A DNA stretch of 64,000 nt from Trichormus sp. M33_DOE_039 (GTDB taxonomy: Bacteria > Cyanobacteriota > Cyanobacteriia > Cyanobacteriales > Nostocaceae). A model generated the notes under the pieces. The model saw nothing but the letters and a program-made list of their open reading frames with translations. It did not search any database and was not told where the DNA came from. The DNA lies in contig DVDT01000050.1 of NCBI GenBank assembly GCA_015296085.1, forward strand, positions 62,001-126,000, written 5' to 3'. Positions 1 through 64,000 of this stretch are shown here, in pieces; positions within the stretch are counted from its first letter, which is position 1; every line of letters begins with the position of its first letter. A program made the translations under genes and the position numbers.

Positions 1-474
1 TTGGAACGCCTGCTAGAAAAAATTGGTGTTTCTTTCAAGGTGATCAAGTCCGGCCCTTACAAAGATATTTTGGCATTCGACCGGGAACTAACCGACCCAG
101 AACAAGACATCTTACAAGAGTTGATTGATACAAGTTATCAGCAATTTGTCCAAACTGTAGCCGAGGGAAGGTCTTTAGCGGTAGAAAAAGTTAAAAGTTT
201 TGCTGATGGACGGATTTTCACTGGGCAGCAAGCCTTAGAATTGGGTATTGTAGACCGCTTAGGAACAGAAGAAGAAGCCCGTCGTTGGACAGCCGAGTTA
301 GTAGGACTTGATCCTGAAAAAACACCCTGTTATACGCTAGAAGAACGCAAACCCTTGTTGAGCCGGATTCTACCTGGGAGTCGTCAAGTTTCTTCTAAAC
401 TAGGCGCAGGTGTTGATTGGCTCGAATTTGAAATGTCTACCAGTGGTTTGCCGTTGTGGTTATATAGACCGTAA
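1..474 (+). CDS. sppA: Signal peptide peptidase SppA-type (S49), C-terminal fragment
   Basis: This is the C-terminal part of an S49-family serine peptidase, a membrane-associated enzyme that degrades cleaved signal peptides. The reading frame is already open at base 1, so the TTG there is an artefact of the window edge and the true start lies outside. Visible family features are the stretch 'GPYKDILAFDRELT', the 'VAEGRSLAVEKVKSFADGRIFTGQQALELGIVDRLG' block (residues about 54-88) and the following EEA helix. The Ser-Lys catalytic residues would lie in the missing upstream half or at its edge. AroH follows on the same strand after a 140-bp repeat-rich gap, so co-transcription is uncertain. Family assignment is confident; subtype (SppA against SohB-like) is inferred. 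Confidence 0.85.
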   Translation: MERLLEKIGVSFKVIKSGPYKDILAFDRELTDPEQDILQELIDTSYQQFVQTVAEGRSLAVEKVKSFADGRIFTGQQALELGIVDRLGTEEEARRWTAELVGLDPEKTPCYTLEERKPLLSRILPGSRQVSSKLGAGVDWLEFEMSTSGLPLWLYRP

Positions 475-477
475 GGG

Positions 478-600
478 GACTGGGGAACTCGGGGCCCCCT
501 CTGGGGATAAGGGGCAATGGGGATTGGGGACTGGAAGGTAGATCAGGGAAGAAAGTAACTCATACTCAATGCCCACTGACTAATGACTATTAACTAATTC
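478..600. repeat. Intergenic heptamer-like repeat stretch
   Basis: The gap between the peptidase gene and aroH is made of short degenerate repeats: 'ggggactgggg', 'ggggattggggact' and then 'ctgactaatgactattaacta'. Such 7-bp-like tandem repeats are common between genes in Nostoc/Anabaena genomes. The only obvious signal is the AGGAGG Shine-Dalgarno at 601-606 just after it. Confidence 0.6.
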
Positions 601-614
601 AGGAGGATTTTGGC

Positions 615-1028
615 GTGGAGTGGCGAATTCAGGCTATTCGTGGAGCAACAACCGTTTCGGAAAATACAATCCAAGCCATGCGAGAAGCGGTGACAGAACT
701 GCTAGACGAACTGGAAAGGCGAAACCAACTCCAGCCAGAAGATATGATTAGTGTGACGTTTTCAGTGACCCGTGATTTAGATGCGGTTTTTCCAGCCGCG
801 ATCGCCAGACCCCGGCCAGGTTGGGATAATGTAGCTATGCTAGATGTGCAGCAAATGCACGTTGAGGGCAGTTTACAGCGTTGTATCCGGTTCTTAATCC
901 ACGCCTATTTACCAACTTCTACCCCCATTCATCACATTTATTTGCGCGAAGCAAAGAAACTGCGTCCTGATTGGAGTTTACCGCAAGTGCTACAAGCTCC
1001 GCAGCAAGCAATGGAATCGAAAGTGTAA
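615..1028 (+). CDS. aroH: Chorismate mutase, AroH class
   Basis: This 137-residue protein is a monofunctional AroH-type chorismate mutase, which rearranges chorismate to prephenate, the branch point to phenylalanine and tyrosine. AroH proteins are usually 115-130 residues, so it is full length. Recognisable blocks are 'RGATTVSENT' near the N-terminus (the active-site Arg region), 'VTFSVTRDLDAVFPAAIAR' (about 45-65), 'MHVEGSLQRCIRFLIH' (the active-site Glu/Arg region) and 'HIYLREAKKLRPD' near the C-terminus. The start is GTG at 615, supported by a strong AGGAGG at 601-606 with 8-nt spacing. It lies downstream of the SppA-type gene; the next gene is convergent on the minus strand. Confidence 0.92.
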   Translation: MEWRIQAIRGATTVSENTIQAMREAVTELLDELERRNQLQPEDMISVTFSVTRDLDAVFPAAIARPRPGWDNVAMLDVQQMHVEGSLQRCIRFLIHAYLPTSTPIHHIYLREAKKLRPDWSLPQVLQAPQQAMESKV

Positions 1029-1058
1029 AAATGGGTCAAATCGAAAATTAACAAGATA

Positions 1059-3953
1059 TTATTTTGAGCTAGTTTTTCTTCTGATTGCAGGTTGATCTTG
1101 TGAGTTATTTTCAGTCAGTTCTAGCTGTTTTCTCAAGCTGATAAATTGTAACTCCTCGAATTTTTCTACCCACTCAGGCAAACTGTTTATATTCTTTTGA
1201 TGCCTCTGTTGAGCTAAACTCTGAGACGCTGCCTCTAATCCAGATTTAAGTCTCTGGAAAAGTTGTTCAAAGGTCATTTGCTCAAGGTCAGTAACACCGC
1301 GCTGTTCAGACCTTTTGATATTTTCATTTAGGTCATTTATTGTTTTTTTCTTTTTTCTATCTCCAGGATCTTTTTGATATTTAACTCTTGCAGCAATACC
1401 AAGTGCCAGTTTTGCTGAAGCACCCAAGGCTTTTGCATAAACATCAGCAGATTTGTTACATAGATAAAAAAAGGCAAATCCTGCATTTGAGAGGTAAATC
1501 ATTGCGCTTTCACCATCAAGCATAGGAATTGTGTTATCAGCTAATGCGATCGCGCATAACAACACAGAATATAGAAAGTTCCCATTTCCTCGTTCTGCGA
1601 TCGCCCAGGTATGATAAAACTTTCTATCCCTTGTAGTAAAGGAGGAGTCTCGAAAAAGCTTGATACTTTGGGGAAATTTATCGTTATCAAGATAAAGTTG
1701 AGCCAAATGAGTAAAAAGCCTACGATCTCTTTCTATTTGATAGTCAGAGTTTAAATACAAAACTTCGGCAATCTGAATTGCTACATCAATTCTAGGAGTG
1801 GGTTTAGTATTGGCAAAGTGATTGGGAAAGTCATATTGCCAGTTCACTATTTCTTGTCCTTTTCTGCCGATCACACCGCTACCTACTAATTTTTGAGCAG
1901 ATTTAGCTAATCTAGGATAGATATCATCCTCAAAATTTTTGGAATAAGGTGGACGTGATAAAATTTCGTACGCGGCCTCTGCTATAACTTGCTGGCGCGT
2001 CAAAATCGGTTTATTACCATCATGCAAGATAATTTCATCACCCATTTCTTCTAAAATCTCTGTTCGTAGTTGAGTTGGGTTGTACTGAATTGCCTCTGCT
2101 ATGACTGAATATTTGAGAAAATCAAGTCCTTCTTTGTGCATGGCGACAATACAAACATAGGCATCTAGAACATATTTTGCTCTTGGCTTACCTTGAATAT
2201 CAATGAGTATCCTTTCAACTCGCTCCTTTGCTGTTGTACCTTCACAAATTTGCAACATAGCTGCTAGAAATGCTGCTTTTTCTGATTTTTGTTTTTCCAG
2301 AAGTTCCTGCACAGCATTTTCTTCGCTTTTATTGGCTAATTTTCCTAATTTTTTCCAAGCTTTGACAATCTTCCTGGCTTCGTCTTCTTTCAACTTAGAC
2401 ATGGAAATCTTTGTGCGACGTTGATCCCATGTCAATTCTTCACCATAATTCTGCCAAATAGTATCTCGACAGCAAAATAAAAACTGAATATCTCGACGAG
2501 GTAATGGTTCTGAAAAAAGCTCATGAATTGCTTTAATCAGTTGCCTGGAAGGATTGTCAGCAACTATTAACCATCTCTGATTATTACTAACTTGCGGTAA
2601 CAACATTAAAATGGTTTTCAACTCAGCAATCATCGGATCTTCCCACCAGATAACCCGAAAACTGTAGCTAGACATGACTAAATCACAAATAGCCTGACGC
2701 AGTGCCGTTGATTTACCTTCACACCCAGGGCCAACTAATACTGTCAGCCGCAATCCACGTTCTGGTGGTCTTTTCAATGTATCGATCAAATCACCAACGA
2801 TGTTTCGAGGCGGTATCTCTCCAGAAAGTGCTTCTTCCCAGCCTGGATCTCTGACATCAAAATATCGGGCAATTAAATCTAGAGGAATATTTTGAGCTTT
2901 TTGGGTGAGAAATTTTCGTGTCACCTCAATCCATCCTTCCGGGAGTTGGAGTTCTTGATCGCTAGGTGAAACGATAGGCTGAGGCGATGATGGACGTGGT
3001 GGTGGTGAAATTAATTGAGGTTTATAAGAAGCTATCTTGCGGCGAACTCTTTCTATTGCAGCTTGTACTTCCTCAAATTTTTGCTGATCTAGTCCCCGAA
3101 TTTGGCTAATTTGAACATACAAGTCTTGAGCTTCTTTAAAATCTTCATTCAGTTCAGCTTTCGTAGCACAATCTATTAAATCAGCAATATCTGTGGGAGA
3201 CACACATTGCACTAGAAGAGGTTTATTAGCTTTTTTGACGGGTTCTGTCCGAATTCGGGGAGATTGTTCTACATTTTTATTATCTTGCCGATTCAGTTCA
3301 GGAGTACGCTGTTGCAAGTATTCCTCTAACTTTATCGGTATTGTGTGGCGTTGCAAGCCTTCAACTAAAGCATAAGTAAATGAACCATGCTCTAAGGTGT
3401 TATTCTCATAGGAGAATTGCCCTTGGTCACAAGAAAAAATGGTTGTTATTCCTTGTTCCTTAGCTAGCTTCAAGGTTTGTTCACCAGTTCTAGCACTTAC
3501 ACTTCTCGTATCTAAAGATTCACGACAAGCATCTGTAATTAAAACAATTTCAGCTTTTTTATGTTTTCTCAAAGATGCGATCACTTCATCTATTGGCAAA
3601 GAAAATCTATTTAGGTCTTCTGCGAGAGTATCACAAGCTAGTAAATAGTCACGTCCATCCCTGTTGATGCCATGTCCACCGAAAAAAAACCATAAATTAT
3701 CTGCTTGACCAATTCGACTAGGATCTAACTGTCGTGTTAAATTTTTTAACAGATTAGCACAGTTTGGATAAGTCGGCTTATTCCGATAAGCTTCATCCCC
3801 TAAACATAAAATAACTTTTTGCGGATCAAAGTCGGCATAGTTGCATAAGAAATCACGCATCAATTGAGCGTCGGCGACAGCATACTTTAACTGTTTTTCG
3901 GGGTGGTGTTCATAATTATTAATGCCAATAAGAATCGCCCAATTATTTGCCAT
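1059..3953 (-). CDS. Caspase-like (C14) peptidase fused to a P-loop NTPase
   Basis: This 964-residue protein has an N-terminal caspase/metacaspase-fold peptidase and a C-terminal P-loop ATPase region, an architecture known from bacterial conflict and programmed-death proteins. In the peptidase (about 1-240), 'WAILIGINNY' opens the fold, 'FFFGGHGINRDG' carries the likely catalytic His94 and 'IVLITDACRES' the likely Cys143, so the dyad is intact. A helical linker with a proline-rich hinge ('SPPPRPSSPQP', about 315-330) leads to the ATPase, with Walker A 'GPGCEGKST' (408-416) and a likely Walker B 'RWLIVADNPS' (460-469). The C-terminal ~350 residues are helical and may be a repeat or sensor region. 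The ATG lies inside the 3' end of the upstream small gene (11-bp overlap), so the two are probably translationally coupled. No transmembrane segment is visible. The target is unknown. Confidence 0.85.
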   Translation of the reverse strand: MANNWAILIGINNYEHHPEKQLKYAVADAQLMRDFLCNYADFDPQKVILCLGDEAYRNKPTYPNCANLLKNLTRQLDPSRIGQADNLWFFFGGHGINRDGRDYLLACDTLAEDLNRFSLPIDEVIASLRKHKKAEIVLITDACRESLDTRSVSARTGEQTLKLAKEQGITTIFSCDQGQFSYENNTLEHGSFTYALVEGLQRHTIPIKLEEYLQQRTPELNRQDNKNVEQSPRIRTEPVKKANKPLLVQCVSPTDIADLIDCATKAELNEDFKEAQDLYVQISQIRGLDQQKFEEVQAAIERVRRKIASYKPQLISPPPRPSSPQPIVSPSDQELQLPEGWIEVTRKFLTQKAQNIPLDLIARYFDVRDPGWEEALSGEIPPRNIVGDLIDTLKRPPERGLRLTVLVGPGCEGKSTALRQAICDLVMSSYSFRVIWWEDPMIAELKTILMLLPQVSNNQRWLIVADNPSRQLIKAIHELFSEPLPRRDIQFLFCCRDTIWQNYGEELTWDQRRTKISMSKLKEDEARKIVKAWKKLGKLANKSEENAVQELLEKQKSEKAAFLAAMLQICEGTTAKERVERILIDIQGKPRAKYVLDAYVCIVAMHKEGLDFLKYSVIAEAIQYNPTQLRTEILEEMGDEIILHDGNKPILTRQQVIAEAAYEILSRPPYSKNFEDDIYPRLAKSAQKLVGSGVIGRKGQEIVNWQYDFPNHFANTKPTPRIDVAIQIAEVLYLNSDYQIERDRRLFTHLAQLYLDNDKFPQSIKLFRDSSFTTRDRKFYHTWAIAERGNGNFLYSVLLCAIALADNTIPMLDGESAMIYLSNAGFAFFYLCNKSADVYAKALGASAKLALGIAARVKYQKDPGDRKKKKTINDLNENIKRSEQRGVTDLEQMTFEQLFQRLKSGLEAASQSLAQQRHQKNINSLPEWVEKFEELQFISLRKQLELTENNSQDQPAIRRKTSSK

Positions 3954-4302
3954 TCTGTTTTGATTCTACCCGCTTAAACTTTAGTGTGATTGCGCCTTTT
4001 CCAGTTGCTTTACCACCGGCAACTAGCTTAATTTCACCCTCTCCACCAATCTCAACTAACAACTCTACTTCGTCTAGTTGCATATCTGACTCTGAACCGA
4101 TTTGCTGATCTACTTGTTTGAATAAACGGCCTACGAGTTTCAGAAATTCGTTCATTTTCTGCTCAAGTTCAGAGATGGGTAATTTCACCTCTTTGATTCG
4201 ACCTATTTTTTTGCGTATGTCTTCACCCCAACCACCTCTTTGACCTTCTACGGGTGCAGGCTCAGTATCATCAGTTACAATATAAATGTATTCTTCTGTC
4301 AT
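3943..4302 (-). CDS. Small Trypco1/Pepco-like (peptidase-co-occurring) domain protein
   Basis: This is a ~119-residue protein. The ORF track starts at a TTG (4353); I prefer ATG 4302 ('MTEEYIYIV'), because the upstream 17 residues look non-coding. No convincing Shine-Dalgarno is visible for either. The C-terminal half ('DEVELLVEIGGEGEIKLVAGGKATGKGAITLKFKR') has the alternating, Gly/Ala-rich beta pattern of the small beta-sandwich domains described next to trypsin-like and caspase-like peptidases (trypsin-co-occurring domain 1 / Pepco). The middle is a short helical segment ('ISELEQKMNEFLKLVGRLFKQ'). It overlaps the start of the caspase-ATPase gene by 11 bp, which fits the co-occurrence pattern. 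The domain name is recall plus pattern resemblance, not a database hit. Confidence 0.6.
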   Translation of the reverse strand: MTEEYIYIVTDDTEPAPVEGQRGGWGEDIRKKIGRIKEVKLPISELEQKMNEFLKLVGRLFKQVDQQIGSESDMQLDEVELLVEIGGEGEIKLVAGGKATGKGAITLKFKRVESKQNGK

Positions 4303-4395
4303 GTCACACAAGTTGTGTTGTTTATTTAGGTATATACAAAAATTTAGCGTCAACTTACGAGTTTAAGGGCGCAAATCTTATCTATGGTCAAGTAT

Positions 4396-4473
4396 ATTAT
4401 GTATCAGAATGAGATACTGCTGATGTCATAAATTATGTATCAGAATGAGATACTGCTGATGTCATAAATTATG
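4396..4473. repeat. 36-bp tandem direct repeat containing a palindrome, upstream of the caspase operon
   Basis: Two identical 36-bp units (4396-4431 and 4432-4467) are followed by the first bases of a third. Each unit contains the perfect inverted repeat GTATC-agaatga-GATAC. The array lies about 95 bp upstream of the ATG of the Trypco1-like gene, in the 194-bp gap after the 3' end of crtR, so it sits where an operator for the caspase operon would be expected. Function is inferred from position only. Confidence 0.7.
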
Positions 4474-4496
4474 AATACATCGCCTGACTAAACAGT

Positions 4497-5387
4497 CTAT
4501 TCTTCATGACGATGAAATCTAATTCCTAAAAAGATATCGTAAACAAACTCAAAGAAATCTTTTTTCTGCAATAATCCTGAAGTTTGATAACAGCCTTTTT
4601 CATCTAACAGTGGCTTCATCAAATAATAAGCAGGTTGATAGTTATACCAAGGAATAGAAGGCCACAAATGATGAATTAGATGATAGTTCTGACCGAGAAT
4701 GAGGATGTTAAGTAGTTTTCCTGGATAGACACGGGCATTTTTCCAGCGATCGCGCTCCACAAAAGGACGATGGGGCAGATAATCAAAAAATAACCCCAAT
4801 GCTATGCCCACAATAAAAGCCGGGATGAACCAAAAATTGAGAATGTAGCCTAAAAAGTGGTACTGGACGGAAATATATACAATTGACACCACAATCAATC
4901 GGCTAATAAACCACTCTAGTAATTCATACTTCCGCCACAGTTGGCGTTGAAAGAAAAATACTTCGTGATACAAAAACCGCACAGCAATCAACCACAGTGG
5001 CCCACCTGTAGAGACGTAATGATCTGGGTCATCTTTGGGATGATTGACATGGGCGTGATGCTGTAAATGGACTCGCGTAAATACAGGAAATGCAAAAGCT
5101 AATATCAAGGCACTACCATGACCTAACATGGCATTAATGATCCGGTTGCGGTGAGCAGATTGGTGACAAGCATCATGAATTACTGTCCCCGCACAATGTA
5201 AAGCTAGAGTGTTAATGCTAAAGCACAGCCAATGTGGCCATTGCCAAAGCCAATAACCAAAGTTGGACAATACCAACATCGCCACAGATGAGAAAAATAA
5301 CAGCATTGTGGGATTAAAATCACCAGGAGGCGTTAAAAATTCCTTGGGTGGGACTTTTAGCTGTTTCTGTGCCTCCAATGTGAGCAT
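4497..5387 (-). CDS. crtR: Beta-carotene hydroxylase CrtR (membrane di-iron desaturase fold)
   Basis: This 296-residue integral membrane protein belongs to the fatty-acid-desaturase/hydroxylase fold and most resembles cyanobacterial CrtR, which hydroxylates the rings of beta-carotene to make zeaxanthin in the membrane. Di-iron histidine clusters are visible: 'HDACHQSAH', 'HLQHHAHVNHP', and near the C-terminus 'HLIHHLWP'. Several hydrophobic segments surround them. The ORF track begins at an upstream codon, but ATG 5387 is preceded by a clear AAGGAG on the minus strand, so I use the shorter start ('MLTLEAQKQL'). It is transcribed away from pyk. A fatty-acid desaturase of the same superfamily is the alternative, but length and motif spacing favour CrtR. 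Confidence 0.8.
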   Translation of the reverse strand: MLTLEAQKQLKVPPKEFLTPPGDFNPTMLLFFSSVAMLVLSNFGYWLWQWPHWLCFSINTLALHCAGTVIHDACHQSAHRNRIINAMLGHGSALILAFAFPVFTRVHLQHHAHVNHPKDDPDHYVSTGGPLWLIAVRFLYHEVFFFQRQLWRKYELLEWFISRLIVVSIVYISVQYHFLGYILNFWFIPAFIVGIALGLFFDYLPHRPFVERDRWKNARVYPGKLLNILILGQNYHLIHHLWPSIPWYNYQPAYYLMKPLLDEKGCYQTSGLLQKKDFFEFVYDIFLGIRFHRHEE

Positions 5388-5756
5388 TCTTATCTCCTTT
5401 TTGATCGAATTATTACGAATATACGACAAAGATTAGTGAATAATAAACTTTTATAAGCTTTTGTATAGCAAGATTTATCTACATCTTTACCGATTTAGTA
5501 GATGAATAACGCTATGATTCCAGACAAGACGATTTAGTCTTTGCTGATGAGGGTGTGCTATCCGCATAACGAATAATCTTGATGTAAAAATCTCTCGGTG
5601 AGGGAGGATGGAACACAGATTGGTGTACGATATCTACTCTGTGCCACAGTTTTGCAACTTCTGGCGACGTTTGAGTCACGGATATAGCAACGACTGCCAA
5701 TCAAAAGCCCCTCAATTCACTATGACTCACTAAATAGCTCCCTAGTATCAGCCCCT
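5388..5756. other. Intergenic region between divergent crtR and pyk
   Basis: These 369 bp separate the divergently transcribed crtR and pyk and must hold both promoters. A 62-codon minus-strand frame (5512-5700) begins with TTG, lacks a ribosome binding site and resembles nothing I know, so I do not call it a gene. I could not identify a convincing -10/-35 pair or regulator site by eye. Confidence 0.5.
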
Positions 5757-7526
5757 ATGCAATTAAGAGATTCTGTACGCCGGACAAAAATTGTCGCCAC
5801 AATTGGCCCCGCCACCAGCAGCCCTGAAATGCTGAAGGCAATTATTGAAGCGGGTGCAACAACGCTGCGGCTTAACTTCTCCCACGGCTCTCATGCTGAC
5901 CATCAGCGTAATATTCGCCTAATTCGGCAAACTGCCTTTGAACTAAATCAGCCAGTGGCAATTCTCCAAGACTTGCAAGGGCCAAAAATTCGCTTGGGAA
6001 AGTTTGATAACGGGTCTATAGTTTTAGCTAAAGGCGATCGCTTCACGTTGACAAATCGCCCAGTTGTCGGTACTCAAGAAATTAGCTGTGTCACTTACGA
6101 CTACCTGGCAGATGAAGTCCCTGTAGGTGCAAAAATCCTCCTCGATGATGGTCGTGTAGAAATGGTAGTCGAGGAAATCAACCGCGATAAAGGTGATTTA
6201 CATTGTCGTGTTACAGTCGCTGGTAAGTTATCTAACAATAAAGGTGTAAACTTTCCTGGGGTTTACCTTTCGATTAAAGCCATGACCGACAAAGACCGCG
6301 AGGACTTAATGTTCGGTCTAGACCAGGGAGTCGATTGGGTAGCATTGTCCTTTGTCCGCAACCCCCAAGACATCATTGAAATTAAAGAACTCATTTCCAG
6401 CACAGGTAAGCAAGTACCGGTAGTTGCCAAGATTGAAAAACATGAAGCTATCGAACAAATGGAAGCGGTTCTAGCTTTATGTGATGGCGTAATGGTAGCT
6501 AGAGGCGACTTAGGAGTAGAACTACCTGCTGAAGATGTACCAGTACTGCAAAAACGGCTAATTGCCACAGCCAACCGTTTGGGGATTCCCATCATCACCG
6601 CTACGCAAATGCTAGACAGCATGGTGAGTAACCCCCGTCCCACTCGCGCGGAAGTGTCAGACGTAGCTAACGCGATTTTAGATGGTACAGATGCGGTGAT
6701 GCTGTCTAACGAAACAGCGGTGGGTAGTTACCCAGTGGAAGCTGTAGCGACAATGGCACGGATTGCCGAACGCATCGAGCAGGAAGAAGCTAATAGTGCC
6801 AAATTAAGGCAACTGCGAGATGACCGCCGTTCCATTCCCAATGCTATTAGCCAAGCTGTCGGGCAAATTGCTGAACAATTGGGAGCAGCGGCCATTATGA
6901 CCTTAACCCAAACTGGGGCGACCGCTCGCAACGTCTCGAAATTCCGTCCCCACACACCGATTTTGGCTGTAACACCCCACGTCAATGTGGCGCGACAGTT
7001 ACAAATGGTCTGGGGAGTTAAGCCATTGTTAGTCTTAGAATTGCCTTCCACTGGTCAAACTTTCCAAGCTGCGATTAATGTGGCTCAGGAAAATAAGTTG
7101 CTATTCGAGGGTGATTTAGTGGTGATGACGGCTGGTACACTGCAAGGGGTTTCCGGCTCAACAGATTTGATTAAAGTTGAAGTAGTGACAGCTATACTCG
7201 GTCAAGGTATTGGACTGGGACAAGGTTCAATCAGTGGTCGTGCTAGAGTTGCCCATACAGGTTTGGATGCTACTAACTTTAACCCTGGGGATATTCTGGT
7301 TGCTTCCCATACTGGTGCTGAATATGTAGATGCCATTCGCAAAGCTGGTGGGATTATTACAGAAGATGAAAGTTTGACCAGCCATGCAGCCGTGATTGGT
7401 TTGCGTCTGGGTGTACCCGTGATTGTGGGAGTGAAGAAAGCTACTGAAGTAATTCGGGATGGGGCGATTCTCACTATGGATTTACAACGGGGTTTAATTT
7501 ACTCTGGGGCTGTGGGAACACCTTAA
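5757..7526 (+). CDS. pyk: Pyruvate kinase with C-terminal PEP-utiliser domain
   Basis: This 589-residue cytoplasmic enzyme converts phosphoenolpyruvate and ADP to pyruvate and ATP, the last step of glycolysis. The catalytic barrel includes 'RRTKIVATIGPATSS' at the N-terminus, the active-site signature 'PVVAKIEKHEAIEQME' and 'GDGVMVARGDLGVELP'-like sequence, and 'TATQMLDSMVSNPRPTRAEVSDVANAILDGTDAVMLSNETAVGSYP'. The pyruvate-kinase C domain follows (about 355-475). Beyond it is an extra ~100-residue mobile PEP-utiliser (phosphohistidine-like) domain with 'GDILVASHTGAEYVDAIRKAGGIITEDESLTSHAAVIGLRLGVPVIVG', which explains why it is longer than the ~470-residue E. coli type. This longer form is known in Bacillus and cyanobacteria. 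An 11-bp stem hairpin follows the stop codon. It is a single-gene unit. Confidence 0.97.
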   Translation: MQLRDSVRRTKIVATIGPATSSPEMLKAIIEAGATTLRLNFSHGSHADHQRNIRLIRQTAFELNQPVAILQDLQGPKIRLGKFDNGSIVLAKGDRFTLTNRPVVGTQEISCVTYDYLADEVPVGAKILLDDGRVEMVVEEINRDKGDLHCRVTVAGKLSNNKGVNFPGVYLSIKAMTDKDREDLMFGLDQGVDWVALSFVRNPQDIIEIKELISSTGKQVPVVAKIEKHEAIEQMEAVLALCDGVMVARGDLGVELPAEDVPVLQKRLIATANRLGIPIITATQMLDSMVSNPRPTRAEVSDVANAILDGTDAVMLSNETAVGSYPVEAVATMARIAERIEQEEANSAKLRQLRDDRRSIPNAISQAVGQIAEQLGAAAIMTLTQTGATARNVSKFRPHTPILAVTPHVNVARQLQMVWGVKPLLVLELPSTGQTFQAAINVAQENKLLFEGDLVVMTAGTLQGVSGSTDLIKVEVVTAILGQGIGLGQGSISGRARVAHTGLDATNFNPGDILVASHTGAEYVDAIRKAGGIITEDESLTSHAAVIGLRLGVPVIVGVKKATEVIRDGAILTMDLQRGLIYSGAVGTP

Positions 7527-7559
7527 AAATCCAAAATTCAAAAAATCATTTTGGATTTT
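7526..7559 (+). terminator. Hairpin after pyk
   Basis: AAAATCCAAAA (7526-7536) pairs perfectly with TTTTGGATTTT (7549-7559) around a 12-nt loop immediately after the pyk stop codon. The AT-rich stem and position suggest a transcription end signal, possibly bidirectional since the next gene is convergent. Confidence 0.55.
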
Positions 7560-7713
7560 GAATTATTTGATAAATATTGCTAAATTCATAAATTTGACGA
7601 TGGGGAATTTGACAGTTTTTATTTTTAATAAATACAGTTATACTGCCTTCTTCATCGTCATTTTTTTAAGTGATTCAGTTTAATTAATTTTACTGTGTTG
7701 ATCAGCAGCAAAA

Positions 7714-8808
7714 TTATAAATAGCGTGATAAGACTTCGACTGTGGCAAGTCCAGTTTTTTCCCAACTAAATTGATTGGCTCTAGCCCTACCTTGTTTTGA
7801 AAGCTGCGATCGCAATTCTAAATCTGTCGCAACCATCCGCATTGCGTCGGTAATTGCTCCTGCGTTGTAAGGATTAATTAAAATGGCTGCATCGCCAGCA
7901 ACTTCTGGTAATGATGACAAATTAGATGTAATGACTGGTGTACCGCAGGCCATTGCTTCTAAGACTGGGAAACCGAAACCTTCCCACAAACTAGGGAAAA
8001 CAAGGGCGATCGCTTGATTGATAATGTTAGGTAATTCGCTATGAGCTACATAGTTGAGGAACTTGATACGATGAGTTATTCCTAGTTCTTCAATTTGTGT
8101 TTGCAGAAGTGGGGTATAACGCTTGTCAGTCGGGCCTGCTAGCCATAGTTCGTAGTCGTTGTTATTAGGTAGCGCAGCAAAAGCGGCGATGAGGCGATGT
8201 AGATTTTTGTAAGGGTCTTGTCTACCAATGTAGAGAAAGTAATTGCTAGTTGGTAAATTGAGATAGCGAAAGTGAGTGCGATCGTGTGCTAGAGCAATAG
8301 GAGTAATTTCACTAGCTGGGATTTGGTAAAAGTTAATGATGTCATCAGCTGTAGCCTGAGAGTTACAGATAATATGTTGCGCCTGTTGGAGAACTTGCGG
8401 AACATAGTAGCGATGATATGGTGTTAAAGGAGAGAAACGCCTGGGAAAACGCAACGGTATTAAGTCATGAGACATGACCACAAAACGACAGTTGCTATAA
8501 AGTGGTGCTTCTGGTAGAGGGGAAAATAAAAGACTGGATTTTAACTCTTGATAAATTCTCGGTAACTGTAACTGCGTCCACACTAAGCGGCGAAAATGCC
8601 CTTTAGTACCATGAGCTGGTGTTAAATTATTTGGTACGGAATAGCACTTAAATTCAGAGTAATTGTTAGCTGTTAATAAAGTGGGGTTAAGAGGTTTTAA
8701 ATAAGGAACAATATTCTGAGCATAATTACTTATACCTGTTGGCTGAGATAATAATATAGATAAGTTAATAATTAACTGATTAGATGAGTAATTATCTGCT
8801 GTATTCAT
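7714..8808 (-). CDS. Glycosyltransferase, family GT4-like (1)
   Basis: This 364-residue protein is the last gene of the polysaccharide cluster. It is a GT-B fold glycosyltransferase of the GT4 type, expected to add a sugar to a lipid-linked glycan at the cytoplasmic face. The donor-binding C-terminal half shows 'FLYIGRQDPYKNLHRLIAAF' and the GT4 signature '[44 protein letters not shown]'. The preferred start is ATG 8808; the track adds an upstream TTG. The ATG overlaps the stop of the upstream GT4 gene (TGATG), indicating coupled translation. It shares the C-terminal '[12 protein letters not shown]' block with the neighbouring gene, so the two are related. Sugar specificity cannot be read from sequence. 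Confidence 0.9.
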   Translation of the reverse strand: MNTADNYSSNQLIINLSILLSQPTGISNYAQNIVPYLKPLNPTLLTANNYSEFKCYSVPNNLTPAHGTKGHFRRLVWTQLQLPRIYQELKSSLLFSPLPEAPLYSNCRFVVMSHDLIPLRFPRRFSPLTPYHRYYVPQVLQQAQHIICNSQATADDIINFYQIPASEITPIALAHDRTHFRYLNLPTSNYFLYIGRQDPYKNLHRLIAAFAALPNNNDYELWLAGPTDKRYTPLLQTQIEELGITHRIKFLNYVAHSELPNIINQAIALVFPSLWEGFGFPVLEAMACGTPVITSNLSSLPEVAGDAAILINPYNAGAITDAMRMVATDLELRSQLSKQGRARANQFSWEKTGLATVEVLSRYL

Positions 8809-9971
8809 CAAACAATTGTTCTATAAGCCTTTAACGTTTCCCTTGCAGTCCTTTCCCAAGAAAATAATTTTGCTCTTTCTTTACCTCTATTGATTAAATC
8901 TTGCCGTAACTGGCGATCGCTAATTACTTTTAAAATACTTTCAGATAGTTGCATAGAGTCTTGAGGATTAATCAATATAGCAGCATCTCCTGCCACTTCT
9001 GGAATTGATGAAGTATTAGAACTAACCACCGGCGCACCTAACGTCATCGCCTCCAAAACAGGTAAACCAAACCCTTCATAATAAGATGGATAAACAAAAA
9101 CGTCAGCTTTTGAGTAGAATAGTGCCACTAATTCATCAGATAAATAGTCAAGATGGTGGATTTCGTCCTTCCAAGGAGAAGTTTCAATAGCAGAAAATAT
9201 TGGTTTATAATTCCATCCTTTTTTACCTACTAATACTAGTTGATGTTCAATTTTATGCCTTTTCTTCAATATATTAAATGCTACAATTACATTATTAATA
9301 TTCTTTCTGGGTTCGATAGTGCTTACGAAAAGTATATATGGTTTATAAAAATCATAATTAGCTTGTTTTTCTAGCTGCTCAATAATTTCTACAGATAAAT
9401 AGTTTGGATAATAGCGGCTAGCTAGAGGCGTAACGTAAACTTTTTCTGGTTCTACTTGTAAATATTCAACAATATCTTTTTTAGAGCTTTCGGAAATTGT
9501 TAAAACTAAGTCTGTCCACTGTAAACAAGATTTTACTTTATTGCTATATGTCTTAACAACTGAATCTATATATTCGGGGTATTTAATAAAAGCTAAATCA
9601 TATATATTCATTATCTTTACGATATTACTACCTGGATACACTGAGTAATTAGTTCCATGTAATATATCTGACGAGCTAAAATGTTGTTGAAAATATGATA
9701 TTGCAGGCTTTAATTTTAGGTTTAATAGTAGTATATCTGAAATTCTTACAGGTATAGGTAATAGATTTAAGTTTGAATAATGTTGTAGAGACTCAGGAAA
9801 TGATAAATTGTACGATAGCCAGTTCTTAAAACTTGGTTGATAAATTATATCTAAATGGAATACATTTTCTTCTTTTAATTTATGCAGTGATTCAATTAAA
9901 TTAATAACATAGAATCCAACACCACTTTGTTTCTGACTTATCGGCGTTGCATCAATAACAACTTTTAGCAT
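8808..9971 (-). CDS. Glycosyltransferase, family GT4-like (2)
   Basis: This 387-residue GT-B glycosyltransferase resembles mannosyl/rhamnosyl transferases of the GT4 family. '[29 protein letters not shown]' is a typical opening, with a glycine-containing acceptor-side loop. The donor half carries '[25 protein letters not shown]' and the E-x7-E type motif '[43 protein letters not shown]'. It overlaps the downstream GT4 gene by one base. No clear Shine-Dalgarno precedes the ATG. The single HIP1 site here (8913-8920) is the last one I can see until 16929. It probably acts in building the glycan exported by the Wzm/Wzt-like ABC pair at 16682-18256. Confidence 0.9.
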
Positions 9972-10024
9972 AAGGAACTTATCACTAATTTTAAAAGTTC
10001 AGAGGTGCTATATCTATTGAATAT

Positions 10025-11467
10025 TTAGATATTGTTTCTGCGTTTCTGTAGTAAATATCTAACAATATTTTGGAGATTTTTTCCAAGTAATGGATACTGG
10101 TATAAAAAATCAACAACTTTATCTATAAACTTATATCTTGCACCTACTAAATGATTCTTGACACTTAATTCAAAATAAGGATATTTAAGAGTTTCACATA
10201 CAGTTAATATATGGTCAAAAGAATAACCTTGACTGGGAACAATTTCTGCTATTAACTCATTTAATGCTGGTACAGTTACCATATCCAAATCAAAATTTTC
10301 TTTGATAGTTATAATGGCATTTTCTCTAATCTTTTCTAACTCACTTTGATTTTCGATGCACCAAACTATTTTTTTATAAAATTGGGGAATATTATTTCTA
10401 TTCTTGATCAAAATTGCATTATATCCATCTTGCAAAAGTTCACTTACTCCCGTTTTGCTCGTGATCATAACTGGAACTCCTGTTAGCATAGCCTCTATTG
10501 GTGCATATCCAAATGGCTCGTCATCACTCAATGGAAAAACCGCCATATCATATTGACTTATATTTTCTAACAGAGATTCTTTAGGCAAGAAACCTTTTAG
10601 ATGGAAAATTTTCGATAAACTCTCATCATGAGAAATTTCTTTTTTTAACCAATCAACAAATTTTTTTTCACCACCACCATATAAATCTATGGATATTTTA
10701 TGATTATAAGGAGATTTGGATATATATTTGGCTAACTCAAAAAGTAATCCTACGCCTTTTTTCTGAGCTAATTGACCGAAATATACTAAATTAAAAGTAT
10801 CTCCATATCTTTGATGTGTGGCTATGTTTACATTACTTATATGATGACTATATTTGTTGAAATCTATCCAATTATATATCAGATTATTTGAGTGATATTC
10901 ACCTAATTTACTGCTGGAGTCAAGGATTTTTTGAGAACACGAAATTGCTGTTATCTGCGATTTAAGATACTTCCATTTTGCAGTAAGATTGACAACTTTG
11001 CTATGATCTTGTATCACACCATCTATATGTTCCATTAAGTGGATAACGACTTTAGCTTTACAAGAAAGTACTGTGTCAAGTATACCTAATGGGCCAATTC
11101 CTAAAGGATTAAATATCCAAACTATATCTGGTTTTTCAAGTTCAATCAGTCTTCTAAGAGCTATGCAATTGTACTCAAGATAACCGGCAAAAGCCATAAT
11201 TTTTTCATATAAATAGATTGAATTTTTTTGAAAATGATAATTATAGTTATCATCGTAATATTTAACAGGGCTAAATATTCTCCTAACGTCAATATGTTGT
11301 GGTTCCGGGTATTTTTTTAAGTCAGGCGTATTTTCAGAAGAAGCAACAATAACTGAATGACCTAAATTTGTATATTTTTCTGCTAATTCAAGACATCCTA
11401 GTTCATATCCACCTCTAACATGAGGAGGAAATATGTTAGAAATAAACAATATTTTATATTTTTCCAT
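10025..11467 (-). CDS. Glycosyltransferase, family GT4-like (3)
   Basis: This 480-residue protein is a GT-B glycosyltransferase with an N-terminal Rossmann half ('KILFISNIFPPHVRGGYELGCLELAEKYTNLGHSVIVASS') and a GT4 donor half with 'LVYFGQLAQKKGVGLLFELAKY' and 'DMAVFPLSDDEPFGYAPIEAMLTGVPVMITSKTGVSELLQDGYNAILI'. It carries about 70 extra residues at the C-terminus compared with the two smaller GT4 proteins, rich in basic and aromatic residues, perhaps a membrane contact. Its ATG lies inside the 3' end of the upstream gene (14-bp overlap), so they are probably one operon. The sequence is markedly AT-rich compared with the housekeeping genes in this window. Confidence 0.88.
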   Translation of the reverse strand: MEKYKILFISNIFPPHVRGGYELGCLELAEKYTNLGHSVIVASSENTPDLKKYPEPQHIDVRRIFSPVKYYDDNYNYHFQKNSIYLYEKIMAFAGYLEYNCIALRRLIELEKPDIVWIFNPLGIGPLGILDTVLSCKAKVVIHLMEHIDGVIQDHSKVVNLTAKWKYLKSQITAISCSQKILDSSSKLGEYHSNNLIYNWIDFNKYSHHISNVNIATHQRYGDTFNLVYFGQLAQKKGVGLLFELAKYISKSPYNHKISIDLYGGGEKKFVDWLKKEISHDESLSKIFHLKGFLPKESLLENISQYDMAVFPLSDDEPFGYAPIEAMLTGVPVMITSKTGVSELLQDGYNAILIKNRNNIPQFYKKIVWCIENQSELEKIRENAIITIKENFDLDMVTVPALNELIAEIVPSQGYSFDHILTVCETLKYPYFELSVKNHLVGARYKFIDKVVDFLYQYPLLGKNLQNIVRYLLQKRRNNI

Positions 11468-12605
11468 ATATTTCTACATCCCTCATAATATTTTGTTTTT
11501 CTATCATTTCCTTAACGCGTAACCAATAATTATCCCACAGGAAATGTTGCTCTATCATTTTTCTAGCTTGATCTAAAAGAGCTTTGTACTCAAAATCTGA
11601 TAGGTAACTTACCAGTGCCATCTTACTTTTGAGAGATTGGGAGTCTCTTTCTGGATAAACTAATTCACTCAGATTTAATACATCCATAACTTCTTTAAGA
11701 GCAGGTTGACTGGAAGTTATAGGCAATGTATTGCTTAATATAGCTTCAAGAATTACTAATCCCAGTAGCTCACTTTGTTCAAATATTTGTTTTCTATAGG
11801 TAAGTGAAGATGAGTTAGCTATCAATGCAATAGAGTTTGATATAATTTTATCTTTATCTGAAGTTAACATTTCACCAACAAGATGTACATTTTTACCTTT
11901 TGATTTATCTTCTAAGAATTTTTTATAGTAAGTGTCAGAAGAATTTGGCCCTATGATTACTAATTTTTCATTCTTAGACACAGCATCAATAGCAGTCTCA
12001 AAAGATTTATGTGGTAACAATCTTCCTACTGATACAAATTGTCTAGTGTTTTTTGAACTTAGATTTATATTTAGATATTTTTCTAGTGTATTCCTCCATG
12101 CTCCTGCATAAAGATAGCTAACATTACTAGTGTTATTTTGCGTTCTTTTGGCAGAGTATTGAGATATCTCTAGAAATAAGTGATTTGGCAACTTATTGTA
12201 TCTAATCCAGAAATCATCATAATTTTCTTCAAATCCCAGATTTGTCAACAAAACCATTTGCCTATTATGAGACACTAGTAGTAAATCATATACTAGAGGG
12301 CTACCCAAGTATTGATGTATCCATACGTATCTGTAGTTGGGTATCTCCATCAATACTTCTGAAAATTTTTTAGTAATTGATGTAGATGCCTTACCTTCAA
12401 TAAATACTGTAGTATCACATAAATTTTCAAATCTGCTACTATCCCTGATTTGAATGAAGTTGGCTTCCACTGGACATATCAAATCACACTCTGTACCTGA
12501 AATTGATATGGAGGTAGCGCAATTAACTGTGTATCCTTCTCCTCCTCCTGTTTTTTTAACTGGTAAAATGCTAAAAACTAGTGCTTTGTCTTTTTTTTCA
12601 GTCAC
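11454..12605 (-). CDS. Glycosyltransferase, family GT4-like (4)
   Basis: This 383-residue protein looks like a more divergent GT4 glycosyltransferase. The N-terminus has 'FSILPVKKTGGGEGYTVNCATSISISG', the donor-side start is 'RQFVSVGRLLPHKSFETAIDAVSKNEKLVIIGPNSSD', and the E-x7-E region is weak ('SELLGLVILEAILSNTLPITSSQPALKEV'), with the first Glu of the motif in 'FEQSELLGLVILEA'. The start is GTG 12605. Gene order and the overlap with the following GT4 gene place it in the same operon. Upstream lies a decayed gene, so its original operon context may have changed. AT-rich, no HIP1 seen. Confidence 0.78.
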   Translation of the reverse strand: MTEKKDKALVFSILPVKKTGGGEGYTVNCATSISISGTECDLICPVEANFIQIRDSSRFENLCDTTVFIEGKASTSITKKFSEVLMEIPNYRYVWIHQYLGSPLVYDLLLVSHNRQMVLLTNLGFEENYDDFWIRYNKLPNHLFLEISQYSAKRTQNNTSNVSYLYAGAWRNTLEKYLNINLSSKNTRQFVSVGRLLPHKSFETAIDAVSKNEKLVIIGPNSSDTYYKKFLEDKSKGKNVHLVGEMLTSDKDKIISNSIALIANSSSLTYRKQIFEQSELLGLVILEAILSNTLPITSSQPALKEVMDVLNLSELVYPERDSQSLKSKMALVSYLSDFEYKALLDQARKMIEQHFLWDNYWLRVKEMIEKQNIMRDVEIYGKI

Positions 12606-12624
12606 TGCTATCTTTTTATATTAT

Positions 12625-13060
12625 CTACAAGTTAACTAATACCACAGGTTGTGTCTTTTGAACTCGTGCTGATTGATAAATGTCAGCGAGCAAAGGAGTA
12701 ATGCTTTCTTGAATATTGGTAATTATTACATTGTATGAAAATTACCTTGACATAAATTGAAGAGGTATTTCTAATAAATCTGCAATTTTAAGCATGTTGA
12801 ATTCTCTTTGATGAACAGCTTCACTCTTAACATCTCCACGGCCTTTAGTGAAATTTATTATGCTTTTTACCTTAATATTAAGTACACCTTGTGCAATAGC
12901 ATACTACTAAAACTATACTTCTCCAAATACTATTCAGTATCAGCAAAATTAAATTTTTTAAGTAAAAAACCTGAGTAGAAATATTCAATTTATACATTAG
13001 TCTATCAAAATCTATCACCGTAGGCATTCTTATACCATATTCATCATTAAAAATCAACTA
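12625..13060 (-). pseudogene. Decayed gene remnant in the polysaccharide cluster
   Basis: The 466-bp gap between two cluster genes contains protein-like minus-strand stretches broken by stops and frame changes. In one frame 12900 to 12625 reads 'AIAQGVLNIKVKSIINFTKGRGDVKSEAVHQREFNMLKIADLLEIPLQFMSR', then a single TAA (12744-12742), then 'FSYNVIITNIQESITPLLADIYQSARVQ...VVLVNL' to a stop at 12627-12625. Upstream, another frame reads 'FNDEYGIRMPTVIDFDRLMYKLNISTQVFYL'. I do not recognise the family. The length and quality of these pieces suggest a former gene of about 140 codons rather than chance. Only a protein search would confirm this. Confidence 0.4.
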
Positions 13061-13071
13061 TAATGTTGTTT

Positions 13072-14784
13072 TTAATTGGAGGGCGAATGAAGTTTAAAAC
13101 AGTTAAATCTGCCAGCAGAACTGGTAATTTTTGTGAAAAAATAATCAGAAGGAATATTAAACGGATTTTCCATATTTTGGCGAGCTATTAGACAAACAGA
13201 GTAATTATATTTACCATTTGTGCGTAACCATTCAAATATTTCATTAGCAGTTTTACTTCTAGCCGAATCGCCATAAAAGCGTGGGGCGTTTCCTGAATAA
13301 CCATTAATAACTGGTATATTAGTTTCTATCCCAGCCCACATGGCTGATAAGTTAGTAACATTTGCAGGTATTTTGGGATCTAATCCAGGTTCTAAAAAGA
13401 CATATGCAGTTTGACAAGTTGTTTTACTGATTAATTCTTTTATTTCACTAATTTCTTGGGCGTATAAAGATTTATCATAACTATTTAGCTCGATAACAGG
13501 TTGTTCGATGAAACACCAGGCAAAAAGTATAACTAAAATAATTGAGCGTAGATGCTTTTTGACGAGGGAACTTTTTAACAAGCAATCGAGACATACTGAC
13601 CCTGCAAGGATAATATAAAAATATGCAATTATAGAGATTCTAGTAACTGCTCTAATTATAGAAGCACCTGGTACAATTTCATAAATAATTCTCCAAAGTG
13701 AAAATTCTGAAAATAAGTTTGTTGATAAAATAAAAATTGTAAAAAAAGTGCCTAAACAAACCTTTAATAAAAGAAATTTTTCAGAGTTTAGTAATTTTTT
13801 TTTAAAAACTAAAGTATATAAACATAATACAATTAATAAAAATACTATAAAACCAGGAAACATATTTGGTTCAATGACTGTTTGCGAGTCTTGAACAGCC
13901 GCATTCAGTGCAGGAAACCAAAAATTTCCTCTTGGAACAGAGAACCAAGAAGATACTTTAGGAATTCCTATATATACCTGTTCCCATGTACGCCCCCCTA
14001 ATTCTCCTTTAGCCTTTATATAAGGTAAAAAAGTGATATAATTTAGCCATAACCAGAAACAAATTATAAGGGTATATTGTTTATAGTTATAAGAGCAATC
14101 AATAATAAACTTATTAAGATTTTCACGGTTTAGTAGATATCCAATAGTAAAAAATATTGTCAAACTAAATATTAGAAACCAACCTAGATATATACCTGCA
14201 AGTAATTGTAAATAAATGAATAATAGTACCAAATTAAAATGAAGTTTGCTTGGCTTGTTAAAAAAAATCCAGGAATTCATAAATGCGAATGGCGTAAAAA
14301 ATTCTGGAAGAAGTTGCTGGTGATAAATAGCATTATTTCTAATTAACCCAAAGGCGAATAAAAAAGCCCCTAACATGGTAACTATGTGGCTTACTTTGTA
14401 ATAGCGCAACAAAAATGAAAAACTCATAAAACAAAAAATACAGACGATAATCATCCACAACTGAAATGATATATCCGATGGAAAAAAGATTCTGAGTATT
14501 GCATATATAGGTGCAGATGCGAACAAATTATCGGAGAAAGCAAGCACATTTTTAATAGGATAAAAAAAAGGTGGAGACCATAAATCTCCGATATATTTTC
14601 TGTCACTTATAATTTTAAAAAAATGTTCTAAGAAGTAATTATTTAACCTTGTATCTCCAGGATCTGCTTGCATATAAGCAAAATTACTAAGAATCGTGGG
14701 ATGAAATAATATAAATACCCCTACACAACAAACACATAAATATGATAGACCTGTATAGAACTTTCTCTCATGTTTATAATTCAT
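13072..14784 (-). CDS. Multi-pass membrane protein, GT-C glycosyltransferase-like
   Basis: This 570-residue protein has roughly ten to twelve hydrophobic segments and a soluble C-terminal part of ~140 residues. The first extracytoplasmic loop contains 'MQADPGDTRLNNYFLEHFF', an acidic DPGD-type motif seen in large membrane glycosyltransferases of the GT-C superfamily that use polyprenyl-phosphate sugars. Context supports such a role: a GT2 polyprenyl-phosphate sugar synthase-like gene and a small DMT protein lie immediately upstream in the same orientation, the usual trio for making, flipping and using a lipid-linked monosaccharide. It is very AT-rich. A YfhO-like or unassigned polysaccharide membrane protein is the alternative. 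Confidence 0.65.
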   Translation of the reverse strand: MNYKHERKFYTGLSYLCVCCVGVFILFHPTILSNFAYMQADPGDTRLNNYFLEHFFKIISDRKYIGDLWSPPFFYPIKNVLAFSDNLFASAPIYAILRIFFPSDISFQLWMIIVCIFCFMSFSFLLRYYKVSHIVTMLGAFLFAFGLIRNNAIYHQQLLPEFFTPFAFMNSWIFFNKPSKLHFNLVLLFIYLQLLAGIYLGWFLIFSLTIFFTIGYLLNRENLNKFIIDCSYNYKQYTLIICFWLWLNYITFLPYIKAKGELGGRTWEQVYIGIPKVSSWFSVPRGNFWFPALNAAVQDSQTVIEPNMFPGFIVFLLIVLCLYTLVFKKKLLNSEKFLLLKVCLGTFFTIFILSTNLFSEFSLWRIIYEIVPGASIIRAVTRISIIAYFYIILAGSVCLDCLLKSSLVKKHLRSIILVILFAWCFIEQPVIELNSYDKSLYAQEISEIKELISKTTCQTAYVFLEPGLDPKIPANVTNLSAMWAGIETNIPVINGYSGNAPRFYGDSARSKTANEIFEWLRTNGKYNYSVCLIARQNMENPFNIPSDYFFTKITSSAGRFNCFKLHSPSN

Positions 14785-14833
14785 CTAGTATATTCCTGCC
14801 TTCATTGAAATATATGGGATGTAGATAATTGTT

Positions 14834-15202
14834 TTATTTCTGCCAGATTACTAAAATGACTCCACTCACGATGAAACCCAATCCTACAATGCGTGTTAAA
14901 GGTATTGTTTCTCTGAAAATAAAATAACCTATCAAAATAGAAAAAACATAAACTAAGGAGACGGATGGGCCTGCAACGCTTAAGTTAACTCTAGTTAACA
15001 ACATAATATAAGCTAAAGCACCTAAAGCATAAAAGGTCAGACCTATTACAAGTTCAGATGTCGTCAATATACGGAAAATATGAATAACAGCATTTTCTGT
15101 ACTGACTCTGCCTAACTTTAGTGCGCCTATTTTGAGAAATAATTGCCCTGCTACACTCGCTATCACAGAAATCATAAGTAAAATAAATTCTTGTGGTGTC
15201 AT
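14834..15202 (-). CDS. Small EamA/SMR-like (DMT superfamily) membrane protein
   Basis: This ~122-residue protein has four predicted membrane helices and the repeat logic of half-size EamA/SMR proteins ('ISVIASVAGQLFLKIGALKLG' ... 'PSVSLVYVFSILIGYFIFRETIPLTRIVGLGFIVSGVILVIWQ'). Half-size DMT proteins such as the ArnE/ArnF type flip polyprenyl-phosphate-linked sugars. Lying between a GT2 gene and a GT-C-like gene, this is its likely job here. The track starts earlier at a TTG; I use ATG 15202, which is preceded by AAGGGA on the minus strand, though ATG 15253 is possible and would add 17 residues. A drug exporter is less likely in this context. Confidence 0.75.
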   Translation of the reverse strand: MTPQEFILLMISVIASVAGQLFLKIGALKLGRVSTENAVIHIFRILTTSELVIGLTFYALGALAYIMLLTRVNLSVAGPSVSLVYVFSILIGYFIFRETIPLTRIVGLGFIVSGVILVIWQK

Positions 15203-15338
15203 CAAAATTCCCTTTACTTTTGTTGTACTAAATTTTTGGCTTTTAAAAAGCATCAACTCTTAAAAGCCGATATTAAAGAACTTGATTTTTATTAACATTG
15301 CTTTCAATTTCAATGCTATCGAAGATTGTTTTTGTGGT

Positions 15339-16034
15339 TTATTTTTGACTAAACAAATTATATTTAATAATGCAAAATATAGCCCTAATTCCATCTTTCC
15401 AGCCTATCTTTTTCCCTTCTTTATAAGTTCTACCATAGTATGATATGCCAACTTCATAGATACGACATCCAGTTTTAGCAATCTTAGCTGTTATTTCAGG
15501 TTCAAAACCAAATCTATTTTCTTCTATTTTGATGTTTTGAATTATTTCTCGACGAAAAGCTTTGTAACACGTTTCCATATCTGTAAGGTTAATATTGGTA
15601 AACATATTGGATAAAGTTGTTAAAAAACTATTGCCTACTCTATGCCAATAATATACAACTCTATGCGGTCTACCACCTTGAAAACGAGAACCAAAAACTA
15701 CATCAGCTTTATTATCAATAATCGGCCTAACCATTAGGTGATATTCTTGGGGATCATATTCTAAGTCTGCATCCTGAACAATGATAATGTCACCAGTGGC
15801 CGCTGCAAAACCTGTCCGCAGTGCTGCACCTTTACCAAGATTAATTTTGTGATAAATAACCTTGTCTACTTCTTTTTCCAATCTAGAGTATAGTTTTTCT
15901 CTCGTCCCATCTGTAGAACAATCGTCAACCACAATAATTTCTATATCTCTAATAGGAGATGCTTTGACCGCATATACAACTTGTTCAATCGTGTCAATTT
16001 CATTAAAACAGGGAATAATCACAGAAAGTTTCAT
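15339..16034 (-). CDS. Glycosyltransferase family 2, polyprenyl-phosphate sugar synthase-like
   Basis: This 231-residue GT-A fold enzyme resembles dolichyl/undecaprenyl-phosphate mannose or glucose synthases without the C-terminal membrane domain. Features are '[23 protein letters not shown]', the '[13 protein letters not shown]' nucleotide-sugar site, '[34 protein letters not shown]' with the DAD metal-binding motif, and 'FGSRFQGG'. '[44 protein letters not shown]' is a strong DPM-family signature. It probably charges a polyprenyl phosphate with a sugar that the DMT protein flips and the GT-C-like protein uses. The gene is followed (minus strand) by these two with ~80 and ~49 bp gaps. Confidence 0.9.
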
Positions 16035-16257
16035 TTTGATTTATTCAATTCTATTTGAAGGGGTGACAAGCGACTGATAAAGCAGATTTAGTAGGCTTTT
16101 TAGCCCATCTATTCAAAAATATTGTCAGACTGTTGTTACACAAAATAAGAAGATTTTACCAAAATATGTGGTGTAATTTTGCTAAAAAGCGATCTCAGTC
16201 TCATTCGCAATTAATCCCGTCAATATGATCGGGAAGACATCTCTTCTGAATTCAAAT

Positions 16258-16485
16258 CTATGTCAAAGGCTTGCAGATAAATCTTTTGGGATTATTCTTC
16301 CCATCCTGGGACTGAATTGGCTCGTTAACACTTGAGCGAGGGAATGTGACAAATAATTCATAAACACCAGATTCATCGGTTCTGACAATAACCCATATGT
16401 GATTGACTATAAGATGAATATGAAATGTGCAAAATCATACTATAGATGTATTTCCATATTCATCCATTAGTGCAGCACAGAACAT
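16258..16485 (-). pseudogene. Remnant of an unknown gene between wzt-like and GT2 genes
   Basis: The 647-bp gap 16035-16681 holds one protein-like minus-strand frame. From ATG 16485 it reads 'MFCAALMDEYGNTSIV', then an in-frame TGA (16437-16435), then 'FCTFHIHLIVNHIWVIVRTDESGVYELFVTFPRSS...' ending in 'KRFICKPLT' and TAG at 16260-16258. The 58-residue open part has a natural amino-acid composition. I do not recognise the family. It may be the tail of a lost cluster gene. The rest of the gap shows nothing I can name. Confidence 0.4.
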
Positions 16486-16681
16486 ACTTCACAAAGTAGA
16501 TAGTTACGTCTCAGTATAAATTCAGTTCTGAAACCCTTTTAACTTTCTAGACAGCTTTAGAATTTTTCAAGTTCAATTAGTAATGAAGGCTTTCTTCATA
16601 TGAGGTTTTCTAAAAATTTCTTTATAGGATTAAAAATTTTTCTGTTTGTTATTAATATTTTATGACTGCTTTAATTCAAGA

Positions 16682-17413
16682 TTAATTTGTATTTAAATAA
16701 AGTTTTATTGCTTCATCCCCATCACCAACAAACCTAATTGCACCCTTTTCCATCCAAATTACTTTTTTGCATGATTGCTTGATAAAATTCAAATCATGGG
16801 ATACTACTAATACTGTTGCGTCTATATTCCAAAAGTTTTCTATTCTTTGCTGAGATTTATTTTTAAAATTCTCATCCCCGACAGATAACACTTCATCTAA
16901 AATTAAAATGTCAGGCTTCACCTCTGTAGCGATCGCAAAACCTAATCTTGCTACCATCCCTGATGATAAACCTTTGACTGGAACTAACTGATAATCCTGT
17001 AACTCTGCAAATTCTAAAATTGCATAAGCTCTTTGCTTCATCTCATTTCTAGAAAAGCCCAGTAAGACTCCGTAAAGCATAATATTGTCCATCACGGAAA
17101 TTTCTGGATCAAAACCACCCCCTAGTTCAATTAAGGGTGCAATTTGGCCAAAGACCCGGACTTTTCCACTAGTGGGTTGTAAAATCCCACAAATTATTTT
17201 GAGTAGGGTTGATTTACCAGAACCATTTGCTCCGATAATACCTATTTTTTCGCCCTTTTCGATGACTAAATTGATTTGATCTAATACTAATTTCTTAGCA
17301 GGTTGGCGATATTTGCCTTCTATAAGAGATAGGAGAGTTTTCTTGAGGTCGTAAGAAAACTCTTCTTGTGTCCGTCGCCACAGTGAAACTTGATCTAGAC
17401 GAATGACTTCCAT
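16682..17413 (-). CDS. ABC transporter ATP-binding protein, Wzt/KpsT-like polysaccharide exporter
   Basis: This 243-residue ATPase powers export of a lipid-linked polysaccharide or teichoic-acid-like polymer across the inner membrane. Walker A 'GANGSGKST', the ABC signature 'LSSGMVARLGF' (a characteristic variant of polysaccharide ATPases) and Walker B 'ILILDEVLSVGDENF' are visible. Several ATPases of this group have a C-terminal glycan-binding domain; this one stops after the nucleotide-binding domain, so chain-length or end-cap recognition must differ or be absent. The ATG directly follows the permease stop codon (TAG|ATG), so the two are co-translated. HIP1 reappears here (16929). Confidence 0.93.
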   Translation of the reverse strand: MEVIRLDQVSLWRRTQEEFSYDLKKTLLSLIEGKYRQPAKKLVLDQINLVIEKGEKIGIIGANGSGKSTLLKIICGILQPTSGKVRVFGQIAPLIELGGGFDPEISVMDNIMLYGVLLGFSRNEMKQRAYAILEFAELQDYQLVPVKGLSSGMVARLGFAIATEVKPDILILDEVLSVGDENFKNKSQQRIENFWNIDATVLVVSHDLNFIKQSCKKVIWMEKGAIRFVGDGDEAIKLYLNTN

Positions 17414-18256
17414 CTACAGCAAATCCATAAATTTATGTCGCCACATATTAAAACACACCCAACCCAATGACAAAATAATTATGCCACTGAGTAAAGCCCC
17501 CCAAATTAAACTAAAGTCCGGTAAATTCCCAGATAAGGTAATTTGACGTAGACTTTCAATAATTGGAGATAATGGATTTAATGCTAAAAATGGTTTTACT
17601 TGGGATGGCACAATGGCTGCTGGGTAAAATACGGGACTGGTAATCCAAAGTATGAATATAACTAATTCGTAGAAGTAAGGTAAATCTCTAAAAAAAACAT
17701 AAAGCGCACTGACTAGAAATCCAATCCCAGTACACACTAAGACTAAGGATAGAAATGGAAACAGCAGTGCCAACACATTGACTAAATTTTTAGAATTTAT
17801 TAGAGTTATCGCTGCCAATAATGGAAAAGCCCCAACTGCAAACTGAAAGATATTGGCTACAATCATTGATACGGGAAATACACTGACAGGTAAGCGAATT
17901 TTGTTTAATAATGCTCCGTTGCCTACGACACTAGACAAAGCTTGGGATGTGGAGGCCGAGAAAAAATTAATCACTACCAGCGCAGTGAAGGCTGCTAGCA
18001 CATAGTTCAGTATGGAATTACCGTAATAAGACGCGAACGTCGTGCCGAATATTGCACTGTACAGTGCCGTCATAATTAACGGGTTCAATAGTGACCAATA
18101 CACGCCTAATAAAGAGCCTCGGTAACGCACTTTTAGATTTCGCATGACCAAGACGTGCAGCAACTCCCAGTAGCGGCGCACTTGTAGCCAAGTTAAACTC
18201 TTTTGTATCGAAAGGGTCATTCGCAAACACCACCACACACCAGACAAGTCAGTCAT
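17414..18256 (-). CDS. ABC-2 type permease, Wzm/KpsM-like polysaccharide exporter
   Basis: This 280-residue integral membrane protein has about six transmembrane segments and the ABC-2 polysaccharide-exporter pattern: 'ELLHVLVMRNLKVRYRGSLLGVYWSLLNPLIMTALYSAIFGT' near the N-terminus and 'ITSPVFYPAAIVPSQVKPFLALNPLSPIIESLRQ' late, which is a hallmark of the Wzm/TagG family. It forms the channel for the ATPase encoded immediately downstream. It is the first gene of the minus-strand cluster. Three in-frame starts exist (ATG 18256, 18220, and one before 'RNLKVRYRG'); none has a good Shine-Dalgarno, and I keep the longest. Confidence 0.93.
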   Translation of the reverse strand: MTDLSGVWWCLRMTLSIQKSLTWLQVRRYWELLHVLVMRNLKVRYRGSLLGVYWSLLNPLIMTALYSAIFGTTFASYYGNSILNYVLAAFTALVVINFFSASTSQALSSVVGNGALLNKIRLPVSVFPVSMIVANIFQFAVGAFPLLAAITLINSKNLVNVLALLFPFLSLVLVCTGIGFLVSALYVFFRDLPYFYELVIFILWITSPVFYPAAIVPSQVKPFLALNPLSPIIESLRQITLSGNLPDFSLIWGALLSGIIILSLGWVCFNMWRHKFMDLL

Positions 18257-18545
18257 TCGCGCATTTTATCGTATTAGTGAGTACATTGCTGCATAAGATT
18301 AAGGCTACAAGCATATTTTTTAAATTATGGCTGATACTCAGCCATAGTGTATGAAGTCTTACCTCAATCAATCACTACACACTAGATTCGCACGACCAGC
18401 TTATCTATCAATTAGTTCCTAAAATTATTTGTCAGGAATTTATTAATTTCTTTATAATCATATCAATGCAAAGAAGTCAACCAAAAGACAAACTACCAGA
18501 ATGTATCGCCTCAGGCTATCGTGTATTGCTATAGGTTGTTTGGAT

Positions 18546-18650
18546 TTATGCCCTGCGATCGCAAATACTTAGCCACTCTATTAAATCTTGACCTTGCTGT
18601 TGTAATTGTGCCACTAGTTCTAAAAGCGTGAGTAATTTCTCACTCGTCAT
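18546..18650 (-). CDS. Possible 34-residue small ORF with overlapping upstream remnant
   Basis: Within the 1.4-kb gap upstream of the exporter genes a minus-strand ATG at 18650 opens 'MTSEKLLTLLELVAQLQQQGQDLIEWLSICDRRA', a plausible short helical protein ending at 18546. Its start overlaps the end of another protein-like frame, '...CLLKAARTKFPDLKQSRIDDE', in ATGACGAGTGA. The arrangement looks like two small overlapping genes, of which the upstream one has lost its beginning. No family recognised; this may simply be a decayed locus. Confidence 0.3.
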   Translation of the reverse strand: MTSEKLLTLLELVAQLQQQGQDLIEWLSICDRRA

Positions 18651-18880
18651 CTATGCGTGATTGTTTTAAATCTGGGAATTTTGTTCTTGCTGCTTTCAAT
18701 AAACAGGGGGTCAGGGCGTTTGGACTGTGACAAGGTGAACAAAAACAGGTGATACTTAACATTGTCAAGATTGCATGATAATTAGTTTATTTATCAAGAA
18801 AGTCAAAGGTTAGTTCGCGGTTCGAGGAAGTGTCCCCGCAGGATAGGCAGTAGGGATTTATTTCTCAAGTTATTTTTTTT

Positions 18881-19129
18881 AACGTGAGTTCGGCGAATTT
18901 AAAAAACCCCTCTTCAAACCTCTCCCCTGCAAGGAGGAGCCACTGCGTTGCGCGGGTTCACCGCGTTGTAGCAAGTGGCGTTAGAGGCTTCAAAACCTTC
19001 ATTTTTCGTTAATATTTCAAGATATTTAAGCCCCTCTCCGCGTCGGAGCGAAAAGTTCTGAGCGGAGGTTTCCTCCGCTCAGAACTTTTCAAGAGAGAGG
19101 GGTTGGGGAGAGGTCATCGAACTCACGTT
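18881..19129. mobile_element. MITE-like inverted-repeat element
   Basis: AACGTGAGTTCG (18881-18892) and CGAACTCACGTT (19118-19129) are perfect 12-bp terminal inverted repeats bounding 249 bp with no ORF. Further in, 'aacccctct' and 'agaggggtt' also pair, so the ends form a long imperfect stem. The interior holds a 19-bp perfect hairpin and a copy of a short repeat also found at 27.4, 27.9 and 47.5 kb. No clear target-site duplication could be defined because both flanks are T-rich. A non-autonomous element or nested repeat is inferred. Confidence 0.6.
19050..19090. repeat. Perfect 19-bp stem hairpin inside the MITE-like element
   Basis: GAAAAGTTCTGAGCGGAGG (19050-19068) is the exact reverse complement of 19072-19090, with a 3-nt loop TTT. 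Such a perfect, GC-containing hairpin would form easily in RNA or single-stranded DNA. It has no run of T directly after it, so it is probably a repeat element rather than a terminator. Confidence 0.75.
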
Positions 19130-19694
19130 TTCTTAATATGAAGCTAGCGAGCAATAGAATTTAAGGAAACATAATTTTTGGCTTTGGTGTACATTTCTAG
19201 TCAATTCTGAAGAAAGTTAACGGTTAATTGCAGAATAACTCAGCAGTCAGAAATCAGAACAAGGAATTGAGGCATACTCGTTGGGAAGGCAGCTTCATAA
19301 CCTTTACTAATTTTAGACCTGCTAATCATAGCAATTGAAGATTCTAGGGTTGAGTGTAAGCTTCAACTGAAAGCTTTTGGAGACTGGGTGAAAAATCCTG
19401 ATTAATAACTATTCCAGAAAGCGGAAAAAACGCTGATTTTCCCACATTGGTGTCAGAAAACAGAACTCATTCTTCTTACTTTTGGATAAGGATTGGCTAA
19501 CTAAAGGCTGAAGCTTAATTAATCTCAATATATATATGAGCAATAGAAGCAATAAATATTGAATCATATATAAAAATAATTAACTGTGTATCTCATTTCC
19601 AAGGAAAATGTGAATAATTAAATAATTCATAAGTATGTTTAACATTGCCAGTAAATTGAATAACATATAGAAAATGTGCAGACGAGGGTATTAA
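19130..19694. other. Non-coding stretch upstream of the coiled-coil gene
   Basis: These 565 bp are AT-rich with no convincing ORF on either strand. They must contain the promoter of the gene at 19695; I could not pick out a specific -10/-35 pair or regulatory site. Confidence 0.5.
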
Positions 19695-20069
19695 ATGGAG
19701 CTATTACAACAACAAATCCTAACTGTCAGTCATAAACTGGATGCCCTCTACCAGTTTATTGAGCAACTCGACGTAAAAGTAGCTGAAGCTATTTCAGAAT
19801 GCTCCTTGGCCAAAACGCAAGCAAAAGAAAGTTTTCACGAAAATAGGGAGATTAGCTACTCTCAGTTCAAAGGACAACTCAGTATCAGTTCAGAATTGGA
19901 ACACAAGGATGTATTAATCGACGGCATTTATTTAGATACGAGTCATCAAGGTGGAGAGAAAAGCTTATCGCCAGAAATTCAAATTCAGAGACTAACAGCA
20001 CAGTTAACCGCAGCATACAATCGCATCGCTGCTTTAGAAGAACAATTACTGAGAGAAAGAATACATTAA
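19695..20069 (+). CDS. Small coiled-coil hypothetical protein
   Basis: This 124-residue protein has helical, heptad-like segments at both ends ('MELLQQQILTVSHKLDALYQFIEQLDVKVAEAI', and 'IQIQRLTAQLTAAYNRIAALEEQLLRERIH' at residues 95-124) joined by a polar middle. No enzyme motif, signal peptide or membrane segment is visible. The start ATG 19695 is preceded by GAGGG with about 6-nt spacing, which supports a real gene. It stands alone after a long non-coding region and is convergent with the CobT-like gene. I do not recognise the family; a structural or partner-binding role is only a guess from the coiled coils. Confidence 0.65.
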   Translation: MELLQQQILTVSHKLDALYQFIEQLDVKVAEAISECSLAKTQAKESFHENREISYSQFKGQLSISSELEHKDVLIDGIYLDTSHQGGEKSLSPEIQIQRLTAQLTAAYNRIAALEEQLLRERIH

Positions 20070-20133
20070 TTTAGTTAGTTAAATAACCACTCATGAAGAT
20101 GTGCCGGAAGTTATGAGTCCGGTATTTTTATTG

Positions 20134-21315
20134 TTAACTATTGATTTGGCTGAGTCGTGCAATTTGCGTTTCGATCGCTCGCAAAAGTTGTTGTTGCTGC
20201 CAATTGTGACTCAGGTTAGCAGCTATACAAGCCGCACCGGCACCGACACCTTCTTTGACAAACCCCTGCTCATAAGCTTGGAGTTGGGGGTAAGCAGAAT
20301 TAGCAAAACTCAATCCAGTAGCAAGTAAGGAAGGAGTTGAGCTACCAGGGTATTTGCTATTTGTGCCTAGGCTGAGAGCGAGATTAACTGTATCACCCGT
20401 AGGATCTTCTGCTACCCATCGGGTTGTACCCACAACCACGGCTGCTGGTTGCCAAAATAGACTGTAAGCTTGGGCGATCGCACTCATGAGAGCATAAACT
20501 GCCAGCATCTGCGTTCCGCCAGCTAACATCACACCACAACGCCGACTAGCGGCGATCGCCATCCCAGCTACTACTACCTGCATAGGATCACCAACCGCCG
20601 CAGCTAGTTTTAGAGGATCAATAGCATGAGAGTGGAGACATTGGGGAGACAAGATAGAATTTTCTATCTTGTCTCCTTTGTCTTTTTTGCTCATCCTCTC
20701 CAAGCCTTGTTGCACTACTTGCCATTTTTGTTCATGGTTACAAATAGGATGGCTACTGTTTACTTTTCTGCTCGCATCTATACCCAAACCAGTCAAAATT
20801 GCTAAAGCTGTAGTCGTCCCACCTACAACACATTCACTTAAAATCACATAGGCTTTGGGAGTTTTAGCGGCTAGGCGATCGCCCCAAAGTAGCCCTTGCT
20901 GAAATAAATTCTGGACAGTTGTCAAATCCATTGCTGTACCTGTACTTAAACACCTAGCAGGAAGTCCACCTAAATCAATTGCTGGAAAGGATAGAGCTTG
21001 AGTTAATCCAGCATTAAACAAATACAAGGGTATATTTAGGGACTCGACTACAGCGCGAGAGATCAGCACAGGTGATGCTCCCGCCGTCAGCGGAGGGAGG
21101 GGATACTGGGGTTTATGATTTGCACCATAGTATAAAAACTCAGCATCAGCACAAGCAGTATATTTCCGATCCTCTGGAGTCAAACCGGCTGCGGAAATTC
21201 CAGGAATTAAAGCAGTTTCTGTAAAACCTAAAACACAAGCAAACAAAGGCAAATGACCGCGATATCGCCCTAGCCAAGCTTCGCCCTGTTCTTTTTCTGT
21301 ATAGATGCGAATCAT
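20134..21315 (-). CDS. CobT-like nicotinate-nucleotide phosphoribosyltransferase family protein
   Basis: This 393-residue protein belongs to the cyanobacterial/archaeal branch of the CobT superfamily (recalled as TIGR00303), related to the enzyme that transfers phosphoribose from nicotinate mononucleotide to a lower-ligand base for cobamides. Glycine-rich motifs fit the fold: 'TAGASPVLISRAVVE', 'LSECVVGGTTTALAILTGLG', 'VGDPMQVVVAGMAIAASRRCGVMLAGGTQMLAVYAL' and a C-terminal 'EGVGAGAACIAANLS'. Canonical CobT is around 350 residues. Since most cyanobacteria make pseudocobalamin with adenine, the exact base used cannot be read here. It is the downstream neighbour of the helicase on the same strand, 200 bp apart with a hairpin between them, so it probably has its own promoter. 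Confidence 0.85.
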   Translation of the reverse strand: MIRIYTEKEQGEAWLGRYRGHLPLFACVLGFTETALIPGISAAGLTPEDRKYTACADAEFLYYGANHKPQYPLPPLTAGASPVLISRAVVESLNIPLYLFNAGLTQALSFPAIDLGGLPARCLSTGTAMDLTTVQNLFQQGLLWGDRLAAKTPKAYVILSECVVGGTTTALAILTGLGIDASRKVNSSHPICNHEQKWQVVQQGLERMSKKDKGDKIENSILSPQCLHSHAIDPLKLAAAVGDPMQVVVAGMAIAASRRCGVMLAGGTQMLAVYALMSAIAQAYSLFWQPAAVVVGTTRWVAEDPTGDTVNLALSLGTNSKYPGSSTPSLLATGLSFANSAYPQLQAYEQGFVKEGVGAGAACIAANLSHNWQQQQLLRAIETQIARLSQINS

Positions 21316-21460
21316 AAAATGGATATGAAAGGGAACAGGGAAGAGGAGAAAATTAACCCGCTCAATTAGCTTATATCTTGCACCTCCCCTGAATAAATCT
21401 TTCAGATACCAATAGAAATCTCAGAAAGTAAAACCAGAATTAGAAATGAGCTGACGTAGT

Positions 21461-21500
21461 CATCAGTCAGTTAGGGAATTGACATTTAACTGAACTGATG
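21461..21500 (-). terminator. Hairpin downstream of the helicase gene
   Basis: CATCAGTCAGTT (21461-21472) pairs with AACTGAACTGATG (21488-21500) with one bulged base. It lies 17 bp past the helicase stop codon on the minus strand, where a transcription terminator is expected. Confidence 0.45.
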
Positions 21501-21516
21501 AAAGATATCAGTTGAC

Positions 21517-24198
21517 TTACTCCACCACTTCATTAACGGGGAATCGATCAATCAGTTGCATTGCGCGATAAGCGTTACGCTGTAAAGCATCAGGCAAATT
21601 GGGAACGTGGGGTATTTGTGATAATAAATCCAATGTGCGGCGTAAAATTCGCACCACATCACCTTCATCTAAGGTGGTGTTTTCACACAATTCTACCCAT
21701 TCAGTACCTAAAGCCCATTGTTCGACTAAGGCAATCAAGCCTATGTATCGATTCTCCAAACCTACGGGCAAAGTTACGCCATGACGGTACTGCACCTTCA
21801 ATACAGAGCGACGAATTTTTTGTAACCTTGACCAAGCTGCATCGATTTCGGGTGACAGATTAAAGTTGACTCTGCTGTCGGGGCGGGGTGTTTCTGTGAC
21901 TAAAGCAGCAATAACGGCAGCTAAATGCTGGGGATCTAAGTTGTCCAATTCACCACTAGCTAAGGCTAAACCTAACCACAGTTCATTTTCTCCACGAATA
22001 GCAGCAGCAACTTGTCCTAATTGGGTCGGGACTAGGTTATCTAAACCATCAAATTGCTGCAAAATCGTAATTAAATTGAGAAATTCTTCCCAATAGCGTT
22101 GGGATTGTTGTTCTACTTGCTGCTGCAATTCTTCCAACTGTTCTTGAATTTCAGCGTAGCGTTCCCGACGCTTGAAAACTTTGGCAATACTCCCGGATTG
22201 ATAGAGAGGATTAGCTTCTAATTGTGCTTGTACGGCATTTACACGACTGAGTTGTTCTGCTACTTCTGGAGAAAGATGCAAAGATTCATCGGGGTCAGGA
22301 ATACTTTGGGCGATCGCATTTGTGATTTCATTACCGCGACAAGATTTTCCTGGTTTAAAGACTAACTCTTGGGGTGGAATGATTTCCTGTGGTACTTCCA
22401 GGCGCGGTAATTCTGCATACAAGTCTACGACATCTTCATTAGATGCAACATACCAGCGATTATCTTTGCCTAAACAGACTAAGTAGTTAGAGTTACCAGA
22501 TGTCGGAGACTGCCCCACCAAAACAGCTGTTATTGCTGTAGATATCGTAATATTTTTACCTTTGAGACTCAGTAATGTCCCTGAAACGGCAAAGTCCAGG
22601 AGCATTTTAATTTGTTCTTGTCGTGCTTCCTGGGCTTGCTCTTGTAAAGTTTTTAATACTTGCCGTTCTACTTTATGACGTTGCCACAACTTCTCATAAA
22701 TAGCCACCTCATTTTCGCTGACAGAGGCAATTTGCTCATGTAGTCCGGCCAATTGGGCTTGCAGGTCTTCGATTAAATCATAATCTGGCCTTAAGTGTAA
22801 TGTTGCCATGTACTGCCCAAAACTGCGTTCTATCAGTTCTTTGGCTTCTTCCAATGTGTGGGTTTGCAGCAAGTTTAAAACCATGCCGTAGCTAGGGGTA
22901 AACTGACTGACTAGAGGATCTGGCTTCGAGGTAGCTAAATAAGCGGCTTCTTTTGCACCTTCAAAGGGAGTTTGAACTGTAACGACATGACCTTGTTTAT
23001 CCATGCCTCGTCGCCCTGCCCTACCCGCCATTTGCAGGAATTCCGAAGCATTCAAGAGGCGATGTCCTGTGTCGGTGCGCTTGGACAAGGTAGAAATCAC
23101 TGTTGTTCTAGCGGGCATATTAATTCCTGCGGCTAGAGTTTCGGTGGCGAAGACGACTTTAATTAAACCTTGTTGGAATAATTCTTCGACTAAAACCTTC
23201 CAAGCAGGCAAAATCCCGGCATGGTGAGCAGCAATTCCCCGATACAGGGGGGCGATTTGTCCTGAACGTCCTGCTTCGGGGTTGCGGGTTAAGAAATCAT
23301 CAATTTGCCGCCGCAGCACTTGGGATTCATCATTATCTACAAGCCACAAGTCACCTACCTCTGCTACGGCTTTGTCACAGCCCCGGCGACTGAAGATAAA
23401 GTAAATTGCCGGTAGCATATCCCGTTGCTGGAGATGGTTCAGAGTATAGATAATGCTGGGGGCTTCTGGTCTGCCATTTCTTCCCTTATCTCCTGGTCTT
23501 TTTTTACCTCTGTTGGCAAGACGGGGATTAATTTTAGTTTTGCTGTCATTCAGTAGAGGGAAGAGTCCCTTGGGACTGCAATAGTGGAATTCTAAGGGAA
23601 CAGGGCGAAAATCGGAGTAAATCAGGTCAGTAGGGCCGTGAACCCGGTTTAGCCAGTCTGTGAGTTGGTCGCTATTGGCAACTGTGGCTGATAGTGCTAC
23701 TAATTGCACTTCACGAGGACAATAGATAATCGATTCTTCCCAAACTGTACCTCGTTGGCGATCGTTCATGTAGTGGCACTCATCTAAGACTACGGCTTCC
23801 ACATCCACCAAGGAAATACCAACTTGCCCAATCGGTGTGCCGTAGAGCATATTGCGAAAAATTTCAGTAGTCATCACCAAAATGGGGGCATCCCTGTTAA
23901 TGGAAGCATCTCCCGTTAGCAAGCCTACGGCATCAAAGCCAAATTTTTCGCGGAAGTCGCGTAATTTTTGATTAGACAACGCCTTTAAAGGGGTGGTGTA
24001 AAACACCCGTTTTCCTCGTGCCAGGGCGCGATAAATAGCGTATTCTCCGACTAAAGTTTTGCCCGAACCTGTGGGCGCACAGACGACAACAGAGCGTCCC
24101 GCGTTTAGGGACGCGATCGCATCTTTTTGAAACTGATCCAGATCAAAGGGAAATATCAACCCTAAGTCTAGTTCTTTTGATGAGGCGGGATAATTCAC
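21517..24198 (-). CDS. Ski2/Mtr4-like DExH-box RNA helicase
   Basis: This 893-residue helicase resembles the Ski2-like superfamily 2 enzymes of cyanobacteria and plastids, which unwind RNA during decay or maturation. Motifs in order: Q-like 'FPFDLDQFQKDAIASLNAG', motif I 'APTGSGKT', Ia 'TTPLKALSNQK', motif II 'DECH' in 'VVLDECHYMNDRQRG', motif III 'LSATVAN', then motif V 'FATETLAAGINMPARTTV' and VI 'QMAGRAGRRGMD'. The C-terminal ~200 residues match the DSHCT helical domain ('YRAMQLIDRFPVNEVVE' at the end). The start is GTG 24198, the only reasonable one. A coiled-coil arch-like insertion is visible around 470-690. It is a single gene, followed by a hairpin. Confidence 0.93.
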   Translation of the reverse strand: MNYPASSKELDLGLIFPFDLDQFQKDAIASLNAGRSVVVCAPTGSGKTLVGEYAIYRALARGKRVFYTTPLKALSNQKLRDFREKFGFDAVGLLTGDASINRDAPILVMTTEIFRNMLYGTPIGQVGISLVDVEAVVLDECHYMNDRQRGTVWEESIIYCPREVQLVALSATVANSDQLTDWLNRVHGPTDLIYSDFRPVPLEFHYCSPKGLFPLLNDSKTKINPRLANRGKKRPGDKGRNGRPEAPSIIYTLNHLQQRDMLPAIYFIFSRRGCDKAVAEVGDLWLVDNDESQVLRRQIDDFLTRNPEAGRSGQIAPLYRGIAAHHAGILPAWKVLVEELFQQGLIKVVFATETLAAGINMPARTTVISTLSKRTDTGHRLLNASEFLQMAGRAGRRGMDKQGHVVTVQTPFEGAKEAAYLATSKPDPLVSQFTPSYGMVLNLLQTHTLEEAKELIERSFGQYMATLHLRPDYDLIEDLQAQLAGLHEQIASVSENEVAIYEKLWQRHKVERQVLKTLQEQAQEARQEQIKMLLDFAVSGTLLSLKGKNITISTAITAVLVGQSPTSGNSNYLVCLGKDNRWYVASNEDVVDLYAELPRLEVPQEIIPPQELVFKPGKSCRGNEITNAIAQSIPDPDESLHLSPEVAEQLSRVNAVQAQLEANPLYQSGSIAKVFKRRERYAEIQEQLEELQQQVEQQSQRYWEEFLNLITILQQFDGLDNLVPTQLGQVAAAIRGENELWLGLALASGELDNLDPQHLAAVIAALVTETPRPDSRVNFNLSPEIDAAWSRLQKIRRSVLKVQYRHGVTLPVGLENRYIGLIALVEQWALGTEWVELCENTTLDEGDVVRILRRTLDLLSQIPHVPNLPDALQRNAYRAMQLIDRFPVNEVVE

Positions 24199-24249
24199 TC
24201 AATCACTTTTACAACCGGACTGTTTACTATATTAACGAGTCTTTTGTCA

Positions 24250-24347
24250 ACTTCGACAGGGGGATTGGGTATTGGGGATTGGGTACTGGGGATTGGGTAA
24301 ATTTTCGCACCCCTGCACCTATTCCCTAGTCCCCAGTCCCTAGTCCC
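24250..24347. repeat. Tandem degenerate 7/14-bp intergenic repeat
   Basis: The segment reads 'gggggattgggtattggggattgggtactggggattgggta', then an approximately complementary 'ccctagtccccagtccctagtccctc'. This is a degenerate heptamer array with a self-complementary second half, which could fold into a long hairpin between the helicase and proC genes. Similar arrays occur at 0.5, 32.0, 39.5 and 47.5 kb in this window. Confidence 0.65.
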
Positions 24348-25163
24348 TCATTTCCCTAGTTCTTGCGATCGCAATGCAGCTGCTTTGACTGCTTCAATTA
24401 AGGCAGAACGAAATCCTGCCTGTTCTAATTTGGCTACACCTGCAATTGTTGTCCCGCCAGGACTAGTCACGCGGTCTTTGAGTTCGGCTGGGTGCATTTT
24501 GCTCTCTTGCAATAATTTGGTTGTACCCAGCACAGTTTGTAGTGCTAGTTGATTAGCAATTGACCTCGGTAAACCGGCAGCGACTCCACCATCGGCAAGG
24601 GCTTCTACCAATATAGCTATGTAAGCCGGGCCACTCCCAGATAAGCCAGTGACGGCATCCATTAAGGATTCGGGAACTTCCGCTACTTCCCCAACGGCTG
24701 AAAATATTTGCTGTGCTAGTTGTTGGTGCTTGATGTTGGTGTATGCGCCCAGACACATTGCAGTCATCCCTGCGCCAACGGTGGCGGGGGTATTAGGCAT
24801 AGCTCGAATTACTGGTAATTGGGGAAATGCTGCTTCTAGCTGATATAAAGACACTCCTGCCAAAATGGAAATGACGAGGGGTGAATTGTCTGTAACTAAA
24901 ATAATATCTGCTAATTCTTGGGCGATCGCAGTGAATACCTGTGGTTTCACTGCCAAAAATAGAACTTCTTTGGCTTGACTAAACACCAAACAATTATCTG
25001 TAGTGATAGTCACATCATATTTTTGCTTTAAAAAAGCCTGGCGCGCTAGTTGCGGTTCGCTGACTATGACTTCTGAGGGGTGATAAATTTCTCGTGCAAT
25101 AAGGCGGGATAATAGCGATTCTCCCATTACCCCACCACCAATTAAACCAAATTTTATAGTCAT
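24348..25163 (-). CDS. proC: Pyrroline-5-carboxylate reductase
   Basis: This 271-residue cytoplasmic enzyme reduces 1-pyrroline-5-carboxylate to proline with NAD(P)H, the last step of proline synthesis. The N-terminal Rossmann motif 'FGLIGGGVMGESLLSRLI' binds the cofactor. 'SILAGVSLYQLEAAFPQLPVIRAMPNTPATVGAGMTAMC' and the signature 'VTGLSGSGPAYIAILVEALADGGVAAGLPR' are diagnostic, and 'KDRVTSPGGTTIAGVAKLEQAGFRSALIEAVKAAALRS' closes the C-terminus. Length is normal. It is the downstream member of the pipX-pipY-sepF-proC neighbourhood, on the same strand as sepF with a ~100-bp repeat gap. Confidence 0.97.
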   Translation of the reverse strand: MTIKFGLIGGGVMGESLLSRLIAREIYHPSEVIVSEPQLARQAFLKQKYDVTITTDNCLVFSQAKEVLFLAVKPQVFTAIAQELADIILVTDNSPLVISILAGVSLYQLEAAFPQLPVIRAMPNTPATVGAGMTAMCLGAYTNIKHQQLAQQIFSAVGEVAEVPESLMDAVTGLSGSGPAYIAILVEALADGGVAAGLPRSIANQLALQTVLGTTKLLQESKMHPAELKDRVTSPGGTTIAGVAKLEQAGFRSALIEAVKAAALRSQELGK

Positions 25164-25200
25164 TAGTCATTAGTCATTAGTCATGGATTCAGTAGTCAAT
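25164..25200. repeat. Perfect heptamer run (TTAGTCA-type)
   Basis: Directly upstream of proC the sequence repeats 'cattagt' several times ('cattagtcattagtcattagtcat') and continues as 'tagtcaatagtcgatcat'. These repeats belong to the 7-bp class common in heterocystous cyanobacteria. The proC ribosome binding region must lie in or beside this repeat. Confidence 0.7.
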
Positions 25201-25262
25201 AGTCGATCATCAAAAATTTGGAACTTTGGACTCTCGACTATGGACTAATAACTAATTTAACT

Positions 25263-25862
25263 TTATTGTGCCATCCGGTTGGGTTCAGTACCCCAGGTTG
25301 GTGTGGAACTTGCAGGACGAGAAGAGGGACGAGATGGGGGTTGGGGTACTTCATGGATAACTCCACCTTGAGTGCTAACTTGCACACAGCTGGGCGTAAA
25401 CAAAAAGATACTTTCGCCGATGCGTTCTTGATGTCCATCTAATGCGTAAGTCCCACCAGCCACAAAATCAACTGCGCGTTGTGCTTGATCTGGATCCATG
25501 ATTGTCAAATTCAACACTACTGACTTACGCTCACGTAATGCTTGAATTGCCTGGGGCATTTCTTCAAATGTCCGAGGTTCTAGAACTAATACTTCCGAAA
25601 TCCCGTTAATTGCTCCTGGCATACCAATCACATTCCCCATCGTCGATTTTGTTCCTGTTTCTACGTCATCACCAATTGTAGTCGCTGTTTCTCGCCAACG
25701 TCGATTGGATGGGGTAGTGGCTTGCGCTGGTGCTGGCTGAGGATTTTCCTGTTGATACAGATTTTGGTAGTTATCTGTATCTGGGTCTTCCTCGTAGTAT
25801 TCGTATTCTACTTGCTCATTGAGACCGACAAAGTCTCGCAATTTAGAAAATATATTATTCAT
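25263..25862 (-). CDS. sepF: Cell division protein SepF
   Basis: This 199-residue protein is SepF (called Cdv2 in some cyanobacteria), a membrane-binding partner of FtsZ that aligns protofilaments at the septum. The N-terminal amphipathic segment '[14 protein letters not shown]' fits membrane binding and is followed by an acidic, low-complexity linker (about 15-75). The C-terminal domain shows '[72 protein letters not shown]', the standard SepF fold. A proline/serine-rich tail follows. It sits between pipY and proC on the same strand, the conserved cyanobacterial order. Confidence 0.96.
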
Positions 25863-26228
25863 GTTTAGTGACGCTCCTGCTGATAATTGCCTCTATTATC
25901 CGGTTCATAACTTAATGTAGCCAATGGGAACGCTACAAAGGGCTGACAATCTCAATAATTTTATCGCTATTTGTAGCATCTACTACTGTTATTGGCAATG
26001 GACTGACGTTAATAGAAACGCCTGTACATTAACCTAGATACAATAATTGAGTCAAGATTATATCTCGACTATGCTCCGCAAAACATTTGATTAGACGCTA
26101 ATTTTTCGCTTTTTTATTTTTAATAAAATAATATCTTAAGTGATTTATTGCACCAGTATGTGAACATTTATCCGTACATCATACTGGGCAACTAAAAACA
26201 CAATCAAAAAATACTAGGGCTGTTCTAC
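25863..26228. other. Gap between pipY and sepF
   Basis: These 366 bp between pipY and sepF are AT-rich near pipY and contain no ORF I can support. They probably hold the sepF promoter; no defined regulatory motif was recognised. Confidence 0.5.
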
Positions 26229-26897
26229 CTAAGTGCGTTTACCAAACAAGATAGTCCCTAATCTTACCATCGTTGCACCAGCTTGAATGGCCAGTTGGTA
26301 ATCTCCTGACATACCCATCGACAACTCTTGCATTTTGATGCGAGAGCATTTTTGTTCAGCAATTCCTTTTGCTAATTCATGAGTAGTATTAAATACATAA
26401 GAAACATCCGCATCTTTTAGACCCTGTGGCGGAATTGTCATCAAACCCTGAATTTGTAAAGTTTTACATTTGTCAAGCTCAGGTAAATCAGTGAGTAGTT
26501 CTGGTACAGTCCAACCTGACTTACTGGGGTCAGGGAGGATTTTTACTTGTAGGCAGACTTGGGGACTGACTCCTAGTTGTCCAGCTAATTGATCTAAACG
26601 CTGTGCTAGCTGCAAACTATCGACAGAGTGAATCCAGTGAAATTGTTCAAGGGCTTTCTTGGCTTTATTACTTTGTAAATGCCCAATAAAATGCCAGGTA
26701 ATATCCGATAAATCTTGTAGCTGTGCCTGTTTGGTAGCAGCTTCTTGAATACGATTTTCACCAAAATCACGGATACCAGCAGCATAAGCAGCGCGAATAA
26801 CTTCAGTTGGCATTTGCTTAGTGACAGCAATTAACCGAACTGAAGGCGGAATGGATGCACGAATTTGAGTAATACGTTCGCTAATCGAACTAGTCAT
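26229..26897 (-). CDS. pipY: PLP-binding homeostasis protein PipY (YggS/PLPBP family)
   Basis: This 222-residue protein is the cyanobacterial member of the YggS/PLPBP family, a single-domain pyridoxal-phosphate-binding TIM barrel involved in vitamin B6 and amino-acid homeostasis, with no known catalytic reaction. 'VRLIAVTKQMPTEVIRAAYAAGIRDFGENRIQEA' contains the PLP-binding Lys (VTK), followed by 'WHFIGHLQSNKAKKAL' and 'LSMGMSGDYQLAIQAGATMVRLGTILFG' for phosphate binding. It overlaps pipX by 4 bp (ATGA), a strongly coupled operon. The coupling matches the functional link between PipX and PipY reported in cyanobacteria. Confidence 0.97.
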   Translation of the reverse strand: MTSSISERITQIRASIPPSVRLIAVTKQMPTEVIRAAYAAGIRDFGENRIQEAATKQAQLQDLSDITWHFIGHLQSNKAKKALEQFHWIHSVDSLQLAQRLDQLAGQLGVSPQVCLQVKILPDPSKSGWTVPELLTDLPELDKCKTLQIQGLMTIPPQGLKDADVSYVFNTTHELAKGIAEQKCSRIKMQELSMGMSGDYQLAIQAGATMVRLGTILFGKRT

Positions 26898-27172
26898 TGG
26901 AAGGTGCGTTGGAAAACACTCTGAAGCTGATCGTACTCCTGTGATTGACCATTGCGACGTAAAGTCCGCAAACGATTTTCCAACAACATTCTGGCCTCTG
27001 TACGCCCTATAGGTTGAAATTTCAGGGCTTTCATATCGTTCACCACCAAAAAAAACAAACGTTGGGCATAAAGTGTAGTGAACAAATCCTGGGCTTCATC
27101 AACCATGCAGATTCGATATAGTAAGCCCCAAGTTGGATGATTGATGTAAGTTTCTGCGCTTTCTGGATTCAT
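26894..27172 (-). CDS. pipX: PipX, co-activator of NtcA and partner of PII
   Basis: This 92-residue protein is PipX, which swaps between the nitrogen regulator NtcA and the signalling protein PII depending on 2-oxoglutarate and energy status. The N-terminal Tudor-like part is seen in 'YINHPTWGLLYRICMVDEAQDLFTTLYAQRLFFLVV', and the C-terminal helices in 'FQPIGRTEARMLLENRLRTLRRNGQSQEYDQLQSVFQRTF'. Length equals other PipX proteins. It is the first gene of the pipX-pipY operon and overlaps pipY by 4 bp. The 0.9-kb upstream gap must contain the promoter. Confidence 0.97.
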   Translation of the reverse strand: MNPESAETYINHPTWGLLYRICMVDEAQDLFTTLYAQRLFFLVVNDMKALKFQPIGRTEARMLLENRLRTLRRNGQSQEYDQLQSVFQRTFQ

Positions 27173-27379
27173 CTATTAATCAAGTAGGAGAATAATATAT
27201 TTTTTTGCCGTGAACGAGAAATATCCAGACGATAATATCTCCCTTTCGCCAGAATATTTGAGGAAATTGATTTGCGAATCAGCAAATTCTACCCTTTCAA
27301 TGACCTTGATGACGACCTTAATCTATGTGCTGATGGGGTAGATGAAGCTACAAGAAGGCAAAAGTAAAAAGGTGAGCCA

Positions 27380-27421
27380 TTGCGGCGGACAGGTTTCCCG
27401 GCATAAAGCAAATGGCGTTAG
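27380..27421 (+). repeat. Dispersed GGGTTTCCCG...GCAA repeat, copy 2
   Basis: 'ttgcggcggacaggtttcccggcataaagcaaatggcgtta' shares the core TTGCG...GGTTTCCCG...GCAA.TGGCGTT with copies at 18943-18984 (inside the MITE-like element), 27901-27942 and, on the opposite strand, 47510-47554. It is followed by 'gtagcggtagcgacgctcc', a small hairpin. Confidence 0.6.
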
Positions 27422-27900
27422 CGTAGCGGTAGCGACGCTCCTAGAGTCACCCAAAGGGTAAAAGAGAATAAACTGAGTATGGGGGCTTTTGACCATTCCA
27501 GCAGTGTTTTAGGCAACAAGACCTGCAAAGCGATCGCCATCTACCCTGTTTAATGGCGCAGACAAATCTTTACCCTGTTGTGTGAAGTTGCTACTAACTG
27601 TGAAATGTGCCTTGTGAAGTTCTCCAGGGCAAAAACCTACTCTCATACGACTGTTTACTTTGACTTCTCTCTATGTTGCCATAATTATCGCTCGTTGGAG
27701 CAAAATAGCCAACAGGCGAATTCTCCTAAGAATTGTTCATCTTAACAGTCTGTATTGTTACAATTTGGAAAAAATTGGGCATCGGAGTAAAATCTCCCTG
27801 ACTTTCTTCTTTTCCCCCTGCCTCACAGGTGTAGATTTTTTACGCTTTGCCTATAAGACACTATTTTAGGGTGTAGGGGTATAAGGGTATAGGGGAGGCA

Positions 27901-27942
27901 GTTGCGTGGGCGGGTTTCCCGACTTGAGCAAACTGCCGTGTG
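27901..27942 (+). repeat. Dispersed GGGTTTCCCG...GCAA repeat, copy 3
   Basis: 'gttgcgtgggcgggtttcccgacttgagcaaactgccgtg' contains the self-complementary CGGGtttCCCG core. It closely matches the reverse complement of 47510-47554, which shows the family inserts in both orientations. Confidence 0.6.
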
Positions 27943-28068
27943 TAGGGGTGGATGAAAATATGATTCTGTCGTTGCTTTGATAGTCATCACTCACTTCTCT
28001 ATTAAAAACCTACACCTGTCAGCTGCCCCCTGCCCCCTTTCTGCCTCCATCTAACTGTCGCTTGTCAC

Positions 28069-29487
28069 CTAATTCACCATTTTCAACGCGGCTAATTGGG
28101 CTTGGGCTTTATGCAGAGATTCATACCATTCTTTTTCCGGGTCGCTGTCGGCGACAATACCTGCGCCTACTTGTCCCCAGACTGTTTGAGATTGGGAGTT
28201 GGGGGTGAGTAGTAGGGTGCGAATAAAGATATTTAAGTCTAGGTTGCCGCGCCAATCTAGATAACCGCATGAACCATAGAATAAACTACGGCGTACGGGT
28301 TCTAGTTCTTCGATAATTTCCATGCACCGGACTTTAGGACAGCCTGTGATTGTTCCGCCGGGGAATAAGGCTCGAATCAAATCGATCGGGGTGCGATCGC
28401 TGCGCAGTTTCCCTGTAACATTGCTGACGAGGTGCATAACGTGGCTATATCTCTCAATCGTTAGCAATTCATCAACGGTGACTGTTCCCCATTCACAGAC
28501 TCGCCCTAAATCATTGCGTTCCAAATCTACCAGCATGATATGTTCTGCCCGTTCTTTGGTGTTGCTGAGGAGTTCTTGCGCTAGCTGCTGGTCTTGTTCT
28601 GGAGTTGTACCACGCGATCGCGTGCCTGCGATCGGTCTGGTTTGGGCTTGCCCATTTTGTAACAAGACTAATCTTTCTGGTGAACAGCTAATCACTTCAC
28701 CCCAAGGTGTGCGCCAATAGCTAGCAAAGGGCGAAGGGTTAATTTTATGCAAGGCTTGATAAATTGACCAACCGCCAGCCAAGGTAGGGGCGGAAAACCT
28801 TAAAGATAGGTTCGCTTGAAAAATATCTCCGGCCTGAATATATTTTTTGGCACGGTTGACGGCGGTTTCATAGTCTACCTGAGATGTCAAAAATTCTGGT
28901 GTAACAGGGTAATTTGTGATGGGTATGATATTCTGCGTTGAGTTTTCGGGATCTGTTTGTACTAAACGCCGTTCCATCTCATCAAGATCAGTTGCATCAC
29001 TAGCCGCTAACCATAAAACTTGTTGGATATGATCTAAAACTGCAAAAGCCTCTGGTTCATACCAAAAAGCCACAGGAAACGGCAAAGTGTTAGCTTTGGT
29101 ATAGGGCAGCCCTTCGATTTCCCAAGCCGCGTCATAGCCCAGCCATCCTAGCCAACCGCCGGTGAAGGGAATGCGAGGAGGAAAGAGAGAGGCGGAAGAT
29201 AGGGGATAACTTCTACCTTGTCCACCTTGTCCCTTAGTTTCCAGTAATTCCTCAAGTAAATTGAAAATCTCCCCCAATGCTGGTGTCCACATCTGAGGTA
29301 CACCATTAACTACTCTGGGTGCGCCTGCACAAATGGAATAGCGACTCAGTTGGGGTTGGTTATTAGGTGTGGGGTAGGGACTTTCGAGGAGGGTAGCTAT
29401 TTGAGATGTTGTGCGGGGATGAAAAAGGGCAGAGAAAATTTCTGCACCGTTACGATTTTCTAATGGGAGCGATCGCCAGTACCACAT
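28069..29487 (-). CDS. Anthranilate synthase component I / PabB family enzyme
   Basis: This 472-residue chorismate-using enzyme belongs to the TrpE/PabB/MenF superfamily. The catalytic C-terminal part has 'ARRAKKYIQAGDIFQANLS'-type sequence, 'SPERLVLLQNGQAQTRPIAGTRSRG', 'SNTKERAEHIMLVDLERNDLGRVCEWGTV' and 'LFPGGTITGCPKVRCMEIIEELEPVRRSLFYGSCGYLDWRGNLDLNIFIRTLL'. Classical aminodeoxychorismate synthases have Lys in the PIKGT motif; here it is PIAGT, as in anthranilate synthase. 'PGGTITGCPK' with 'IEELEP' reads more like PabB. I therefore cannot decide between a second TrpE-like enzyme and PabB; many cyanobacterial genomes carry such a second copy. No glutaminase domain is fused or adjacent. EcfT follows upstream by 43 bp in the same orientation. 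Confidence 0.88.
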   Translation of the reverse strand: MWYWRSLPLENRNGAEIFSALFHPRTTSQIATLLESPYPTPNNQPQLSRYSICAGAPRVVNGVPQMWTPALGEIFNLLEELLETKGQGGQGRSYPLSSASLFPPRIPFTGGWLGWLGYDAAWEIEGLPYTKANTLPFPVAFWYEPEAFAVLDHIQQVLWLAASDATDLDEMERRLVQTDPENSTQNIIPITNYPVTPEFLTSQVDYETAVNRAKKYIQAGDIFQANLSLRFSAPTLAGGWSIYQALHKINPSPFASYWRTPWGEVISCSPERLVLLQNGQAQTRPIAGTRSRGTTPEQDQQLAQELLSNTKERAEHIMLVDLERNDLGRVCEWGTVTVDELLTIERYSHVMHLVSNVTGKLRSDRTPIDLIRALFPGGTITGCPKVRCMEIIEELEPVRRSLFYGSCGYLDWRGNLDLNIFIRTLLLTPNSQSQTVWGQVGAGIVADSDPEKEWYESLHKAQAQLAALKMVN

Positions 29488-29530
29488 AAAAAATTAAAAG
29501 TAAAAAGGCAAAAGAAAATACTTGCCTAGA

Positions 29531-30457
29531 TTAAACCTGATGTCCTAAAACGATTCTGATGCCCCAGAATAGGGTGAGAGTTGCGATCGCTAACCAATCC
29601 CATGATTTTAAACGTAGGTCATGCCACAGGACTCGGTGTTCGTTGGGACTTGTAAAACCACGTACCATCATGGCACTAGCCATTTGTTCAGCGCGTAGCA
29701 ACAGATTGTCTAACAATCTTTCAGAAACAATTAACCAAACTTTGAATCCACCTTTTAAACCTAACTTTTTCCAATTAATGGCTCTGGTCATGACGGAACG
29801 TGCTAAATTTTGTACCTCTTCTAAGACTAGAGGAATGAACCGCAATGACAAAGTTAGCGTCAAAGTAATTTCAGTGACAGGTATTTTAAATCGTCGTAGG
29901 GGCTGCATGAGGCTTTCTATCCCAGCAGTAATTTCCTCTGGTGCAGTTGTTAGTAAATATAGGGTAGTGCTGTAGAAGACAGTGAATAAAATCGTACTCA
30001 CACGCGTTCCCAAATCTAAAGAACGACGAGTTATTTTAACAATGCCTTGATGAAACAAGACATAGTTATAGCTTTTGCTACTTTTTAACTGTTGTGGTGT
30101 ATTTGAGGGTTTATTAGTATTATTTGGTTGAGCTAAAACCTGGGAGTCGGTTGGTAAACGTGGCTGATAATTGATACCTAAACCATCAGGAAAGACGGCT
30201 GTGAGTATGAACACTAAAAATGTTAATGTTAACAACCAACCCATTTGTTGTTGCCAAACTCGCCGGGGAATCTTAGCAGTTAAAGTAAAAATAATTAATA
30301 GTGCTACTAGTAGTATGCGCCATTCATTATTGGCAAAACTGTAGCTAGTGAGAAAACTCATCAACCAGATAAACTTGACTCTCGGATCGAGTTTGTGTAA
30401 CCAAGTTTGGGGCTGTTCTAGGTAAAGTCCTAATGGAAGCGATCGCAGTAAATCCAT
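29531..30457 (-). CDS. Energy-coupling factor transporter membrane subunit, EcfT/CbiQ family
   Basis: This 308-residue protein has about five to six membrane helices and the CbiQ/EcfT fold, the transmembrane coupling subunit of ECF vitamin or metal importers. 'LDPRVKFIWLMSFLTSYSF' near the N-terminus is typical. The cytoplasmic coupling helices appear as 'LARSVMTRAINW' and 'RAEQMASAMMVRGFTSP', with the family's A-R-[SG]-like pattern. A polar insertion between about 105 and 150 is longer than usual. No substrate-binding S component or ATPases lie nearby, so the substrate is unknown; shared ECF modules are often scattered. It lies between der and the TrpE/PabB-like gene, all on the minus strand. 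Confidence 0.85.
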   Translation of the reverse strand: MDLLRSLPLGLYLEQPQTWLHKLDPRVKFIWLMSFLTSYSFANNEWRILLVALLIIFTLTAKIPRRVWQQQMGWLLTLTFLVFILTAVFPDGLGINYQPRLPTDSQVLAQPNNTNKPSNTPQQLKSSKSYNYVLFHQGIVKITRRSLDLGTRVSTILFTVFYSTTLYLLTTAPEEITAGIESLMQPLRRFKIPVTEITLTLTLSLRFIPLVLEEVQNLARSVMTRAINWKKLGLKGGFKVWLIVSERLLDNLLLRAEQMASAMMVRGFTSPNEHRVLWHDLRLKSWDWLAIATLTLFWGIRIVLGHQV

Positions 30458-30596
30458 AGTTAGTCAATAGTCAATAGTGAGATAGTGCGTTCCTGTCGCC
30501 TTTCGTCGGAAAGCAACTATCGAACCCGCAAGGGTCAATAGTCAACAGTCAACAGTTATGAAAAACTCACTATTGACTAATGACTACTAGCCCATA
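30458..30596. repeat. TAGTCAA-type heptamer repeats between der and ecfT-like gene
   Basis: 'tagttagtcaatagtcaatagtgagatagtg' and, further on, 'gtcaatagtcaacagtcaacagttatgaaaaactcactattgactaatgacta' form a partly self-complementary repeat. No gene signal is visible. Confidence 0.55.
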
Positions 30597-31958
30597 TTAA
30601 ACGCGAGTTGCGCGGTTGACGCTACCAACTTCCATATCTCGCACTTTTTTACTGCGCCATAGTAGTCGCACAGGAGTACCTTTAAACCCTAGTTGTTGGC
30701 GAAATTGTCTTTCTATGTAACGGCGATAGTTGTCGTTAAAGCGTTTAGAGTCATTGACGAATAAGGCTATGGTTGGTGGTTGGCTGCTGACTTGCGTACC
30801 GTAATAAATTTTTCCTTGTCGTCCACCGCGTGAAGTTGGCGGGGAATGCCACTTGACTGCATCTTCTAAAACTTCGTTAATTACTGATGTACTGACACGG
30901 CGTTTGTGTTCTGCGGCGGCTTGATTGACTAATTCTAAAATCTTTTCTACTCGTTGTCCGGTTAAGGCACTGACAAAGATGGTATCTGCCCATTCTGTAA
31001 AATGCAGTCTGCCTTCCATATTTTTTTCGTAGTCGTAGATGGTGTAGGAGTCTTTTTCGACTGCATCCCACTTATTGACGACGATAATACAGGCTCGACC
31101 TTCTTCGATAATTCGCCCCGCTAATTTTTGATCTTGCTCTGTGACCCCATCTAGGGCATCTAGAACTAATAGAACCACATCAGCACGGCGAATGGCTTTA
31201 AATGCACGGTTAATACTGAAAAATTCCGGGCCGTATTCAACGTTTTTCTTTTTGCGAATTCCGGCTGTGTCAATTAGACGATAAGCTTGTCCATCTCTTT
31301 CGAGAAAAGTATCAATTGCATCGCGGGTTGTGCCAGAAATGGGACTAACAATGACTCTTTCTTCCCCAACGAAAGCATTCAATAAACTAGATTTGCCAAC
31401 ATTAGGCCGTCCGACGATCGCAATTTTAATTTCGTTGCTTTCTGGCACTTCTGTAACAGTGGGGATGTGTTGAATGAGGTCGTCTAGTAACTCCCCTGTA
31501 CCGTTGCCATGAATCGCAGAGATGGGGTATGGTTCTCCTAAGCCCAGTTCCCAAAATTCCGCAGCTTGAATTGCACCCTGTTCTGGGGATTCGCATTTAT
31601 TGACTGCGAGTAATACTGGTACTGGTTGTTGGCGTAACCATTCGGCTATTTCTTCATCTGCCGAATTTGGGCCAGTTTGACCGTTGACCACAAAGATGGC
31701 AGCACAAGCTTCTGTCAGGGCTGCTAAAGCCTGTTGGCGAATCAGGGGTAGAAATTCGGTGTCATCATTAAATACCAAACCGCCTGTATCTACTACTAAA
31801 AACTCGCGATCATTCCAGAAAGCTGGCATATAAGTGCGATCGCGCGTCATACCCGGTTCATCATGGACAATCGCCGTTTGTTCCCCGGCGAGTCGATTAA
31901 CCAGGGTGGATTTGCCCACATTGGGGCGACCGATAATTGCAACAATTGGCAGTCCCAT
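30597..31958 (-). CDS. der: Ribosome-associated GTPase Der (EngA)
   Basis: This 453-residue protein is the double-GTPase Der, essential for 50S ribosomal subunit assembly. Two G domains are visible: GD1 with '[19 protein letters not shown]', 'DTGG' and 'VNKCE', and GD2 with '[19 protein letters not shown]', 'DTAGIRKK' and 'NKWD'. The C-terminal KH-like domain follows ('[15 protein letters not shown]' near the end). Length and domain order are normal. The ATG 31958 lies about 140 bp from the divergent metallophosphoesterase gene, separated by short repeats. Confidence 0.98.
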
Positions 31959-31991
31959 AAACCTAGGGTAATTGAGAGAAAGGCTAGTATA

Positions 31992-32060
31992 TCACATCTC
32001 TCATTATAGGAGACTAAGGACTGGGGATTGGGGACTAAGGACTGGGACGAAATTTTTACT
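31992..32060. repeat. ggggattggggacta heptamer repeat between der and the metallophosphoesterase
   Basis: 'gactaaggactggggattggggactaaggactggg' repeats the intergenic unit seen elsewhere in the window. The divergent promoters of der and the phosphoesterase must lie in the same ~130 bp. Confidence 0.55.
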
Positions 32061-32095
32061 AGACCCTGCCTAGTTTTGAATAAATCTTCTAACTC

Positions 32096-33031
32096 TTGGC
32101 TGATTTGTCACCCAATTTAAGAAAATACCATAACAAGGGAACTAGCAGTTACTTCACAGGAGACTACATCTTGAGAAATCACAAGTGGCTGCTGGAAGCC
32201 AGTCAATTTGTCTTGCAATATTTTCGCTGGTTGTTTTTATTAATACTCTGCATTGTAATATACGCCAAGTTTATTGAACCAAATTGGATTGAGATCAAAA
32301 CTTTACAACTGACTCTTCCCCATCTCCCAGCAGATTTTAATGGCTATCGGATTGTGCAGATTAGCGATATTCATAGAGATAGATGGATGACTACGCGGCG
32401 TTTACAGCGTATTGTGCGTTTAGTTAATCAAGAACATCCTGACTTAGTAGCGATTACAGGAGATTTGGTAACGCGTAATTTACCTCACTTAATCCCGTCA
32501 CTCAAACCAGCTTTAGAACAACTTACACCACGGGACAGAACTGTTGCTGTCTTGGGTAATCACGACAACGAAAACGACACCGTAGCGATAATTAAAACTC
32601 TCAAACAAAGCGGCGTTTTTGATTTGAATAATCATGTCTATACATTAGAACGGGGTAACGCCAAACTTTATATTGCCGGGGTTGATGATGTAGGTATGGG
32701 TAAAGCCCGATTAGATTTAGTATTGCAGGAATTACCCCTACAGGCAGGAGCGATTTTATTAGCCCATGAACCAGACTTTGCCAATTCCAGCGCGGCTACG
32801 GGAAGATTTGACTTACAACTATCAGGACATTCCCACGGCGGACAAATCCGGCTACCTTTTTTAAGACCCCTAATTTTACCGCCTTGGGGTGAAAAATATT
32901 ATGCAGGAGAGTACCAAGTAGGGAAAATGCTCTTATACACCAACCGAGGTTTAGGAATGACAGGCTTACATCTGCGTTTATTCGCCCGTCCTGAAATTAC
33001 AGTATTTACCTTAGTTTCTCCTCCCCAATAG
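32096..33031 (+). CDS. Membrane-anchored metallophosphoesterase (YaeI-like)
   Basis: This 311-residue protein has one N-terminal membrane segment ('FRWLFLLILCIVIYAKFIEP', about 43-62) followed by a calcineurin-like phosphoesterase domain. Metal-binding motifs are 'VQISDIH', 'AITGDLV', 'VLGNHDNEND' and 'LLAHEPDF', with 'LSGHSHGGQIRLPF' as the final His pair. Related YaeI-like enzymes act on lipid-linked phosphate or UDP-diacylglucosamine-like substrates; the substrate here is unknown. The start in the track is TTG 32096. No better ATG lies before the membrane segment, so the start is uncertain. It is convergent with the ATPase gene downstream. Confidence 0.88.
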   Translation: MADLSPNLRKYHNKGTSSYFTGDYILRNHKWLLEASQFVLQYFRWLFLLILCIVIYAKFIEPNWIEIKTLQLTLPHLPADFNGYRIVQISDIHRDRWMTTRRLQRIVRLVNQEHPDLVAITGDLVTRNLPHLIPSLKPALEQLTPRDRTVAVLGNHDNENDTVAIIKTLKQSGVFDLNNHVYTLERGNAKLYIAGVDDVGMGKARLDLVLQELPLQAGAILLAHEPDFANSSAATGRFDLQLSGHSHGGQIRLPFLRPLILPPWGEKYYAGEYQVGKMLLYTNRGLGMTGLHLRLFARPEITVFTLVSPPQ

Positions 33032-33085
33032 ATCGCTTGTACTCTCCTCTGCGCCTCTGCGTGAGGTAAAAAATGCGGCTTGTAA

Positions 33086-35389
33086 CTACCGAGTGAACCA
33101 CAGCCGAATTAACTCCACCTGGAAGCGATAACCTTCTCCAACTTCCTCAATTAAATCTCGCTGTAATAACAGTTCAATAGTTCCTTCCCAAACATCAGGA
33201 AACTGTTGTGATAAAGTGAACTTGCTAACAATTCCCCCTTCCCCTTGAGCCGCAATCAAGCGTAAAATCTCGCGCCCACCGTCATCTACTTGATTCTTTT
33301 GAATATCAGCAAAGAAAAAGCTCCCACTCTGCAAAGCCTCTGGTACTGCTGCTTCCACATCTGCTAATGTCGCCAAGCGACGAATAGAAGGGTCTTGCTC
33401 ATTTTTTAAGACAATAATTTCCCCACAAAGTAGCTGTATTAGAAACGGATGACAACGGGTAAGTTGCAGGACTCGCTCAACTGCATCAGGTTCATAACGG
33501 AGAGTAAAATCTTTAACTGGTGCTTCTATTAATTGTCGTGCTTCTTCTTCCTTTAAATAGGAGATATGCACCACTTGGACATTAATTAAATAACTAGCCC
33601 AACGCTGATATTCTTCAATAGTATGAGAGCCAGCTAATAACAACTTGAAGCGTGTACGATGTTGAATTAAGTGGCGCAACATTCCTAAAACATCTTCCTC
33701 ATCAAAGCGTCCCCTAGTGATTGCGCTGTCTAATGTCTCGAACTCGTCTAACATCAGTAAAGCGGTATTTTGTGCAAGTATTTGTTCTACATCATCTAGC
33801 CATTTATCAAACTCCGTGAAGGGGTCACGTGCTAATATCTCCTGTGCAAGAGTTGGTAGTATTAACGCACTTTGCTGTTTGGCGTAACTGATCATCCCTC
33901 TAGCTAAGTTGTAGAGAAAACCTGTGTAGTCACTGGCTAAAGATGGTGCGCCTTGCAAGTCTACAAGCATGGGAATGATGGAATTGGGGAGTAACTTCCC
34001 GATGTTGTGGAGTAGGGAAGTTTTACCCATGCGTCGCTGACCGTAGAGTAATAAGGGAGGACGACGACGGTCTAAAAGTAATTTCTCAATGCGTATACCA
34101 ATATTGGTACGACCTGTAAAAATTTTTTCTTTGAGTGTGAGAGGATTTCCAGTAATGTATGGTGAATCAATTTCTTGGCGAAGTTCGGTAGCTTTAAGCA
34201 ATTCCTCTATATAGTTGATGACTATATCATGCCAACTTACAATTATTGGACGAAAACGGACTATGTATTTGTCACTGCTTCGAGTCAATTCCTGCAAGTG
34301 TCTGTCTAAGTCCTTGGCAACTTCTTCGATACGTAGACGCTGGTTATATGTACTGTTTTGGTTTAAAGCAGTGTCTATATCCTCACTGATACGGTTGAAA
34401 ATGCGTAGTATAAAGTTAACTGGAATTTGTAATTCCCCAATTTCTAGAGCGTGGTGAATTTGACTGATAGCTTCTATATCAGCACAGCCTTGTAAATTGT
34501 GTGCATCTAGTTCAATTTGTACGGCTTGAGCAGCCCAACGCTGAGGACTGGTACTCAAATACTCTAAAGCAGTTTTGCCTTCAACTGGGTTATGTTCGAT
34601 GACAAAAAGCAGATGCTCATCTAACCCAGATAGATGTAGACGCTGCCATTCATCCCAGAAGGCAGAGTGAAAGCGCAATAAACAAGGGCTTTTGGCGTTA
34701 CGTATTTTGTCTAGTCGGTAGAGTAGATAATTCCATCTTGTGAGAAATGGTAAGAAGACAACAGGTAGCCATGAATTAATCGTCAATCCCACACCCACCG
34801 CCACGCCTACCACCACGCTTCCCATCACCCCTCCCGCCCCGAATACCACGCCTACCATCACACCTGCCCCCATGCCTCCCATTACGCCTACCACAACGCC
34901 GAATGCCACGCTGAATGCCACGCTGAATGCCACACCTCCTGCCACGCCTACCGCCACATCTCCTGCCATAACTTCTGCCACAGCTCCTACCACACCTCCC
35001 ACCACGCCGAACGCCACACCGAACGCCACACCGAACGCCACACCTCCCGCAACGCCGAATGCAACGCCGAATGCCATGCCGAACACCACGCGATCAACTA
35101 TAGTTTCGACTGGTACACCCAATATCAACAGAACTAAGCCAAGTATTAAGTTAGCCAGAATAGGTAAGATAATATTCCCCTGAATTATTAACCGCCATCC
35201 ACCTCGTCGTATGACAGTAATCAAGGAAGATTCGCTGTCTAAATCAGGGTCAATTCGCTTGAGGTGATTACGCCACGCTGAAGGACGGAAGAACAACCAG
35301 AAAAGCAGTTGCAGGCTACCCAGTATTAAGTTAGGGTGCTGTTCAGGTGCATTGGTGTAGGCGTTGCGGGGTATGTTTGGCGATGCCAT
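33086..35389 (-). CDS. P-loop ATPase with a long FGVA-repeat membrane region
   Basis: This 767-residue protein combines a membrane N-terminus with an AAA/STAND-type ATPase. Residues ~70-98 form a hydrophobic helix; residues ~102-200 are an extraordinary run of four-residue repeats (GVAF, GVAG, GVVG and variants) with almost no charge, ending in 'WLPVVFLPFLTRW'. A helical middle follows (about 240-400). The ATPase has Walker A 'GQRRMGKTS' (450-458) and Walker B 'ALLMLDEFE' (543-551), plus a C-terminal winged-helix-like region ('LRLIAAQGEGGIVSKFTLSQQF'). At the DNA level the repeat has a 12-bp period. It could tether an NTPase switch to the membrane. The membrane role and any partner are inferred. 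It lies next to a second STAND-like ATPase on the same strand. Confidence 0.8.
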   Translation of the reverse strand: MASPNIPRNAYTNAPEQHPNLILGSLQLLFWLFFRPSAWRNHLKRIDPDLDSESSLITVIRRGGWRLIIQGNIILPILANLILGLVLLILGVPVETIVDRVVFGMAFGVAFGVAGGVAFGVAFGVAFGVVGGVVGAVAEVMAGDVAVGVAGGVAFSVAFSVAFGVVVGVMGGMGAGVMVGVVFGAGGVMGSVVVGVAVGVGLTINSWLPVVFLPFLTRWNYLLYRLDKIRNAKSPCLLRFHSAFWDEWQRLHLSGLDEHLLFVIEHNPVEGKTALEYLSTSPQRWAAQAVQIELDAHNLQGCADIEAISQIHHALEIGELQIPVNFILRIFNRISEDIDTALNQNSTYNQRLRIEEVAKDLDRHLQELTRSSDKYIVRFRPIIVSWHDIVINYIEELLKATELRQEIDSPYITGNPLTLKEKIFTGRTNIGIRIEKLLLDRRRPPLLLYGQRRMGKTSLLHNIGKLLPNSIIPMLVDLQGAPSLASDYTGFLYNLARGMISYAKQQSALILPTLAQEILARDPFTEFDKWLDDVEQILAQNTALLMLDEFETLDSAITRGRFDEEDVLGMLRHLIQHRTRFKLLLAGSHTIEEYQRWASYLINVQVVHISYLKEEEARQLIEAPVKDFTLRYEPDAVERVLQLTRCHPFLIQLLCGEIIVLKNEQDPSIRRLATLADVEAAVPEALQSGSFFFADIQKNQVDDGGREILRLIAAQGEGGIVSKFTLSQQFPDVWEGTIELLLQRDLIEEVGEGYRFQVELIRLWFTR

Positions 35390-35594
35390 ATTTGCCTGTT
35401 CGGGTTAACACTACGGTTATCTCATTGCGTTCGCGTACCTTCTCGTAGAAAGGAGGAACGACGACGAAATCGCAATGCCTACAGTTGCTCAGTACGCTGG
35501 CTACGACCTCAAAGGGATTGGGATTGCTTCCCTTTGGTCGCAATGAAAGCTTGAGTCATGGGGGAACGATGAAGCGATCGCAATGATGATTTTT

Positions 35595-35816
35595 TTATTG
35601 CAAAACTTCCCAATCTTCCAAAGGAACGGCAGGTTCAAAAGGGTCATCATAACGATATACTTGCTTACTAAGCAAGGGATAGGGTTTCACTTTTGCGGAA
35701 TGAGTTTGACTTTCTAGAATGATAATTTCTACCGTTTCCCCGGACTGAAACGGTAAATTTTCTAGAACTAAAGTTCCATCTTCGCTTAATGTTGTTTCAA
35801 TTCGATGTGCTTTCAT
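35595..35816 (-). CDS. Small antitoxin-like hypothetical protein
   Basis: This 73-residue protein ('MKAHRIETTLSEDGTLVLENLPFQSGETVEIIILE...') has the short beta-strand pattern of small cyanobacterial AbrB/DUF-type antitoxin-like proteins that often precede PIN or RelE toxins. The preferred start is ATG 35816, with GCAGGG upstream; the track's earlier GTG/other codon would add seven residues. No toxin gene is recognisable beside it: downstream is 205 bp without an ORF, and upstream is the HTH-ATPase gene, which it overlaps by 20 bp. It may therefore be an orphan antitoxin or a partner of that ATPase. Function inferred only. Confidence 0.55.
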   Translation of the reverse strand: MKAHRIETTLSEDGTLVLENLPFQSGETVEIIILESQTHSAKVKPYPLLSKQVYRYDDPFEPAVPLEDWEVLQ

Positions 35817-37194
35817 TTTTACCCTGCGATTTCTCATCTAATAAATCAGCAAATGGTTTTATTTGTTGTAAACCTTCCTCACGCCAGCTATCATCATTCT
35901 CTCCTTCTTCTAAAGTCAATAATCTTTCTCGATAAAGAATTTGTAATAATATTGGTTGATATTGGCTGTGAGTTAATATCCATTCCACATCTTCACCAGG
36001 AAAAGGTATTGGCGAACTCGCTATTAATTCTCGCGCTTCTGCTTCAGTGAATGCTCCTATATTGGCACTGTAAGCAAAAATATTGAAAAATGGCGAGTCA
36101 TGGCCTGTACTACGAGCTAAATTACTTGGTGATTCGGGGCTAGATAAAACAAATGCTAAGTTACCCCGTGTATGATTGGTTGCTAAAGACCGTAAACTGT
36201 TCCAAAACGTGTCATCTAACTCTGGACAACGTTGTAAACCAACACCAATCTCATCTAATAAAATGACGGTGGGAGAAGACAAGTTTTCACTAACTACATC
36301 CATGAAATGATCTAAATTGCAAGGTGTTGGGACTTTGCAATTTAAAGACTCTAGGATGTGTTTTAATAGTCCTTTCCGGCTTTGCATTCGTGTGTCTTGT
36401 AAGTCCACGAACACCCATTTGTAATTTTCTGGGTGTGGTAGCCAATCATATTTTTGACCAGGACGCAGTTGTTCTGATGGGGTTGTGGTGATGTTTTTTA
36501 AGTAATGTAGTAAAGAGGTTTTACCGCTGCGCTTTTTACCGATGATGGCGGCGTTTTGCAGGGGATGACGTTTGAGGAGGTTAAACAAGCGTTTTAATTC
36601 TTTCTCGCGTCCAAAAAAATATCGTGGTTGAGTAATGGGTGCGCCAGTTATGAAGGGTGATGATTCCCAGTTTTTTGGCTGGGTTTTAGTCAGAGAGATT
36701 TGAATTGTATTTTCAGGTATTTTGCTAGTTAAAGCTAATTCTAGTGCTTTTTCAATTTGATTAAGTTCAGCTTCTAAGTTCGTTAACCTAACTTCTTCTT
36801 TTTTAAGCTGTTCTTCTAATTGAAATTGGTTTGTTGTCCCATTTTCAATTATTAAGCCTTGCCTGATACGGTTGACTTTTTCGTGTTGGGTGTCCCAGAC
36901 TTGTTGCAGTCCATCTCGCTTCTTTTCTAATCTGAGTTGTTGTGATTTTGATGATTGAATTAGCGGATTTTCTGGTTCTTCGTATGCAATTTCTCGCCAG
37001 TTTAACCCCAATTCATTGCTAAGTTTTATGAAATTCTGATAGTCAATGGGTCTACCATTTAGGAAGCTTTCGACTGTGGAGATTGGAATTTCTACTTCAT
37101 TAGCCAAAGACTGCTGGCTAGGATAGCCATGACGCTGAAGTGCTGTATTAACTTGATCAATATACTCTGGTGATACCCGAAGCGATCGCGCCAT
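35797..37194 (-). CDS. HTH-coiled coil-STAND-like ATPase
   Basis: This ~465-residue protein has three regions. Residues ~5-70 resemble the XRE-like helix-turn-helix found at the start of many cyanobacterial NB-ARC/NACHT proteins ('GYPSQQSLANEVEIPISTVESFLNGRPIDYQNFIKLSNELGLNWREIA'). Residues ~86-155 are a coiled coil ('QLRLEKKRDGLQQVWDTQHEKVNRIRQGL...EEVRLTNLEAELNQIEKALELAL'), also a frequent module in front of such ATPases. From ~195 comes a P-loop ATPase with 'FFGREKELKRLF', Walker A 'GKKRSGKTS' (220-228) and Walker B 'TVILLDEIG'. There is no repeat sensor at the C-terminus and no recognisable effector domain, so it may be a partner-dependent switch. The start is ATG 37194 (GTG 37197 is also in frame). 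Function unknown. Confidence 0.8.
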   Translation of the reverse strand: MARSLRVSPEYIDQVNTALQRHGYPSQQSLANEVEIPISTVESFLNGRPIDYQNFIKLSNELGLNWREIAYEEPENPLIQSSKSQQLRLEKKRDGLQQVWDTQHEKVNRIRQGLIIENGTTNQFQLEEQLKKEEVRLTNLEAELNQIEKALELALTSKIPENTIQISLTKTQPKNWESSPFITGAPITQPRYFFGREKELKRLFNLLKRHPLQNAAIIGKKRSGKTSLLHYLKNITTTPSEQLRPGQKYDWLPHPENYKWVFVDLQDTRMQSRKGLLKHILESLNCKVPTPCNLDHFMDVVSENLSSPTVILLDEIGVGLQRCPELDDTFWNSLRSLATNHTRGNLAFVLSSPESPSNLARSTGHDSPFFNIFAYSANIGAFTEAEARELIASSPIPFPGEDVEWILTHSQYQPILLQILYRERLLTLEEGENDDSWREEGLQQIKPFADLLDEKSQGKNESTSN

Positions 37195-37528
37195 CACTCC
37201 CCATCGAAAAACTACTGAAAGTATATCAGATCATTAACAGTGTATTAGAAGTAATAGCACGGAAAATTGATAAAATTGGTTAAATACATCAAAATAGAGA
37301 CTTTGTAACGCAACGTCTCTATTTCTTAGTAATTATCTCCTTGTTAGAGGGGTTAGATAACGGCGATCGCTTTTATCATACCCAAACAATGAAGTATAAA
37401 TTTATACTAACTAGCCATAAGATCCATAATTTTTGTTAGAAATTATGAATTTTTACAGGAGAAATATTTTATAGTAATGGTAATATTTCCAAATTTAATA
37501 GTTTGTTTACATTAAAAAAGTTGAGGGT
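37195..37528. other. Upstream gap of the HTH-ATPase gene
   Basis: These 334 bp are AT-rich with one HIP1 octamer at about 37364. No ORF or regulatory palindrome stood out. The promoter of the HTH-ATPase gene is expected here. Confidence 0.4.
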
Positions 37529-37783
37529 TTTATCAATACTAAAAATCTCAAAAATAAACTATTAGGTTTACCCTTCCTGTATTATGTTTATATAAGTCTG
37601 GCTGACAATAGTACACTCGCCGTACCATTACATCAAGCTGTCATAGTTTGAAATGGAGAGGAAAGAGTAGTTAGTATTTTAGCAACAGGACGGCAGCCTT
37701 TATTGGGAACGGCTTTATTGGATGGTTATGAACTGACTATCTAATTTACAGACGGCAGTTTGGTATCGATTAATGATTTATAG
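37529..37783 (+). pseudogene. Degenerate clan AA aspartic protease gene
   Basis: A plus-strand frame reads '...TKNLKNKLLGLPFLYYVYISLADNSTLAVPLHQAVIV*NGEERVVSILATGRQPLLGTALLDGYELTI*FTDGSLVSIND', ending in TAG 37781-37783. The pattern 'LADNS...VPLHQA...NGEERVV...GRQPLLGTALLDGYELTI' matches small retropepsin-like (clan AA) aspartic proteases common in cyanobacteria. Two in-frame stops (TGA where Trp is expected, TAA where Gln is expected) and the missing N-terminal DTG half show it is dead. The family call is recall; the stops are read directly. Confidence 0.65.
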
Positions 37784-37804
37784 CTATTTTGATAATTTAG
37801 TTCA

Positions 37805-37850
37805 TAGTAAGGAATTTAGCTCTAAAGAAAGGACTAAAGTCCTTACTACA
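37805..37850. repeat. Dispersed 'ggactaaagtcc' hairpin repeat, copy 1
   Basis: 'agtaaggaatttagctctaaagaaaggactaaagtccttactacaaac' includes the palindrome AAGGACTaaAGTCCTT. A closely related sequence lies at 62865-62914 ('aggactttagtccttttttgagaactaaagttctcactacaaac'). Here it is adjacent to the 3' end of the decarboxylase gene, so it might also serve in transcription ending. Confidence 0.6.
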
Positions 37851-37860
37851 AACATTTTAT

Positions 37861-39504
37861 TTACACTTCACAACTTAACTCACCAGCTTTTTGAGTAAAG
37901 CGGCGGTTTTCTCTATAGTCCACAGGACAATCAATGACAGCCGGAACATCTTGCGCTAAGGCTTCTTTCAATACAGGAATTAAATCTAAAGTTGATTCCA
38001 CTCGATAACCTTTTAAGCCCATACTTTCAGCTAATTTGACAAAATCTGGATTGCCAAAATGCACAAAAGATGATTGTCCTTTACCAAATTGATTCTCTTG
38101 TTTCCACTCAATTAAACCGTAGCCGCCATCATTAAAAATGATGGTGACGAAGGGTGTACCTACACGTAATGCTGTTTCTAATTCTTGACAATTCATCATA
38201 AAGCCACCGTCGCCGGTAGCTGCTACAACTTTGCGGTTAGGATAGACAAGTTTGGCGGCTAAAGCACCAGGAATCGCAATTCCCATTGCGGCAAAGCCAT
38301 TGGAAATTAAACAAGTATTAGGGCTATGACAATGATAATGGCGGGCAATCCACATTTTATGTGCGCCTACATCAGAAATCACAATATCATCCGGCCCCAT
38401 GACTTGGCGCAAGTCATAAATTAATTTTTGTGGTTTGACAGGAAACCCGTCATCACTGGCATATTGTTCATAGTCTTCCCGAATTTCCCCCCGCAAATTA
38501 ATAGCATAGGGGTTGGGTTTGCCGTGTCGATCTGCTACTTTTAAAATTTCCATTAGAGAATCAGAAATATCCCCAATTACTTCTACTTTGGGAATATAAC
38601 TACTATCGATTTCCGCAGAAATTGCCCCAATATGCACGATAGGAATTTTACCTTCGGGATTCCATTTTTTGGGCGAAAATTCAATTAAGTCATAGCCGAT
38701 CGCAATGACTAAATCTGTGTTATCAAAACCACAAGTAATGAAATCTCTCTGTTGCAATCCTACTGACCACAAAGCTAAAGGATGAGTATAAGGAATCACA
38801 CCTTTACCCATAAAGGTATTAGCCACAGGGATGTTCATCTGGGTAGCAAATTGGGTGACGGCATCACTAGCTTGAGCGCGAATTGCCCCATTTCCGACTA
38901 AGATTAAGGGGTTAACCGCCTGAGAAATTGCGGCAGCAGCGGCGCGAATACTAGCAAAAGAAGCGTAGGTTTTTTCGATATTATCTTTATGTAATGGTTT
39001 GCCCTCTACGGGCATGGCGGCAATATTTTCTGGTAAATCTATATGCACTGCACCGGGTTTTTCGGTTTGCGATCGCTTGAAGGCTTTCCGCACTACTTCT
39101 GGTGTAATACTCGGTCTGACAATCTGTTTATTCCACTTAGTTACAGGGGCAAACATTGCCACTAAATCTAAATATTGATGGGATTCGATGTGCATTCTAT
39201 CTGTTCCCACCTGTCCCGTAATTGCGACTAGTGGCGCACCATCAAGGTTAGCATCTGCAACACCAGTCATTAAATTTGTCGCCCCAGGGCCAAGGGTAGA
39301 TAGACATACCCCAGCTTTGCCGGTTAAACGTCCGTAGACATCCGCCATGAACGCTGCACCTTGTTCATGACGCGTCGTAATAAATTGAATTGATGAATGT
39401 TTAATTGCTTCTAATACATGTAAATTCTCTTCACCAGGAAGTCCAAAAACATACTCTACCCCTTCATTTTCTAAACACTTGACTAACAGTTCTGCCGTAT
39501 TCAT
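37861..39504 (-). CDS. 2-oxoglutarate decarboxylase (acetolactate synthase-like ThDP enzyme)
   Basis: This 547-residue thiamine-diphosphate enzyme looks like an acetolactate synthase large subunit ('NEGVEYVFGLPGEENLHVLEAIKHSSIQFITTRHEQGAAFMADVYGRLTGKAGVCLSTLGPGATNLMTGV') with ThDP-binding 'GDGGFMMNCQELETALRVGTPFVTIIFNDGGYGL'. Its neighbour is a succinate-semialdehyde dehydrogenase gene, and this pairing is the arrangement characterised in Synechococcus sp. PCC 7002, where the 'acetolactate synthase'-like protein decarboxylates 2-oxoglutarate to succinic semialdehyde, closing the cyanobacterial TCA cycle. I therefore prefer that function to true IlvB. No IlvH small subunit is present nearby. 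The start is ATG 39504 with GAGGA upstream; the track begins two codons earlier at TTG. Same-strand, 74-bp gap to the dehydrogenase gene. Confidence 0.82.
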   Translation of the reverse strand: MNTAELLVKCLENEGVEYVFGLPGEENLHVLEAIKHSSIQFITTRHEQGAAFMADVYGRLTGKAGVCLSTLGPGATNLMTGVADANLDGAPLVAITGQVGTDRMHIESHQYLDLVAMFAPVTKWNKQIVRPSITPEVVRKAFKRSQTEKPGAVHIDLPENIAAMPVEGKPLHKDNIEKTYASFASIRAAAAAISQAVNPLILVGNGAIRAQASDAVTQFATQMNIPVANTFMGKGVIPYTHPLALWSVGLQQRDFITCGFDNTDLVIAIGYDLIEFSPKKWNPEGKIPIVHIGAISAEIDSSYIPKVEVIGDISDSLMEILKVADRHGKPNPYAINLRGEIREDYEQYASDDGFPVKPQKLIYDLRQVMGPDDIVISDVGAHKMWIARHYHCHSPNTCLISNGFAAMGIAIPGALAAKLVYPNRKVVAATGDGGFMMNCQELETALRVGTPFVTIIFNDGGYGLIEWKQENQFGKGQSSFVHFGNPDFVKLAESMGLKGYRVESTLDLIPVLKEALAQDVPAVIDCPVDYRENRRFTQKAGELSCEV

Positions 39505-39510
39505 TTTCAA

Positions 39511-39578
39511 TTCCTCATTATTTATTTTAGGGAGTGGGAAATAGGGAAAGAAAAACCCTACCCCCTATTCCCTACTCC
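39511..39578. repeat. Short repeat between the two TCA-bypass genes
   Basis: 'agggagtgggaaatagggaaag' is followed by 'accctaccccctattccctactccctattt', a self-complementary pair of the intergenic repeat class. It could form a hairpin in the dicistronic message. Confidence 0.5.
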
Positions 39579-40946
39579 CTATTTAACCCAAACGGTTTTA
39601 ACATTAACGAACTCTTGTATGCCTTGAATGCTGAGTTCTCTTCCATACCCAGAACGCTTAATGCCACCAAATGGGAGTCGGGGGTCGGATTTAACTAAGC
39701 CATTAATAAATACTGCGCCTGCTTCTATTTCTGTAACTAGGCGATCGCGTTCTCGGTCGTTATTTGTCCAAGCACTCGCACCTAAACCAAATGGTGTAGC
39801 ATTTGCTAGTTTAATCGCAGCATCTATATCTGGCACACGGAATAATAAAGCCACTGGCCCAAAAAATTCTTCTTGGGCAATTTGTGATTCAGCAGGGATA
39901 TCTATGATAATTGTTGGCGGATAAAAGTTGCCAGGCATATCTACTAAAGGATGCCCACCTGTAAGGATTTTTCCCCCACTTTTCACCGCAGCTTGTACTT
40001 GTTGGTCTAAATCTTGAAGAATACCAGGTGTTGCTAAAGGGCCTAAATCCGTGTCGGGAATCATGGGATCACCAACTTTCAAGGCTGTGAATTTTTCTAA
40101 CAGCAACTTCTCAAATTGATCGGCGATCGCTTCTGCAACGATAAAGCGTTTTGCAGCAATACAAGATTGACCAGTATTTAACATTCGTGCGGTTGTTGCT
40201 GTGGCTGCTGCTGCTGCTATATCAGCACTTTCTAACACAATAAATGGGTCGCTTCCCCCTAATTCCAAAACGGTTTTTTTTATTTGTTTTCCCGCCGCCG
40301 CCGCTAATGATGCACCGGCTGGTTCGCTTCCTGTTAAGGTAGCAGCTTTTACTCTTTCATCTGCCATTAAATCAGCAACTTTAGCCGCACCTATTAATAA
40401 ACTTTGAAATGCACCTTCAGGAAAACCAGCCCGGCGAATAATATCTTCAATTGCTAAAGCACATTGCGGTACATTAGAAGCGTGTTTGAGTAAGCCGACA
40501 TTACCTGCCATCAGTGCGGGTGCAGCAAATCTAAACACTTGCCAAAAAGGGAAATTCCACGGCATAACGGCGAGAATGATTCCCAAGGGTTGATAGCGCA
40601 CAAAACTATGGCTAGCATCCGTTTTTACCGAGACATCCGCCAAGAAATCGGCAGCATTTTCAGCGTAGTAACGACACACAGCAGCGCATTTTTCTACTTC
40701 TGCGATCGCAGCTTTGTAAGGCTTGCCCATTTCTACAGTCATTAATTTGGCAAAATCAGTCTGATCTTGCTCTAAAATTGACGCAGCTGTATTTAACCAC
40801 TGCGATCGCTGAGTAAAACTTGTCTTGCGGTACTGTTCAAAAGCTTGTTGTGCCGCATCTAATTTAGCGGCAATTTCTGTATCATTAAGTGGCTCAAAGG
40901 TTTTGAGCGTTTCCCCAGTGGCGGGATTGATAGTGGCGATCGCCAT
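39579..40946 (-). CDS. gabD: Succinate-semialdehyde dehydrogenase
   Basis: This 455-residue aldehyde dehydrogenase oxidises succinic semialdehyde to succinate with NAD(P)+. 'PWNFPFWQVFRFAAPALMAGNVGLLKHASNVPQCAL' is the cofactor-site pattern, 'LELGGSDPFIVL' holds the general-base Glu and 'MLNTGQSCIAAKRF' the catalytic Cys. 'EEFFGPVALLFRV' and 'PFGGIKRSGYGRELS' complete the family. At 455 residues it matches the shorter GabD2/Sad type. It is the first gene of the pair with the 2-oxoglutarate decarboxylase, so together they convert 2-oxoglutarate to succinate. The ATG 40946 is 149 bp from the divergent membrane glycosyltransferase gene. Confidence 0.93.
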   Translation of the reverse strand: MAIATINPATGETLKTFEPLNDTEIAAKLDAAQQAFEQYRKTSFTQRSQWLNTAASILEQDQTDFAKLMTVEMGKPYKAAIAEVEKCAAVCRYYAENAADFLADVSVKTDASHSFVRYQPLGIILAVMPWNFPFWQVFRFAAPALMAGNVGLLKHASNVPQCALAIEDIIRRAGFPEGAFQSLLIGAAKVADLMADERVKAATLTGSEPAGASLAAAAGKQIKKTVLELGGSDPFIVLESADIAAAAATATTARMLNTGQSCIAAKRFIVAEAIADQFEKLLLEKFTALKVGDPMIPDTDLGPLATPGILQDLDQQVQAAVKSGGKILTGGHPLVDMPGNFYPPTIIIDIPAESQIAQEEFFGPVALLFRVPDIDAAIKLANATPFGLGASAWTNNDRERDRLVTEIEAGAVFINGLVKSDPRLPFGGIKRSGYGRELSIQGIQEFVNVKTVWVK

Positions 40947-41095
40947 TCCCTGACCTCCCGTTTCAAAATAGCTTGAGGTAGCTTCTTAGTGTTACACACA
41001 TCTCCTGAGGAAGCCACCACCAAAATTCTAGTCTTTTGGAAAAGGCTTAGTCGCTCAAACTTAAAATCTCGCAATTAAAGGGGATATTGTTTCTG

Positions 41096-42736
41096 ATGAT
41101 TTTACTTGATTTAATATCTAACCTGCGAGAGAGCTATACAAAAGTTATTTCTATAATTCTCGCTCTATTGATAATTGGTTTTTCCGTGGTGGATAATTAC
41201 GGAATCTCATTGGATGAAGCTGCACAAATCTATGATGTACAAGACAATATAAATTTAATCACTAAAGGTCAACCAATTCCAGGAGATTCAGAACATTATG
41301 GAATTATTTTCAACTTAGTATCAGAAGCTATTTTCCAAGTTAGTGATGTTTTTAGTAAAAGTGAAGGTAGCAGTTTCAGTCATAATTATGAACATAAAAA
41401 AAGATTTCTTTTATATAGAAGAATCCAGATTAAGCATTATTTGACATTCTTATTATCACTAGTGACTTATTTATCTGTGGCGGGCGTTGTCGGTATTTTA
41501 AGTGGTTTAGAGTATGTCTGGATTGCTCCCCTTGTTCTGGCAATTTTTCCTAGATTTTGGGGACATAGTTTCTTTAATCCTAAAGATATACCTTTTGCAG
41601 CAATGTATACATTAGGAACTTTTACAGGAGCTTGTTTAATTAGCTATTATTTTACGGTTTCTGAAGAAAAAACAAAAATCGGGATTAATTATATCACTTT
41701 ATATTCTGCTCTTTACGGCATTTTAATAGGTTTGGTAACTGGAACTAGAACAGGTGGATTTATATTATTAATTTTTGTGCCACTAACTCACATATTAACC
41801 ATACAAGACAAAAGTAATATTATTAGATTATTATCAAAATTCTGGAAGCTATATATTTTGATTTTTATTGTCTGGATTATAACTACAACTATTATTCATC
41901 CTGCTTCTTGGTCTCATCCAATAAAATGGTTTTTTGGGAGCATAGAATATCTTTCTAAGCATAGTTTAAATATACCTGTTCTTTTTAATGGTGAATTCAT
42001 ATCTTCTACAAACCTTCCTATTTCTTATCTATCTACATGGTTTTTAATTACTACGCCAGAGTTTTTACAAATACTGTTTTTATTGGGTTTATTAATAATA
42101 TTTTGGAATTACAAAAAATATAATGAACTTCAAAAATGCTGTGTAATTTTGACGTTATTACAAATACTATTCCTGCCCACCGTTGCTATAATTAATCAAT
42201 CTACAATTTATGATGGAATTAGACAATTCTTATTCATTATTCCAGGAATAGCTATTATTTCTGCCATTGGTCTAACCGAGATATTAACATGGACACATAA
42301 ACGAAAGTATCAATTAGCTGTTATGACATTTGTTGTCATATTATTTGGACAAATCATATTAGATATGATTACTTTGCATCCATATGAATATATTTATTTT
42401 AATCGTATATTTGGAGGATTACCTAAAGCACATAATCGATATGAAACTGATTATTGGGGATTGAGTATGCGTGAGGGGATGGAATGGATAAATAATCATA
42501 CCACTGCTAATACACAAGTTGCGTCAATTTATCCTATGGAAATATGGGCAACATTTGCTGCCCCGAATATTCAACCAGTTCTTATTGATGAAGTAGAAGC
42601 AAAGTCTATCTTAAAACCTTTTTACTATCTAGCCCTACCCAGATGGAATTTACAACAAAAACTACCTGAATGCAAAGTAGTACATCAAATTGTCCGCCAA
42701 GGTATTCCATTGACAATAGTAAAAAAATGCGAATAG
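41096..42736 (+). CDS. Multi-pass membrane glycosyltransferase (GT39/ArnT-like)
   Basis: This ~546-residue protein has roughly ten to eleven hydrophobic segments and a soluble tail. The first loop 'YGISLDEAAQIYD' carries an acidic pair typical of GT-C/PMT-type enzymes, and 'FPRFWGHSFFNPKDIPFAAMYTLG' resembles the second-loop motif of ArnT/PMT-like proteins. Such enzymes move sugars from polyprenyl phosphate to proteins or lipids in the outer leaflet. I take ATG 41096, with GGGG upstream, although the track uses TTG 41087. The ORF is AT-rich. It is unrelated by strand to the 2-oxoglutarate bypass pair. Sugar and acceptor unknown. Confidence 0.7.
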   Translation: MILLDLISNLRESYTKVISIILALLIIGFSVVDNYGISLDEAAQIYDVQDNINLITKGQPIPGDSEHYGIIFNLVSEAIFQVSDVFSKSEGSSFSHNYEHKKRFLLYRRIQIKHYLTFLLSLVTYLSVAGVVGILSGLEYVWIAPLVLAIFPRFWGHSFFNPKDIPFAAMYTLGTFTGACLISYYFTVSEEKTKIGINYITLYSALYGILIGLVTGTRTGGFILLIFVPLTHILTIQDKSNIIRLLSKFWKLYILIFIVWIITTTIIHPASWSHPIKWFFGSIEYLSKHSLNIPVLFNGEFISSTNLPISYLSTWFLITTPEFLQILFLLGLLIIFWNYKKYNELQKCCVILTLLQILFLPTVAIINQSTIYDGIRQFLFIIPGIAIISAIGLTEILTWTHKRKYQLAVMTFVVILFGQIILDMITLHPYEYIYFNRIFGGLPKAHNRYETDYWGLSMREGMEWINNHTTANTQVASIYPMEIWATFAAPNIQPVLIDEVEAKSILKPFYYLALPRWNLQQKLPECKVVHQIVRQGIPLTIVKKCE

Positions 42737-42865
42737 CACTAAAGTTTAGAGCTTGTTAGGGGGTAATCCATTAATCTAATCTAGTAGTTAAAGTTTTTAC
42801 TCTAAATGTTAAATGTATAAAAAACAAGTTATGTTAATTTAGAGCGCGTAGTGAGTTGAAATAAA

Positions 42866-44086
42866 ATGAATCTTGATTTTCCTGATACCACTTTATCTGT
42901 AGCAGGAATCACAGAATATATCCAAGTCCTATTAGAAGAAAATCCTATCCTGCGACAAGTTTGGGTAATTGGTGAAGTTTCCAGTGCAAATCAGCATCGG
43001 AGTGGGTTATTTTTCACACTGCAAGACCCTGAGGGTACTGCTGCAATTAAGTGTGTCGTGTGGAATAGTCAAGTCACCAAACTGATGCAGTTACCTAGCC
43101 TGGGAGAACAGATTATTATTTTAGGTAGTATTCGTTTATATCCCCAAAGAGGTGAGTATCAATTAACAGTGTGGCAAGCTTTAGCTGCTGGTGCGGGTTT
43201 GCAAGCACTGCGTTATCAACAGTTGCGTAATCGCTTGCTGGCTGAAGGTTTATTTGATACTGCTAGAAAGCGATCGCTCCCACTTCATCCCCAGACGATC
43301 GCTGTAGTCACATCCCCCACAGCTGCGGCTTGGGGAGATATTCAAAGAACCCTTAAGCAGAGATATCCAGGGTTACACGTTTTATTTTCGCCCGCCACTG
43401 TCCAAGGTGAACAAGCCCCAGCATCAATTGTGAAAGCTATTGCACGGGTAGAACAAGATGGCCGCGCTGAGGTATTAATTTTAGCGCGGGGTGGCGGTGC
43501 AGTGGAGGAATTAGCTTGTTTTAATGATGAACGAGTAGTTAGATCTGTAGCTGAGTGTTCTATACCAGTGATTACTGGGATTGGTCATCAAAGGGATGAG
43601 TCGTTAACAGATTTAGTTGCAGATGTGTGTGTACATACACCTACGGCGGCGGCGGAAACAGTTGTTCCGTCCCTACCACAGTTGTATACTCAGCATTGCC
43701 AGCGAGTTGATGCGTTATATGATGCGTTGCTGGCTTCTCAGAGTCAGGCTGTCTATCAACTACAAACTTTACGTCATCGGTTGCGAAACCTGCGTTTAGA
43801 CAGACAAGTGCAGCAAGAAATTGACAAGTTGACTTGGCAACGTCAAAAACTGCTGCAACTAACCAAAGGGCGATCGCAACAAACGCAACAACATTTAGAA
43901 TTATTACGGCAAAAGTTAGTTACCCTCGACCCCAAAGCCGTGTTACAGCGTGGTTATGCCGTAGTCAGACAAGAAAATGGTGCGATCGCGCGTGCTGCAA
44001 GTGAACTGACTATAGGGCAAGAATTATTACTGCTATTGGCGCAAGGTAAAGCAAAAGTGAAGGTAATAGCAGTAGATGATGAATGA
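42866..44086 (+). CDS. xseA: Exodeoxyribonuclease VII large subunit
   Basis: This 406-residue protein is XseA, which with XseB degrades single-stranded DNA to short oligonucleotides. The N-terminal OB domain ('PILRQVWVIGEVSSANQHRSGLFFTLQDPEGTAAIKCVVWN') is followed by the catalytic core with 'TSPTAAAWGDIQRTLKQRYPG', 'RGGGAVEELACFNDERVVRSVAECSIPVITGIGHQRDESLTDLVADVCVHTPTAAAE', then the coiled-coil region that binds XseB ('YQLQTLRHRLRNLRLDRQVQQEIDKLTWQRQKLLQLTKG') and the C-terminal 'LQRGYAVVRQENG'. It precedes xseB by about 137 bp on the same strand, a common order. Confidence 0.97.
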   Translation: MNLDFPDTTLSVAGITEYIQVLLEENPILRQVWVIGEVSSANQHRSGLFFTLQDPEGTAAIKCVVWNSQVTKLMQLPSLGEQIIILGSIRLYPQRGEYQLTVWQALAAGAGLQALRYQQLRNRLLAEGLFDTARKRSLPLHPQTIAVVTSPTAAAWGDIQRTLKQRYPGLHVLFSPATVQGEQAPASIVKAIARVEQDGRAEVLILARGGGAVEELACFNDERVVRSVAECSIPVITGIGHQRDESLTDLVADVCVHTPTAAAETVVPSLPQLYTQHCQRVDALYDALLASQSQAVYQLQTLRHRLRNLRLDRQVQQEIDKLTWQRQKLLQLTKGRSQQTQQHLELLRQKLVTLDPKAVLQRGYAVVRQENGAIARAASELTIGQELLLLLAQGKAKVKVIAVDDE

Positions 44087-44223
44087 ATTGGGCATTGGGC
44101 ATAGTAGTAGGTGGAAAGACCGAATTTTTGTTGATAAATCAACGCTCAATTTTTGGGGTTTATTTATGGTTTAATGTGAGTGAAAATTCATAAATTCACT
44201 GGTTAAAAACAAAGATAAAATCA

Positions 44224-44466
44224 ATGGTTAAACGGAAAACATCCTCTAATTCTGAAGCTTTAACAAATTGGAATTATGAAGAAAAAGTAGCAGAAATAGA
44301 AAAGATTATTGCTCAGATTGAATCGGGTGATTTAGAGCTAGAAGCTGTATTTGATCAGTTTGCCAATGCAGTTGAATACTTACAACAATGCGAAAGCTTT
44401 TTACAGCAACGACAAAAGCAGGTTGATTTATTAATTGAAACTTTGAGTGATACTCAACAGCCATGA
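44224..44466 (+). CDS. xseB: Exodeoxyribonuclease VII small subunit
   Basis: This 80-residue protein is XseB, the small helical subunit of exonuclease VII. '[60 protein letters not shown]' matches the family's two-helix pattern, including the 'IESGDLELE' signature. The size fits the usual 70-85 residues. Several XseB bind along the coiled coil of each XseA. It follows xseA on the plus strand and is convergent with dnaX. Confidence 0.95.
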
Positions 44467-44558
44467 GTCCAATTGCCGAAACGCATAGACGCTCATAAAA
44501 GGGGATTTTCGTAAGCAAATCATCGCGTCAATACGATCATCATTAATGCCCAATTCCC

Positions 44559-46517
44559 CTAAAAATCATCATCTACTGCCTCATCTACCCATTCAGATGT
44601 ACTTGTTTCTGTTAAGTCTTCACCATCATCTGTAAATCGAATGACTTTGCCATCAAAAAATTGTGCTAGACGTTGGGCCGCGATCGCAACTTCATCTGTT
44701 TCCCAACTAGCTAGAGGTGGTGGGCTGGTCGGGGGAGTTGGTGTTTTGGCTTTATTGGCTGATGGTTCGGGTTTAGCTGGTGTGGGTGCTGGTGTGGGTG
44801 GTTGTGGTGTCGGTGTGGGTGGTTTGTGGTTGTTGTAACTCGCTGGAGGTGGCTGCTTGACGGTAGGTGAACCGTTACCGTTGACTGGTGGTGTTTTCTT
44901 GCCAGTGGGGGGAGTTGATGTAGTAGCTTTTTCTAGACTAACTTGCATTTCTTGATGGAAAGTTTGTTGAAAAGCTGCCGTAATCATCGTTAAATCAGAT
45001 TTTACTTTGTCGAACCACACAGGTTTGACACCAACACGGGCTACGTTACCATCAAAATCAATCAAGTGGCACATTTGACCCAACAAAGCACGTCTGGGTA
45101 TTTGCTGAATATTGCTTAATACCTGCTGCCAAATCTGAGCTAAATCAAATTGTGTTGTCTCAACAGTTTCTTCGGTAGGTGGTACTGAAGGAGTCGGGTT
45201 TGGAGGTAAGGTTTGTTCTTCTGGGATGGGGGGGGATGAAGTGACAGGGGCGACTTGTTCTTCTGGGATGGGGGGACGCGATGGCGCAACTGAAGAAACA
45301 GGGGGAGATGGTGGATGTGTTGGAGTGGTAGGGGTGACTTTTTGATGTGTGATTTGTGGCGGGGAGGATGGACGCTGATCGCTGGGTGATATTACAGGTA
45401 ATACACTGGTAGGGGCTGACTGAATATTCGCACTGGGTAATAGTCCTAGTAATGTTACCTCTAACCATAATCGTGGCTGGGTGGTGTTTTTAATTTGCAG
45501 TTCTGCTGTCTGTAAGTGTTTTTGACCCAGCAAAATACTACCTATGGGTAAAGATTGGGCGCACTCAATTAGTGATTGCCAGGTTTCCTGGGTACAAGCT
45601 ACTAAATCTTGACGGGTAGGTGCGGTTTTTGCTATCAGTACATCGCGGTAGAAGCCGGCAAGATTTTGCAGAATGGTGAGTGGTTCTCGACCACGATCTA
45701 AAATTTGGCGAGTCTGATCTAATAATGCTTCTGCGTTATCTTGGGCGATCGCATTCAATAATCCCAACAAATCTCGTTCACTAACTGAACCCACTAAGTC
45801 CCAAACTCTCTCCGGGATCACTTCCCCTGGTAATAAAGCCAACTGATCAAGAAGACTTTCCGCATCACGCAATCCTCCCTGAGACAGTTGCGCTACTAGG
45901 GTGACAGCTGCTTGTGAAATATGAATATTTTCCTTAGCGGCGATCGCACTTAAATGCTTAACCATCGCCCCTAATTCAATCCGTCTAAAATCAAACCTTT
46001 GACAGCGAGAAATAATTGTTGGTAATACCCGTTGTGGGTCGGTTGTAGCTAGTACGAAAACAACGTGTTTAGGTGGTTCTTCTAGTGTCTTGAGTAGCGC
46101 ATTGAATGCTGCACTACTGAGCATATGGCACTCGTCAATCACGTAAACTTTATAACGGCACTGCACAGGAGCGAATTGGGCTTTTTCAATCAATTCGCGG
46201 ATATTATCAACACCAGTGTTACTGGCAGCATCAATTTCAATGACATCTAAGGAGTAACCTTTGGTAATTCCTTGACAAACATCACATACACCGCAGGGTT
46301 CAGCCGTGGGTTTGTGATCTTGGAGACAATTAAGCGACTTAGCCAGAATGCGCGCACTAGAGGTCTTCCCCGTCCCTCTAGGGCCAGTGAACAAATAAGC
46401 AGGTGCAATTTTAGCTGTACGGATAGCATTAATGAGAGTGGTAGCGATCGCCTCTTGCCCCACCAGTTCAGCAAAACTCTTTGGGCGATACTTGTGGTGC
46501 AGGGGTTCGTAAGACAT
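44559..46517 (-). CDS. dnaX: DNA polymerase III subunit gamma/tau
   Basis: This 652-residue clamp-loader ATPase is DnaX. The AAA+ region has 'LHHKYRPKSFAELVGQEAI', Walker A 'GPRGTGKTS', zinc-binding cysteines in 'CLQDHKPTAEPCGVCDVCQ', Walker B 'VYVIDECHML' and sensor-1-like 'VLATTDPQRVLPTIISRCQRFDFRRI'. Domain III follows to about 360. Then comes a long Pro/Thr/Ser-rich linker with repeated 'PPIPEEQ' (about 385-450), a folded tau-like segment (about 460-530, 'WQQVLSNIQQIPRRALLGQM') and a second low-complexity PTP-rich stretch before an acidic tail. I see no intein, which some cyanobacterial dnaX genes carry, and no obvious slippery A-run at the tau/gamma switch. Confidence 0.97.
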   Translation of the reverse strand: MSYEPLHHKYRPKSFAELVGQEAIATTLINAIRTAKIAPAYLFTGPRGTGKTSSARILAKSLNCLQDHKPTAEPCGVCDVCQGITKGYSLDVIEIDAASNTGVDNIRELIEKAQFAPVQCRYKVYVIDECHMLSSAAFNALLKTLEEPPKHVVFVLATTDPQRVLPTIISRCQRFDFRRIELGAMVKHLSAIAAKENIHISQAAVTLVAQLSQGGLRDAESLLDQLALLPGEVIPERVWDLVGSVSERDLLGLLNAIAQDNAEALLDQTRQILDRGREPLTILQNLAGFYRDVLIAKTAPTRQDLVACTQETWQSLIECAQSLPIGSILLGQKHLQTAELQIKNTTQPRLWLEVTLLGLLPSANIQSAPTSVLPVISPSDQRPSSPPQITHQKVTPTTPTHPPSPPVSSVAPSRPPIPEEQVAPVTSSPPIPEEQTLPPNPTPSVPPTEETVETTQFDLAQIWQQVLSNIQQIPRRALLGQMCHLIDFDGNVARVGVKPVWFDKVKSDLTMITAAFQQTFHQEMQVSLEKATTSTPPTGKKTPPVNGNGSPTVKQPPPASYNNHKPPTPTPQPPTPAPTPAKPEPSANKAKTPTPPTSPPPLASWETDEVAIAAQRLAQFFDGKVIRFTDDGEDLTETSTSEWVDEAVDDDF

Positions 46518-46795
46518 GGATCAAAAAAATTCAATGCCTTTGGTAGTTGACAAAGCCAAAAACCTGATCAGTATACCAGTTTTACTCTTTTACCTCTAAC
46601 TTTTGAGTTTAGTTCGAGTCTAGGGTTAAAGCATTTTAAACTTTACCGCCCATCTTGGCGACTGTGACATAACCTAGAAAAGACAATCAACTCGTTCATA
46701 TACATTTTATTGATCAGAGTAAAGGGACTCTATAACGCGATCGCGCCAGCGTCTACCGTAGGTAATCGCTAAAATCTTCAGGTAAACAATAGTAA

Positions 46796-47464
46796 ATGGT
46801 ACAGCAAATGCTCAGGCGGCTCATTCAGTGGATTAAAAGACTTTTTCAAGGCTTATTCGGTAAAAAATCAACTCCAACAAAAGTTAGTGAGAATATTCCC
46901 ACACCACCAGCACCACCACTCACCGATACAGATTTAGAATTTCTGTTCACTGAACTTTTAGAAGGTGTACATCAGGCGCGTGGGCAAACATGGGCTTTAC
47001 GGTGGCTGGAAAACATTGAGCATCGTGTTTCAACCGAACGATGGATACAGTGGTTAAACCAATTTGGTGGAAAATTACTAGCCTCATCTTCACCAAACAA
47101 TGAATTAGCCTCGCGATTAGTCCAACTGGGTGAATTGGGTGTGGGTGAAATCGGTGATTTAGCCTATGACATTGGCATGCAAATCCTCACCCGCAATCAA
47201 GGTGAACCTATTTGGGAATATGATGGCCCCGACAGCATTAGTACAAATATACCACAAACAGAAGACTCATCAACCCCTGAATTACCGCCAGAGGGAGAAT
47301 TTCAAACAGTCACTTTGGATGAGTTATTTGTGATGTTGCAACAAGATGAAAACCTACGCAAACAAATGGCCGAACAACTGGCGATTGAAACAGATGATCC
47401 ACAAGTGATTGTTGAGACTTTAGTAAATCAGTATTATGCTGCGAGTCAATCGACTACAGAGTAA
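46796..47464 (+). CDS. Stand-alone paralogue of the TPR-CHAT N-terminal domain
   Basis: This 222-residue protein is clearly related to the start of the adjacent TPR-CHAT protein: 'DLEFLFTELLEGVHQARGQTWALRWLENIEHRVSTERWIQWLNQFGGKLLASSSPNNELASRLVQLGELGVGEIGDLAYDIGMQIL' matches 'DLELLFTQLLEGVHQGKGQQWAIKFFQRMEDRISIERWIDWLLVFGEKLLLSPAPNHLVATQMIQLGELDIGKVGELSYEIGIQLL'. A second matching block is 'VTLDELFVMLQQDENLRKQMAEQLAIE' near the C-terminus. Low-complexity linkers join them. It has no protease domain. Both ATG 46796 and ATG 46808 are in frame; the second aligns with the start of the CHAT gene. Same strand, ~265 bp apart. It may regulate or dimerise with the larger protein. Confidence 0.75.
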   Translation: MVQQMLRRLIQWIKRLFQGLFGKKSTPTKVSENIPTPPAPPLTDTDLEFLFTELLEGVHQARGQTWALRWLENIEHRVSTERWIQWLNQFGGKLLASSSPNNELASRLVQLGELGVGEIGDLAYDIGMQILTRNQGEPIWEYDGPDSISTNIPQTEDSSTPELPPEGEFQTVTLDELFVMLQQDENLRKQMAEQLAIETDDPQVIVETLVNQYYAASQSTTE

Positions 47465-47509
47465 TCAGGGGAATGGGGAATAGGAAATGGGAGACAGACT
47501 TTACATCAA

Positions 47510-47554
47510 TGACGGCGGTTGCTACAAGTCGGGCATTGCCCGCCCCGCAGTGTC
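47510..47554 (-). repeat. Dispersed GGGTTTCCCG...GCAA repeat, copy 4 (inverted)
   Basis: The reverse complement reads 'actgcggggcgggcaatgcccgacttgtagcaaccgccgtca', closely matching the copy at 27901-27942. It lies in the repeat-rich gap between the small paralogue and the TPR-CHAT gene. Confidence 0.6.
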
Positions 47555-47729
47555 TCCCCAATGCCCCATGCCCCACACCCAATAAACGAAGTTTTGTATA
47601 TTTTTTATAAAAAATTGACGAAAAACTCTCACAATTTCAGTATATTTCGCATAAATCATGCTAGGCTACGATTTTTTCAGCACAACGATGGCTACAATCT
47701 AGGTTAAACAAAATCCAAGAGTATGGCAG

Positions 47730-50700
47730 ATGCTCACTCGGCTATTGCAGTGGTTTAAAACAGTAGACACACACCCCGTTGCTAGTAACCAAACTGGTTC
47801 TTTTAAAGCTATTAGGGAAGAGCAGGTGGCAGAAATACCACCGGAATTAACTAATGCAGATCTGGAACTCTTATTTACCCAGCTGTTAGAAGGTGTACAT
47901 CAAGGGAAAGGACAACAATGGGCTATCAAGTTTTTCCAGAGGATGGAAGACCGCATCAGTATTGAGCGTTGGATCGATTGGCTATTGGTCTTTGGTGAAA
48001 AATTACTTTTGTCACCTGCACCTAATCATCTTGTAGCTACACAGATGATACAGCTAGGGGAATTGGATATCGGCAAAGTTGGTGAATTGTCCTATGAAAT
48101 TGGTATCCAGTTGTTAAATAGAGATGCTGATGAGTTGTCATCAGGGTATCCAGAACTAGAAGCATCTGATGCTCCGCCTGAAACTGCTGATATACTGCCG
48201 AACTCTCCAGGACAAGAGTTAATTCGGAACTTGGGTGAGCTGTTATGGGAATCGGAAGAACTAGAAATTGCATCGACAAGTGAGGATAATTACCAAATTT
48301 TCACAGAAAGTAGTCCTCAATTCTGGACGGATGCTGTAGCAGAAAGTGAGACAGAGATTACACAAGAACTAGTTTGGCAATATGAGCTGCGAGAAATTGA
48401 GTTTGCAGCACCAATTGAGCCAGCGGTCAGTGCGACTATAGAAAATTTATCAGATTTAAGTTGGGAAGGTCAGCCCCAAGAAGTGGTCGTACCAACTCAG
48501 ATGGTCATGATGCCAGATCCAGCCGATACCATCACTAGCTTGAGCGAACTGGTATTTGATGCGTCAGTAATAGAAATGGGTGCAGTAGTTTTATCTAATC
48601 AAGGTGATTGGGATCAGTCCTTGGCGAATTTAGAGCCAGATGTCGCCTATACCTTAGATGAACTGTTGGTGCGATTGGATCAAAGTGCTAATTTAGTTCA
48701 GCAGTTGGCGGCGAATCTCGCTGTCCAACCGCACCAACTCCCCGCGATCGCTGGCGAATTCTCGAATGTGGTAGTACAGGCGCAAGCTTGGTTTTATCAA
48801 GGTCTACAGCAAGCCAAAAGCGGTAATTTGGCAGAAGCGATCGCTTCTTATGAACAAGCGATTCAACTCAATCCCCACTCTCATGAATATTGGTTCAATC
48901 GGGGTTTAACATTATTTCATCTAGAACGATTTACTGAGGCGATCGCCTCCTATGACCAAGCGATTCAACTCAAGTCTGATTACTACAAAGCTTGGTATAA
49001 CCGGGGGGGAACACTAGGACAATTAGGACTATTTGAAGAAGCGATCGCCTCCTTTCAAGAAGCTATTACTATTCATGCTCATAACCCAGAAGTTTGGTCT
49101 AGTAAGGGTTGGGCAGAATTAAAGTTAGGGCAAATTCCGGAAGCCATAGCTAGTTATGACCAAGCACTGCAACTAGAACCCCAAGACGCAGAAAACTGGT
49201 ATTACCGAGGCATTGCGCTAAGTATAGATGAACAATATCAAGAAGCGATCGCCTCTTACAATAACGCTTTAGAAATTCAACCAGACTTCCATGAAGCTTG
49301 GATTGACAGGGGTGTAGTGTTATTTAATTTAAAACAGTGGTCAGAAGCGATCGCCTCTTGGGATAAAGCTCTAGCCAGTCAGCCGGATTTTTACTTAGCT
49401 TGGTATAACAGAGGTATCGCTTTAGAAAACTTGGGTCGTCGAGAAGAAGCGATCGCCTCCTATAGTCAGGCGATCGCGATTAAGCCCGATTTTCACCTAG
49501 CTTGGTATAACCAAGCCGTCGCCTTATTTTATTTAGAACGATATTTAGAAGCTATATCTGCCTACGATAATGCCTTAAAAATTAAACTCGACTATTGGGA
49601 AGCGTGGATTGGTCGAGGTACAGCTGTAGGTCAAATTGATACTGATAATTTAAATTTATTAACTGCGATCGCTCTAACACACCCTCCTTTAAATCAGGGT
49701 AGTTACGCAGGCAAAATCGCCAGTTATGAAGAAGGTTTAAAACACATTCGTTCTGACACCCACCCAGAAGGCTGGGGGAGATTACATCTAGCCATTGGTA
49801 ATACTTACTACGAACAAGGTAAAAAACAGCAGACATCTCGTAACTACTGGCGTAAAGCGGTAGTCGAGTATAATCAAGGACTATTAACTCTGACCCATCA
49901 AGATTTTCCCCAGTGGCATTTAGATGTTTTACAATCTCTCGTCAAAACACTGTTAGGACTCGGACAAACAGCCCAAGCACAAGATTTATTGCAACGTGGC
50001 CTCAATTTATTACAACAATTACTGAATGAAACAACTCGTTCTGATGAGAGTAAACACCAATTAGCTCTCAAATTTGCTGGACTAGAACAAATGACGGCTG
50101 ATATCGCCGTAGAGCATGGTGATTTAGTAGAAGCTTGGGAAATTGCAGAGCATGGCAAAAATTCTTGTTTAAATAGGCTGTTGTTTTCTGGGAATACAGA
50201 TATTCCCTATCTTAACTATCACTCTACTCAAACATTACTCAATCCCCACACAGCTATTATTTACTGGCATATTAGCCCAGCCGCTCTACATACATTTATT
50301 ATTAAAGACCAAGCTCCGTCACCGATTCTTGTCTTTACACCCATGCAGTACCTAGAGACAAACGGTACACCGCTTCAAGATTTACCTTTACCAGAAGCTA
50401 CAAGACGGCTCATAGAATTTGAGAATTGGCTAGAAGATTGGCAACGAGACTATCAAGAATATCGTCTCCAAGCACAGGATGAAACTAGCAAAAGTAATCA
50501 TAACTGGCGATTAGCAATGGAGACGAGATTGTGGCAATTAAAAAATATTCTGGAAATTGACACAATCGTTCAAGAATTAGAAGATGTGACGCAATTAATT
50601 TTAGTTCCTCACCGTGATTTGCAACGGTTGCCTCTCCATGTTCTCTTTCAGATAGACGATTCAGGACAACTCAACACAGAATCAAATTGGAGTATTACTT

Positions 50701-51500
50701 ATCTACCTAGCATCCAAACAGGTTTATCTCTGCGGAGTGCAACTATTTGGGATTTGTCAGAGCAAGCATTATTAAGTATTGAATATCCCACAAATAATTA
50801 TCATTCGACCTTCCGATTTGCCAACCTGGAAGCAGAAATTGTCAGCCAGATGTTTAATAACCCTCAACGTATCCAGGCACAAACAGCGACGAAAGAGAAT
50901 GTCGAAAACAATTTATTTGACCGATATTTTAATAATTACAATGTCTTCCATTTTGCTGGACAGGTAATTAATCATATTACTGAGCCTAACGCTTCAGAAT
51001 TAGCACTCACAGGAGAAGATAAACTAACTTTAGCAGAAATTATCCAAGGAAATTTAGCCACTTATAATTTAGTCACTCTCTCTGCCTGTGATACTACAAC
51101 TACTAAGCACCAACTAATTACTAGTGAATATGTCAGCTTAGTCAATGGATTTTTGAGTCGGGGTGTACCATATACATTGAGTACTTTGTGGACTGTAGAA
51201 TCCTCTGCTAGTGCCTTGGTAATTATAGAGTTTTACCGCCGACTACAGTTAGTGCGATCGCCAAATCTAGCTTTGAGTACGGCCACAAAATGGCTGCAAG
51301 AATTAACAGCCTTAGAATTAAGACAATGGTATGAAGATTTACTCAATCAATTACATCCAGAAGAATTAAAATTGCGAGCTTATTTAGCTACACATCTTTA
51401 TAGAATCAGTAAAATGGATGGGGAGAAAAAGCTATACTCTCATCCTTACTATTGGTCAGCTTTTATTATTACAGGTAAGCCCATTCCCAGTAATTTTTAA
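47730..51500 (+). CDS. TPR-CHAT protein with a probably inactivated protease domain
   Basis: This 1256-residue protein has four parts: the N-terminal domain shared with the preceding gene (about 1-135), an acidic linker with repeated 'LSDLSWE' phrases (about 150-305), a TPR array (about 352-640; units such as 'GNLAEAIASYEQAIQLNPHSHEYWFNRGLTLFHLERF') and a C-terminal caspase-HetF/CHAT domain (from about 900). In the CHAT core 'VFHFAGQVINH' and 'LVTLSACDTTTT' supply the expected His/Cys sites: Cys1120 is present, but the usual second His of HFxGH is Gln1078 (CAG). The 42-residue spacing equals that of the His585/Cys627 pair recalled for the type III-E CHAT protease. So it is probably a pseudo-protease or uses another His. 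Start ATG 47730 is preceded by AAGAG. Confidence 0.87.
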   Translation: MLTRLLQWFKTVDTHPVASNQTGSFKAIREEQVAEIPPELTNADLELLFTQLLEGVHQGKGQQWAIKFFQRMEDRISIERWIDWLLVFGEKLLLSPAPNHLVATQMIQLGELDIGKVGELSYEIGIQLLNRDADELSSGYPELEASDAPPETADILPNSPGQELIRNLGELLWESEELEIASTSEDNYQIFTESSPQFWTDAVAESETEITQELVWQYELREIEFAAPIEPAVSATIENLSDLSWEGQPQEVVVPTQMVMMPDPADTITSLSELVFDASVIEMGAVVLSNQGDWDQSLANLEPDVAYTLDELLVRLDQSANLVQQLAANLAVQPHQLPAIAGEFSNVVVQAQAWFYQGLQQAKSGNLAEAIASYEQAIQLNPHSHEYWFNRGLTLFHLERFTEAIASYDQAIQLKSDYYKAWYNRGGTLGQLGLFEEAIASFQEAITIHAHNPEVWSSKGWAELKLGQIPEAIASYDQALQLEPQDAENWYYRGIALSIDEQYQEAIASYNNALEIQPDFHEAWIDRGVVLFNLKQWSEAIASWDKALASQPDFYLAWYNRGIALENLGRREEAIASYSQAIAIKPDFHLAWYNQAVALFYLERYLEAISAYDNALKIKLDYWEAWIGRGTAVGQIDTDNLNLLTAIALTHPPLNQGSYAGKIASYEEGLKHIRSDTHPEGWGRLHLAIGNTYYEQGKKQQTSRNYWRKAVVEYNQGLLTLTHQDFPQWHLDVLQSLVKTLLGLGQTAQAQDLLQRGLNLLQQLLNETTRSDESKHQLALKFAGLEQMTADIAVEHGDLVEAWEIAEHGKNSCLNRLLFSGNTDIPYLNYHSTQTLLNPHTAIIYWHISPAALHTFIIKDQAPSPILVFTPMQYLETNGTPLQDLPLPEATRRLIEFENWLEDWQRDYQEYRLQAQDETSKSNHNWRLAMETRLWQLKNILEIDTIVQELEDVTQLILVPHRDLQRLPLHVLFQIDDSGQLNTESNWSITYLPSIQTGLSLRSATIWDLSEQALLSIEYPTNNYHSTFRFANLEAEIVSQMFNNPQRIQAQTATKENVENNLFDRYFNNYNVFHFAGQVINHITEPNASELALTGEDKLTLAEIIQGNLATYNLVTLSACDTTTTKHQLITSEYVSLVNGFLSRGVPYTLSTLWTVESSASALVIIEFYRRLQLVRSPNLALSTATKWLQELTALELRQWYEDLLNQLHPEELKLRAYLATHLYRISKMDGEKKLYSHPYYWSAFIITGKPIPSNF

Positions 51501-51672
51501 CTTCTAATTTTCTACTCTGATCTCAATCAATTCAGCTAGCAAAAATATTAATTATTTTCTAAAATGCCAAATACTTGATTGAGTATATGTGCATAAATTT
51601 ACTGTTGCCGAATAAATTTTCATCGATTATAAAGTTGGACGTAGTTCCTACTATTTTTGAGTATAAATATTT

Positions 51673-54288
51673 ATGGCAGGCAATATCAGTACCCAGGGTA
51701 GAACTTCTGAGCCAACTTACGTTTTAGATGCACCTGGCTCACCTAAATATCAAGTCATTCCTCTGTTAACAGTAGGTGATGAAGTTCCTTTATTAACTAG
51801 CACCTTCAGCAATACCACAGCACCTACTGTTGACTCTAGCAAACTCTTTGCATTTACCGGTATTCCTAACGGGAATAGTACAACACAAGTAAAGATTGGT
51901 GGCAAAACTTATAATTATGTTTGGGTCAGCTACGGACTAGCAGGTGATGTCACAACAGATATTTCTACTACTGCAACAGGTGAAAAAATCACTGGTGGAA
52001 GAGTATCCCTGTATGTTTTTGATGAAAACTGGAAGGTAATTGGTGGTAAAAACCTGATTGAAACAATTACAGATTTAACTGGGACATACACCTTAGATAC
52101 TGCTACTGGTTTATACACAAATAGCCAAGGAGGTTCTCTTGCTAATCTCGAAAAATTCTCTTCCGCTTATCTAGCTACATCTGGCTTCGTAGATAGTACT
52201 GGTAATGAAGTTCCTCTCCTTTTTGGAGCTAAAGAAGGAGAAGGTGATACCGGTCTTGGTTTAGCTATCACACCAGACGGTGAAGCTATAGCTTTGGAAA
52301 GTTTAGGTCAATTTGCTAAACAAAATATAGTTGCGGCTTCTGAATATCGAGCCATAGGTTCTGCGCAAACGGTGCTTTTAATTACCGAGAACAGTGGAGA
52401 CGGTGAACTCTATATGTGGGTGGGGGAGCAAACCGTAGAAGACCCCAATGGCTTGAAGAATGGGGATTTATATGTTCTCAAAGTTGATAGTGCAGAGTTT
52501 GAAGGGGACATTACTACCGAAGGAACTAAAAAAACTGCTACTTGGACAAAGGTCGATAAATCAGTTATTTTCAATCCAGACGGAACACCGAAAGTAGATG
52601 GTACTGACTTAGCTACTTTTGTTAATACTACAGACTCCTCAAGCAATTTCCAACGCTTACAAGGTATAGCCGAAGACCCCAGCAGTCCCGGAACATTTTA
52701 CTTTACAACTGCTGGTACTAATGCGATCAAAGGTCAAGGAGATACTAACGGTACTACAGAAATTGCAGATGAAGCAGAAAATCCTTATGGTAGGCTTTAC
52801 CGCTTCAGTTTAAATACCAACGACCCCACAGCAACTATTGATAATTTTGAACTCTTACTAATTGGTGGGCAAGAAAAAGGGGTCAATTATGGCAATATTG
52901 TTGTCAATAAATCCGGTCGAGTTTTAATTCAAGAAAACGCTACTGCTTTTGGTGTTGACATCATCACTCAAGAGAAACGGGAAGCCGGAATTTGGGCTTA
53001 TAACCCCAAAAAACAAAAAATTGTACCTATATTTGCTTTAGATGAGGGTGCTGCTGGTAACGAATTTAATGATCCTGCTATTCCTGGTGAATGGAGTACT
53101 TCTGGAATTATTGAAGTTGGGACAAGAACAGTTAAAGGTCAGAGTGCTTATCTATTTAATGTACAAGCAGATTCTATTACAGGTGCTAGTGTTCTCAATG
53201 GGAATCATGGTCAAGGAGGTCAGCTAGTTTTAGCTGTACCGTTTGCTTATTCTCGTAGTGAGAAAAATGTTCTTTCGATTAATAATTTTGATGATGACGA
53301 CGACGATGACGACGACGATGATGACGATGATGACGACGATGATGATAAAAAGCAAACTTTCCGATTTCAGTTAAAGTCTCGTGCTAAGTCCCAAAAAGAT
53401 GTACGTGAATATGGTTGTTTTGAGGTAGATGACGATGAAGGTGGTATTGACCACGATGATGATGATAAAACTGCCAATTTAAAACCGGGTGAAGCTGGTT
53501 ATGAAGCGGCTTTTATTCTTCGCAAACAAATCATTTTTGCTACTTTAGCTGATGGTTTGGGTGGTGATGGTGTTGCTAAGTTGACTTTAAAATCCAGTGG
53601 TAAATATCTGTTTTACCAAGTGCAGAACTTCAGCCAATCTAGGCAATCTATAATTTTTGGTAATAGCAGTTCTAATCTCACAATTACTGAGTTTCAAAGA
53701 ACTGAAACTATTTTCTCTAGTTTACAGTGGTCTGATGAAAGTATTTTGGAAGTTGAATCTACCACTGATTCACTTACACAGGGCGTAAATTACGAAAATA
53801 ATAGTGCCATCATAGATTTACGTACGGTGACTGGATCAATTTCTGTTAGTTACACCCTCCATCGAGAAGCTGCTTATGATAATTTGGTCGGCTTTTGTCA
53901 GGTAGATGATGCTAATGGCACAATTAACGGTAATACACCAGGTGCTAGTAACTTCAATCGTCAACAATATATACAAGATGCGTTAAATTCTCGCCGAGTT
54001 ACTGTTGATTTAACTGTAGCTAATCAATCTAGTAGTTTAGTTGCAAGTAGTTTAACTGGTGGGTTCTTTTTTGCTCCATTTATTGTAGCTAATGGTACGT
54101 TAGCGCAAGGATTAAGCAATGCGGTAGAGGTCTTTTTCTCATATGGAGCAGCAAATCAAGATGGACAGTCTCACATTATCAATTTAGGTAACAATATGTT
54201 CGGGTTTGAAGATATTCTTGGTGCTAGTAGTGACTTTGACTATAACGATATGGTGCTGAATGTCGGCTTTGAGCTAGCTATTACCTAG
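51673..54288 (+). CDS. PhoX/DUF839-like protein with poly-Asp tract and C-terminal DUF4114
   Basis: This 871-residue protein is probably secreted or surface-exposed. The N-terminal ~530 residues resemble PhoX/DUF839-type beta-propellers ('LLFGAKEGEGDTGLGLAITPDGEAIALESLGQF' ... 'LQGIAEDPSSPGTFYFTTAGTN'), a fold that includes Ca2+-dependent phosphatases, but I do not see enough metal-site residues to claim activity. Residues 540-558 are 19 consecutive Asp, followed by another acidic patch 'DDDEGGIDHDDDD'. The C-terminus 'MFGFEDILGASSDFDYNDMVLNVGFEL' is a DUF4114-type domain common in cyanobacterial exoproteins. No classical signal peptide is present, so export would use another route (type I-like, as for RTX proteins). 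A perfect hairpin follows the stop. Confidence 0.65.
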   Translation: MAGNISTQGRTSEPTYVLDAPGSPKYQVIPLLTVGDEVPLLTSTFSNTTAPTVDSSKLFAFTGIPNGNSTTQVKIGGKTYNYVWVSYGLAGDVTTDISTTATGEKITGGRVSLYVFDENWKVIGGKNLIETITDLTGTYTLDTATGLYTNSQGGSLANLEKFSSAYLATSGFVDSTGNEVPLLFGAKEGEGDTGLGLAITPDGEAIALESLGQFAKQNIVAASEYRAIGSAQTVLLITENSGDGELYMWVGEQTVEDPNGLKNGDLYVLKVDSAEFEGDITTEGTKKTATWTKVDKSVIFNPDGTPKVDGTDLATFVNTTDSSSNFQRLQGIAEDPSSPGTFYFTTAGTNAIKGQGDTNGTTEIADEAENPYGRLYRFSLNTNDPTATIDNFELLLIGGQEKGVNYGNIVVNKSGRVLIQENATAFGVDIITQEKREAGIWAYNPKKQKIVPIFALDEGAAGNEFNDPAIPGEWSTSGIIEVGTRTVKGQSAYLFNVQADSITGASVLNGNHGQGGQLVLAVPFAYSRSEKNVLSINNFDDDDDDDDDDDDDDDDDDDKKQTFRFQLKSRAKSQKDVREYGCFEVDDDEGGIDHDDDDKTANLKPGEAGYEAAFILRKQIIFATLADGLGGDGVAKLTLKSSGKYLFYQVQNFSQSRQSIIFGNSSSNLTITEFQRTETIFSSLQWSDESILEVESTTDSLTQGVNYENNSAIIDLRTVTGSISVSYTLHREAAYDNLVGFCQVDDANGTINGNTPGASNFNRQQYIQDALNSRRVTVDLTVANQSSSLVASSLTGGFFFAPFIVANGTLAQGLSNAVEVFFSYGAANQDGQSHIINLGNNMFGFEDILGASSDFDYNDMVLNVGFELAIT

Positions 54289-54300
54289 TAAATTTAAATG

Positions 54301-54335
54301 GAAAACCTCGATTTCTTCAAGAAATCGAGGTTTTC
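54301..54335 (+). terminator. Perfect 17-bp hairpin after the poly-Asp gene
   Basis: GAAAACCTCGATTTCTT-C-AAGAAATCGAGGTTTTC is fully self-complementary around a single base and ends in TTTTC, 12 bp after the stop codon. It can act as a terminator in both directions. A similar hairpin with the AACC.CG...ATTTTTT theme occurs at 63038-63066. Confidence 0.75.
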
Positions 54336-54457
54336 ACAAAATTAGCTGAACTGTGATGAGTAATTCAGATATCTTTGGTAGAGAGAAAGATTTATTATGT
54401 TCCTGAAGCTAGCAAATTGACTTTGACAGACTACTAGAGGCTAGAGATTAAAAGTCA

Positions 54458-55180
54458 TTACGCTACCAAACCGGAACGCAAAGCACGCACAGCAGCCTGA
54501 GTACGGTCATCGGCGCAGAGCTTATTCAGAATGTTGCGAACGTGGGTTTTAACTGTACCAACGGTAATGTAGAGTTTCTCAGCAATTTGTCCGTTACTGC
54601 AACCAGCCACAATTAACTCTAGAATTTCTAGCTCTCTTTGAGTGAGTGGGTAGGTTTCTAAAACTTGCTCGTATTCTGAAGGTAAAGCTTCAATTTTGAC
54701 TGTTTTGGGTTTATCAGATGATTGTGTCTCTACAGGGATGCCTTGCCGCATTTTCTGCAATACTACATTGGCGATCGCTGGATCAATCCAAGAGTTACCG
54801 CCGTAAGTTGCTTGGATAGCTTCTGTCAACTTACTGATACTAGTCTCTTTCATGTAATAAGAGTCTGCACCAGCGGCGAAGGCTGCTAACACAGCGTCTT
54901 CTGTATGATCCATTGTCAGGATCAAAATTTTAGTGTTTGTTTGTCCACTTTCCGCTTGATAGCGTCTAAACTTGCGGGTGAGTTCAATCCCATCCATGTC
55001 GGGTAAGCCAATGTCCACAACTGCAACATCTGGTTTGGCTGTTTCCAGAAGTTTTAGTCCTTGAGTAGCATTCGCAGCTTCGCCAATTACTCGTAATCCT
55101 CCGTGGGACTGCAATGCAGCTCTTAGCCCCATCCTTGTCAGGTCATGGTCTTCAATTAAAATAATGCTGATTTCGTTCAT
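54458..55180 (-). CDS. NarL/LuxR-family response regulator
   Basis: This ~240-residue protein has an N-terminal receiver domain ('ISIILIEDHDLTRMGLRAALQSHGGLRVIGEAANATQGLKLLETAKPDVAVVDIGLPDMDGIELTRKF', phosphoacceptor Asp in 'VVDIGLPD') and a C-terminal LuxR-type helix-turn-helix ('YPLTQRELEILELIVAGCSNGQIAEKLYITVGTVKTHVRNILNKLCADDRTQAAVRAL'). It therefore activates or represses genes when phosphorylated by a histidine kinase. The track starts at GTG 55192; I prefer ATG 55180 ('MNEISIILIEDHD'), a typical family start, though the GTG has the closer GGGAG. Kinase genes lie 1.2-3 kb away on the other strand; pairing is unproven. Confidence 0.95.
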   Translation of the reverse strand: MNEISIILIEDHDLTRMGLRAALQSHGGLRVIGEAANATQGLKLLETAKPDVAVVDIGLPDMDGIELTRKFRRYQAESGQTNTKILILTMDHTEDAVLAAFAAGADSYYMKETSISKLTEAIQATYGGNSWIDPAIANVVLQKMRQGIPVETQSSDKPKTVKIEALPSEYEQVLETYPLTQRELEILELIVAGCSNGQIAEKLYITVGTVKTHVRNILNKLCADDRTQAAVRALRSGLVA

Positions 55181-55400
55181 TGCTACACCCACTCTTCTCC
55201 CATTGCAGCTTACAAACTAAATTTTTTAGTTGTTTTTAATTTGCTTTTTATTAGTTTTCCAAACCAAAGATAGATGATATATGGATGCACTTGCATCCAC
55301 CGATAGAAATAATCACTATGATATTTTTTCAGGTTGGATATAGATGAAAATCCGGCCTGGGATATATTAATTTTTGCTTGAACACTATACAATGCCGCTT

Positions 55401-55499
55401 TTATACAGGGATGAGGTGGACTTGCCCCACAATAACTTTGTGATCTTGATATTTTGCGATGGGTTGATATTGTTCTAACTCAAGTGGACGAATATTTTG
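55401..55499 (-). pseudogene. Short coding-like remnant in the gap upstream of the response regulator
   Basis: A minus-strand frame reads 'QNIRPLELEQYQPIAKYQDHKVIVGQVHLIPV' to a stop at 55403-55401, with a stop just upstream and no start codon. It looks protein-like and may be the end of a lost gene. In the same gap (55193-56420) a plus-strand frame 55624-55740 reads 'QIITLVFTDDHEKSIVILSTLAIRDRTENTGMNEAIAS', equally isolated. No family recognised for either. The rest of this 1.2-kb gap shows nothing I can name. Confidence 0.3.
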
Positions 55500-55763
55500 A
55501 CATTAATCATTACCACATAGGAAGATAAACTCGAAACTGATTACGAAAATTATCAACCTTTGATTGCTTGTACCTCTATCTTCCAGACTAATGAAGTCTA
55601 GGAAAATCCCAGAAAGACTGTAGCAGATAATAACCCTGGTATTCACTGATGACCACGAGAAGTCGATTGTGATTTTATCAACTCTTGCAATCCGCGATCG
55701 CACAGAAAACACGGGTATGAATGAGGCGATCGCCAGCTAATATCCACAACTCTAGGAGGTATG

Positions 55764-55892
55764 ATGAGGCTTAAATGCTGTGTGGTTTTTCCAGCCAAAT
55801 TTACTCTGAACTCAGAATCAAGCGATCGCTACATTGAAACGGCTCAAGCCAATGGTACACAATGTTCATCCCCAACTCTCACCTATGGGTGA
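55764..55892 (+). CDS. Possible 42-residue small protein with strong AGGAGG
   Basis: AGGAGG at 55754-55759 precedes two consecutive ATG codons (55761, 55764) that open 'MRLKCCVVFPAKFTLNSESSDRYIETAQANGTQCSSPTLTYG'. The Shine-Dalgarno match is perfect but the spacing is short (1 or 4 nt). The sequence has three Cys and no recognisable family. It is too short for the ORF track. It could be chance. Confidence 0.2.
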   Translation: MRLKCCVVFPAKFTLNSESSDRYIETAQANGTQCSSPTLTYG

Positions 55893-56420
55893 GGACGGGT
55901 GTTCACTTATTCTTTTAGAATTGTAATCAAGTTTAACAAAGTGTTTTATTTTACTTTTTGGTGTTCCTGTTTTCGTTGGTAGTCGGTAATGCAAACTTAA
56001 CTAATGTAGGTACTGATTACACTTTAGCAGTTAGCCTCAGCACGAAATTACCATCATTATACTGAACCAACATACTAGAGGAGGATAACTACAAGTGTAG
56101 CACAAGATTTTCTAATAAATAGCATGAATTAACAAGCCAGCTTTCAGAAGGTTTAGCTAACAGAATTAGGTACTAATTCTGTGCAGTTGACCCATGAATC
56201 AGCATGCTTCTCCAAGTTTTTTGGATTTGGAATTGAATTTTAGATTAGTCCCAGAGATTAATTTGTAATTTTATCTTGGAGAATATCATGGAAAATTTAA
56301 AATGTAAAATCGAGTAATTCGGTAAAAAAGCCTACTCAACATTTAAAATTATTTAGTTTGATAATTTAACACCAGATATGTTTGACATCAACCTGTATTT
56401 AACAGCGCAGATAAAGACCA

Positions 56421-57725
56421 ATGAAAGAAACGCTGAGAATTTTGGTTGTAGACGATGATGAGTTAGACCGCAGAACAGTCTATTTAGCTCTTACCCAAGC
56501 GGGTGTAAAAATAGAATTGTCTGAGGTCAGTGATGCAAAAACCGCCATCTCTATCTTAAGAAATACTACTTATGACTGTGTTTTTTTGGATGATCGCCTA
56601 CCAGACCAAGATGGTTTAAGCTTAATTAAAAAGCTCCGTGCTTCAGAAATTAAAGTTCCCCTAGTAGTCATCACAGACCAAGGAGATGAACACATTGTAG
56701 TTGAATTGATGAAAGCTGGTGCTACTGATTATCTTGTTAAATCAAGGTTATCTTCAATAACCTTGACTCAAGTTTTACGCCATGCAATGCGAATTAACCA
56801 AGTTGAAATGCAGGCAGCTTTAGCACATCAACAGCTGAAAGAAAGTCATGAACAGCTATTACGTAAGAATCAAGAACTAGAAAAACAAAGACAACAAATT
56901 CAGCTACAAAATTTGAAACTCTTAGAAGTGTCGCAGCTAAAGTCCCAGTTTTTAGCTACCATGTCTCATGAATTGCGAACCCCAATGAATGCCATTATTG
57001 GGTTTGCTCAGATATTGTTGCGTCCTAAATTCGGTAAACTCACATATCAACAAGCAGATATGGTAGAACGTATCCTTAATAACGGTAAGCATTTGCTTAT
57101 GCTGGTGAATGAAGTTCTCGATTTTGCTAAATTGGAGGAAGGAAGATTAGCACTCCAACCGGAATTATTTGATCTGGCTAAAGTGACAAACACCGCAGTT
57201 GGAGAAATGCGTTCTCTAGCAGAGGCAAAAAAGTTGTCTTTAGTATTAAAAATAGATACAGCTAATACTGTAGTTTTTAATGACCCGGTACGAGTCAAAC
57301 AAATATTATTGAATTTATTATCTAATGCAATCAAGTTTACTGAGTCTGGTAATATTTGTGTGGAACTACAAGAGCTAGGAGACAATCGAGTCGCGATCGC
57401 GGTTCGAGATACAGGCATAGGTATATCTTCCCAAGACTCTCAACATATTTTTGAAGCTTTCCGACAATTGGATCAAACTATTACTCGGAAATATCCAGGT
57501 ACGGGTTTGGGTTTAGCCATTATCAACTCTCTTGTGCAAATGATGGGAGGTAAAATTTTTCTGGAAAGTCAAGTAGGAGTGGGTTCTGTGTTCAGAATTG
57601 AACTGCCAAGGAGAATATCATTATCTCCCTCAAATAAAACATCTGGGGCTGTACAATTCGATAGCCCAGGAATTTTTTCAGTGGTGCAAACAACGAGGAG
57701 TCAAAATTCAGAAACGAGAATTTAA
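56421..57725 (+). CDS. Hybrid REC-histidine kinase (1)
   Basis: This 434-residue cytoplasmic sensor has a receiver domain at its N-terminus ('RILVVDDDELDRRTVYLALTQAG...DCVFLDDRLPDQDG', likely phosphoacceptor Asp57), a coiled-coil helix ('ALAHQQLKESHEQLLRKNQELEKQRQQIQLQNLKLLEVSQLKSQF'), a HisKA domain with 'ATMSHELRTPMNAIIGFAQILL' (His183) and a HATPase domain with N box 'VKQILLNLLSNAIKFTESG', G1 'VRDTGIGI' and G2 'GTGLGLAI'. REC-first kinases are common in cyanobacteria and receive phosphoryl groups from other kinases. The kinase/receiver gene that follows (57797) is on the same strand, 71 bp later, so the two likely form an operon. Confidence 0.95.
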   Translation: MKETLRILVVDDDELDRRTVYLALTQAGVKIELSEVSDAKTAISILRNTTYDCVFLDDRLPDQDGLSLIKKLRASEIKVPLVVITDQGDEHIVVELMKAGATDYLVKSRLSSITLTQVLRHAMRINQVEMQAALAHQQLKESHEQLLRKNQELEKQRQQIQLQNLKLLEVSQLKSQFLATMSHELRTPMNAIIGFAQILLRPKFGKLTYQQADMVERILNNGKHLLMLVNEVLDFAKLEEGRLALQPELFDLAKVTNTAVGEMRSLAEAKKLSLVLKIDTANTVVFNDPVRVKQILLNLLSNAIKFTESGNICVELQELGDNRVAIAVRDTGIGISSQDSQHIFEAFRQLDQTITRKYPGTGLGLAIINSLVQMMGGKIFLESQVGVGSVFRIELPRRISLSPSNKTSGAVQFDSPGIFSVVQTTRSQNSETRI

Positions 57726-57796
57726 AACACTTATTCATCCTGATTCCTGAATTGTGAAAAAATTTTTTAAAAAAATTTCTTAACCAGTTGATTATC

Positions 57797-58915
57797 ATGT
57801 CTGTTGTGGAAAATTCTCAAATTGATCGGATTTTAGCTGTCGATGATACTAGAGATAATCTCATTTTGGTGCAGACCATTCTCGAAAGTGAGGGTTATGA
57901 GATTGATCTAGTAACAGATGGAGTATCAGCTTTAGCAAAAGTGGCTCAATCTCCACCAGATTTGATTTTGCTAGATGTGATGATGCCAGGAATGGATGGT
58001 TATGAAGTGACGCGGCGCATTCGCAATAATCCCCAACTCAACTACATACCGATTTTGTTGATTACCGCCTTTCACGAATCTAGCGTTGTCGAAGGTTTGG
58101 ATGCTGGTGCGGATGACTTTATTCGCAAACCATTTGATACAGATGAACTCCTAGCTAGAGTGCGATCGCTGCTTCGTCTCAAGCACAGTCTTGACGAACA
58201 ACGCAAAATGGCGCGTCAACGCGAAGATTTTGTATCTCGGCTAACTCACGATTTACGTACACCTTTAGTAGCAGCTGATCGAATGTTGGGGTTATTTGAG
58301 CAAGAAACCTTTTGCAAGATTTCCCCAGAAATGAAACAAGCGATCGCTGTGATGATTCGCAGCAACCAAAATCTGATGCAAATGGTTAACACTCTCCTCG
58401 AAGTTTATCGCTTCGAGGCTGGCAAAAAAACCTTGAACTACGAAAGCTGCAACTTACCAGAAATAGCCGCCGAAGTGGTTAGCGAACTCGCCCCTCTAGC
58501 TACTGAGAAAAATATCAGTCTCAAACTCGACACCAGTCAATTAGAAAACCCACGAGAAAACGCAGGTGCAGTTATGGGTGATGCGTTGGAGTTACGACGC
58601 GTTTTGCATAATTTAGTTGGTAATGCCATCAAATTTACTGACACAGGCGGCGTTATCATTCAAATTTGGGAAACAAATAACCACTGGGTTAATATTGCAG
58701 TGGAGGATACAGGCTACGGAATTGCATCGGAAGATCAAAGTACGATTTTCGAGCGATTTCGCCAAGGTAGAAATAAAAGGTCGGGTAGTGGCTTAGGATT
58801 ACATTTATCCAGCCGCATTGTTGAAGCACACAAAGGCTCAATTACTCTTAAATCTGAACTCGGTCGAGGTAGTACATTCACTATTCAACTACCAAAAAAG
58901 TCGAGTGATGATTAG
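57797..58915 (+). CDS. Hybrid REC-histidine kinase (2)
   Basis: This 372-residue protein has the same layout as its neighbour: receiver ('RILAVDDTRDNLILVQTILESEGYEIDLVTDG...DLILLDVMMPGMDGYEVTRRI'), HisKA with 'RLTHDLRTPLVAADRMLGLFEQE' (His151) and HATPase with 'LRRVLHNLVGNAIKFTDTGG', 'VEDTGYGIASED' and 'SGSGLGLHLSSRIVEAH'. The start is ATG 57797; the track's earlier TTG adds three residues. No Shine-Dalgarno is obvious, which fits translation coupled to the upstream kinase gene. It has no membrane segment, so its signal is cytoplasmic or delivered through the receiver. Confidence 0.95.
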   Translation: MSVVENSQIDRILAVDDTRDNLILVQTILESEGYEIDLVTDGVSALAKVAQSPPDLILLDVMMPGMDGYEVTRRIRNNPQLNYIPILLITAFHESSVVEGLDAGADDFIRKPFDTDELLARVRSLLRLKHSLDEQRKMARQREDFVSRLTHDLRTPLVAADRMLGLFEQETFCKISPEMKQAIAVMIRSNQNLMQMVNTLLEVYRFEAGKKTLNYESCNLPEIAAEVVSELAPLATEKNISLKLDTSQLENPRENAGAVMGDALELRRVLHNLVGNAIKFTDTGGVIIQIWETNNHWVNIAVEDTGYGIASEDQSTIFERFRQGRNKRSGSGLGLHLSSRIVEAHKGSITLKSELGRGSTFTIQLPKKSSDD

Positions 58916-58963
58916 TTCTTAGTCACTTTTTACCTAATCTTCTCATACTCAATTCCCCATTAC

Positions 58964-59398
58964 CTACTCCTGACATAACTGATAAGTTGAGAAAAATTGA
59001 AATTTGCCACATAGCAATCGGCGAATGAGTAACTCTAAATCTTCAATCATGTAGGGTTTGCAAAGGTATCCAGCAAACCCAGCTTGGAGAATACGTTCTT
59101 GATCCTCTTTATCAGATAAAGCTGTGACGGCTACCACAGGTATTCCACTAGTTAAAGGTTCTTTTTTGAGATAACCCATAACATCAATTCCATTAATACT
59201 AGGCAACAAAATATCTAGCATAATTAAATCTGGCTGATATTCTTTAGCAACGAGCAAGGTAGTTGCACTATCTTTTTGACAAATAAATCTACAGCCCAGT
59301 GACTCAAGGGCATAACTGATCAGCAGTAGACTATCGTCGTGGTCTTCCACTGCTAAAACCAACGGCTGCTGCGAGTTATGCTGCTTTTTATCACTCAT
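58964..59398 (-). CDS. Single-domain response regulator
   Basis: This 144-residue protein is a stand-alone CheY-like receiver: 'PLVLAVEDHDDSLLLISYALESLGCRFICQKDSATTLLVAKEYQPDLIMLDILLPSINGIDVMGYLKK' with phosphoacceptor Asp in 'IMLDILLP', conserved Thr/Ser in 'VVAVTALSD' and Lys in 'GYLCKPYMIEDLE'. It has no output domain, so it probably relays phosphate to or from the hybrid kinases with which it is convergent. ATG 59398 is preferred to the upstream start in the track, because 'MYLAKSF' does not belong to the fold. Confidence 0.93.
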   Translation of the reverse strand: MSDKKQHNSQQPLVLAVEDHDDSLLLISYALESLGCRFICQKDSATTLLVAKEYQPDLIMLDILLPSINGIDVMGYLKKEPLTSGIPVVAVTALSDKEDQERILQAGFAGYLCKPYMIEDLELLIRRLLCGKFQFFSTYQLCQE

Positions 59399-60004
59399 GA
59401 AGGATTTTGCCAGATACATTTCTAGAAGTTTCCATGAGAATTGATAGTTTTTATTGACTAAACACAGAAGGCAGTTTGCCAGTAATAATTAAAAAAATCA
59501 CGCTCCAAAAAGCTAATTAGAGATAGGTTAATATTTTACTTTCACAACGCTCAAAATCCTTGCTAATATAAAAAGCTTCAGATAAAGAAAAATCAGTTCT
59601 ATGGGTTTAGCATACACCTATCGATTATAAGCAACATTACAGAATATGTTTTGCGTAACTTCATCATAGCTTAATATACATTTCCCTGAACTACGTAATA
59701 TTACTAATATTAATTATTCTGGCAAATGTAAATATACACTTTTGTCAGTAATGACTTTCAATTACTGCGTATACAACAGATAGTTTATCTAAGTGGCAAT
59801 AAACTTAATAATACATTTATCTCAATTGGAAAATTGAGGTATGTATTTTCTGAAGATCAAGGACAATCAACACTAACCTATAGTTTTGTAAAGTTATACA
59901 TAGCCTATGAGCATAGTGTAGTACAAATGTTACAATATGTAATTATGGATAAATCACACATATTATTTAATAGCAAAAATTTTTAAAATTGGAGGGCGAT
60001 CGCA
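59399..60004. other. Gap upstream of the conserved hypothetical gene
   Basis: These ~600 bp are AT-rich and contain no supported gene on either strand. They hold the promoters of the receiver gene (minus) and of the hypothetical gene and its leader (plus). No regulator site was recognised. Confidence 0.4.
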
Positions 60005-60049
60005 ATGTTATTCAATTCTATTAAATCAAGGCAAATAAAATTAGATTGA
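60005..60049 (+). CDS. Possible 14-codon leader ORF
   Basis: A strong GGAGGG (59991-59996) with ~8-nt spacing precedes ATG 60005, opening 'MLFNSIKSRQIKLD' and stopping at 60047-60049. The next gene starts 19 nt later (60069) with a weak Shine-Dalgarno. The short ORF may couple translation or act as a leader. It overlaps the HIP1 octamer 'gcgatcgc'. Confidence 0.35.
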   Translation: MLFNSIKSRQIKLD

Positions 60050-60068
60050 GATTAATGAGAACTTAAAC

Positions 60069-60515
60069 ATGAATGAGGCGAAAGATAAATATCAAACAAT
60101 TGATGAAATCGAAAGTATCATTAAATCTTTCAATAACTGCACCTTGCCCCGTAATCAGTGGGATCATCATGCTCATTTAACAGTTGCATTATGGTATCTT
60201 ATCCACTACCAGAAACCAGAGGTCATCTACCTGATACGTGAAAGTATACAAAAATACAATCAATCTATGAATATTATCACTACAAACAATAGTGGTTATC
60301 ATGAAACCATGACATTATTTTGGATTGATTTAGTTAGCCAGTATTTAAAAAATAATCATGCCGAAAATTGTTTATTAACACTAACCAATCAATTAATTCA
60401 TGAATATGGCGACAAAAATTTGGTATTTGACTACTATAGTAAAAACTTAATCATGTCTTGTGAGGCTCTTCAAAATTGGGTAAATCCCGATTTACAGCCA
60501 ATCATGAAAGATTGA
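60069..60515 (+). CDS. Conserved hypothetical protein
   Basis: This 148-residue helical protein has a His-rich motif 'NQWDHHAHLTVALWYLIHYQKPEV' near residues 32-55 and an acidic/aromatic C-terminal half ('LFWIDLVSQYLKNNHAEN'). No signal peptide, membrane segment or known catalytic motif is apparent. The pattern 'WxHxAHL.VAL..L' is reminiscent of small uncharacterised bacterial proteins, but I cannot name a family. It lies 78 bp upstream of an AAA+ ATPase gene on the same strand, so the two may be co-expressed. Function unknown. Confidence 0.6.
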   Translation: MNEAKDKYQTIDEIESIIKSFNNCTLPRNQWDHHAHLTVALWYLIHYQKPEVIYLIRESIQKYNQSMNIITTNNSGYHETMTLFWIDLVSQYLKNNHAENCLLTLTNQLIHEYGDKNLVFDYYSKNLIMSCEALQNWVNPDLQPIMKD

Positions 60516-60593
60516 ATAGTATTTAAATTGTTCAATCCCAAAGCTCAAACTAAAATTTTTCTAGTTTTTGATTAGTTACCTTTACAGACATAT

Positions 60594-61796
60594 ATGGAAT
60601 TTGAATATTTTAGTCGCTATGAAAGTACACCCAAAAATCAAAATCGCCAAAGTTTGCTGGCTAGTGGATGGCGACCATTAAACCGAGAAATCAACTGGGA
60701 ATTTTTATGGCAGTTATTTAATAAAGACACCAAAGAATTAACCCAAAAGACCTTAAATCTAGCCAGTAGTATGGCAGAAATTTTAGGCAGAAATAACTTT
60801 ACTTGGTGGGCTAATATTCTGAGTTTAGCTTCAGAAAACACCCGCTACGAAGTTGAAAAATTTTGGCACTATATTACACCAGAACCACACGCACCAGATT
60901 ATCACTATAAAGACGTTTTAGTGACGGAAACACCTATATTAAAACTTGTCAGTCGGAATAGCATCCCTATTGATTATGTGCTGAATCGCCTGCAAGAAAT
61001 TACTGTTTTGCGAGTGTTGAATGTATTAGGTAGCCCAGATATTATCACTCAATATTACTTAGAAAGAGATTTTTATTACCCTGTAGAAAAATTTATCAGT
61101 TGGGAACGAATTGATGTGGTCAATACAGTTTATGCTTATTGGTCAAAACAGGATGTTTGGCTACAAATTGAAGCCTACGATCGCGGACGGCGACAATATA
61201 CGTTAATGTCCAGAGATATCTCTCCACTTGTGAATAAAGCCACATACGATTTAGCAGTGATGTTGAGTGGCTATCAAAGCCGCGTTGGTAAAGTCCACAG
61301 CCAATTCCCAATTCGCAGTTTCCCCGCAGATATCCAAAGCTTCACAGATACAGTCCAACAAGCCATTCTTAACCAAAATCAGCTAGCGGTGGTAGTCAAC
61401 GGTGAACCAGGTACAGGTAAAACCGCCTGGACACAAGCAATAGCCAAAGAAATTCTTGTGCCTTTAGGATTCGTCATTTTTATTTTGGATCATGATGCGA
61501 TCGCTAACTTTGTCCCACCCACCTATTTAGAGCGAATTTGTATCATCATCAACGAAGCCGACAACCTAGCCCAAAACCGCGCCTCGGAAGTAGCCCAATA
61601 TAACAACAAAACGGAACACATTTTAAGCTTATTGGATGGAACTTTATATCAAAGTGTGATTGATGAGTCTGGAATTCAAATGAAGCAGCGACTAGTAGTA
61701 TTGATGACTTGTAACACCACTGAAAGATTAGATCCAGCAATGCTAAGAAAAGGTAGAGTCGATTTAATGTACGAATTTACTCAGCGATTTGTCTAA
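60594..61796 (+). CDS. AAA+ ATPase of unknown function
   Basis: This 400-residue protein has a helical N-terminal region (about 1-245) without recognised domains and a C-terminal AAA+ core. Walker A is 'VNGEPGTGKTAW' (about 269-280); Walker B is atypical, 'CIIINEADNLAQ' with Asn-Glu-Ala-Asp in place of DE; sensor 1 and arginine finger are 'VLMTCNTTERLDPAMLRKGRVDLMYEF', similar to BCS1/Vps4-like ATPases. It may remodel a protein partner. Start ATG 60594. It is followed 33 bp later by the dehydratase gene in the same direction. No known substrate; adjacency to the hypothetical gene at 60069 suggests a link. Confidence 0.72.
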   Translation: MEFEYFSRYESTPKNQNRQSLLASGWRPLNREINWEFLWQLFNKDTKELTQKTLNLASSMAEILGRNNFTWWANILSLASENTRYEVEKFWHYITPEPHAPDYHYKDVLVTETPILKLVSRNSIPIDYVLNRLQEITVLRVLNVLGSPDIITQYYLERDFYYPVEKFISWERIDVVNTVYAYWSKQDVWLQIEAYDRGRRQYTLMSRDISPLVNKATYDLAVMLSGYQSRVGKVHSQFPIRSFPADIQSFTDTVQQAILNQNQLAVVVNGEPGTGKTAWTQAIAKEILVPLGFVIFILDHDAIANFVPPTYLERICIIINEADNLAQNRASEVAQYNNKTEHILSLLDGTLYQSVIDESGIQMKQRLVVLMTCNTTERLDPAMLRKGRVDLMYEFTQRFV

Positions 61797-61829
61797 AAAA
61801 GTCAGAAGTATCTTTTATACTAGCCAGTC

Positions 61830-62801
61830 ATGTCACAATCTTACTCAGTCACCATCAATGATGTACTAGCAGCACAGCGACGACTGGCGGGTATTGCCCA
61901 CCGGACACCGGTGCTAACTTCCAGAATTATCAATGAACGCACCAACAGCCAAGTGTTTTTTAAGTGTGAAAATTTTCAACGCACAGGCTCGTTTAAATTT
62001 AGAGGTGCATATAATGCTCTAGCACAGCTATCACCCGCACAAAAACAACAAGCTGTACTGACATTTTCATCAGGAAATCATGGACAAGCGATCGCCTTAG
62101 CGGGAAAGTTACTCAATATTCCAGCTACAATCGTCATGCCTGATGATGCGCCTCTTGTCAAACAAACCGCTACCCAAAGTTACGGTGCAGAGGTAATCTT
62201 ATACAATCGCCAAACAAGTAACCGAGAAGAATTAGCGCGAAATCTAGCAGGCGATCATGGTTTAACCCTCATTCCCCCTTACGATCATCCCCACGTTATC
62301 GCCGGACAAGGTACAGCCGCTTTAGAACTGATTCAAGAAGTGGGTGAACTTGATATATTGCTGGTTTGCTGTGGTGGTGGAGGATTAATTTCCGGGAGTG
62401 CGATCGCGGCTAAAACCCTTTTACCTAGCGTACGAGTGATTGGAGTAGAACCCGCATTAGCTGACGATGCTACCCGTTCTTTTCACAGCAAAACCCTGCA
62501 AACAGTCAACAATCCCGATACCATCGCCGACGGTGCGCGGACTCCCAGCCTGGGGAAAATCACCTTCCCCATAGTGCTGCAATACGTTGATGACATGGTG
62601 ACAGTCTCGGAAGAGGCTATTCTTCGCACCATGTTTTTCCTTTGGGAACGGATGAAAATTGTAGTTGAACCCACCGGAGTATTAGCCGCAGCCGCCTTAT
62701 TAGAAGATATGGTTACAGCCCCAAAGATGAGAGTTGGTGTAATTATCAGTGGTGGCAATGTAGATATAACACAAGTTCTTCAAAAATATATTTTAAGCTG
62801 A
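61830..62801 (+). CDS. PLP-dependent threonine dehydratase / serine racemase-like
   Basis: This 323-residue fold-type II PLP enzyme resembles catabolic threonine/serine dehydratases and serine racemases. The PLP lysine is in 'QRTGSFKFRGAYNAL', the substrate-binding loop is 'FSSGNHGQAIALAG', and the phosphate-binding glycine loop is 'VCCGGGGLISG'. 'VVEPTGVLAAAALL' and 'VIISGGNVDI' complete the family signature. There is no C-terminal ACT regulatory domain, so it is not biosynthetic IlvA of the E. coli type. It probably deaminates threonine or serine or racemises serine. Same strand as the AAA+ gene, 33 bp apart. Confidence 0.9.
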   Translation: MSQSYSVTINDVLAAQRRLAGIAHRTPVLTSRIINERTNSQVFFKCENFQRTGSFKFRGAYNALAQLSPAQKQQAVLTFSSGNHGQAIALAGKLLNIPATIVMPDDAPLVKQTATQSYGAEVILYNRQTSNREELARNLAGDHGLTLIPPYDHPHVIAGQGTAALELIQEVGELDILLVCCGGGGLISGSAIAAKTLLPSVRVIGVEPALADDATRSFHSKTLQTVNNPDTIADGARTPSLGKITFPIVLQYVDDMVTVSEEAILRTMFFLWERMKIVVEPTGVLAAAALLEDMVTAPKMRVGVIISGGNVDITQVLQKYILS

Positions 62802-62864
62802 TTGATTTGATTGCAACCAGATCAGTAAATCAGTCACATCAGTAAAAATATTAGGATTCACTTC

Positions 62865-62914
62865 GTAGTCAGGACTTTAGTCCTTTTTTGAGAACTAAAG
62901 TTCTCACTACAAAC
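62865..62914. repeat. Dispersed 'ggactttagtcc' hairpin repeat, copy 2
   Basis: 'gtagtcaggactttagtccttttttgagaactaaagttctcactacaaac' contains two overlapping palindromes (AGGACTTTAGTCCT and GAGAACTaaAGTTCTC). The copy at 37805-37850 is related. It lies ~65 bp past the dehydratase stop, where it could act as a transcription end. Confidence 0.6.
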
Positions 62915-63037
62915 TTTTAATTATTTACCCTATTCTACTTATCAAGATCAGTGCGTTTATTCACATTTGTCATGAAGTAATGGTAGATGGTATTTGATAA
63001 ATTAATGTTTTCTTGGTAGCTGAACCATAAAACCTAT

Positions 63038-63066
63038 AACCCCGGTTTTTTGAAAAAATCGGGGTT
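63038..63066 (+). terminator. Hairpin between dehydratase and permease genes
   Basis: AACCCCGGTTTTTT pairs with AAAAAATCGGGGTT with one G-T pair, around a single G. It resembles the hairpin at 54301-54335. It lies 41 bp before the permease ATG, so it may be a terminator for the upstream unit or part of the permease leader. Confidence 0.6.
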
Positions 63067-63106
63067 CTCTTCAGCTAGTGATTTCACTGTAAATGATGAA
63101 TTTAAT

Positions 63107-64000
63107 ATGACAACTATAAATCCAGCTACACGTTTATTTTCTCGCTTGGAACTGAATGGTAGTAAATTGACTCACCAACCCGGCAGTGTTTTAGGCAGTA
63201 CCGCACTAGTTGCTGGTACAACCGTAGGTGCTGGGATTTTGGCATTACCTGCGGTGACACTACCTTCTGGGATAGTCCCTTCCACAGTCTTACTAATTGT
63301 AGTTTGGTTATATGCCTTAGTGTCTGGGTTATTGATTGCGGAAGTCAGCTTGAACACAATGCGTTCGGAGGGACGTTTGAGTGTTGGGTTATTAGCAATG
63401 GTGGAAAATACTCTCGGTAAGTTGGGGGCGAGAATTGCAGGCAGCGCATATTTATTTCTGCATTATGCCTTGCTGGTGGCTTATGTTGCCCAAGGTGGGG
63501 AGATTTTAATCTCTGCATTGACTAAAGTGTCTGGTATTTCTCATCATTGGCCTGGGTGGGTAGGGACAACAACTTTCACCCTAGTATTTGGCGGCATTAT
63601 GTATTGGGGGAGAGAACAGTTTATTGAAAAACTCAACAGTGCTTTTGTGGCTATTGTCCTCGTTGCATTTTTAGGACTCTTACTTTTAGGAACTGGACAA
63701 ATTAAAAGTGTGCAATTTCTCTTTCAGGATTGGAGTGCTTTAGGAAGTGCTGTATCTGTGATGTTAGTAGCACTTTTTTACCACAATATTGTGCCGGTGG
63801 TGGTTACTCAATTAGAAGGAGATAGTCGCAAGATTCGCCAATCGATAATTATGGGTTCTGCTATTCCCTTAGTCATGTTTTTGGCATGGAATGTGGTCAT
63901 TTTAGGCAGTGTTAGCCCTGAGATGGTACAAACCCAAAATAATTTTGACCCTTTGCAAATTCTCCGCGCTGGGGGTGCAGGTGAATGGTTAGGGCTACTG
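63107..64000 (+). CDS. Aromatic amino-acid (tyrosine-specific) permease, HAAAP family, N-terminal part
   Basis: The frame from ATG 63107 stays open to the window end (298 codons), yet the ORF track omits it because no stop is reached. It encodes the start of a transporter of the hydroxy/aromatic amino acid permease family: 'GSVLGSTALVAGTTVGAGILALPAVTLPSGIVPSTVLLIVVWLYALVSGLLIAEVSLNT' is the first helix pair with the family's 'GTTVGAGILALP' motif, and 'MYWGREQFIEKLNSAFVAIVLVAFLGLLLLG' and 'VALFYHNIVPVVVTQLEGDSRKIRQSIIMGSAIPLVMFLAWN' follow. About seven to eight membrane helices are present. It probably imports tyrosine with protons. The C-terminus is outside the window. Confidence 0.9.
   Translation, partial: MTTINPATRLFSRLELNGSKLTHQPGSVLGSTALVAGTTVGAGILALPAVTLPSGIVPSTVLLIVVWLYALVSGLLIAEVSLNTMRSEGRLSVGLLAMVENTLGKLGARIAGSAYLFLHYALLVAYVAQGGEILISALTKVSGISHHWPGWVGTTTFTLVFGGIMYWGREQFIEKLNSAFVAIVLVAFLGLLLLGTGQIKSVQFLFQDWSALGSAVSVMLVALFYHNIVPVVVTQLEGDSRKIRQSIIMGSAIPLVMFLAWNVVILGSVSPEMVQTQNNFDPLQILRAGGAGEWLGLL

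Follow-up and report, generated by a model that had tools for sequence, protein, structure and literature searches.

A Pepco–caspase–STAND gene pair in Trichormus sp. M33_DOE_039 as a probable immune cassette

The gene pair and its products

The window, which is the whole 64,000-nucleotide stretch of DNA analyzed (Trichormus sp. M33_DOE_039, contig DVDT01000050.1, positions 62,001 to 126,000), carries two minus-strand genes between aroH and a desaturase gene. One encodes the small protein Pepco and the other a caspase fused to a STAND NTPase. The main features of the locus are as follows:

1029–4496, no strand: region flanked by aroH (chorismate mutase) and the desaturase gene, which holds the cassette and has other genes in congeners
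3943–4302, minus strand: Pepco small protein, 119 aa (PF24393, 103.4 bits, residues 6–111)
1059–3953, minus strand: caspase, TPR-like linker, nSTAND5 NTPase, and helical C-terminus, 964 aa (ORF, Pfam, AlphaFold2 model)
3243–3944, minus strand: Peptidase_C14 caspase domain, residues 4–237 (84.8 bits; PDB profile and Foldseek matches)
3672–3674 (His94) and 3525–3527 (Cys143), minus strand: catalytic residues of Peptidase_C14, with a D-x-C motif that includes D141
3027–3221, minus strand: TPR-like helical linker, residues 245–309, a shared C-terminal flank (three helices, pLDDT about 90)
2433–2867, minus strand: nSTAND_NTPase5 domain, residues 363–507 (PF25199, 111.2 bits)
2706–2732, minus strand: Walker A GPGCEGKST, residues 408–416
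1119–2396, minus strand: α-helical C-terminal region, residues about 520–945 (AlphaFold2 helices throughout)
4396–4467, plus strand: two exact tandem 36-bp repeats (4396–4431 and 4432–4467), each with GTATC-N7-GATAC

The Pepco gene comes first (4302–3943) and shares 11 bp with the caspase-NTPase gene (3953–1059). The original prediction had described two overlapping ORFs of this kind, and their coordinates, strand, and overlap were recovered as claimed. The ATG start of Pepco gives 119 aa, and an alternative TTG start is also open at 4353.

The small protein had been called Trypco1/Pepco-like. The Pepco part of this assignment stands, as the Pfam profile is exceeded clearly (103.4 bits vs a cut-off of 27) and covered at positions 1–112 of 112, whereas the Trypco1 part falls, with PF19493 reaching 19.7 bits and staying below its cut-off of 24.6. 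The small protein is therefore matched by a peptidase-associated domain, and the matches to PF24393, Peptidase_C14, and nSTAND5 together bear out the earlier family call of a peptidase-co-occurring small protein beside a caspase-STAND protein. The predicted fold of Pepco consists of a strand, a long helix, and three strands (β-α-β3; model pLDDT 72), with a predicted-disordered loop at residues 14–32 (pLDDT < 50), instead of the β-sandwich that had been proposed. The best-predicted element is a 29-residue helix. No structural relative of Pepco was found in the PDB at E ≤ 0.001, a PDB profile search gave neither a relative nor an adaptor fold match, and the literature search found no paper naming Pepco as a protein domain. 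Inspection by eye, without statistics, shows a single arginine in the pre-helix loop of several Trypco1 proteins too (loci L178–L203; DDRIG, SKRPG), and some of the Trypco1 genes are flanked by caspase genes.

The caspase domain belongs to Peptidase C14 (orthocaspase), with a score of 84.8 bits and the H94 and C143 dyad. Its nearest solved structures in Foldseek and PDB profile searches are metacaspases and MALT1. These share the nearest fold and profile with the window's domain at about 14–21% identity in fold alignments, and the window differs from them by its bacterial STAND fusion. The His94/Cys143 dyad had been predicted, and both residues fall in nearly invariant columns in an alignment of 52 partner proteins; D28 and D141 are nearly invariant too. 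The predicted P-loop GPGCEGKST was likewise located at residues 408–416, inside the nSTAND5 domain, which scores 111.2 bits vs a Pfam cut-off of 34 with the Walker A included. The PADLOC caspase model covers only the N-terminal part of the protein. In the AlphaFold2 model, the caspase and linker (residues 1–310) are mostly above pLDDT 90 and the remainder is lower, with low confidence for the NTPase and C-terminus. Residues about 520–945 have no Pfam match above cut-off. The C-terminus is modeled as all helical, its best pLDDT being 74–84 around residues 720–790, and on this model it is presumed to serve the STAND module as its superhelical sensor part. No phage relatives of the caspase protein were found.

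Distribution, pairing, and insertion site

Sampling of the order gave Pepco in 42 of 196 genomes and sampling of the phylum in 33 of 291, which is a patchy distribution. The pairing of the two genes was surveyed at 60 Pepco loci from the order-wide sample. A co-directional C14 gene lies downstream of Pepco at 48 of the 60 loci, two of which have caspase fragments only, and in 39 of those 48 the gap between the genes is −11 to +18 nt. This is the conserved adjacency in relatives that had been predicted. At one further locus C14 is replaced by CHAT-GUN4, and several of the loci that lack C14 are broken or lie at contig ends. Eight extra Pepco loci have C14 directly downstream in six cases, within 245 nt. 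The linker at residues 245–309 is also found in most Pepco-linked caspases. The Pepco gene precedes the caspase gene, overlapping or abutting it, in nearly all cyanobacterial loci, and the order is reversed on the Sinorhizobium plasmid pSymA (Alphaproteobacteria), where caspase-FGE comes first and Pepco (82 bits) follows. The identity matrices of Pepco and caspase are correlated (r = 0.54, with a maximum of 0.36 in 2000 permutations), for which shared descent may be partly responsible. Divergent Pepco proteins were also seen next to caspase-iHD-CE proteins about 1500 aa long at loci L093:1911-6803, L094, and L095. The protein of L093 has wHTH-HSP90-associated repeats, and that of L095 showed no caspase domain ahead of iHD-CE.

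The same pair is part of a CBASS operon on the Oscillatoria nigro-viridis plasmid pOSC7112.01:

L112:2119-5698 (pOSC7112.01): plasmid CBASS operon with Pepco, caspase-SAVED, and DncV-like CD-NTase

C14-SAVED begins 1 nt after Pepco (104 bits) and precedes the DncV-like CD-NTase with AGS_C, and a ThiF gene lies next to the operon on the opposite strand. The arrangement of Pepco, C14, and linker is the same as in the window, and the TPR-like linker is common to both caspases. In contrast, the window has the STAND NTPase for SAVED and no adjacent CD-NTase. A CBASS assignment of the window was rejected, as its neighbors are aroH and the desaturase gene and include no CD-NTase. SAVED is a cyclic-nucleotide sensor in CBASS. 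Its location at the C-terminus of a Pepco-linked caspase indicates that the sensor is the variable C-terminus and the effector is Pepco together with the caspase; by analogy, this layout may be carried over from the CBASS pair to the window. A tblastn search with Pepco against plasmids gave no match, and the plasmid copies were recovered by a profile search of caspase neighbors; plain tblastn is thus too weak for Pepco.

The gene order of aroH, desaturase, and pyk is retained without the Pepco–caspase pair in 11 of 12 congeners. The aroH–desaturase interval in congeners spans 0.9–4.2 kb and has other genes inside. Judged from this gene order, the site is a variable one, and the cassette represents a strain-specific insertion there. 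By eye, the intervals of the 11 congeners (L135–L146) contain a PIN toxin-antitoxin-like pair, a Crp-type regulator, a short-chain dehydrogenase, a methyltransferase, and an MFS transporter.

Exchange of the C-terminal module

In relatives, the caspase and linker are followed by FGE-sulfatase, GUN4, a receiver domain (REC), or iHD-CE, and on pOSC7112.01 by SAVED. The C-terminal types show no relation to the caspase tree and do not cluster on it: the FGE label takes 15 changes vs a shuffled mean of 15.9, and the GUN4 label takes 14 vs 13.5 in shuffles. The nearest caspases to that of the window share 62% and 55% identity; the former ends in FGE and the latter has no known terminal domain. Like the other pairs of Pepco PF24393 and Peptidase_C14, the window has a small protein with a full-length profile match adjoining a caspase-fold peptidase, but within the survey nSTAND5 is found on the window's Pepco-linked caspase only. 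Across genomes, the nSTAND5 Pfam model gives many weak P-loop matches in all controls, and low scores were not used.

In a scan of the GTDB genome collection, the window's STAND module was found only in Anabaena catenula and Nostoc CHAB 5844. Among 391 genomes of the order there is only one other copy, which is CHAT-linked, and in genome G323 the module likewise comes after CHAT. The A. catenula match defines the following block:

1107–3022, minus strand: swapped block shared with Anabaena catenula (blastn, 1916 bp, 88% DNA identity)

In A. catenula, the block sits behind a C14 domain other than that of the window (73 bits with caspase_w_EACC1, which is below cut-off), and the gene ahead of the C14-STAND gene encodes 127 aa that include a hydrophobic segment. 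This layout is EACC1-like, and no EACC1 profile match was obtained at the locus. The module of Nostoc CHAB 5844 shares 67% DNA and 50% protein identity and is preceded by CHAT. Three peptidase types, namely the window's C14, the A. catenula C14, and CHAT, carry the same STAND module. The swapped block starts right behind the linker, which places the joint in the proline-rich spacer. For the housekeeping gene pyk, identity is 82% with both A. catenula and the Nostoc species; the A. catenula block at 88% is closer than this single background gene, as lateral exchange predicts. The STAND sensor end is apparently exchanged wholesale between systems, and Pepco is the constant partner of the peptidase.

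EACC1-caspase systems comprise a small 5′ constant protein and a caspase with a highly variable C-terminus (PMC7159879). The window has the same two-gene layout with a variable caspase C-terminus; however, EACC1 sits in the membrane through one TM helix, whereas Pepco looks soluble and belongs to a different family. The window was not assigned to EACC1-caspase, as caspase_w_EACC1 (NCBIfam) reaches 54 bits, below the cut-off of 140, and the partner is Pepco.

Two further observations concern these C-termini. At L100:713-4189 and L102, in two genomes, a caspase and alpha/beta-hydrolase-like gene lies directly upstream of CHAT-nSTAND5, the domain being assigned by eye. GUN4-ended, Pepco-linked caspases (L046:3792-3909, L053, L061, L065, L073, and L088) have a hypervariable G/T-rich stretch after the GHLP codons. 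The 3′ end beyond this stretch is conserved (CTCTTCTCTCGCGCAGAGACTTGTAAAGTGTAACATATAAG) and has the short hairpin CTCT-CGCGC-AGAG inside. A search of 196 genomes gave its 20-bp core in 14, often as multiple copies, and reversed controls gave 0. The variable stretch resembles a retroelement variable region, but its base bias differs from the usual adenine pattern.

Candidate cleavage site, proposed mechanism, and upstream repeat

The disordered loop of Pepco contains a conserved motif:

4237–4245, minus strand: G20-Q21-R22 of Pepco, the conserved G-x-[K/R] in loop 14–32, candidate cleavage site

One loop column is K or R in 48 of 49 occupied Pepco sequences and G is found two positions earlier in 47 of 52, while the columns around them are variable. 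The motif occurs in 44 of 55 loops (shuffled mean 18, maximum 31), and together with a following G, D, or S in 32 of 55 (shuffles 6, maximum 14); these figures are not a formal probability because the Pepco sequences are related. The Oscillatoria loop reads GQR and the Sinorhizobium loop GAR. In MALT1 and metacaspases, acidic residues at the D28/D141-equivalent positions form the S1 pocket. Orthocaspases (C14B class) cleave after the basic residues K and R (PMC6426788). Pepco is therefore proposed as a substrate, as its loop motif is conserved, orthocaspases cut after K/R, and D28 and D141 are nearly invariant. It may be the caspase's own substrate, cut after K/R, or the conserved K/R could instead serve in binding and not be cut. 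The cutting of the dedicated partner CRISPR-T by CRISPR-Lon is a precedent (PMC9704534). The CRISPR-Lon/CRISPR-T (CalpL) system shares with the window a sensor-gated protease and a dedicated partner, which is cut in the case of CRISPR-T and a candidate substrate in the case of Pepco, but both its Lon protease and its partner are unrelated to those of the window.

The two-gene Pepco–caspase cassette is probably immune, a reading drawn from the CBASS operon with the same pair, the occurrence of its STAND module in CHAT and EACC1-like layouts as well, and the strain-specific insertion. For the full mechanism, the balance tips slightly towards a STAND-gated caspase conflict module with Pepco as its substrate or regulator. 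The caspase protein would be an Arg/Lys-specific clan CD peptidase that is restrained by the STAND NTPase and helical sensor at its own C-terminus. On an invasion signal, the NTPase would oligomerize, which would gather and activate the caspase domains. Pepco would bind the caspase as its constant partner, most likely as cognate substrate or regulator, and would be cut after the conserved loop K/R, either relieving inhibition or releasing an active fragment. Host damage or dormancy would follow downstream and provide phage defense. In a broader form that is put forward tentatively, Pepco would be the dedicated proteolytic switch of a large caspase (perhaps CHAT) immune class, cut at one G-x-K/R by an Arg/Lys-specific caspase, with STAND, SAVED, GUN4, FGE/C-lectin, and receiver sensors interchangeable and Trypco1 as the trypsin counterpart.

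It is rather unlikely that Pepco is instead an uncleaved antitoxin-like inhibitor or chaperone that silences the co-translated caspase, the K/R being a substrate-mimic contact with the active site. The Pepco-first overlapping or abutting genes, the correlated similarity of the two proteins, and the single basic residue in a flexible loop would suit such a role, but the caspase comes first in Sinorhizobium and a pure inhibitor leaves the G/D/S preference after K/R unexplained. Another unlikely role is that of an adaptor or scaffold, in which a long-helix oligomer of Pepco clusters the caspase, the loop docks, and other host proteins are cut. The well-predicted helix argues for this, as does the published view that the EAD and EACC proteins of related systems act as adaptors or constant components (PMC7159879). 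Against it, Pepco has no adaptor fold match, and one conserved basic residue in an otherwise variable loop is not obviously needed by a pure adaptor. A protease of stress or photosynthesis signaling rather than immunity, with GUN4, FGE, or receiver ends reporting the metabolic state, is similarly doubtful. Relatives do carry GUN4 and receiver C-termini, FGE and GUN4 partners would fit signaling roles outside immunity too, and GUN4 has been proposed as a tetrapyrrole sensor (PMC7159879). However, the STAND, SAVED-CBASS, CHAT, and iHD-CE partners, the patchiness, and an insertion missing in congeners are typical of conflict systems.

Few natural substrates of orthocaspases are known, and the G-x-K/R of Pepco narrows the substrate proposal to one residue. 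The proposal also bears on what small co-occurring proteins do next to caspases in bacteria. From the module swaps, a single protease output can apparently be coupled to many kinds of sensor, among them cyclic-nucleotide (CBASS) and NLR-like STAND sensors. Such sensor swapping would be a bacterial parallel to the wiring of the apoptosome and inflammasome.

The two perfect 36-bp repeats with GTATC-N7-GATAC that had been noted in the presumed promoter are exact tandem copies 94–165 bp upstream of the Pepco ATG, and shuffled sequence yields no such repeat. A conserved operator or promoter element, as the palindrome might have been, is not borne out: the repeat is locus-specific, being absent from all other Pepco loci and occurring once in the genome, at this locus. 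GTATC-N7-GATAC is not enriched genome-wide either (4 sites vs 3 for the reversed control). An operator controlling the pair would agree with exact tandem copies at this distance from the start codon, but is quite improbable given this isolation and the lack of enrichment, and a recent tandem duplication suffices as explanation. NtcA sites have the spacing GTA-N8-TAC. The palindrome reads GTA-N11-TAC, which is the wrong spacing, and it is also unconserved, so an NtcA site was rejected. The repeat is treated as a local tandem duplication with a possible operator function.
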